This document shows, one piece after another, positions 1 through 27,528 of a stretch of DNA of 27,528 nucleotides. The notes below the pieces were generated by a model. It saw only the letters and a program-made list of their open reading frames with translations, searched no databases and was not told the DNA's origin. Numbering within the stretch: the stretch's first letter is position 1; each line of letters begins with the position of its first letter. The DNA comes from a virus, in IMG/VR virus record IMGVR_UViG_3300025769_000659, positions 1 through 27,528 of that record; one strand, given 5' to 3'. Both the position numbers and the translations under genes were made by a program.

Positions 1-54
1 TTTTAAGTCTGTTGGTTGTGGTAACTTCCACTTGCCTACACTTCTATCCATCAT
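1..54 (-). CDS. Terminase large subunit, N-terminal 18 codons only (partial)
   Basis: Reading leftward, two tandem ATG codons (54-52 and 51-49) open a frame that stays open to the window edge and gives MMDRSVGKWKLPQPTDLK. It overlaps the end of the small-terminase gene by 8-11 bases, the tight coupling usual for TerS-TerL pairs. A W-K-x-L-P-x-P-T string near the N-terminus resembles the start of T7-type large terminases, the ATPase/nuclease that packages DNA into proheads. The name rests on position and this short motif only. No Walker motif lies inside the window, so the assignment is inference. Confidence 0.55.
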   Translation of the reverse strand, partial: MMDRSVGKWKLPQPTDLK

Positions 55-406
55 TCTTTGCAGGTAATAGCATAACACCACCAGTGCTTTCTACTTGCAT
101 CTTCTCAGTCTTCACTAAGCCTGTCCTGTCTAGTAATTCTTTAGCTGCCATCATCTTATCTTTTAGACCTAGCTCTGTAGGGTCATATAAGCCACCGACC
201 ATAGCCATTGCAGCTTTAGGTGCGTTCCTACTCATAAACAACTGCGTAGCTTCTAGTATTTCATCCTTCATGGACTTTACTATATCTGTAGTGTTTGATG
301 TGTCAGAATAACCTGCTAGTTTTTTAGCAGTTATTATATCACCATTAGCTTCATCAAATAAGACTGCTAAAAACTTTTGTTGTCTTTCAGTTAGTTCTCT
401 ACTCAT
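44..406 (-). CDS. Terminase small subunit (TerS-like)
   Basis: 120 residues. The N-terminal half (LTERQQKFLAVLFDEANGDI, then AKKLAGYSD) reads as the helix-turn-helix DNA-recognition region of phage small terminases: a helix, an acidic turn, then an A-x-x-A-G-Y/S recognition helix. The C-terminal half is helical and charged. TerS recognises the packaging site and loads the large subunit. The gene follows holin and lysozyme, its ATG overlaps the lysozyme stop (ATGA at 406-403), and its end overlaps the probable TerL start. That order (holin, lysozyme, TerS, TerL) matches late packaging/lysis blocks of T7-like phages. Length and motif are seen; function is by family resemblance. Confidence 0.75.
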   Translation of the reverse strand: MSRELTERQQKFLAVLFDEANGDIITAKKLAGYSDTSNTTDIVKSMKDEILEATQLFMSRNAPKAAMAMVGGLYDPTELGLKDKMMAAKELLDRTGLVKTEKMQVESTGGVMLLPAKNDG

Positions 407-870
407 ACTGGTATATTCTCTCTATGATACTGCCTATCAACGATTGCTATTAGACGTTTAGCTCTATTGGGTGTTTGTTTAAACCAACGAGAGTTTTCCA
501 TCTCGTCTGCCATTCTATGCCAATCCAAATCTTCTACGGCAGCAATCATGTTTTTAAATTTGGATAGTCTAGGTCTACCTAATTGAAAACACATATTAGC
601 TAATACGTGTTGTATATCGTCAGGCAGATTATCAAATTGCGAAAATAATAGGTTACAATCTTTTATAGTTGTTTCTATGTCTTTCGCAAACCAGTCATTC
701 ACTTGTTCATTTGGTATTGGAGTTCCTATAGGTCCTGAATAAATATCTTCATCCCATTCAGTAATAAGATGTCCTATACCCCCTGTTAAATGTCCAAGTG
801 AGCATCTATATGTTTCATACTTTATACCTTCGTCTTTTGATATTTCGTCTTGTAGTTTTATTAAGTTCAT
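403..870 (-). CDS. Endolysin, GH24 T4-type lysozyme (muramidase)
   Basis: 155 residues, close to the ~160 usual for T4-type lysozymes. It cleaves the N-acetylmuramic acid-N-acetylglucosamine bond of peptidoglycan at the end of infection. The catalytic block aligns with T4 lysozyme: Glu14 (KDEG) for E11, Cys23 for D20 and Thr29 in LTGGIGHL for T26, so the triad is Glu-x8-Cys-x5-Thr. Cys in place of Asp is a recognised alternative in this family and does not imply inactivity. No signal peptide or SAR segment is visible, so release probably needs the adjacent holin. A purine-rich RBS (GGGGAAG) precedes ATG 870. The start overlaps the holin stop as ATGA, and the stop overlaps the TerS start. Confidence 0.9.
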   Translation of the reverse strand: MNLIKLQDEISKDEGIKYETYRCSLGHLTGGIGHLITEWDEDIYSGPIGTPIPNEQVNDWFAKDIETTIKDCNLLFSQFDNLPDDIQHVLANMCFQLGRPRLSKFKNMIAAVEDLDWHRMADEMENSRWFKQTPNRAKRLIAIVDRQYHRENIPV

Positions 871-1259
871 TTCTTCCCCATAATCTTCATAGCCTGACCT
901 GCACCTTTAATACCAAAGGATGCACTAATTGCTATAAACAAAAGATACTGATACCACTCAGGTAGTGTATTCAATACCTCAAAGCCTACTCTTACATATT
1001 CTGTCATGCTAGGTATAAATACAAGTATAGCAGGTAATAACAAAACAATCAAGGCAAATTCGTCTTTCCAAGAATTATCTGAAGCATCTGCCATAGATTT
1101 TTCCCATGCCACTTCACCTGTAGCAACTTTCTCAGCTACAACTGCTTTAGCTCTAGCTTGTGCTACTTTAGCCTGACCATCTGCTTTGACCTTCTCAACC
1201 TTACTACTCATCCAAGAACTAGCGAGGTTTGCGATTGGTCCTATTAATGCTGTTAACAT
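867..1259 (-). CDS. Putative holin (GTA-type three-TM holin-like)
   Basis: 130 residues if it starts at ATG 1259, which has GGAGAC just upstream; a longer frame to 1304 lacks such a site. The N-terminus is short and apolar (residues 1-15), followed by an Ala/Lys/Val-rich coiled stretch (about 18-50) and two strong hydrophobic segments near residues 66-85 and 102-122. The C-terminus is basic (KIMGKK). The FALIVLLLPAILVFIP and PEWYQYLL pattern resembles the holin family described for gene transfer agents (GTA_holin_3TM). It lies directly before the lysozyme with ATGA overlap, the expected place for the protein that permeabilises the inner membrane. The family call is from memory; the membrane topology is read from the sequence. 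Confidence 0.65.
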   Translation of the reverse strand: MLTALIGPIANLASSWMSSKVEKVKADGQAKVAQARAKAVVAEKVATGEVAWEKSMADASDNSWKDEFALIVLLLPAILVFIPSMTEYVRVGFEVLNTLPEWYQYLLFIAISASFGIKGAGQAMKIMGKK

Positions 1260-1464
1260 CGTTGTCTCCTTTATGTTCGTGACCCATCCAAATGCCAAAG
1301 ACACCTGTCATCACACCCATAACTACTGATACAAAAGCTGACTGTGCTGCTGTTGGATTATCTAAGTCCATAAACCATTCAGCACATCTCCATGACATTA
1401 CTGTACTAGCTAACATCATAAATCTAGGAAGTATCTTCCATTTTAAAAACGTCTCTACACTCAT
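1219..1464 (-). CDS. Small two-TM membrane protein, possible second holin
   Basis: 81 residues, starting at ATG 1464. That codon overlaps the TGA of the upstream 47-residue gene (ATGA), which supports this start over an in-frame TTG nine bases upstream. Hydrophobic stretches around residues 10-30 and 44-61 suggest two membrane spans, followed by a charged tail (GHEHKGDNDVN...). The core WFMDLDNPTAAQSAFVS is of a type I associate with marine phage lysis regions, often left as hypothetical. Its 3' end overlaps the holin gene by 41 bases in another frame. Position in the lysis block suggests a holin, antiholin or similar role, but nothing in the sequence distinguishes these. Confidence 0.7.
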   Translation of the reverse strand: MSVETFLKWKILPRFMMLASTVMSWRCAEWFMDLDNPTAAQSAFVSVVMGVMTGVFGIWMGHEHKGDNDVNSINRTNRKPR

Positions 1465-1604
1465 CTTATACAATTACAAGCTTCTTTATTAAACTTTGCA
1501 TCTATCCAGCACTTACCATAGTACAGAACAAATAACCACACTGTGAATAAAACACCTTCAACGTAACTAAGTTCATTCCACGCATCTAATATCATGTTAT
1601 CCAT
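1461..1604 (-). CDS. 47-residue single-TM protein of the lysis region
   Basis: A short leftward gene with AGGAG seven bases before ATG 1604. The product begins MDNMILDAWNELSYVEGVLF and contains one hydrophobic segment (about residues 14-30). It ends in a Cys/Lys-rich tail with Cys32, Cys43 and Cys45. Its TGA at 1463-1461 overlaps the next gene's ATG in an ATGA junction, strong evidence that both are translated and coupled. I do not recognise the family. A membrane peptide between DUF5872 and the holin genes could be a lysis regulator or spanin-like protein, but there is no lipobox or other diagnostic motif. Confidence 0.65.
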   Translation of the reverse strand: MDNMILDAWNELSYVEGVLFTVWLFVLYYGKCWIDAKFNKEACNCIR

Positions 1605-1613
1605 TATAGTCTC

Positions 1614-1754
1614 CTAGTTCCTTCTTTTTCTTGTTTTTCTCTTAGAGCTTTCACGTGCTTGTTGAAGAGATAGTTTCCTAGCTTCAGCAGCGGCTTCGCC
1701 AAGTTTAAGTACAATTTGTCTTTTCTCATCTAAATCTCGCCGTTTTTCTAGCAA
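1614..1754 (-). CDS. Possible small charged helical protein (start uncertain)
   Basis: After the DUF5872 stop at 1726, one minus frame continues to a TAG at 1614 and fills the otherwise empty 112 bases before the next gene. The product is highly charged and probably helical (LLEKRRDLDEKRQIVLKLGE, then EAARKL-type heptads and a Lys/Arg-rich end). The only nearby start is a TTG at 1754, with no convincing RBS. The frame also stays open upstream to 1913, but there it is antiparallel to plausible coding in another frame. It could equally be read after a frameshift from DUF5872, or not at all. Confidence 0.3.
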   Translation of the reverse strand: MLEKRRDLDEKRQIVLKLGEAAAEARKLSLQQARESSKRKTRKRRN

Positions 1755-1971
1755 TCTTTTTGGGTTGTTTAGCCACTTGTCTACCTGCTCTAGTTGCTTT
1801 GCGTTTAACAGCCGAAGTGGCGGCGTATTCACTGGGAGAAAGAGCCTTAATTGCCGCTTCAGGTAGATAACGTTCACCGGTAGCTTTTGACCCTTGTGTA
1901 CTAGGTTTACCACTTTTAGTTCTCCACTTTTGCTTTGTCCAGTTTGCTAGTGACTTTTGTGGTGCTTTCAT
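1726..1971 (-). CDS. DUF5872-family protein
   Basis: 81 residues, strongly basic. The signature KWRTKSGKPSTQG, then KATGERYLPEAAI and KALSPSEYAAT, is the conserved block I associate with DUF5872, found in many marine phages and some bacteria. Function is unknown. The C-terminal half is rich in Lys, Arg and Ala, compatible with nucleic-acid binding. ATG 1971 has an AAGGAAG RBS. The first 56 bases overlap the end of the DUF1289 gene in another frame. It sits between membrane-protein genes in the late operon. Confidence 0.75.
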   Translation of the reverse strand: MKAPQKSLANWTKQKWRTKSGKPSTQGSKATGERYLPEAAIKALSPSEYAATSAVKRKATRAGRQVAKQPKKIARKTARFR

Positions 1972-2059
1972 ATGCTTCCTTAATTTCTTCTATTGTTCTG
2001 TTACATCCTATGCAGACATTCTCTTGCAACGTGCAGATGCCTATACATGGAGTTATAAT
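1916..2059 (-). CDS. DUF1289 zinc-ribbon-like protein without AUG start
   Basis: The frame encodes TPCIGICTLQENVCIGCNRT then IEEIKEAYES. This fits the DUF1289 pattern (PC-x-G-x-C ... C-x-GC-x-R-T-x-x-E-I-x-x-W/Y), a short domain with four Cys, presumably metal-binding, common in proteobacteria. The Cys residues are at positions 5, 9, 16 and 19 of the 47-residue frame. An in-frame TAG (2062-2060) lies just upstream, and the only possible initiators before the first conserved Cys are ATT 2059 or ATA 2056, one of which overlaps the TAA of the preceding gene. Translation could start there, with AGGT some five bases upstream, or follow a frameshift or re-initiation at the preceding stop. The 3' third overlaps DUF5872. 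Confidence 0.6.
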   Translation of the reverse strand: MITPCIGICTLQENVCIGCNRTIEEIKEAYESTTKVTSKLDKAKVEN

Positions 2060-2496
2060 CTACCTGTCCACTTAGCTACAAACCAAGCTGCTAATCCTGC
2101 AAAGAATATAATGACAATGAAACCTATACTGTATCCTACATATTCCATTATCTCTTCTTGACGTTTCTTTGCCATCTTTTCTTGATAACGCCTAGACTTT
2201 CTTGCTTCTGCTTGAAACTGTTGCCAGTCTTGCCACAATCCGGGTCTACCTAGATATATCATCATCTTCTTGAGTTCTTCTTCTTTTTCTTTTATCTGCT
2301 CAAGAGCCATGAACTCTTCTAAGTCTCCACCCCCTATACCTTTAGCTTTTTTCTTTTTAAGGTTTTTCTCTATGGCTTCTTTAGAAAATACAAAATCTGA
2401 TATATGTTTAGCACAACCTGAAAGTTCCTTACCGTTAGATATAAAACTCTTGATTACACCAAAGGCTGCATTTGCTGCTGCGAGTTCTGCTAACAT
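2053..2496 (-). CDS. C-terminally anchored coiled-coil membrane protein
   Basis: 147 residues. It opens with an Ala-rich amphipathic region (MLAELAAANAAFGVIKSFIS), then Lys/Glu-rich stretches likely to form coiled coils (about residues 40-80 and 95-118). One long hydrophobic segment near the C-terminus (about 119-140) is followed by KWTGRL, so a tail-anchored topology is likely. I recognise the GRPGLW-x-DW-x-x-FQAEARKSR core as recurrent in T7-like marine phages, where it is left hypothetical. A role in the virion or in lysis (spanin-like) is possible but not shown. ATG 2496 has AAGGAAAAG upstream, and the start overlaps the preceding stop as TAATG. Confidence 0.75.
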   Translation of the reverse strand: MLAELAAANAAFGVIKSFISNGKELSGCAKHISDFVFSKEAIEKNLKKKKAKGIGGGDLEEFMALEQIKEKEEELKKMMIYLGRPGLWQDWQQFQAEARKSRRYQEKMAKKRQEEIMEYVGYSIGFIVIIFFAGLAAWFVAKWTGRL

Positions 2497-2678
2497 TATC
2501 TTTTCCTTCTAGGTTTACAGTAGGCTGTTATCTGTAGATTAGCTCCTTCCAACTGTGGTACTGACGGTTGCTTGTGTAATCTCTCTGCAAAGTACAAGCA
2601 TCTATCTATGTCTTCAAAGGTTTGTGTTTGGTCTACTACTCTTAATCCCATCATAAACACTAACACAAACTCAATCAT
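2496..2678 (-). CDS. Small conserved late protein, N-terminal hydrophobic segment
   Basis: 60 residues. Residues 2-13 are hydrophobic (IEFVLVFMMGLR) and may act as a membrane anchor or signal. They are followed by VVDQTQTFEDIDRCLYFAER with Cys27, and a second Cys near the basic C-terminus (AYCKPRRKR). The motif feels conserved among marine phages, but I know no function. ATG 2678 overlaps the end of the cysteine-rich peptide gene, and the stop TAA overlaps the next ATG. Translational coupling on both sides supports it as real. Confidence 0.65.
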   Translation of the reverse strand: MIEFVLVFMMGLRVVDQTQTFEDIDRCLYFAERLHKQPSVPQLEGANLQITAYCKPRRKR

Positions 2679-2775
2679 TACCTTTTTCTGCTACCTTATC
2701 TTCGTGACATTCACAATTACATTCGTCACAGTCACATTCGTAACATTCACAAGTATCACACTTTTCTTTTGTCAT
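2671..2775 (-). CDS. 34-residue cysteine-rich, metallothionein-like peptide
   Basis: ATG 2775 to TGA 2673-2671. The peptide begins MTKEKCDTCECYECDCDE and continues CNCECHED, giving eight Cys (6, 9, 11, 14, 16, 19, 21, 23) and His24 in 34 residues. The C-x2-C-x-C rhythm repeats regularly (C-x2-C-x-C-x2-C-x-C-x2-C-x-C-x-C-H) and is otherwise Asp/Glu-rich. This spacing is what metallothioneins use to wrap Zn, Cu or Cd in thiolate clusters; metal binding is an inference. AGGAAA lies about 10 bases upstream. The gene overlaps the preceding gene by 20 bases and the next start by 8, as its neighbours do. Confidence 0.6.
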   Translation of the reverse strand: MTKEKCDTCECYECDCDECNCECHEDKVAEKGND

Positions 2776-3064
2776 TCTCGTGTTTCCTTTTTAGTTGTTC
2801 TTTTGCTTTTTTTGCGAGAGCTGCTTGCTCCCTCTTCCCAGATACTTTGGCTCGTTGTTCAAGGACAGTAAGTATTTGTATCTTTCTCGCATATGGTTTA
2901 TTGATTCTTTTAACTTTTGCAATGGTGTCTTTGGCATCGGTGACCGTGGCAAACTTGATGCTAACTGTGTCTTTAGGGTTTTCATCCGTGTATAATCGTC
3001 TATCACTACCTTTCGGTTTTTTACCTGTGCCAACTTTAGGGTCTGCCTTTTTCTTTTTTGCCAT
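2756..3064 (-). CDS. Conserved basic late protein of marine phages
   Basis: 102 residues, very Lys/Arg-rich. The opening MAKKKKADPKVGTGKKPKGS and then RRLYTDENPKDTVSIKFAT is a pattern I recognise from cyanophages and pelagiphages, where it is an uncharacterised late protein. The middle (TVTDAKDTIAKVKRINKPYARKI) looks folded, and the C-terminus is a charged helix. A role in DNA packaging or head assembly is possible, but only by position and charge. The start overlaps the previous stop, and the 3' end overlaps the cysteine-rich peptide gene. The competing minus frame at 2791-3033 is a shadow. Confidence 0.75.
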   Translation of the reverse strand: MAKKKKADPKVGTGKKPKGSDRRLYTDENPKDTVSIKFATVTDAKDTIAKVKRINKPYARKIQILTVLEQRAKVSGKREQAALAKKAKEQLKRKHENDKRKV

Positions 3065-3357
3065 TATCCTCTATATCCACCACCTGCTTTTTTGTAGGCT
3101 GATGCGACCATTTGTGCTTTTCTGGCTGACCATTGACCGGGAGCACCCCCCTTACCACCTGCTTTGATACGATTGAATATGTTCTTACGCATTGTAGGTT
3201 TGGTATAATTCCCTGCAGCATTGACTGTGCTTCCACCCTTGTTTAGTTTTAAAGCTGATAAAGTTTTAGCTTGACCTGCATGTGCCTTACTAGCTTTCTT
3301 TAATTTACTTACTACTTTTTTTATTACTTTTTTTGCTTTTGGTTTCGCTGTTCGCAT
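3064..3357 (-). CDS. Conserved basic protein with WSARKAQ...GGGY C-terminus
   Basis: 97 residues from ATG 3357, which has GAGG eight bases upstream; an in-frame ATG at 3369 lacks an RBS. The N-terminal 30 residues are lysine-rich. The conserved half reads NAAGNYTKPTMRKNIFNR, then KAGGKGGAPGQWSARKAQ and AYKKAGGGYRG. This C-terminal module recurs in small phage and bacterial proteins; I believe it carries a DUF number (possibly DUF6321), but I am not certain. Function is unknown. The first 53 bases overlap the 236-residue gene upstream. Confidence 0.7.
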   Translation of the reverse strand: MRTAKPKAKKVIKKVVSKLKKASKAHAGQAKTLSALKLNKGGSTVNAAGNYTKPTMRKNIFNRIKAGGKGGAPGQWSARKAQMVASAYKKAGGGYRG

Positions 3358-4015
3358 CTCTATCCTCATATAGATTATTAAACGTAGTGAATGGGTCTAA
3401 GTAAGATTCATGTGATTCTGCCGAGTGTGTCCACTGTGATGGTGCAAAGTCAGGTGCTCCTTCTCCTGTAACCCACAGAGCAGGACTTGTAGCTCTTACT
3501 CTGTTATTTGGCAGTGCAACAATGTTGCCTGTCCATTTTCCTGCATCCAACAAGTACATCACGTGTGACTGTTTATGCTGTGCAGGGTCATCTGCTATGT
3601 CACTGTCTGTATAGTCAACAGTAAACATATACTTAGCTGTGTAGAACTCATTGCCTATCTTACATAACCACGGACTAGAACTAACTCTGTCCATCACTAT
3701 GACACTATGGTTTCTTGATTCACAATCCCAAGGTTGACATAAGTGGTCTTCCATTGGCTCTGCCCATTCATCTACAGGTATGTCGGCTACAAGTGCTTGT
3801 ATTGGCATCCTTGCCCACATTGCACCACCGTGTACATTGTCATCTTCTGTACAACCTGTGAAGACTACCTGAAAACTTAGTGACCTATCAGGTATGGTAT
3901 TAACTGCGAAAGCTAGTGCGTGTAGGTATTCACCGTGATAATTCATATGATTACAAGTGAACTCCTTACGTACCCAACATTTAAAATGTGGTACGTTACT
4001 TATAAGATATGACAT
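3305..4015 (-). CDS. Conserved hypothetical late protein, 236 residues
   Basis: The largest folded-looking product among the small late genes here. It opens MSYLISNVPHFKCWVRKEF, has aromatic and Cys residues throughout (Cys13, 20 and 55 among others), mixed beta-type segments, and a low-complexity Ser/Lys tail (SETKSKKSNKKSSK). The opening and the internal FTGCTEDDNVHGGAMWARMP region resemble a protein seen in cyanophages and pelagiphages near the packaging/late genes. I know no assigned function, and no enzyme motif is visible. Its ATG overlaps the stop of the preceding 41-residue gene (TAATG). Confidence 0.8.
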   Translation of the reverse strand: MSYLISNVPHFKCWVRKEFTCNHMNYHGEYLHALAFAVNTIPDRSLSFQVVFTGCTEDDNVHGGAMWARMPIQALVADIPVDEWAEPMEDHLCQPWDCESRNHSVIVMDRVSSSPWLCKIGNEFYTAKYMFTVDYTDSDIADDPAQHKQSHVMYLLDAGKWTGNIVALPNNRVRATSPALWVTGEGAPDFAPSQWTHSAESHESYLDPFTTFNNLYEDRDANSETKSKKSNKKSSK

Positions 4016-4140
4016 TACTTACGTTTAGCTGCTCCACCACGAGAGTACATCTTAGTCTTCTTAGCTGCTCCACCCTTAGCCATGTATTTAGTCTTCTTCA
4101 TGCCACCTTTAGCCATATACTTTGTTTTTTTCTTCATCAT
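4015..4140 (-). CDS. 41-residue Lys/Gly repeat peptide
   Basis: Starts at tandem ATGs (4140, 4137); TAA 4017-4015 overlaps the next ATG. The sequence is built of three near-identical units of about 11 residues: MKKKTKYMAKGG, MKKTKYMAKGG, then AAKKTKMYSRGG with an AAKRK tail. The K-T-K-x-M/Y...GG unit also appears in the nearby 70-residue protein (4388-4600). The nucleotide sequence repeats too, so the units arose by tandem duplication. Function is unknown. Its strong positive charge suggests nucleic-acid or capsid-interior binding, which is inference. Confidence 0.6.
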   Translation of the reverse strand: MMKKKTKYMAKGGMKKTKYMAKGGAAKKTKMYSRGGAAKRK

Positions 4141-4143
4141 TGT

Positions 4144-4395
4144 TTAAGCACTCCTGTTTACTTTACCTGCGTTTTTATTTCGCTTGTATGACCTATTAGT
4201 TGAAGCTTTCACTACACTAAATTTACTTTTCTTTTTTAGGGCATTACCCCCTACGTGATGTACATCCTTACCATCACCTTTTTTAACAAGACCTTTACGT
4301 TCCATAATCCTTCTAGCAAGATTACGATTGGCTCGTTTCTTTTTTACTACAGGCTTAGAATCATACTTTTGTTCTTTTTTATAATTTCTAGCCAT
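4144..4395 (-). CDS. Small basic protein with HNH-like His/Asn pattern
   Basis: 83 residues, very basic. The central part reads RNLARRIMERKGLVKKGDGK, DVHHVGG, NALKKKSKFSVV, STNRS. The order H-H...GG...N...S-x-x-N-R resembles the small HNH-type proteins of phages (D/V-H-H/K...N...N-x-R), but the metal-binding set looks incomplete, so nuclease activity is doubtful. It may be a degenerate HNH fold used for DNA binding. Its first 8 bases overlap the preceding gene. It is one of several lysine-rich genes in a row. Confidence 0.6.
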   Translation of the reverse strand: MARNYKKEQKYDSKPVVKKKRANRNLARRIMERKGLVKKGDGKDVHHVGGNALKKKSKFSVVKASTNRSYKRNKNAGKVNRSA

Positions 4396-4600
4396 TTTTC
4401 TTTATGTTCATGTAGGCTTCAGGACTAGCTTTTTTTAAAGCAAGTAACCCTGCATTATCAGTGACTGAACCACCTGCTGAGTACATATGTTGTTTGCCAC
4501 CTACACTGCCACCATAAGCCATCTTAGTTTTCTTCTTAGTATCTTTAGGTTTTCTACCACCACCCATGATAATAATAGCTATTCCATCTTTCTTTTTCAT
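4388..4600 (-). CDS. 70-residue Gly/Lys-rich protein with MYxxGG motifs
   Basis: ATG 4600 is preceded by AGGTGA. Residues 1-14 are mildly hydrophobic (MKKKDGIAIIIMGGG). These are followed by KKKTKMAYGGSVGG and KQHMYSAGGSV, variants of the KTK-x-M-x-x-GG unit also found in the 41-residue peptide at 4015-4140. The C-terminus (LLALKKASPEAYMNIKKNG) is probably a helix. I do not recognise a functional family. The repeats and location suggest it belongs with the cluster of small basic late proteins. Confidence 0.6.
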   Translation of the reverse strand: MKKKDGIAIIIMGGGRKPKDTKKKTKMAYGGSVGGKQHMYSAGGSVTDNAGLLALKKASPEAYMNIKKNG

Positions 4601-4607
4601 GTGTCAC

Positions 4608-5468
4608 CTATTTCTTTTTTACTTTTGCATAATTCTTAGCAGACATTCTGCCTTTAGCAAACTTTTCTCCGCCACGTTTCTTTAACTCGTCATATGTAAA
4701 CTGAGCATCGTAAGAAGATGAATTACTTATATTACTTCTTTTCTTCTTAACTACTTTTTTAAGTTCTTCTTTTTTAACTTTAGTTGAAGGTGCTTTCTTA
4801 GGTTTCTTAGCTACTGTATCTTTCTTCTTCATTTTTACAGGAGCAGTTCCGCCTTCCATATTGTCTGTTCTTCTAACTTTACTTTTTGACAGGCTGTCCA
4901 CTCTACCCATACCAAAGTCAGTCTTCTTTTTCTTTTTAGGTCTTGGTTTAGGCATTTCACTTGCACTAAGGTTTGTACTCTTTACACCACTCTTTGTGCC
5001 TAGTTTATCTGCTGCTATTTGTGCAGTCACACTTCCAAGTGTTTTTAATTTACTTGCACCGCCTACTTTCAAAGGTTTATTGGTTGTACCTTCAATAGTT
5101 TCACCTTTACGTTTAGATGTATTTACTTTAGTACTAACATTCTTTTTAGGTGGTATCACTTCACCTTCAAACACTTTTTTCTTAGGCGATTTATTTGGTT
5201 TACTTATTGCTGTAGACTTAGGCTTTGTAACATTACCACCACTACCACTAGGCTTTGTAACAGATGTACCTGTTGTTTTATTCTGTCCTAGTTTAGCTGT
5301 TATCTTAGGTAGTTTGCTCATAGTCTTAGGTTGACCATATTTCTTAGTCAAAGCCTTTGTTAGTTTTTTAACTGCTCTTCCGCCTTGTGAACGGATAGCT
5401 GAAGCTATTGTAGGTGTTGCAGCTCTTACGAGTGCCTGTCCTACGATAAATAATAGAGGTAGTGCCAT
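4608..5468 (-). CDS. Lys-rich low-complexity protein with hydrophobic N-terminus
   Basis: 286 residues with AGGAG before ATG 5468. Residues 1-24 are hydrophobic (MALPLLFIVGQALVRAATPT), a possible signal or membrane-interacting helix. Residues 30-255 are Lys/Thr/Pro/Ser/Gly-rich and look disordered, with many KKK and KPK runs. The last ~35 residues (YDAQFTYDELKKRGG...MSAKNYAKVKKK) look folded and conserved. The pattern suits a virion or DNA-associated protein, but no function can be assigned. A long plus-strand frame opposite it (4861-5334) is a compositional shadow. Confidence 0.7.
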   Translation of the reverse strand: MALPLLFIVGQALVRAATPTIASAIRSQGGRAVKKLTKALTKKYGQPKTMSKLPKITAKLGQNKTTGTSVTKPSGSGGNVTKPKSTAISKPNKSPKKKVFEGEVIPPKKNVSTKVNTSKRKGETIEGTTNKPLKVGGASKLKTLGSVTAQIAADKLGTKSGVKSTNLSASEMPKPRPKKKKKTDFGMGRVDSLSKSKVRRTDNMEGGTAPVKMKKKDTVAKKPKKAPSTKVKKEELKKVVKKKRSNISNSSSYDAQFTYDELKKRGGEKFAKGRMSAKNYAKVKKK

Positions 5469-5480
5469 TTTATTCTCCTG

Positions 5481-5774
5481 TTACCACTTTACTTTATGTG
5501 ACCAGTATTTAGCTGATAACTTAGTAGTGGGTTTACCTTGAGCATTATGTCTAGCATAATAACTCTTCTTACGTGCTTTATCCTTCGCTGAAGTAGGATT
5601 TTTACCAGCACCACTTACCCCTTGTTGTCCAAAACGAATAAGCTTCATGTTATGCCCTTCGGCAGCTAACACCATATGTGATTTAGTCTTGTGGTCAGGT
5701 GTTCTCTTAGGTTTGTTCACACCCTTTAGTCCATGTTTCTTGAGCAACGCTGCTCGTCTATTTTCATGTGCCAT
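5481..5774 (-). CDS. Conserved basic protein (GQQGVSGAG motif)
   Basis: 97 residues. The conserved middle reads HMVLAAEGHNMKLIRFGQQG, VSGAG, then KARKKSYYARHNAQGK and LSAKYWSHKVKW. The combination I-R-F-G-Q-Q-G-V-x-G-A-G with K-S-Y/F-x-A-R-H and S-A-x-Y-W is a family I have seen in marine phages and bacteria, usually hypothetical. Conserved His, Lys and Arg suggest nucleic-acid contact rather than an obvious active site. It follows the 69-residue gene by three bases in the leftward operon. Confidence 0.75.
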   Translation of the reverse strand: MAHENRRAALLKKHGLKGVNKPKRTPDHKTKSHMVLAAEGHNMKLIRFGQQGVSGAGKNPTSAKDKARKKSYYARHNAQGKPTTKLSAKYWSHKVKW

Positions 5775-5777
5775 AGT

Positions 5778-5987
5778 TTATATTCTCATCTTATCTGAAT
5801 CTTTGTCCTCATAGCACTTATACTTCAAGGCTTGGAATGTAGGCATATAGTCTGGTAGGTCAGCAGCCATTTCATAGGTACGTACTATACACTCCTGCTT
5901 CGTTTTATATGGACCTTCCAAATCTTTCAATGTATGACACACATCTGAGTTACCAATCATGCATACAAGTACATATGCTTCAAACAT
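5778..5987 (-). CDS. Small conserved protein with paired cysteines
   Basis: 69 residues, opening MFEAYVLVCMIGNSDVCHTL, with Cys9, Cys17, Cys33 and Cys58. The short hydrophobic start and spaced cysteines would fit a small disulfide- or metal-stabilised protein. The layout is familiar from cyanophage small ORFs, but no function is known to me. Its ATG overlaps the TAA of the first gene of the operon (TAATG), so it is likely co-translated. Confidence 0.65.
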   Translation of the reverse strand: MFEAYVLVCMIGNSDVCHTLKDLEGPYKTKQECIVRTYEMAADLPDYMPTFQALKYKCYEDKDSDKMRI

Positions 5988-6193
5988 TAATTTATCATCC
6001 CCTCTGCTTTCATTGCAGTCTCCACGTGCTTTAATGTATATCGTACACCTGTGTCAGCTTCAATGGCAGCACGTACATAAAACACGGAACTGTGGGGTAT
6101 ATGTAAATTCTTTAATGTGTTAGTATGAATGGCATAATAAAATGCTTCCAACATATTCTCTGGTGTGTATAGTTGTACTGATTTTCGTTTCAT
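5987..6193 (-). CDS. First gene of the leftward operon, 68-residue unknown
   Basis: Start placed at ATG 6193; an in-frame TTG at 6199 is less likely. The RBS is weak (AAAAAGA about 10 bases upstream). The product begins MKRKSVQLYTPENMLEAFYY and continues with alternating helical stretches (SSVFYVRAAIEADTGV, KHVETAMKAEGMIN) that could form a small helix-turn-helix-like bundle. As first gene after the leftward promoter (-10 at 6334-6339), a regulatory role is conceivable but unsupported. The leader is about 130 bases and contains a direct repeat. Confidence 0.6.
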   Translation of the reverse strand: MKRKSVQLYTPENMLEAFYYAIHTNTLKNLHIPHSSVFYVRAAIEADTGVRYTLKHVETAMKAEGMIN

Positions 6194-6236
6194 TGTCAAG
6201 TATCTTTTTTATATTAGTACGGAGATTAATTAATAC

Positions 6237-6277
6237 TGTTCATTTAAGTGTTTACATTTATATGTTCATGTAAGTGT
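6237..6277 (-). repeat. 15-base direct repeat in the leftward leader
   Basis: TGTTCATTTAAGTGT (6237-6251) and TGTTCATGTAAGTGT (6263-6277) differ at one base and are 26 bases apart. Both lie between the predicted leftward start site (~6327) and the first gene, so they would be transcribed. They could be an operator or RNA-level regulatory site. Confidence 0.6.
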
Positions 6278-6333
6278 CTTTATCATCTTTATTCTATAAA
6301 CAGTTATATGTATCATTTATATGATATGACCTA

Positions 6334-6362
6334 ATTATACTCGATTTTGGTCAGCTTGTCAA
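6334..6362 (-). promoter_or_regulatory. Consensus sigma70-type promoter, leftward
   Basis: On the minus strand, TTGACA (6362-6357) is followed by a 17-base spacer and TATAAT (6339-6334), a perfect match to the bacterial housekeeping consensus with optimal spacing. The predicted start is near 6327, giving a leader of about 130 bases before ATG 6193. It would let host RNA polymerase transcribe the leftward small-protein/lysis/packaging operon. This agrees with the absence of a phage RNA polymerase gene in this window. Confidence 0.8.
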
Positions 6363-6388
6363 TAGGGCAAAATAAAATAAATATTATC

Positions 6389-6408
6389 GTGTGATAAATA
6401 TGTCACAC
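6389..6408. promoter_or_regulatory. Dyad GTGTGA-N8-TCACAC upstream of the leftward promoter
   Basis: A perfect 6-base inverted repeat, centred about 72 bases upstream of the predicted leftward start. It looks like a CRP/FNR-type half-site pair (TGTGA...TCACA), but its spacer is 8 rather than 6 bases, so a CRP call is not justified. It may be an activator or repressor site. Confidence 0.4.
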
Positions 6409-6435
6409 TTTATGTATATATGAGATGAGTTACCT

Positions 6436-6450
6436 AAGTGGTTAACACTT
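6436..6450. promoter_or_regulatory. Dyad AAGTG-N5-CACTT
   Basis: A perfect 5-base inverted repeat with a 5-base centre. The AAGTG half-site also occurs in both copies of the leader repeat, and inverted in CACACTTTA near 6405, so the region carries several copies of one short word. This is a possible operator; the short motif in AT-rich DNA keeps confidence low. Confidence 0.3.
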
Positions 6451-6488
6451 TATATTTCCCATCTGTGTATTTCTCCAAGCATATATAC

Positions 6489-6534
6489 GTGACCCCCCCT
6501 AGTGGCTGCTGCATGGGGCTGCTAACTAGCCGAT
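6489..6534. other. G/C-rich island in the divergent region
   Basis: A run of seven C (6493-6499) starts a stretch far richer in G+C than anything around it. It contains the direct repeat GGCTGCT twice and CTAGT/ACTAG as distant inverted ends. Possible roles include a structured RNA, a protein-binding site or a recombination/packaging site. I see no gene or tRNA in it. Confidence 0.45.
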
Positions 6535-6699
6535 AAAACATAAAGGGAAGGTCAAAAATTGTAATAAAATAACGTTAATCAATAAAAATAATAATTAATA
6601 ATGTAAAATATCTAATAAAATCAATTAGTTATGTAATATAAACAACTAACTAATAATTAGTTATTTATTTAATTGTATTAAAATATAATGATTTGCAGA

Positions 6700-6746
6700 A
6701 TACCACCGCATTTAAAATGGCGGTGTATAAAATAAGAAGCGGTCAT
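6700..6746 (+). promoter_or_regulatory. Bulged hairpin followed by a CGGTCAT element
   Basis: ATAC-c-ACCGC (6700-6709) pairs with GCGGTGTAT (6720-6728) around a 10-base loop: nine pairs with one bulged C. Eleven bases further is CGGTCAT (6740-6746), the core shared with the four TACGGTCATGGG elements downstream. Here the core leads into an ATATGTA...TACATAT palindrome instead of a G tract. It is the leftmost, weakest member of the element series. Confidence 0.4.
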
Positions 6747-6788
6747 ATGTATATAATTACATATCAAATAATTATTTTATTAAATCTA

Positions 6789-6817
6789 TTGAATTAATAA
6801 TCATTACGAATTATATA
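6789..6817 (+). promoter_or_regulatory. Weak candidate rightward promoter
   Basis: TTGAAT (6789-6794), a 17-base spacer and TATATA (6812-6817) lie 34 bases before ATG 6851. Each box matches consensus at four of six positions, which is easily reached by chance in such AT-rich DNA. Position before the first rightward gene is the main support. Confidence 0.25.
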
Positions 6818-6850
6818 GATAATATATTTTAATTAAATAAGGTTTAAAAA

Positions 6851-7129
6851 ATGTTATCATTTACAGAATACAAATTAATAAAACATACACTATTAAAACA
6901 AATTGAAGATTATAGAATTGAGGAAGGAAGGTTAAGAACACATAGGTTTAAAGCTTTATATAACAATCGTGAACACGCTTATAATACTATTAATGATAGG
7001 TTTAAAATAGTACAATCTAAAATAAATAGTCTATTAGATTTACATGATAAGTTTTATAATAATTTAGATAGCAATACGAAAAAACAAGTAAATGAAAATA
7101 CCGCTTATGGTATATTAGAAAAGGTTTAA
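6851..7129 (+). CDS. Early protein of unknown function, 92 residues
   Basis: First rightward gene. AAGG in AAGGTTTAA precedes ATG 6851. The product is helical and charged (FTEYKLIKHTLLKQIEDYR, then a Tyr/Asn/Lys-rich second half with QSKINSLLDLHDKF), and probably forms a small helical bundle. No family is recognised. Codon use is extremely A/T-biased compared with the replication genes. It ends in Lys-Val-TAA, where the stop forms part of the next gene's RBS unit. Confidence 0.6.
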   Translation: MLSFTEYKLIKHTLLKQIEDYRIEEGRLRTHRFKALYNNREHAYNTINDRFKIVQSKINSLLDLHDKFYNNLDSNTKKQVNENTAYGILEKV

Positions 7130-7133
7130 AAAA

Positions 7134-7367
7134 ATGATTAGATTAAATTTAAATGATAAAGATTTGCAAATAATACAATCAGCATTAATTTATAAAGCTA
7201 CTACTATTGAAAAATACGATAATAAAAATAGTAGAATAAAATATATTCATAATTTATTAGACTATATTACAGCTGAAAAATTAGTATTAGAAAAATTTAT
7301 TGAGGATATGAAAAAACAGAAAGAAAAAAAGATAATTGAAAATTATATAAAAGATAAAAAGGTTTAA
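7134..7367 (+). CDS. Early protein of unknown function, 77 residues
   Basis: ATG 7134 follows AAGGTTTAA, which also contains the previous stop. The product is Lys/Ile/Asn-rich and helical (MIRLNLNDKDLQIIQSALIY, LLDYITAEKLVLEKFIEDMK) with a very basic end, and also finishes Lys-Val-TAA. I do not recognise it. Together with its neighbours it forms a short operon of very A/T-rich genes, typical of host-takeover genes in early phage regions (inference). Confidence 0.6.
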   Translation: MIRLNLNDKDLQIIQSALIYKATTIEKYDNKNSRIKYIHNLLDYITAEKLVLEKFIEDMKKQKEKKIIENYIKDKKV

Positions 7368-7371
7368 TATA

Positions 7372-7539
7372 ATGAATGATAAAAATATATATATCCAATT
7401 ATTAGTTATTATCTTTTTTACCTTACCTTTATGGCTAGTAATATATTATGAAATAAAAAATAAAATACGTACTAATAATAATTTAAAAAGAATACATGAA
7501 AGAAATAAAAGAATAAAAAATAATTTATATAATACTTGA
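7372..7539 (+). CDS. 55-residue single-TM early protein
   Basis: Begins at ATG 7372 after AAGGTTTAATATA. Residues 6-25 are a strong hydrophobic segment (IYIQLLVIIFFTLPLWLVIY), followed by a highly basic Lys/Asn/Arg tail of about 28 residues, so the tail should be cytoplasmic. No family is recognised. A membrane peptide among early genes might alter the host envelope or exclude competing phages; there is no direct evidence. Confidence 0.55.
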   Translation: MNDKNIYIQLLVIIFFTLPLWLVIYYEIKNKIRTNNNLKRIHERNKRIKNNLYNT

Positions 7540-7631
7540 AATAATAAAACTAGGTATTATATAAAAGATATAAAGGTTAATCATTTAGATTATTTAATAA
7601 AACTTTATAAATAGCATAGAAGGAAAATATT

Positions 7632-7892
7632 ATGCAAAATACTAAAACACAAAATTATACTTACAATCACTTAAACCAAAATAAACAAGTTATTAAATAT
7701 CTTGAATTGTTTGGAAGCTTAAATCAACGTGAAGCTTTTAATTTAGAAGCTATCACGCAAGGCAAGTTTTCTAATATAAATAGATTATCTGCTAGAATAT
7801 TAGATGTTAAAAAGCAGAAATTACTTGGCAATAAAAGAATAGAAAAAAGTAATTTTGGAAAATTTGCGGTTTATAAGTTAATATCTAATTAA
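7632..7892 (+). CDS. Winged-helix/HTH protein (HTH_39-like)
   Basis: 86 residues with AGAAGGAAA before ATG 7632. Residues 16-65 read KQVIKYLELFGSLNQREAF, then INRLSARILDVKKQKLLG and a closing FAVYKL strand. This matches the small phage helix-turn-helix family in which an N-terminal helix, a 'GSLTQ.EA' turn and an 'RLSARI..LR..G' recognition helix are followed by a wing. It probably binds DNA and may regulate early transcription or act with the integrase. A strong terminator follows it immediately. Confidence 0.65.
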   Translation: MQNTKTQNYTYNHLNQNKQVIKYLELFGSLNQREAFNLEAITQGKFSNINRLSARILDVKKQKLLGNKRIEKSNFGKFAVYKLISN

Positions 7893-7914
7893 TTGATTAG
7901 CTAAACAATTAATA

Positions 7915-7967
7915 TATTTGAGCTATGATTATAAAAAGTTATAGCTCAAATAATTCTAAATTTTTTT
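7915..7967 (+). terminator. Rho-independent terminator after the HTH gene
   Basis: TTTGAGCTAT (7917-7926) pairs perfectly with ATAGCTCAAA (7941-7950), extendable by two more A-T pairs outside, with a 14-base loop that can pair further inward. Seven T follow at 7961-7967. It ends the 6851-7892 operon, and only eight bases later the first TACGGTCATGGGG element begins. Confidence 0.75.
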
Positions 7968-7975
7968 ATATTAAT

Positions 7976-7988
7976 TACGGTCATGGGG
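7976..7988 (+). repeat. TACGGTCATGGGG element, copy 1
   Basis: TACGGTCATGGGG followed by TGTAAAATGC. It lies directly after a terminator and directly before the GP88-like gene. The ATG inside the element (7983) is in frame with that gene, and the G run sits at RBS distance from ATG 7995. See copies at 8710, 8762 and 12684. Confidence 0.65.
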
Positions 7989-7994
7989 TGTAAA

Positions 7995-8690
7995 ATGCAA
8001 AAAGTTAATTTTCATAAATCTAAATTACTAGGTAAACTTGAAGATTTTGAAGCTTACGGTACTAATACAATTACTAATAAATTTTGTTATGATAGATATA
8101 CGGAAGCTAAAAAGAAAAATAAAGAAGCAGGTTTTACTATAGATATTTGCGGAGTTTGTTATAGTGAAAAATCTTTAAAAGGTTATCGTAAATCTACACA
8201 AAATGCATTAAATAAAAATGAAATACTTGCGGAAAAATTATTAGATGAAAATGAAATAAAACAATTCTTAACTTTAAAAGTATATGAACGGTTTTTACAT
8301 CATGGTGATTTATTAACCGCTAAATGCGACCATAAAGGCAATATAATTAAAAAGTATAATGATTATACTATGATTGAAAACTTTTGTAGAATTGCAGAAT
8401 ATAATCCGCATTGCACTTTTGCAATTTGGACTAAACAAAAAAAGATAATTACTAAATTTTTTAATGATAGGATTAAACCTAAAAACTTAATAGTTATATA
8501 TTCTAATCTTAATGTTAATAAACCGCTTGAAAAAATACCGCATAATTTTGATAAAGTTTTTAATAATGTTTTAAAAATGGATTATGTAAGTAGACAAAAT
8601 TGTAGCGGTCAAAAATGCAAAGATTGTTTAAGGTGTTATAAACATTCAGATAAACTAGAAGATAATTTAATATATGAAGCAGTCAAATGA
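7995..8690 (+). CDS. GP88-like phage protein with cysteine motifs
   Basis: 231 residues from ATG 7995; an in-frame ATG at 7983 lies inside the repeat element and would add four residues. Near the N-terminus is TIDICGVCYSEKSLKGYRKS. The middle has KVYERFLHHGDLLTA and NPHCTFAIWTK, and the C-terminus has NCSGQKCKDCLRCY (four Cys). The C-x2-C-Y start, the 'R....GD' centre, the 'WTK' strand and the C-terminal Cys cluster match the GP88 family known from actinophages and marine phages. Its function is unknown; metal or Fe-S binding is plausible. It is extremely A/T-rich and bounded by element copies 1 and 2, like a cassette. Confidence 0.65.
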   Translation: MQKVNFHKSKLLGKLEDFEAYGTNTITNKFCYDRYTEAKKKNKEAGFTIDICGVCYSEKSLKGYRKSTQNALNKNEILAEKLLDENEIKQFLTLKVYERFLHHGDLLTAKCDHKGNIIKKYNDYTMIENFCRIAEYNPHCTFAIWTKQKKIITKFFNDRIKPKNLIVIYSNLNVNKPLEKIPHNFDKVFNNVLKMDYVSRQNCSGQKCKDCLRCYKHSDKLEDNLIYEAVK

Positions 8691-8706
8691 TTGCTTTATA
8701 TAATTT
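8677..8706 (+). terminator. Weak stem-loop terminator overlapping the GP88 stop
   Basis: AAGCAGTC (8677-8684) pairs with GATTGCTT (8689-8696), with one G-U pair and an AAAT loop. TATATAATTTT follows. The TGA stop is inside the stem. The T tract is interrupted, so efficiency is uncertain. It precedes element copy 2 by a few bases. Confidence 0.4.
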
Positions 8707-8709
8707 TCC

Positions 8710-8730
8710 TACGGTCATGGGGGTGGGGGG
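8710..8730 (+). repeat. TACGGTCATGGG element, copy 2 (longest G tract)
   Basis: TACGGTCAT followed by GGGGG-T-GGGGGG and TTGTTGCAA. It is preceded by a stem-loop and TTTTCC. No gene starts immediately after it; copy 3 follows 30 bases later. Confidence 0.7.
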
Positions 8731-8761
8731 TTGTTGCAAAAATATCACACGAAAAAATAAA

Positions 8762-8778
8762 TACGGTCATGGGGGGTG
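8762..8778 (+). repeat. TACGGTCATGGG element, copy 3
   Basis: TACGGTCAT followed by six G and TGTACAAGGGTTGTAA. It opens the stretch of tiny genes starting at 8835. Between copies 2 and 3 is only an A-rich spacer. Confidence 0.7.
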
Positions 8779-8834
8779 TACAAGGGTTGTAATATGAAAT
8801 ACAACTACTATATCAGAATAAAGGGGATAATGTT

Positions 8835-8978
8835 ATGCAATTTAAATTTATTAATCCAATAGCTAAAGCATTAGCCTATAACAAAAAGAGAAAACAAATA
8901 ATAAAGAATAGGAAAGGTAAAGGCAGTTATGAAAGAGCAGAGAATAGAAAAGCAATCAAGAGACAAGAAGAGAAATAG
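8835..8978 (+). CDS. 47-residue basic early protein
   Basis: AAGGGG lies eight bases before ATG 8835. The product is very basic (MQFKFINPIAKALAYNKKRK, then NRKGKGSYERAENRKAIKRQ). Its last 50 bases overlap the next gene in another frame. Not recognised; probably a nucleic-acid-binding or host-directed peptide, by composition only. Confidence 0.5.
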   Translation: MQFKFINPIAKALAYNKKRKQIIKNRKGKGSYERAENRKAIKRQEEK

Positions 8979-9072
8979 GGATTGGCATAGGGATAGAAAA
9001 GACAAGCGAAAGACAAAACAACTAATGCAATCCATGTTTTATAATGTTAACAATTTAAGGAAGGACAAATAA
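8929..9072 (+). CDS. 47-residue Lys/Arg-rich early protein
   Basis: ATG 8929 has AAGG about eight bases upstream. The product is almost entirely charged (MKEQRIEKQSRDKKRNRDWH, RDRKDKRKTK) and ends with a mildly hydrophobic LMQSMFYNVNNL helix. It overlaps the gene before and is separated from the next ATG by no bases. No family is recognised. Confidence 0.5.
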   Translation: MKEQRIEKQSRDKKRNRDWHRDRKDKRKTKQLMQSMFYNVNNLRKDK

Positions 9073-9219
9073 ATGAATGATATTGATAATTTACACTTGA
9101 AAAGTTTTAAAGACATATTATATGATATGGAAAGCGAGTTACTACCAATAGAAGAAATAGACGTAATAACTGAAAACAAACCAAATGAGGAATACGATTA
9201 TGAAACATTGGAAGACTAA
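9073..9219 (+). CDS. 48-residue acidic early protein
   Basis: ATG 9073 directly follows the preceding TAA, with AAGGAAGGACAAATAA as RBS. In contrast to the two basic peptides before it, it is strongly acidic (LYDMESELLPIEEIDVITEN, PNEEYDYETLED), suggestive of an inhibitor or DNA mimic, though 48 residues is very short for that. Its end overlaps the next gene. Confidence 0.5.
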   Translation: MNDIDNLHLKSFKDILYDMESELLPIEEIDVITENKPNEEYDYETLED

Positions 9220-9418
9220 AGAAGACATGGGCGAAGGCTATCAATTCAATCAAAAAGACCACATGGAAAATGGCTATAACTCTTTAATATGGGATAAAAT
9301 ACCATCACACGAAAAGAATATAATGCGAACCTTTTATCTTATTAGAGATGTTTGGGACAGAGAACGTAAATTAAAGTTAAAAAATTTTTTAGATAACAAT
9401 TTAAATGAGGAGTTATAA
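9200..9418 (+). CDS. 72-residue early protein of unknown function
   Basis: Start taken at ATG 9200, with GAGG nine bases upstream, rather than ATG 9185. The product begins MKHWKTKEDMGEGYQFNQKD and is rich in aromatic and charged residues. The second half (HEKNIMRTFYLIRDVWDRER, KLKLKNFLDNN) is helical. Not recognised. Confidence 0.55.
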   Translation: MKHWKTKEDMGEGYQFNQKDHMENGYNSLIWDKIPSHEKNIMRTFYLIRDVWDRERKLKLKNFLDNNLNEEL

Positions 9419-9422
9419 TAAG

Positions 9423-9782
9423 ATGAAAGCATATTTAATTAATGCCAAAGATGAACTTATAGTTGAGATAGATTGTAAAGGCTATGAGCATAAACAAGAG
9501 TTACTTAACTGTAGAATGTTAGAACTATATCCGTATAACTTAAATGGTAATGACATATGGACAGACGAGGAAGGCAATCTAAAAGAATATAATTATTATG
9601 TTGAGTTAGATAATAAGTATATAGTCAGCGGTAATGCTATTATCCTTAGTTGTGATGATGAAGGTGGTTCTAGCGATGTTAAAGATTTGACTATAGAAGA
9701 ATTAAAGAGTAGAGTTAAATTCTTAGGCAAGAGATATATAGAGCAGAATGGAATGGGATTTAATATAAGGGAGTATCAGTAA
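9423..9782 (+). CDS. DUF3846-like early protein
   Basis: 119 residues from ATG 9423, with GAGG upstream; an in-frame start 18 bases earlier is poorer. The layout (an N-terminal strand MKAYLINAKDELIVEID, a Glu/Asp-rich middle with WTDEEGNLKEYNYY, then IVSGNAIILSCDDEGGSSD) resembles DUF3846, where a conserved 'I.GNAVI...DDEG' ends a small alpha/beta domain. Function is unknown. It is coupled to the methyltransferase gene by a TAATG overlap, so the two are probably co-expressed. Confidence 0.55.
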   Translation: MKAYLINAKDELIVEIDCKGYEHKQELLNCRMLELYPYNLNGNDIWTDEEGNLKEYNYYVELDNKYIVSGNAIILSCDDEGGSSDVKDLTIEELKSRVKFLGKRYIEQNGMGFNIREYQ

Positions 9783-10930
9783 TGAAGTACTATGCGAGTG
9801 AAATAGATAAGTATGCCATAAAGGTAACACAAAATAACTTTCCTAATACATGGCAATTAGGAGATGTTAAAAAGATTGATACATTAATGAATACTAAAGG
9901 CGGTACTGCAACAGTAGATTTATTAGTAGGCGGTTCGCCATGTCAAGATGTTTCATTCGCAGGCTTAGGCAAGGGATTGATTCATGGCGAAAGGTCAAAC
10001 TTATTCTTTGAATATGTTAGGCTATTGAATAAACTTAAACCTAAATACTTCTTACTTGAGAATGTTAGAATGAAACAAGAGTATCAGGATATAATCTCTA
10101 GCGAGTTAGGTGTTAAACCATATATCTATAATAGTGCAGATTGTTCAGCACAAAATAGATTGAGATGGTATTGGACAAACATACCGCAAGATGAATTAAT
10201 CAGACAAGACAATATCGTATTACAAGACATCTTAGAAGATGATGGCATTGCTCACGATTTAATGACCAACAAGGAAGGTAAAGCACATTGTGTAACCGCT
10301 AGGTACAACGGTGCAGTTTGGTGGAACAGTATACAACGTAAGCAGAGAACTATGGTACAAGTAGCAGAAGCTGATACTATCAAAGGTTATGACATCATCA
10401 AAAGAATATATTCCCCTATGGGTAAATCTCCCACATTAACCACTATGCAAGGCGGTCACAGAGAACCTAAAGTTGCAATGGGTAGAATAGTTAATCGTAG
10501 ACTAGACGAGAATGGTACACGAAAAGATAATCAGCTAGACTTACCATTCACTACTAAGCTAGAGGTTAGACAAGATGATAAATCTAATTGTTTAACTACC
10601 GTACAAAAAGATAATGTGGTTACAGATGGTATGAGATGGCGAAAGCTTACACCATTAGAGTGTGAAAGATTACAAGGTGTGCCTGACAATTATACAGATT
10701 GTGTATCAAACAGTCAGCGATACAAGATGCTAGGTAATGGTTTTAATGTTCCTACTATCAAGCACATACTTAAAAACTTACCTGACATACATCACGATTT
10801 TACTACGTTATCACTATTTGATGGCTATAGTGGTTGTCAGATAGCATTACGACAATTACAACAAGAACGAGAAGAGCAGAGAACTACTGAATGGGTAGAA
10901 ATGTATAACAACAACAAGGAGAATGTATAA
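9782..10930 (+). CDS. Cytosine-5 DNA methyltransferase, circularly permuted
   Basis: 382 residues. It transfers a methyl group from S-adenosylmethionine to C5 of cytosine in DNA. The protein starts at motif II (YYASEID, residues 3-9). It continues with QLGDV (25-29), motif IV GGSPCQD with catalytic Cys54, motif VI ENV (93-95) and motif VIII QNRLR (124-128). A target-recognition region (about 135-285) follows, then motif IX (LTPLECERLQG, 289-299) and motif X (LGNGF, 317-321). Motif I, the AdoMet-binding LSLFDGYSG, which should open the protein, is at residues 343-351 near the C-terminus. All motifs are intact and ATG 9782 has its own RBS (GGGAG), so this is a permutation rather than a truncation. 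Likely role: protection from host restriction, as no cognate nuclease is adjacent. Confidence 0.9.
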   Translation: MKYYASEIDKYAIKVTQNNFPNTWQLGDVKKIDTLMNTKGGTATVDLLVGGSPCQDVSFAGLGKGLIHGERSNLFFEYVRLLNKLKPKYFLLENVRMKQEYQDIISSELGVKPYIYNSADCSAQNRLRWYWTNIPQDELIRQDNIVLQDILEDDGIAHDLMTNKEGKAHCVTARYNGAVWWNSIQRKQRTMVQVAEADTIKGYDIIKRIYSPMGKSPTLTTMQGGHREPKVAMGRIVNRRLDENGTRKDNQLDLPFTTKLEVRQDDKSNCLTTVQKDNVVTDGMRWRKLTPLECERLQGVPDNYTDCVSNSQRYKMLGNGFNVPTIKHILKNLPDIHHDFTTLSLFDGYSGCQIALRQLQQEREEQRTTEWVEMYNNNKENV

Positions 10931-11136
10931 TGGGAGAATTTAAAGACACATACTACAAGCAGTTAGAAGGATTTAGAATAAAAAAATTCTTAGGAGAAGA
11001 TGCAGAAGGCTTTCCTGAGTTTATATTAACTAAACCTAAGTATGAAGATGTCAAGGTAGCCGTAAGTTCTGACCCTGAGGGTAATAGTGGTGGGTTCTTA
11101 TTTATAATGAGTGAGAATGGCGAGGAGATATACTAA
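10930..11136 (+). CDS. 68-residue early protein of unknown function
   Basis: Starts within the methyltransferase stop (TAATG). The product begins MGEFKDTYYKQLEGFRIKKF and has a beta-rich second half (DVKVAVSSDPEGNSGGFLFI). No family is recognised. Its stop overlaps the next start in the same way, so it is translated between the methyltransferase and the hydrolase. Confidence 0.6.
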   Translation: MGEFKDTYYKQLEGFRIKKFLGEDAEGFPEFILTKPKYEDVKVAVSSDPEGNSGGFLFIMSENGEEIY

Positions 11137-11567
11137 TGCTAATGGAATCATTAATGTGTCTAGCACTCAACGTGTATCACGAATCTAAGAATCAAAGTTA
11201 CGTAGGGCAAGTGGCAGTCGCACAAGTTGTGATGAATAGGGTAAAAGATACACGATACCCCAACACAGTATGTGACGTAGTTAAGCAAGGTGCAACCTAC
11301 AAATGGAAGCCTGACTTTCCTATCAAGAATAGATGTCAATTCAGTTGGTACTGTGATGGCAAGAGTGATAAGCCTAGAGAACATCAGGCATGGAGAACTG
11401 CTATGCACATTGCAAATGGTGTATACAATGGACATATAGATGACCTTGTCGAAGGTGCTACACATTACCATGCACACTATGTTAATCCTAGTTGGGCAGA
11501 TACTAAGACATATGTAACAAGAATAAATGACCACATATTTTATAGATGGGAGATTAAAGATGAATAG
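11136..11567 (+). CDS. SleB-like cell wall hydrolase
   Basis: 143 residues. LALNVYHESKNQSYVGQVAV, then AQVVMNRV, CQFSWYCDG and GATHYHAHYVNPSW match the Hydrolase_2/SleB family (lytic transglycosylase-like), including the early catalytic Glu of the 'N-V-Y-H/F-E-(A/S)' motif (Glu16). It would cut peptidoglycan glycan strands. There is no signal peptide. Unlike the GH24 lysozyme in the late leftward operon, it lies among early genes, so a role other than final lysis is possible: peptidoglycan remodelling, virion entry, or a second endolysin. AGGAG precedes the start. Confidence 0.85.
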   Translation: MLMESLMCLALNVYHESKNQSYVGQVAVAQVVMNRVKDTRYPNTVCDVVKQGATYKWKPDFPIKNRCQFSWYCDGKSDKPREHQAWRTAMHIANGVYNGHIDDLVEGATHYHAHYVNPSWADTKTYVTRINDHIFYRWEIKDE

Positions 11568-11700
11568 ATATTATGTAGAATGGAAAGTAGATGGTAGCGA
11601 AACTTTTACAACTTATATTTATATTAAAGCATATAGTGTAGAGCAAATACGAGACATGCTTAATGAATATGATATAGTCGCAATAGATATAACAGATTAG
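11560..11700 (+). CDS. 46-residue early protein of unknown function
   Basis: ATG 11560 overlaps the hydrolase end by 8 bases. The product (MNRYYVEWKVDGSETFTTYI, then YIKAYSVEQIRDMLNEYDIV) has a beta-beta-alpha look, with a final VAIDITD strand: a very small alpha/beta fold. Not recognised. Ten bases separate it from the next gene. Confidence 0.55.
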   Translation: MNRYYVEWKVDGSETFTTYIYIKAYSVEQIRDMLNEYDIVAIDITD

Positions 11701-11710
11701 GAGAAGTAGC

Positions 11711-12229
11711 ATGAAAGAAAGAGGATATGATAAATTGTTTAGTGATATAACTATAGAAGAGTTAAGTCATAAGATAGTTAGGTTAGCTAAACAACGTGAT
11801 GAGTGGCAAGAGAAAGCTATGAACATGATTGAGAAGAGTACATATGAAGAGTTGAATAATCAATATAAAAACTACAAGAAACTAGCAGAAGATAACTTCA
11901 TATCATCTGTTAACGATAGTGAAACCTCTGACATATGGAAAGAAAGGTATCAGAAAGAAGTAAGTAAAGCTGAGTTTTGGAAAGATTCCTACTACAACAA
12001 TCAACCTAAAGGGTGTGGTTATATGTTCAGCGAGATACCTAACGACACAGAGGGTCAGGAGTTTGTTGACACTATGAAGAAATATCTTAACAGAGATTCT
12101 TATAAGATGCGAGTACGTGGACAACACATAAAGCCTGAGTTAAGAGGAACAGGTGCAACTTATTGGGGTCAGAGCAAAGCTGAATCAACACACATGAGAA
12201 TATACATTGATAAAAAGAAAGGAGAATAA
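11711..12229 (+). CDS. 172-residue early protein, coiled-coil N-terminus
   Basis: GGAGAAG precedes ATG 11711. Residues 15-60 look coiled-coil (IEELSHKIVRLAKQRDEWQE). The C-terminal 70 residues look folded and conserved (QEFVDTMKKYLNRDSYKMRV, RGQHIKPELRGTGATYWGQS), with Arg/Lys and aromatic residues that would suit nucleic-acid binding. I have an impression of having seen this C-terminal block in marine phages, but cannot name a function. Confidence 0.6.
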   Translation: MKERGYDKLFSDITIEELSHKIVRLAKQRDEWQEKAMNMIEKSTYEELNNQYKNYKKLAEDNFISSVNDSETSDIWKERYQKEVSKAEFWKDSYYNNQPKGCGYMFSEIPNDTEGQEFVDTMKKYLNRDSYKMRVRGQHIKPELRGTGATYWGQSKAESTHMRIYIDKKKGE

Positions 12230-12230
12230 T

Positions 12231-12350
12231 ATGTGGCATAGAATAATAGCACACTTTGAAGAGAAGTATGGAGAGAGTACTAAGTATGACTTAGATTATG
12301 GTAAATTATTAATAATAGGACTATGTATTTATATAGCATTGGAGGTGTAA
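12231..12350 (+). CDS. 39-residue C-terminal TM peptide
   Basis: A strong RBS (AAAGGAGAATAAT) precedes ATG 12231. An amphipathic, charged N-terminus (MWHRIIAHFEEKYGESTKYD) is followed by a hydrophobic stretch (LLIIGLCIYIALEV) up to the stop. The stop region (GGAGGTGTAA) supplies the RBS of the next gene. Not recognised. Confidence 0.55.
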   Translation: MWHRIIAHFEEKYGESTKYDLDYGKLLIIGLCIYIALEV

Positions 12351-12351
12351 C

Positions 12352-12606
12352 ATGACTAAAAAGAAAACAAAAGAAATAAATAAAATACTAAACTTAACTA
12401 AGCATCAAGCAAAGCAAATATTAGATATGCTTGAAGATTTAAGACAAATTAATTCTATGACAGATGATAAATGTCCAATAGACTACGACATGATATGTAA
12501 GATTGATGGAATGGAACAACAACTTGCTAGTATCGTAGGTGCTAAAGTAGAATGTGAACATGGTCACTACAGTAGATGGAGTGGTTCTTATGAGTATACA
12601 AAATAA
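12352..12606 (+). CDS. 84-residue early protein of unknown function
   Basis: GGAGGTG lies before ATG 12352. The N-terminal half is helical (MTKKKTKEINKILNLTKHQA, KQILDMLEDLRQINSM). The rest has Cys44, Cys52 and Cys71 with a His pair (CEHGHY) near the end, possibly metal-binding. No family is recognised. Its stop overlaps the next ATG. Confidence 0.55.
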   Translation: MTKKKTKEINKILNLTKHQAKQILDMLEDLRQINSMTDDKCPIDYDMICKIDGMEQQLASIVGAKVECEHGHYSRWSGSYEYTK

Positions 12607-12671
12607 TGGATGTGCTCTTTGGCTTAGTAATATTTTTTATAATGTATGGGTTAGTTTGTCTGTTTCAATGA
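12606..12671 (+). CDS. 21-residue hydrophobic peptide
   Basis: ATG 12606 overlaps the preceding TAA. The entire product is a membrane segment (MDVLFGLVIFFIMYGLVCLF, then Q). It is coupled to the gene upstream and ends inside the following stem-loop. It is short enough to be accidental; the TAATG coupling and pure hydrophobicity are the only support. Confidence 0.35.
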   Translation: MDVLFGLVIFFIMYGLVCLFQ

Positions 12672-12680
12672 CAGACTTTC
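12658..12680 (+). terminator. Stem-loop before element copy 4
   Basis: GTCTGT (12658-12663) and ACAGAC (12671-12676) form a perfect 6-base stem with a 7-base loop, followed by only TTTCC. It is a weak terminator at best, but occupies the same position relative to the TACGGTCATGGG element as the stem-loops before copies 1 and 2. Confidence 0.35.
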
Positions 12681-12683
12681 CTG

Positions 12684-12702
12684 TACGGTCATGGGTGGGG
12701 GG
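12684..12702 (+). repeat. TACGGTCATGGG element, copy 4, before the integrase
   Basis: TACGGTCAT followed by GGG-T-GGGGGG, then AGTGCAACAA. It lies 27 bases before the integrase ATG (12730). The ATG inside the element is in frame with the integrase but lacks an RBS. Confidence 0.7.
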
Positions 12703-12729
12703 AGTGCAACAATTTTGGAAGGAGAAAGT

Positions 12730-13626
12730 ATGAATAAATTATCAGTACAAGATGCTGTTAACAGCTACTATAAATCTAGTGATTTCAATATGTTAGGTGA
12801 AAAATCTAAAGTAGATTATCAATATTGTATTGGGGTTATGCTAAGTACAAAAATTGATTCCAAAAAACTTGGGGATATGAATGTTAATAAGTTGACAGGC
12901 AACAAAGCAAGACGAGCATATGAAGAATGGTTAGGCAGGGGAATATACTTGGCTAACTATGTATGTTCTATATCTAGGAAAGTTTATTCGTATGGAATGG
13001 AGATGGGTTTTACTGAAACAAATCCATTCTCTACATTTAAACGTAAAACAGTTAAGCCTAGAAAAGTAGTGTGGCAAAGAGATGAAGTAAAACAATTTTT
13101 AGATTACTGTTACTCTAGTTTTCAATATCGAAGTGTAGGTTTAATTGTACAGATGTCATATGAATGGTGTCAAAGGGTGGGGGATATGAGATTATTAAAG
13201 TTTGATAGCATAGATTTTAATAAGGGTATACTAAACCTAGAGCAATCAAAAAGGGGAGCAACTGTCCACCTACCAATTAGTGAAAATTTATTTGAAATGT
13301 TACAAGAGCAGAAAAATCATTATGACTTTCAAGAATATGTTGCACCTTGCCCAAAAGCGATTAGGGGGTCGTACAAGCCTTATACGGTTCATAGGCTATC
13401 AAAGGTAGCTAGAGATGCTATAACTCTCTCAGGCTTACCAAAGGAGCTAAGAATAGCAGATTTACGCAGAACAGGTACTACTGAGATGGTGGAAGCAGGT
13501 GTATCAATGGGTCAGATAATGTCTGTCACAGGTCATGCAAATCCACAGTCTGTGAAGCCATATTTAAAGAATACTTTTGATTCTGCAAAAAATGCATTGA
13601 CACTTCGAGAAAAGTATGATAATTAA
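12730..13626 (+). CDS. Tyrosine recombinase (phage integrase)
   Basis: 298 residues from ATG 12730, chosen for its strong RBS (GGAAGGAGAAAGT). The family cuts and rejoins DNA through a 3'-phosphotyrosine to integrate the phage. An N-terminal core-binding domain (about 1-105) precedes the catalytic domain. Visible catalytic residues are Arg149 (CQRVGDM), Lys174 in the beta hairpin, Arg246 (ADLRRTG), His269 (TGHANPQ) and nucleophile Tyr278, nine residues after the His. The usual His of H-x-x-R is Ala243 here. The gene opens the replication module, and no tRNA-like attP core is visible on either side. Conservative reading: a functional integrase of a phage with temperate potential. Confidence 0.9.
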   Translation: MNKLSVQDAVNSYYKSSDFNMLGEKSKVDYQYCIGVMLSTKIDSKKLGDMNVNKLTGNKARRAYEEWLGRGIYLANYVCSISRKVYSYGMEMGFTETNPFSTFKRKTVKPRKVVWQRDEVKQFLDYCYSSFQYRSVGLIVQMSYEWCQRVGDMRLLKFDSIDFNKGILNLEQSKRGATVHLPISENLFEMLQEQKNHYDFQEYVAPCPKAIRGSYKPYTVHRLSKVARDAITLSGLPKELRIADLRRTGTTEMVEAGVSMGQIMSVTGHANPQSVKPYLKNTFDSAKNALTLREKYDN

Positions 13627-13653
13627 CATTTTAACTGCCGACAGGGAAATAGT

Positions 13654-14430
13654 ATGAATATACATATATATGATTATTTAGATGATTTACAGTTAGGTAT
13701 AGGGGAATCTAAAAGATTAAACTGTCCTTTCTGTAACAGCTACAAAACATTTACTGTTACAAACAACATGGGTAAGCTTTTGTGGAACTGTTATAAGTCC
13801 TCTTGTAAGCTATCAGGAGCAAAAAAAATAAGAATATCTGCAAATGATATAAAAAATAAGTTTATATCACAAAAAGAACAAGAAAATACCACATTTGCAC
13901 TACCTGAGTACGTCATTTTAGACAATGATAGGTGGGAAGTGCTTACTTTTGCGGTAAAGTATGGCATAGACAATGTATCATTATGCTTACACTACGATGT
14001 CAAGGAAAAAAGAGTAGTATTTCCTGTCTACAGAGGTGGTTTAATGGTAGATGCAGTGGGTAGGTCTATAACAAATAGATTACCTAAATGGAAAAGATAT
14101 GGAAAAAGTGACTTGCCTTTTACGTATGGATATGGTAAGGTCGCAGTCGTTGTTGAGGATTGTGTGAGTGCTTCAGTTGTAGGTAATGAAGTATATGTTG
14201 GGGTAGCAGTGTTGGGTACGTCATTATCAGAATCACATAAGAGGTATCTTTCACAATTCTCGACAGCTATAATAGCACTAGACCCTGATGCACTGCCAAA
14301 GACACTGCTATTTGCTAAAGAAATAAGAGATGTAGTACCTAATGTTAAGGTGCTAAAACTAATAGATGATTTAAAATATCGTAAGGAAGAAGACTTTAAC
14401 AACTTATATAATTTAACCCCAAAGGAGTAA
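13654..14430 (+). CDS. DNA primase (zinc-binding plus TOPRIM)
   Basis: 258 residues, much like the primase half of T7 gp4 as a separate gene. It makes RNA primers for the lagging strand. The zinc motif is Cys24-x2-Cys27...Cys46-x4-Cys51. A TOPRIM core follows, with VVVEDCVSASVVG (catalytic Glu), GTSLSESHKRYL and the acidic pair in ALDPDAL. It lies just after the integrase and 5 bases before the helicase, with which it presumably works. AGGGAAATAGT precedes the start. Confidence 0.88.
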   Translation: MNIHIYDYLDDLQLGIGESKRLNCPFCNSYKTFTVTNNMGKLLWNCYKSSCKLSGAKKIRISANDIKNKFISQKEQENTTFALPEYVILDNDRWEVLTFAVKYGIDNVSLCLHYDVKEKRVVFPVYRGGLMVDAVGRSITNRLPKWKRYGKSDLPFTYGYGKVAVVVEDCVSASVVGNEVYVGVAVLGTSLSESHKRYLSQFSTAIIALDPDALPKTLLFAKEIRDVVPNVKVLKLIDDLKYRKEEDFNNLYNLTPKE

Positions 14431-14435
14431 CCAAC

Positions 14436-15671
14436 ATGGAATTAGCACTGATAAGAAGCCTGATGGATAAATCATTTTATGATGACCATCGTGGTTATAA
14501 ATGTCCTGATAGATTGTTTAGTAAGGATGTCAGGAAGATAAAGAAGGTTGTGGATAATGCTATGACAAAGTATAGCAGAGATGTCACACCTGATGAAGTA
14601 GAAGCACTATTTATGTCTAGTAATTTTGGCTTGACAACAGCACAGAAACAGGCATTTGGTGATTTGTTTGTGAAGATAAAGAAGGAGAAACCTCTTGGTG
14701 CAGACATTGCAAGTGATGTTTTGTCTAAGTTATTTCGTCAAATTATTGGTGAAGATATTGCTAACATTGGCTTTGAGTATGTTAATGGCAGTCTATCCTC
14801 ACTTGAACCCATTAGAAATATTATTAGCAAACACAATGATGATTTTCTTCCCATACTAAATGTTGAGTGGGAAGATTTAAGTATAGAAAGTATAATGGCT
14901 AAGAACTCCCTTGAAACACAGTGGGGGTTTAACATACCATCATTAACACGTAAGGTAGAAGGTATAAATGCAGGTCACCTGATAATGGTGGGTGCTAGGT
15001 CAAACACAGGTAAGACATCCTTTCATGCTTCCTTACTAGCAGGACCAAATGGTTTCGCTAGGCAGGGTGCTAAGTGTGTTGTGCTTTGTAATGAAGAAGC
15101 TGCCCACAGAGTTTCCATGCGATACTTGTCTTCTGCAAGTGGATTTAAGAAGGAAGATATTACTGCAAATAAAGATGCAGTATGGAATAGTTGGAAAGAT
15201 TTACGAAAGAATATTAAGATTGTAGATTCTATTGGACAAGACATGTCATGGGTAGAAGCGGTATGTCGTACCTATAATCCTGATGTTGTCGTTGTAGATA
15301 TAGGTGACAAGTTTGCAACACAGGCAGGATTTGCTAGACCTGATGAAGCATTAAAAGCTAATGCAATACACGCAAGAGAGATAGCTAAAAGACATAACTG
15401 TGCTGTGTTTTATATGTCACAGTTGAGTGCAGAAGCAGAAGGTAGAGTACAATTAAATCAAAGTATGATGGAAGGTTCAAAGACAGGTAAAGCATCAGAA
15501 GCTGACCTAATGTTATTGTTAGCAAAGAACCCATCAGAAGGAACAACAGAAGGAGTACAGGAAGGAGAAGATGGTATTAGACACATAGTATTAGCAAAAA
15601 ATAAATTGTCAGGTTGGCATGGTAGAGTTACTTGCGAATTTGATTTTGAAACAGGGAGGTTTGGAGCATGA
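14436..15671 (+). CDS. Replicative DNA helicase (DnaB/T7 gp4B-like)
   Basis: 411 residues with a RecA-like ATPase core. Walker A is GARSNTGKTS (residues 186-195), followed by VVLCNEEAAHRVSMRYLS. Walker B is VVVVDIGDK, with Asp288 close to the acidic end of the strand. The glutamine of FYMSQLSAEAEGR corresponds to motif H3, and an ASEADLMLLLAKN strand plus AKNKLSGWHGRV contain the arginine-finger region. The N-terminal 150 residues are a helical primase/assembly domain. It should form a ring that unwinds DNA ahead of the polymerase. It is directly downstream of the primase; AAAGGAG precedes the start. Confidence 0.88.
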   Translation: MELALIRSLMDKSFYDDHRGYKCPDRLFSKDVRKIKKVVDNAMTKYSRDVTPDEVEALFMSSNFGLTTAQKQAFGDLFVKIKKEKPLGADIASDVLSKLFRQIIGEDIANIGFEYVNGSLSSLEPIRNIISKHNDDFLPILNVEWEDLSIESIMAKNSLETQWGFNIPSLTRKVEGINAGHLIMVGARSNTGKTSFHASLLAGPNGFARQGAKCVVLCNEEAAHRVSMRYLSSASGFKKEDITANKDAVWNSWKDLRKNIKIVDSIGQDMSWVEAVCRTYNPDVVVVDIGDKFATQAGFARPDEALKANAIHAREIAKRHNCAVFYMSQLSAEAEGRVQLNQSMMEGSKTGKASEADLMLLLAKNPSEGTTEGVQEGEDGIRHIVLAKNKLSGWHGRVTCEFDFETGRFGA

Positions 15672-16189
15672 GTATAACAGGTAAAAACATGGAGTTTGAT
15701 GGTAACGAATGGTGGTATAGGTCTCCAAGTGGTCATAGAAGAAGGCTATGGTCAAACATAAAGAAGAATAAAGAACGTATGTTTGTAAATGGTAAGTACA
15801 TAAAGAAATCACATCCTTTGTGGAAAGAAGGTCACTATAAAACATTTGAAGATGCAGCTTTTGCATCATTAAAAAACTATACTAGAAGTAAAGTTGGGGA
15901 AGTATATATAATCAGCAATCCTGTATGGGAAGGTTGGTATAAAATAGGTATGGCAGTTGATGCAGACGATAGGCTTATGGCATATCAAACAAGCTCTCCT
16001 CATAGGGATTATACTATAATACATAAGGTTAAAGTATATAATAGACGAGAAGCAGAGAAGAAAGCACACAGAGAAGCAGAAAAGATTGCAGAAAAATTTA
16101 ATTCTGAATGGTTTTACCTTGACACGCAAGAAGCAATTAGTATACTGAACAAAATAAAAGAGGAGTATACAAATGAAACTAACACTTGA
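15668..16189 (+). CDS. GIY-YIG-superfamily protein (T5orf172/MUG113-like)
   Basis: 173 residues. It starts within the helicase stop (ATGAG). The N-terminal ~75 residues contain WWYRSPSGHRRRLWSNIKKN and are probably DNA-binding. Residues 77-160 read GEVYIISNPVWEGWYKIGMA, DADDRLMAYQTSSPHRDYTI, AEKKAHREAEKIAEKFNSEW, matching the T5orf172/MUG113 branch of the GIY-YIG nuclease fold ('vYi...KIG.t.d...R...'). Endonuclease activity is plausible but unproven. A position between helicase and polymerase could mean a free-standing homing endonuclease or a replication-linked nuclease. Confidence 0.75.
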   Translation: MSITGKNMEFDGNEWWYRSPSGHRRRLWSNIKKNKERMFVNGKYIKKSHPLWKEGHYKTFEDAAFASLKNYTRSKVGEVYIISNPVWEGWYKIGMAVDADDRLMAYQTSSPHRDYTIIHKVKVYNRREAEKKAHREAEKIAEKFNSEWFYLDTQEAISILNKIKEEYTNETNT

Positions 16190-18185
16190 TGTAGAAAATA
16201 CAGTAACAAATAGAGGTGGTAAGTTACACCTAGACCCATTTGAAACAGATAATAAATTAGTTATGGTTGGTTGTCTTACAGACACAGGTAAAGAATATTT
16301 ATTTAGAGATAACTATGAAGGCTTACAGGAACTATTAGATGAAGCTACTATACTTATAGGTCACAACATAGTACATGACTTGATGTGGGTATGGGAGTGT
16401 GGCTTCAAGTATGATGGTCCTGTATTTGATACTATGTTAGGCGAATACATATTACAGTGTGGTCAGAAGCAACCTCTATCGCTAGAAGCTTGTGCAGAAA
16501 GACATAACTTAGATACTAAGAAACAAGACACATTAAAAGAATACTTTAAGCAAGGTGTAGGTGTTGACGAGATACCGCATAATGAACTATCTTCTTACCT
16601 GTCAGCAGACTTACATGCTACACAGCAACTTAGTGATGTCATATACAAGAAGCTATATACGGAGAAGTATGCAGGTTTGATGGACATAGTTGTATTAACT
16701 AATCGTGTAGCTGTTACTCTTGCTCACATATATAGAACAGGTTTTTCCGTAGACATGACTAAGCTAGATGAAGTTAAAGCAGAGTTTGAAAAAGAAAAGC
16801 AAGACACAGAGAAGAGATTAAACGTACAAGTAAAAGAGTTGATGGGAGATACACCTGTTAACCTGAATAGTCCTGAACAAATGTCTTGGGTTATTTTTAG
16901 TCGTAAGCCTAATGATAAATCTCTATGGGCAAATGCCTTTACTCCATACATGAGCAAGGGTACATTTAAAACTACTATTGATAATAACTCTACTATATTA
17001 TATAAGACTAAAGCGATACAATGTAACACCTGTTATGGTGCAGGTGTAATTAGAAAGGTAAAAAAAGATGGAACACCTTATGTTAAGTTACCCAAGTGTA
17101 CTACTTGCAGTGGTAATGGGTACGTTTTTAATCCTACTAAATTGGTAGCAGGTTTTAAATTTAATGCACCTAATGCTAAATGGATAAGTAATAATGGATT
17201 TAGTGTTAATAAATCTATGTTAGATGTGCTTCGTACCGCATCTGTAAAGAATAATAATCAAGAAGCAATACAGTTCTTAGGTGATTTACAAAGACTGTCT
17301 GCCCTAGATACTTACCTGTCATCTTTTGTTGATGGCATAAAAACATATGTAAAGCCTGATGGTAAGTTACACGTAAGGCTACTACAACACAGAACTGCAA
17401 CAGGCAGATTCAGTGGAGCAGACCCCAACATGCAGAATATGCCTAGAGGTGGTACGTTCCCTGTTAAGAAAGTATTTGTTTCACGATGGGAAGGTGGACA
17501 AATATTGGAAGCAGACTTTGCTCAGTTAGAGTTTAGGACAGCTGCTTTTTTATCACAAGATGAGGTCGCTATTGAGGAAGTTACAACTGGATTTGATGTA
17601 CATTCGTATACGTCTAAAGTTATCAGTGATGCTGGTCAGCCAACGGATAGGCAGACTGCTAAAGCACATACGTTTGCACCGTTATACGGAGCAACAGGAT
17701 TTGGCAGAACACCTGCGGAAGCAAAATACTACGAACACTTCACAGAAAAGTATCAAGGAATCAAAGCTTGGCACTCCAGATTGGCTAAAGAAGCTGTAAC
17801 CACAGGTAAGATAACGACACCTTCAGGTAGACAGTTTTTCTTTCCTGATGTAGTCAGATACCCAAGTGGCAAAGTGTCAAACTTTACACAAATAAAGAAC
17901 TATCCTGTACAAAGTTTTGCTACAGCAGATATAGTTCCTTTAGTCTTGATGGATATACATGATAAACTAAATACTTTAAAGTCTTGTATAGTTAATACTG
18001 TACATGATTCTATTGTCATTGATGTTCATCCTGATGAAATACAAAAGGTAATTGATATAATAAAAGATGTTAATAACTACATTGATTCCCTTATAATGAA
18101 AGAGTTTAAAATAACAATAAATGTGCCATTATTATTAGAAGCAAAAATAGGTAATAATTGGCTTGACACTAAAGATGTCATATGA
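16173..18185 (+). CDS. DNA polymerase I family (PolA) with DnaJ-type zinc finger
   Basis: 670 residues. The 3'-5' exonuclease domain has LDVENT (Asp6, Glu8), IGHNIVHDLMW and YLSADLHAT. The polymerase domain has motif A LEADFAQLEFR (Asp448), motif B RQTAKAHTFAPLYG (Phe at the position equivalent to E. coli F762) and motif C TVHDS (Asp612). Between them, residues 284-315 carry two CxxCxGxG motifs (CNTCYGAG, CTTCSGNG; Cys284, 287, 309, 312), as in the zinc-binding centre of DnaJ. That insertion is the feature reported for SAR116 phage HMO-2011. The start overlaps the GIY-YIG gene by 17 bases. It replicates the phage genome. Confidence 0.93.
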   Translation: MKLTLDVENTVTNRGGKLHLDPFETDNKLVMVGCLTDTGKEYLFRDNYEGLQELLDEATILIGHNIVHDLMWVWECGFKYDGPVFDTMLGEYILQCGQKQPLSLEACAERHNLDTKKQDTLKEYFKQGVGVDEIPHNELSSYLSADLHATQQLSDVIYKKLYTEKYAGLMDIVVLTNRVAVTLAHIYRTGFSVDMTKLDEVKAEFEKEKQDTEKRLNVQVKELMGDTPVNLNSPEQMSWVIFSRKPNDKSLWANAFTPYMSKGTFKTTIDNNSTILYKTKAIQCNTCYGAGVIRKVKKDGTPYVKLPKCTTCSGNGYVFNPTKLVAGFKFNAPNAKWISNNGFSVNKSMLDVLRTASVKNNNQEAIQFLGDLQRLSALDTYLSSFVDGIKTYVKPDGKLHVRLLQHRTATGRFSGADPNMQNMPRGGTFPVKKVFVSRWEGGQILEADFAQLEFRTAAFLSQDEVAIEEVTTGFDVHSYTSKVISDAGQPTDRQTAKAHTFAPLYGATGFGRTPAEAKYYEHFTEKYQGIKAWHSRLAKEAVTTGKITTPSGRQFFFPDVVRYPSGKVSNFTQIKNYPVQSFATADIVPLVLMDIHDKLNTLKSCIVNTVHDSIVIDVHPDEIQKVIDIIKDVNNYIDSLIMKEFKITINVPLLLEAKIGNNWLDTKDVI

Positions 18186-18221
18186 TATAACTTGGCATCT
18201 TAATTGAAAGGAGAAATACAA

Positions 18222-19121
18222 ATGAGTACAATAACAGACGTTACGACAATAGATACAAATAATTACGCAGGCATGGCTAAAGCTATGGGCATGGCTGTGG
18301 AATCAACTTCAGATAAGAAGACTAATACTCTTGCACGTTTGAAGATACAACATGCACCTATCATGGGTGAGATGGAAATAGACGGTAAGGCGGTTAAAGT
18401 AGAGACTATCAATGGTGGTGTTTACAAACTAGAAGTACCTGACGATAATACATATTACTGTGATAATATAGTCATAAGACCATACTTGCAGAGATTTATG
18501 TATAAGAGATTTATCACTAATTCTAACCCAAAAGACGGTGAGAAACGTGGTTCATATCAAAAGACTATCATGGCAGACAATCTTAATATTGATTTGAAAG
18601 ATAACTTTGGTAACTTTAATTGTGGAAAACCAGCAGGGTATATAAAAGACTTTGATGCTTTAGCACAAGAAACTAAAGATTTAATTAAGCAAATCAAAAG
18701 AGTAAGAGTTCTGTTTGGTACAGTAGATATGGTTAATGCCATGACTAGTGATAAAGTAGAGCATAATATTATTAGTAAACCTTTTATATGGGAAATAGAT
18801 AATAGAGATGCTTTTAAAATCTTAGGCGAACCTTTTACTAAGTTAGCTAAGATAAAGAAGTTGCCTATTCAGCATACTATCAATTTAACTACAGAAGAAA
18901 AAGCTTTACCTAATGGTAATCCTTATGCTCTTCCAATAGCTAGTATTGATACTAATAAAGCTGTGGCTATTGAAGAAAAAGACCAAGACCTATTTGCTGA
19001 CTTCATGGCATGGGTGCAGAACTACAATGAATATATTGTTGCTGAGTGGCAAAAGAAAGCTACTGATAAAATGAGTGATGATGAATTAGAAGTTGTAGAA
19101 ACTTTTGTGGACATAGAATAA
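18222..19121 (+). CDS. Putative single-stranded DNA-binding protein
   Basis: 299 residues from ATG 18222 (AAAGGAG upstream; an in-frame ATG 18 bases earlier is less likely). Its place between polymerase and exonuclease, one mixed alpha/beta domain (LARLKIQHAPIMGEMEIDGK, DNIVIRPYLQRFMYKRF) and an acidic C-terminus (DKMSDDELEVVETFVDIE) recall phage ssDNA-binding proteins such as T7 gp2.5, whose acidic tail contacts the polymerase. No OB-fold signature is certain by eye, so the role is inferred from context and tail. It is coupled to the next gene by a TAATG overlap. Confidence 0.5.
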   Translation: MSTITDVTTIDTNNYAGMAKAMGMAVESTSDKKTNTLARLKIQHAPIMGEMEIDGKAVKVETINGGVYKLEVPDDNTYYCDNIVIRPYLQRFMYKRFITNSNPKDGEKRGSYQKTIMADNLNIDLKDNFGNFNCGKPAGYIKDFDALAQETKDLIKQIKRVRVLFGTVDMVNAMTSDKVEHNIISKPFIWEIDNRDAFKILGEPFTKLAKIKKLPIQHTINLTTEEKALPNGNPYALPIASIDTNKAVAIEEKDQDLFADFMAWVQNYNEYIVAEWQKKATDKMSDDELEVVETFVDIE

Positions 19122-19972
19122 TGAATCATAAAGGTGAATTGGCAGTTCATAGGTATCTGCAACAAGTAGTAGACGGTGAATCTAAAATGGATGAATCTGT
19201 TATAGAAACCGTTGCTAATGATGTTAAAGATGCTTTGAATCGTCAATTCAATGGTGGCAAAAGAGGTGGGTTTACTTATAGAATGTCTAATATAGGTAGA
19301 CCCTCCTGCCAACTTTGGTGGGCAAAGAATCATGCAGACAAAGCATCATCTAAGCCAACTACTTTTGTTATGAATATGATGATAGGAGATATTGTTGAAG
19401 CTGTATTTAAAGCTTTACTAACACAAGCAGGAGTAGAGTATCAGAACAGTGAAGCAGTAACTTTAAAATTAAAAGATGGCAAAAACATAACAGGAACATA
19501 CGACCTTGTAGTTGACGGAGCAGTTGACGATATTAAATCTGCTTCTGATTGGTCGTATAAATATAAGTTTGAATCTATTGACACATTAAAAAATGGTGAC
19601 AGCTTTGGTTACGTGGGTCAATTAGCAGGATATGCAGTTGCATCAGATAAAAAGATTGGAGGTTGGTGGGTTGTAAATAAAGCCAATGGTCAATTTAAAT
19701 ATGTTAAGGCAGATAACATAGACTTAAAAGAAGAAATAGCCACAATAGAAAAGACAATAGAACAAGCTAATAGTAAAGAGTTAGTGCGATGTTTTGAACC
19801 TGAACCTGAAACATTTAGAAGTAAACCTACAGGTAACATGGTTTTAAATAAAAATTGTACTTTCTGTGATTTTAGACAACACTGTTGGAGCACATTACAA
19901 GAGTTACCTGCACAGAAGTCTTTGGCAAAAGAACCAAAAATGGTGCAGTATATAAGTCTTGCAGAGGTATAG
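19121..19972 (+). CDS. PD-(D/E)XK exonuclease, Cas4/RecB-like with Fe-S cysteines
   Basis: 283 residues. The nuclease core is GTYDLVVDGAVDDIKSAS, giving Asp128 and Asp137-x-Lys139, with an upstream Glu93 helix and GQLAGYAVAS as the later Q-x-x-x-Y motif. Cys63 (SNIGRPSCQLWW) together with Cys246, Cys249 and Cys255 (CTFCDFRQHC) reproduces the four-cysteine 4Fe-4S arrangement of Cas4/AddB-type nucleases. It probably degrades or resects DNA for recombination or nucleotide salvage. It lies between the putative SSB and endonuclease I; the next gene begins at the following base. Confidence 0.82.
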   Translation: MNHKGELAVHRYLQQVVDGESKMDESVIETVANDVKDALNRQFNGGKRGGFTYRMSNIGRPSCQLWWAKNHADKASSKPTTFVMNMMIGDIVEAVFKALLTQAGVEYQNSEAVTLKLKDGKNITGTYDLVVDGAVDDIKSASDWSYKYKFESIDTLKNGDSFGYVGQLAGYAVASDKKIGGWWVVNKANGQFKYVKADNIDLKEEIATIEKTIEQANSKELVRCFEPEPETFRSKPTGNMVLNKNCTFCDFRQHCWSTLQELPAQKSLAKEPKMVQYISLAEV

Positions 19973-20434
19973 ATGTCTCCGCATAAAATAAGAAGAGAAG
20001 CTATAAAGTATGGGTATAGGAGTGGGTTAGAACATGCCCTCTCTTTATACTTAACCAAGCTAAAACATAACTACTCATATGAAAGTATGAAGATAGAATG
20101 GGAGGACTTAGCATACCGCACCTATACCCCTGACTTTATACTAAACAATGGTATAATAATAGAAACCAAAGGTAGGTTTTTAACAGCAGATAGAAGAAAA
20201 CATCTGTGCATAAAGAAGCAACACCCTAAGCTAGATATTAGATTTGTATTTACAAACAGTCGAAGTAAACTAAGCAAAGGTGCGAAATCTACATACGCAG
20301 AGTGGTGTATAAAGCATGACTTTAGATATTATGATAGGATAATACCTGAAGATTGGCTAAAAGAAAAAGGTAAAAACAAACACCCTAACTTCATAAAGTT
20401 TAAGGGTAGTAAAATAAAAAGGAGAAAAGCATGA
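19973..20434 (+). CDS. Endonuclease I, Holliday-junction resolvase (T7 gp3-like)
   Basis: 153 residues, almost the T7 length (149). All four catalytic residues align: Glu20 (SGLE), Asp54 (YTPDF), Glu64 and Lys66 (IIETKGRF). The later blocks (DRRKHLCIKKQHPKLDIRFV, AKSTYAEWCIKHDF, IPEDWL) are also T7-like. The enzyme resolves branched DNA before packaging and breaks down host DNA. It starts one base after the exonuclease stop. Its end overlaps the next gene (ATGA). Confidence 0.93.
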   Translation: MSPHKIRREAIKYGYRSGLEHALSLYLTKLKHNYSYESMKIEWEDLAYRTYTPDFILNNGIIIETKGRFLTADRRKHLCIKKQHPKLDIRFVFTNSRSKLSKGAKSTYAEWCIKHDFRYYDRIIPEDWLKEKGKNKHPNFIKFKGSKIKRRKA

Positions 20435-20766
20435 AAATAACTTATGAACCTGAAGACTTTCTACTTGTTTTAAAACCACACCTAGATAAAGATTTAATAT
20501 GGACAGGAGAAGTATCTGTAAAAATAGTTACATCTGATGCTAACAGGTTAGATGATGAAGACTATTATGGTATGATGCACTTTGCTAGACTAGTATGTGG
20601 TTCTATTCCTACTATGGATAAGAATGAAAAATTTAAAATAGAATGTGAAAAAGAAGCTAATCTATACTTGCCAAATGAGGACAAGTGTGCTATAGATAAA
20701 ATTAGTGATGTTGAAGGAAACGTAATAACATTAAACTTTAAATCAGATACAGAAGGAAACGCATAA
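20431..20766 (+). CDS. 111-residue protein of unknown function
   Basis: Coupled by ATGA to endonuclease I and by TAATG to DUF3310. AAGGAGAAAAGC precedes the start. The product begins MKITYEPEDFLLVLKPHLDK and is beta-rich with several acidic patches (NRLDDEDYYG) and three Cys. Not recognised; probably a small accessory protein of the nucleotide/replication block. Confidence 0.6.
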   Translation: MKITYEPEDFLLVLKPHLDKDLIWTGEVSVKIVTSDANRLDDEDYYGMMHFARLVCGSIPTMDKNEKFKIECEKEANLYLPNEDKCAIDKISDVEGNVITLNFKSDTEGNA

Positions 20767-21038
20767 TGGAAAGGCATGGTGATTATATGGCAAGAAGACT
20801 GAGAGAAGAAGATAAAGCAGAGGATATGGTCAATCATCCTGTTCATTACAACAAAGCAGGTATTGAAACTATTGATGCTATAGAAGCTTCGACTAATGAA
20901 GGTTTTAAGTATTACTTACAAGGTAATATACTAAAGTACATATGGAGATATGAATACAAAAACGGTGTAGAAGATTTAAAGAAAGCACAGTGGTATTTAA
21001 ATAAACTGATTGAGGTTTACAATGACGGTAAGAGTTAA
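20766..21038 (+). CDS. DUF3310 protein (SaV-like; domain shared with T7 gp1.7)
   Basis: 90 residues. The conserved block is VNHPVHYNKAGIETIDAIEA, then YLQGNILKYIWRYEYKNGVE and DLKKAQWYLNKLIE: the DUF3310 signature (NHP-x-HY...G-x-ETID...GN-x-x-KY-x-x-R...K-x-G-x-x-DL-x-KA). The domain occurs in many phages and in T7 gp1.7, a nucleotide kinase acting on thymidylate/deoxyguanylate. That suggests, but does not prove, a role in nucleotide metabolism. It lies just before ribonucleotide reductase, consistent with such a role. Confidence 0.85.
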   Translation: MERHGDYMARRLREEDKAEDMVNHPVHYNKAGIETIDAIEASTNEGFKYYLQGNILKYIWRYEYKNGVEDLKKAQWYLNKLIEVYNDGKS

Positions 21039-21192
21039 AATGATGATAACGTTTGAAGTAGACCCTGAAGAATATCCTATTCCTGCGGATGGAAGGGTTG
21101 ACGAAGAGTTTAAAGAACACATACAGGAATATGTACACGATATAGATGGTGTAACAATAAAACATTTAAGAGTATTAACAGAAGGGATTTGA
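21022..21192 (+). CDS. 56-residue acidic protein before ribonucleotide reductase
   Basis: ATG 21022 has TTGAGG upstream and overlaps the end of DUF3310 by 17 bases. The product (MTVRVKMMITFEVDPEEYPI, then VDEEFKEHIQEYVHDIDGVT) has a beta-alpha-beta look and a net negative charge. One base separates its stop from the reductase start. I know no function. Confidence 0.6.
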   Translation: MTVRVKMMITFEVDPEEYPIPADGRVDEEFKEHIQEYVHDIDGVTIKHLRVLTEGI

Positions 21193-21193
21193 C

Positions 21194-23140
21194 ATGATAC
21201 AAAACTATTTACCAACCGACTACCAAAACTTTATAGCACTCTCTCGCTATGCAAGGTGGAAGGATGACGAACAACGTAGAGAGAATTGGGGTGAGACTGT
21301 AGACAGATACTTTGACTACATGACGAATCATCTTAATAAAAACCATGCATATACTGTAACCAAAGCTCTTAAAGAGAAGCTTACAGAGCAGATAATGAAC
21401 TTAGGTGTGATGCCTAGCATGAGAGCCTTGATGACATCAGGACCTGCTTTAGATAGATGTCACGTAGGTGGTTATAATTGTAGCTACATACCTGTAGATA
21501 GTCCTCGTTCATTTGACGAGTGTATGTACATACTTATGTGTGGCACAGGTGTAGGTTTCTCTGTAGAACGTGAGAACGTAGACAAGCTACCTGTAGTCAA
21601 TGAACATTTTGAAGATAGCACTACGGTCATAACTGTGGGTGACAGCAGACCCGGATGGGCAAAGGCATTGAGAGAACTAATTGCTATGTTATATGTAGGT
21701 CAAGTGCCTAAGTGGGATGTATCACAGGTGAGACAGGCAGGTGCACGACTTAAAACATTTGGTGGTAGAGCATCTGGTCCTGCTCCACTAGAAGAGTTGT
21801 TTAGATTCTGTATAGAGAAGTTTAAGGGTGCTAAAGGCAGACGATTATATCCTATTGAGTGTCACGACTTGATGTGCAAGATAGGTGAAGTCGTAGTTGT
21901 TGGTGGTGTACGTAGGTCTGCTCTTATATCATTGTCTAACTTAGGTGATGACCAAATGAGACATGCTAAGTCAGGTAAGTGGTGGGATAATGAGGGTCAA
22001 AGGTCATTAGCAAATAACTCTGTAGCATACAAAGGTAAACCTGAGATGGGTACATTCATGCGAGAATGGACATCCCTATATGAATCTAAGTCAGGTGAAC
22101 GTGGTATATTTAATAGAGAATCTGCCATTAAACAAGCATCTAAGAATGGAAGAAGAAAGTATGCATTAGTAGAAAAACCTGTATTGCCATTAGACTATAT
22201 GCAATTTGGTTGCAATCCATGTAGTGAGATTATACTTAGACCTTATCAGTTCTGTAATCTTACAGAGGTAGTGTGTAGAGTTACAGATGACCTTAATTCA
22301 CTGAAAGAAAAGGTACGTATGGCTACAATCTTAGGTACATTCCAATCAACTCTTACTAATTTTAAATACTTACGTAAGATATGGAAGGATAACACAGAAG
22401 AAGAAAGACTGTTAGGTGTATCTCTTACAGGTATTCTTGACTGCCCTATATGGAATGAAGAAATACTGCAAATACTAAAAGATGTAGCAGTAGAAACTAA
22501 TAAGAAGATGGCTAAAGACTTAGGTATTCCTCAATCAACTGCCATCACTTGTGTCAAACCTAGTGGTACAGTCAGTCAATTAGTTGACAGTGCATCAGGT
22601 ATTCATGCTAGACATAATGATTACTATATCAGAACTGTACGTGGTGATAACAAAGACCCACTCACACAGTTTATGAAAGATAGCGGTATACCAAGTGAGC
22701 CATGTGTTATGAAGCCTGACAGTACAACTGTGTTCAGCTTCCCTATGAAGTCACCTGATGGTGCTACAACTAGGACAAAGATGTCTGCTATTGAACAATT
22801 AGAGTATTGGCTAATGTTTCAAAGACATTGGTGTGAACACAAACCTTCTGTTACTGTATCTGTTAAGGAAGATGAGTGGATGGAAGTAGGAGCATGGGTA
22901 TACAAAAACTTTGATGAAGTATCAGGTATATCTTTTCTGCCATTCAGTGACCATACATATGCTCAAGCACCTTATCAAGACATAACAGGTGGAGAGTATG
23001 AGCAGTTGTATAAAAAGATGCCTACATCTATAGATTGGTCTAAGTTAGCAGACTATGAGAAAGAAGATACAACTAGTGGTGGAAGGGAACTAGCTTGCAC
23101 AGCAGATGCTTGTGAAATGGTTGACATACAAGCTAGTTAA
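21194..23140 (+). CDS. nrdJ: Adenosylcobalamin-dependent ribonucleotide reductase (class II, monomeric)
   Basis: 648 residues. It reduces ribonucleoside triphosphates to deoxyribonucleotides, using coenzyme B12 to generate a thiyl radical, and works without oxygen or a second subunit. Active-site residues align with the Lactobacillus leichmannii enzyme: Cys96 (GGYNCSYIP), Asn341-Pro-Cys343-Ser-Glu345 (radical Cys and Glu) and Cys354 (YQFCNLTE), 11 residues after Cys343 as in the reference. The phosphate-binding loop is KPSGTVS. The C-terminal shuttle pair is Cys635-x4-Cys640. It is shorter than the ~740-residue bacterial enzyme. Dependence on cobalamin means the host must obtain B12. It supplies dNTPs for phage replication. 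Confidence 0.93.
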   Translation: MIQNYLPTDYQNFIALSRYARWKDDEQRRENWGETVDRYFDYMTNHLNKNHAYTVTKALKEKLTEQIMNLGVMPSMRALMTSGPALDRCHVGGYNCSYIPVDSPRSFDECMYILMCGTGVGFSVERENVDKLPVVNEHFEDSTTVITVGDSRPGWAKALRELIAMLYVGQVPKWDVSQVRQAGARLKTFGGRASGPAPLEELFRFCIEKFKGAKGRRLYPIECHDLMCKIGEVVVVGGVRRSALISLSNLGDDQMRHAKSGKWWDNEGQRSLANNSVAYKGKPEMGTFMREWTSLYESKSGERGIFNRESAIKQASKNGRRKYALVEKPVLPLDYMQFGCNPCSEIILRPYQFCNLTEVVCRVTDDLNSLKEKVRMATILGTFQSTLTNFKYLRKIWKDNTEEERLLGVSLTGILDCPIWNEEILQILKDVAVETNKKMAKDLGIPQSTAITCVKPSGTVSQLVDSASGIHARHNDYYIRTVRGDNKDPLTQFMKDSGIPSEPCVMKPDSTTVFSFPMKSPDGATTRTKMSAIEQLEYWLMFQRHWCEHKPSVTVSVKEDEWMEVGAWVYKNFDEVSGISFLPFSDHTYAQAPYQDITGGEYEQLYKKMPTSIDWSKLADYEKEDTTSGGRELACTADACEMVDIQAS

Positions 23141-23298
23141 TGTTAGAAGGTAGTACATTACTTTGGTGGCAATGGTGGTTATTAATAGCCATTTCCATCA
23201 ACACTACAATAAACTTAATTGTGTTCTTTAAAGGTAGGAAGCTACATATAAGAGAACTATTACATTTGAAACAAAAACCTAAAAGGAGTATAAAATGA
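23140..23298 (+). CDS. 52-residue single-TM protein
   Basis: Starts within the reductase stop (TAATG) and ends in an ATGA overlap with the next gene. It opens MLEGSTLLWWQWWLLIAISI, continues as one membrane span to about residue 30 (NTTINLIVFF), and ends in a basic cytoplasmic-type tail. The five Trp/aromatic residues at the membrane border are striking. No family is recognised; real by double coupling. Confidence 0.6.
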   Translation: MLEGSTLLWWQWWLLIAISINTTINLIVFFKGRKLHIRELLHLKQKPKRSIK

Positions 23299-23546
23299 GA
23301 GATATGATATTACAAGCACTAAAGACTAAACTATTAGGTCAGATGAATGGTCACATAGCTAATGTAGAAGTTATGATGACCAATCCTGTTGGGGTGGGAG
23401 ACCATCCTACTATAATTGATACTATAGATAAAGAACTCACCGCATTAGAAAATGCTAATGGTAAACTAAACGTACTAGTAAAATACTTTGAAAGGAGACA
23501 AGAGGATGCAAAAACACAAGAAGAAAAGAAACCCCAATCTAAGTAA
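23295..23546 (+). CDS. 83-residue helical protein of unknown function
   Basis: AAAAGGAGTATAAA precedes ATG 23295. The product is mostly helical (MRDMILQALKTKLLGQMNGH, IDKELTALENANGKLNVLVK) with a charged Glu/Lys/Gln tail. The pattern seems familiar from T7-like marine phages near MazG, without known function. Its last 41 bases overlap the next gene. Confidence 0.6.
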   Translation: MRDMILQALKTKLLGQMNGHIANVEVMMTNPVGVGDHPTIIDTIDKELTALENANGKLNVLVKYFERRQEDAKTQEEKKPQSK

Positions 23547-23781
23547 GTATGATGCTCCCTTACGAATACAATTCGAGAGGGGGTTCAATGCTTTCAAGGG
23601 TAGACAGTATGTAAAAGCTGTCAAAGGTAATAAGGTTATTATGACAGAGAACCCTTATAATCCTAACACCATGCAGTCACGAGAGTGGTCACGTGGATAT
23701 AACTCTGCATATGCACAGCAACTAAAGAAGGTTAAACATGCAGAAGATAGAAGAAGAAGCGAGAAAATACATGCAGGATAA
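23506..23781 (+). CDS. RMF-like small basic protein
   Basis: 91 residues from ATG 23506 (AGGAG...GAGG upstream). Residues 18-75 read RIQFERGFNAFKGRQ, then ENPYNPNTMQSREWSRGYNS and AYAQQLKK. The order R-G-F-x-A-x-x-G-R...P-Y...M-x-x-R-x-W-x-x-G-Y-x-x-A closely tracks ribosome modulation factor (R-G-Y-x-A-x-x-G-R...P-Y...R-x-x-W-x-x-G-W-x-x-A), the protein that dimerises ribosomes in stationary phase. An insertion of about 10 residues lies between the two halves. Ribosome binding is inference; such motifs also occur in other small phage proteins. The end overlaps the MazG gene. Confidence 0.6.
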   Translation: MQKHKKKRNPNLSKYDAPLRIQFERGFNAFKGRQYVKAVKGNKVIMTENPYNPNTMQSREWSRGYNSAYAQQLKKVKHAEDRRRSEKIHAG

Positions 23782-24130
23782 GTTGTTTATAGATGAAGTT
23801 ATAACACCTGACCTATATGAAAAACTAGCAGGATGGACTGCTATCTTTCCTAAAGACAAAGCACTAGAGTATTTAGCATTAGGTATGACAAGTGAAGCAG
23901 GTGAGGTAGCAGGGAAGGTAAAGAAACTTATACGTGACGGTGCTGATAAGGAAGACTTTGAAGTAAAGAAACTTGCCATAGCATCAGAGATAGGTGACGT
24001 ACTTTGGTACTGTGCTATGATGGCAAAGGAAGTTGGAGTTCCCTTGAATACAATTATGCAAGAGAATTTAAGGAAGTTGCATGATAGGAAGGAACGTGGA
24101 AAACTTCATGGTTCAGGGGATGATAGGTAA
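23738..24130 (+). CDS. mazG: MazG-like nucleotide pyrophosphohydrolase
   Basis: 130 residues. The all-alpha NTP-PPase core shows SEAGEVAGKVKKLIRDG (E-x2-E) and IASEIGDVLWYCAMMAKEVG (E-x2-D), which together bind Mg and the nucleotide. The ending RKLHDRKERGKLHGSGDDR is typical of phage MazG-like enzymes. It hydrolyses nucleoside triphosphates to monophosphates. In marine phages it is thought to tune nucleotide pools rather than ppGpp. It overlaps the RMF-like gene and is the last rightward gene: its TAA (24128-24130) touches the stop of the opposing gene. Confidence 0.9.
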   Translation: MQKIEEEARKYMQDKLFIDEVITPDLYEKLAGWTAIFPKDKALEYLALGMTSEAGEVAGKVKKLIRDGADKEDFEVKKLAIASEIGDVLWYCAMMAKEVGVPLNTIMQENLRKLHDRKERGKLHGSGDDR

Positions 24131-27100
24131 CTATTTAATCTCTAAATTTAGTGGATAGTTTTCACCTAGTCTTTTACCTAGTTGCAGTAGCTTGTAATAA
24201 TCATAATCGTTTTTACTTGCTACTGCACCATAGGTTTTTGCGTATGCATTTTTAGCTAATGTCTGTACAGCCTGTGGTAATCTATTAAAATCTAATATAT
24301 CTTTAGGGTAGTTTTTATATTTTTTTGCCATATTGATTCTAGTCTGTTGATTTTTTAGACCTAAACTAATTTCTTGTTTAACTTCTTTTATTATGCCATT
24401 TAATTTATCTCGTTGTCTTTCGTTTTTACTTATAGTAACTTTTTTACCTTCTACAATTAGGTCAATAGATTCTAAATCTTTATAGGCTTTGGAATTTATA
24501 AAAGGTACAATTACTTCTCCTATATAACTATCCATAATGTTACCATACATTTCATCATATTCAGGGTTTTGTGTTCTAGGAAATTTAGAATAACTACGTA
24601 TTTTTAATCTATCCATTTCTGATTCAAATTTATTTTTCTTTTCATTTAATAATAAACCTGCTGTCTGTCTTGTAATTGGAGCAACCCTTCTCATCAATCC
24701 TTCTTTAGTAGAAGATTTTCTATCCTTGGGTGCTTTATAACCTGTGCTGTTACCTATTAACTTTTCTAAGTTTTTTTCTATGGCATTATTAGCAGGAATA
24801 CGTTGTAAACTTCTATTCACAAGAAGACTAAACGCATCTTTTTTATTCATATCTTTAACTACTCTTTCACTATCAGGTGCTAAAAAAGTATTATATAAGT
24901 CTTGAGCAGATGTTATAGGTATGGTAAAGGTACTAAATAAATTACCAAAGTATTCTGCACCCATAACTTCAAATTTATCAGATATATCTAAATCATTATT
25001 TGTCAAATCATCAAAGGCTTTTTCTAAAGCATATACACCTAAACCTGCTTTGAATTGTGCTCCTGTCAATGCTTGTATAGCAGACGTAAAAGTATCTCTG
25101 TTTTTAAATACAGGTTCATCTTTCATAAGCCTAGCAGCTATATCGCCAAAGAATAAAAAAGGTGCTGCAGGAAAGAAAGGTCGTAAATCATAAGTCTTAC
25201 CAGACGGTGTTCTGCCTTCGTACCAATTTTCACCTGCATGTTCTGACATTCTAAATGCAGTTGCTCCTGCAAACATACCTGTTCCTACTAAACCTTTTGC
25301 AGCATTGTTGTAAGAAGTTATCAATTCATCCTTCTGCATACCTATTATGGATTTACCCACATTAAGTATTTCTCCTCTAGCTTGTTTATTCGTCATTAAA
25401 AATACAGGAGAATACTCATACGTATATCTCATTGCGTTCATCATAAAACGTGGGAAGGGAGCTAATGCTGTTCCAACAAAAGGAGCAGAATGTATACCAG
25501 ATATAATACTTCTAGCTAAAGCACTATCTGGAGTTTTCTGATAGGTAAAGTACAATGTGTCCTCTACAATTCTATCTAATGCTTCTCTACCTTGTTTAGA
25601 TGCAAAAGTATCATTGAATCTACCATTCTTTATTATTTTAATTAAATCAAAATCTGATTCATTTATGTCTTTACCACTAATTTTTTTATAAGCAGCTGGG
25701 TCTTTCATAGCTTGTGTGTACATAGTATTTAATTCACGTTTAAGATTGCCAACAAAAGCTGCTCTTTTAAACATGTTATCTGATATAGTGTTTAATGCAT
25801 TTAGTTGTCTTGACGCTTTTTCTAATCTGCCTACTTTATGATTACCACCTCTAGCACCTGTCGCATCAGCAATGTCTGCTAGTTGTTTAAACATACGACC
25901 TGCTTTATCTTGAAAGCCTTTTTCAAATATTTGTTCTACTAAAGCTGCTTCTTTTTTATTTGTTAATCCATATGCTATAGACCACACATCAGAATTAGGA
26001 CCTAGTTTTGCAGTGCCTGTTACTTTAGCTAAAGCATTGTCTAAACTTTGTGTAAGTATATCCATACCAACACGTGAATAACCAGATGCTACGTTTCTAA
26101 AAGTGGTAGCAGTTTGTGATGTCATAAAAGCTAATCGAGCAGCATCAGCTTTTCTCAATCCACTTAACTCTTCTCCTGAAGTTTCTAAATACTTTCTTAC
26201 ATCTCCCTCATCAACAGCTTTTGATAATTTAGCAGACATATCTTTCATTTCTTTACTAAAACCAAAAACGTCAAAAGAAGCTACATCATTTAATGCGTGA
26301 TTAAAGCCACGCATACTAGCCAAAAAAGCTTTTTTAGACTGTCCTGCTGCTTGTAAAATTCTACCAGCATCAGATAAGTCTGCCATAAAAATATCACCTA
26401 AATCATCGTAGGTAATATCATACTTCTTCATTAATGTTCCGAATTGCTCTTCTATTTTTGTAGTGGCTTTAGTTGCTCCTTTAACATTACCTTTACCTAT
26501 TTGTCTAGTGACCCTAGCTAGTGCTTCAGTAATTCTTTCCCCGGGTAATAACCCATCAACTTCACCTAGTAGTTCTGTCAAAGCACCTGCTACCTGTTTG
26601 AATTTTTCTGGTTTTACAGCTAAACGTACAGAAGCATCTAACTCTTCCTTTGTTGCCATCTCTCCTAGCTTTGCTTTACCTGCTTCTACAGATTCCTTGT
26701 TCAATGAGTTTAATGCATCTGTTACAGACTGCCCAAGAACTTTATTTTTATCTAGCATATTGTCTGCGTTTACACTAGCTTGCATTGTTCTTTTAGCTAT
26801 AGCATCTTCACTTTCCTTAACCAAGTCACCTGTATTTTGTTCAATCCTTTTTACTATTTCTTTTCTACCCATTACAAGTGGCACACCTACACTAGCAACA
26901 GATGATACAGCAGTAGCTAAAGCTGTTTGACCAAAACTATAGTCATCTTGAAACCCTGCTTCCATCATAGTACCTTGAGCAGCTATATCTTGTAATGCTC
27001 CACCTGTGCCTTCAATTACGGCAGCAGATTTAAGCGGATTAGTTGCCATAGTAGATAGTAATTTACCAATGCCTAATTTAGATGTCGCTACGGCTGCCTG

Positions 27101-27528
27101 ACCTGCAACTTTACCTCCTGCTGGTATTAATAAAGATAGATAAGTAGATGGTGCAAGTGCTGTACCTACAAAATAATCACCTAATGCAGTCATAGTATCG
27201 CTACCACCTTCTTCAAAAAAAGAAGGCATCTGCTCATAAGCAGAATATAAGTTACGATAATCGTCTAGCTCTTGTTGTTTCTTAGCATTACCTGCTTTTG
27301 CATCTGTTGCTAAACCACTCACGTAGTTATAATCCATACCTGCAAAAACTTCATTTACATTAAATTGTCTAAAGTGTTCTATAAATTCGTCTACAGCTTC
27401 GTCTTCATCTATGTTCTCATGTCCTAGATGATTCTTAGCAAAACGCACTGCTCTAGCTCTCATGTTTGCATCAGACTTGATGCCCTCATAAGTATTCTTT
27501 TTAGGGGGTGTAATAGGAGATGTGGTAG
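24131..27528 (-). CDS. Very large structural protein, probably internal virion protein (5' truncated)
   Basis: The frame is open to the right edge of the window, so the N-terminus is missing; at least 1,132 residues are visible. The sequence at the edge (TTSPITPPKKNTYEGIKSDA) runs into the first internal Met at 27463. The protein is Ala/Lys-rich and largely helical, with several apolar segments (such as DYFVGTALAPSTYLSLLIPA, SVASVGVPLVMG and FVGTALAPFPRFMMNAMRYT) that could interact with membranes. Such very large helical proteins at the end of a structural operon in podoviruses are internal core/ejection proteins that form the DNA channel at infection. No transglycosylase motif was spotted in the visible part. 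Assignment is by size, composition and position. Confidence 0.65.
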   Translation of the reverse strand, partial: TTSPITPPKKNTYEGIKSDANMRARAVRFAKNHLGHENIDEDEAVDEFIEHFRQFNVNEVFAGMDYNYVSGLATDAKAGNAKKQQELDDYRNLYSAYEQMPSFFEEGGSDTMTALGDYFVGTALAPSTYLSLLIPAGGKVAGQAAVATSKLGIGKLLSTMATNPLKSAAVIEGTGGALQDIAAQGTMMEAGFQDDYSFGQTALATAVSSVASVGVPLVMGRKEIVKRIEQNTGDLVKESEDAIAKRTMQASVNADNMLDKNKVLGQSVTDALNSLNKESVEAGKAKLGEMATKEELDASVRLAVKPEKFKQVAGALTELLGEVDGLLPGERITEALARVTRQIGKGNVKGATKATTKIEEQFGTLMKKYDITYDDLGDIFMADLSDAGRILQAAGQSKKAFLASMRGFNHALNDVASFDVFGFSKEMKDMSAKLSKAVDEGDVRKYLETSGEELSGLRKADAARLAFMTSQTATTFRNVASGYSRVGMDILTQSLDNALAKVTGTAKLGPNSDVWSIAYGLTNKKEAALVEQIFEKGFQDKAGRMFKQLADIADATGARGGNHKVGRLEKASRQLNALNTISDNMFKRAAFVGNLKRELNTMYTQAMKDPAAYKKISGKDINESDFDLIKIIKNGRFNDTFASKQGREALDRIVEDTLYFTYQKTPDSALARSIISGIHSAPFVGTALAPFPRFMMNAMRYTYEYSPVFLMTNKQARGEILNVGKSIIGMQKDELITSYNNAAKGLVGTGMFAGATAFRMSEHAGENWYEGRTPSGKTYDLRPFFPAAPFLFFGDIAARLMKDEPVFKNRDTFTSAIQALTGAQFKAGLGVYALEKAFDDLTNNDLDISDKFEVMGAEYFGNLFSTFTIPITSAQDLYNTFLAPDSERVVKDMNKKDAFSLLVNRSLQRIPANNAIEKNLEKLIGNSTGYKAPKDRKSSTKEGLMRRVAPITRQTAGLLLNEKKNKFESEMDRLKIRSYSKFPRTQNPEYDEMYGNIMDSYIGEVIVPFINSKAYKDLESIDLIVEGKKVTISKNERQRDKLNGIIKEVKQEISLGLKNQQTRINMAKKYKNYPKDILDFNRLPQAVQTLAKNAYAKTYGAVASKNDYDYYKLLQLGKRLGENYPLNLEIK

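Follow-up and report, generated by a model that had tools for sequence, protein, structure and literature searches.

A putative circularly permuted C5-cytosine DNA methyltransferase in an HMO-2011-like marine phage, with motif I at the C-terminus

Does a phage gene with all the motifs of a C5-cytosine DNA methyltransferase (C5-MTase), but with motif I read at the wrong end, encode a working permuted enzyme, a fused relic, or an error of assembly? The question was raised by the open reading frame at positions 9782-10930 of a 27.5-kb IMG/VR virus record (IMGVR_UViG_3300025769_000659, positions 1 to 27,528), the whole of which is referred to here as the window. A sequence-only reading had described the frame as a circularly permuted C5-MTase that starts at motif II. 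Motif order, recurrence, codon changes, predicted structure and genomic context were analyzed, and are compared below with permuted enzymes already described.

Family assignment and motif order

The 382-aa product of the frame (9782..10930; plus strand, as for all features of the gene below) was assigned by profile search, with matches to PF00145 (Pfam DNA_methylase; E 2.8e-43, 149 bits against a cut-off of 22) and TIGR00675 dcm (E 2.7e-42, 145.6 bits, above the cut-off of 100.65). Residues 3-333 were aligned with positions 25-322 of the 324 in PF00145, and since the alignment starts at profile position 25, exactly the motif I segment is absent from the N-terminus. The family hallmarks of motif IV (PC), motif VI (ENV), motif VIII (QxRxR) and motif X (GN) were all present, and the FxGxG-type AdoMet loop of motif I was located at residues 343-351, at the C-terminus.

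Motif positions were taken from the protein and from its alignment with 27 relatives. The order along the chain was II, III, IV, VI, VIII, variable region, IX, X and then I, and the translation agreed with the earlier description of a start at motif II followed by IV, VI, VIII, IX and X in normal sequence. Motif II (KYYASEID, residues 2-9, 9785..9808; YYASEID at 3-9) forms the new N-terminus. It is followed by the motif III region (LGDV, residues 26-29, 9857..9868), in which G27 and D28 were nearly invariant, by motif IV (GGSPCQ, residues 50-55, 9929..9946) with the catalytic Cys54, by motif VI (LLENV, residues 91-95, 10052..10066; L92-V95 invariant) and by motif VIII (QNRLRWYW, residues 124-131, 10151..10174). 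A variable region with a putative target recognition domain, delimited by the alignment and by low pLDDT, occupies approximately residues 150-285 (10229..10636). The motif IX region (RKLTPLECERLQGVPDNYT, residues 287-305, 10640..10696), in which motif IX reads RKLTPLECERLQ (residues 287-298), and motif X (KMLGNGFNVPTIKHIL, residues 315-330, 10724..10771; GNGF at 318-321) come next, so that RKLTPLECERLQ..GNGF (IX-X) spans residues 287-321. LENV, GNG and the Q and R of motif VIII were invariant across the alignment, and all catalytic motifs were intact.

Beyond motif X, a new linker (residues 331-341, 10772..10804), the distal part of which differs among relatives, leads to the displaced motif I and the start of alpha-A (TLSLFDGYSGCQIAL, residues 342-356, 10805..10849; motif I core LSLFDGYSG, residues 343-351), placed from profile, selection and prediction. 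The C-terminal tail (residues 357-382, 10850..10927), an extended helix by prediction, varies among relatives, and the stop follows residue 382.

A profile of motif I, alpha-A and beta-2 was built from the N-termini of 66 canonical relatives and searched against the six-frame translation of the window (353 ORFs, minimum length 30 aa). ORF 9782-10930 was the only one matched, with residues 341-359 as motif I (i-Evalue 2.4e-5) and its first residues as motif II, in swapped order; the LSLFDGYSG that had been read after motif X was thus recovered by both translation and profile search. A hidden motif I upstream of the ATG was ruled out, as the profile found none among the window ORFs and an in-frame stop lies only six codons (YKGVSV, 9764..9781) before the ATG, closing the frame to any concealed N-terminal motif I. 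Those codons include the ribosome-binding site GGAG (9770-9773, 8 bases 5' of the ATG), and the ORF shares one base with the upstream gene. The spacing of GVSV-MKYYASEI is that of the canonical loop G-I-K-V-x-K-YYASEI, the G of which is carried by 51 of the 68 canonical relatives; so short a stretch gives only a hint that YKGVSV might be the leftover of a trimmed canonical gene.

At the level of sequence, the reading of ORF 9782-10930 as a putative circularly permuted C5-MTase with a C-terminal motif I is supported. The break had been placed between beta-1/alpha-A and beta-2, and the sequence, the recurrence of the order, purifying selection and a predicted C-terminal strand and helix all bear this out. 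The topology is Type A of Albert et al. 2018 (PMC5944983), the class letter being read from the residue numbers of the engineered permutants cp35 and cp33 and from the wording of class B as 'between II and III' in that paper.

Recurrence in other contigs and selection on motif I

An assembly or rearrangement artefact could have displaced motif I, and every dataset used was a metagenome assembly. IMG/VR contigs from a further four metagenomes (3300025652, 3300007345, 3300017730 and 3300017756) nevertheless have the II..X-I order, and a partial contig from a fifth (3300025138) has only the X-to-I junction. Permuted genes with 99.7-99.8% nucleotide identity to the window gene were found in L006 and L007. 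The permuted gene of L009 came from a different phage (85% nucleotide identity in the MTase gene, 70-82% in other genes) and had synonymous differences across the junction; the L009 contig begins at motif VI, so the N-terminus of its gene is missing, and L088 held the C-terminus with the X-to-I junction only. The window ORF is continuous and has a ribosome-binding site ahead of its new start. Assembly error, which the sequence-only reading had named as one possible refutation of permutation, was essentially refuted by these independent contigs, and an artefact is regarded as having next to no chance of being the explanation.

In L008 (5534-6547) a near-identical permuted MTase (approximately 95% nucleotide identity) is shortened by 44 aa in the variable region (between VN and GM), which suggests a recent change or a partial loss of the target-recognition region.

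Codon changes were compared between the window gene and L009. Among motif I codons 342-353, six had changed, all of them synonymously, whereas the C-terminal flanks had 4 synonymous and 18 non-synonymous changed codons (Fisher p = 0.0006). Because motif I was free of replacement changes while its flanks diverged, it is under selection for its protein sequence, and codons 342-353 are therefore under purifying selection. Whole-gene dN/dS was 0.125 against L009 and 0.036 against L008. The motif reads FDGYSGCQ in the window protein and FDGMSCGQ in relatives, a departure by which AdoMet binding could be altered. A canonical-gene source of this variant was dropped, as a pattern scan for FDGYSGCQ returned no canonical carrier, only the permuted contigs and one unrelated chance match (L100).

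Predicted structure and proposed catalysis

Structure prediction, which had been suggested for the 382-aa product, was run with AlphaFold2 on a 28-row alignment. The model had a pTM of 0.68, and residues 331-370 had pLDDT block means of 81-92, with the C-terminal segment covered by five rows only. A confident C-terminal strand (341-345) and helix (351-377) were obtained and read as beta-1 and alpha-A, while the variable region was poorly modelled (pLDDT < 50, residues 154-227). The best PDB matches with Foldseek were DNMT3A/3B methyltransferase domains (E ~1e-14). From the DSSP strand at 341-345, as a strand needs a partner, and from pLDDT, we infer that the motif I segment lies in the AdoMet pocket.

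In the predicted fold of the permuted enzyme, the old N- and C-termini would be linked from X to I, and the new cut would fall in the alpha-A/beta-2 loop. The folded domain would be normal, with the C-terminal beta-1, FDGYSG loop and alpha-A beside the N-terminal beta-2, completing the AdoMet site. Cys54 would then attack C6 of the flipped cytosine, and the methyl group would be placed on C5. The gene very probably encodes a functional permuted C5-MTase.

Phage, genomic slot and likely role

These window genes run in the order integrase, primase, DnaB helicase, PolA, Cas4-like exonuclease, endonuclease and ribonucleotide reductase. Its PolA was 63.8% identical over the full length to that of Puniceispirillum phage HMO-2011, and the order integrase, primase, DnaB, PolA also occurs in HMO-2011 (GU557055); on gene order and PolA relatedness, the window phage was placed among the HMO-2011-like marine phages. 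The slot MTase-(hydrolase)-integrase-primase-DnaB-PolA was common to phages with canonical MTases. Canonical solitary C5-MTases (contigs L010-L022 and Roseobacter phages CRP-9 and CRP-603) share this slot, those of L010-L022 lying ahead of the hydrolase and integrase, and have at most 60% identity to the window protein over II-X; unlike it, they keep the normal I-X order. Canonical order was found in the other viral relatives (<= 60% identity) with a readable N-terminus. In the window a cell wall hydrolase gene (PF07486, 11136-11567) lies soon after the MTase, and the slot is kept in canonical relatives.

Three other window genes were recorded. A GIY-YIG-type T5orf172/MUG113 gene (15668-16189) lies between DnaB and PolA with overlaps of a few bases with both, and HMO-2011 has no such gene at that position. 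On the minus strand, a 236-aa protein (3305-4015) matched PHROG 3704 'ferredoxin' (auxiliary metabolic category), and a 1110-aa ORF (24131-27463) matched nothing in PHROG or Pfam at E 0.001.

The enzyme would most likely methylate phage DNA at a short sequence recognized by its variable region, and host restriction would thereby be evaded; evasion is probably the main role. A folded permuted enzyme could instead serve chiefly in phage gene regulation, or block host nucleases by binding. Solitary MTases of phages can act as regulators, and no cognate restriction gene was found among the window ORFs examined. The catalytic and AdoMet motifs are however intact and strongly constrained, and related phages commonly carry solitary C5-MTases, so that another main role is thought rather unlikely.

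Other permuted genes, tandem arrays and origin

DNA patterns in which motif X is closely followed by motif I were searched, and each of the five permuted contigs already known for the window lineage was recovered. A search of marine virus proteins for the II-X-I order had been proposed from the sequence; the pattern search also yielded a second Type A lineage of four contigs (L195, L196, L206 and L208), found within the same HMO-2011-like phage group as the window. Open frames of this second lineage were 417-424 codons where complete, with the N-terminus ..NIKYNDYYASELE and the C-terminus VLSLFDGISCGQQALKTTNRSN, and the same end point after alpha-A was kept. In its model the C-terminal VLSLF (400-404) formed a strand and residues 410-416 a short helix, with confidence dropping toward the end. 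In the MTase tree the second lineage grouped with canonical L028/L035/L051 (97/96), apart from the window lineage. A single clade of both Type A lineages was not rejected by the AU test on the MTase tree (p = 0.23). A single clade of Type A phages was rejected for integrase (p = 0.001) and borderline for DnaB (p = 0.05), tests that bear on phage kinship and not directly on the MTase event. Two separate origins of the Type A lineages are favoured, not proved.

In approximately 98 viral loci returned by the same search, motif I leads into motif II with no further motif IV after it, and wherever the 5' end is complete the protein opens with motif IV (MIKLLIGGSPCT..). These IV..X-I-II-III loci correspond to engineered Type C, with the break between III and IV. 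Members of the family are L093 (phage nd4, 1481-3157), L096, L095, which seems frameshifted close to the junction, and the approximately 98 loci among L103-L244, with examples from human-faecal phage scaffolds as well as nd4. The nd4-type proteins (L093, L096) and the 98 or so loci resemble the window protein in being natural permutants from phages and in having an X-to-I junction, but their break is at III/IV and they form a different lineage, whereas the window protein is broken at I/II. The nd4 protein scored 61.9 bits against the TIGR00675 cut-off of 100.65 and is annotated 'hypothetical protein'; as Type C proteins can fall below naming cut-offs in this way, counts of permuted methylases are probably too low.

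In approximately 25 viral contigs, canonical C5-MTase genes stood in tandem, as pairs or three in a row; there a short distance separates motif X of the leading gene from motif I of the gene behind it, at the X-to-I spacing of the permuted gene. Arrays with tiny spacers were noted in L122, L126, L127, L130, L142, L152, L153, L161 and others, and also in L259, L260 and L267. Two metagenome-assembled cellular bins also hold tandem canonical pairs; a scan of cellular contigs gave two loci, both tandem canonical pairs, and no permuted homologue. A search for an HhaI-like motif I after a GNS-type X (one codon choice) gave no permuted MTase and one tandem pair (L267). Permutation by duplication requires an X-to-I junction, and such arrays provide one. 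Most likely, two tandem canonical genes would have fused at the X-to-I junction, after which the first copy would have dropped motif I and the second everything after alpha-A. No fused I-X-I-X intermediate was seen among the contigs examined, including those of the window's phage group.

Tandem pairs with matching X-to-I spacing are common enough in phages that LSLFDG could also be what a second, degraded MTase gene left of its beginning after fusion, in an enzyme that no longer has a motif I of its own and is dead or independent of it; the short, variable tail after alpha-A would fit such a relic. Degradation is hard to square with purifying selection on the motif I codons while both flanks drift, with a whole-gene dN/dS of 0.04-0.13, with a second lineage that has the identical end point after alpha-A, and with a C-terminal segment predicted to be folded, and a relic is accordingly judged very unlikely. 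For the putative permuted enzyme, both Type A lineages, the IV..X-I-II-III family and the tandem arrays make a model of duplication, fusion and truncation testable on natural sequences. Whether natural Type A permutants arose at least twice in HMO-2011-like phages, with the IV..X-I-II-III form common elsewhere and tandem arrays as the living source, is evenly balanced in our estimation; if so, phages are a natural laboratory of permutation by duplication, and the view that natural C5-MTase permutation occurs only in the variable region is contradicted.

Comparison with known permuted methyltransferases

Circular permutants of M.MpeI and M.SssI were engineered by Albert et al. 2018; plasmid DNA was methylated in E. 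coli by both cp35M.MpeI, active in vivo ('++'), and cp33M.SssI, whose plasmid was protected after induction (PMC5944983). Both have the N-terminus between I and II and the old termini joined, giving II..X-I as in the phage gene. Their ends were joined directly (with an LEC tripeptide for M.SssI), whereas the phage gene has a natural linker and a longer helical tail, and its coding region lacks the G-x-x-V loop. The same source gives a 2018 REBASE survey of 27 natural permuted C5-MTases, with every break in the variable region; its authors held that permutation pathways keeping both domains intact are favoured, and suggested for Type B that SAM might be bound less tightly once the AdoMet-binding half is cut (PMC5944983). 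Against the conclusion of that survey, the cut of the window gene separates the first strand of the AdoMet-binding half from the second, and the gene is kept by selection. No published report of natural Type A or Type C permutants was found in the open-access literature searched.

Plant DRM2 likewise runs from motif X straight into motif I, and with phmmer query residues 276-363 were aligned to DRM2 ~160-251 in one stretch. The DRM order is VI-X then I-V, in eukaryotic proteins with other domains, while motifs II, III and IV of the window protein precede VI.

The natural Type H enzymes (M.BssHII, M.Alw26I, M2.Eco31I, M.Esp3I and M2.BsaI) are, like the window protein, single chains with X directly before I. 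The different break point noted earlier for M.BssHII agrees with the published class, which is cut in the variable region (PMC5944983): Type H proteins begin there and run IX-X-I..VIII, whereas the window protein begins at motif II and is broken inside the AdoMet-binding fold. The window gene is thus outside the natural Type H class, and offers a natural case of a topology otherwise known from engineered constructs.
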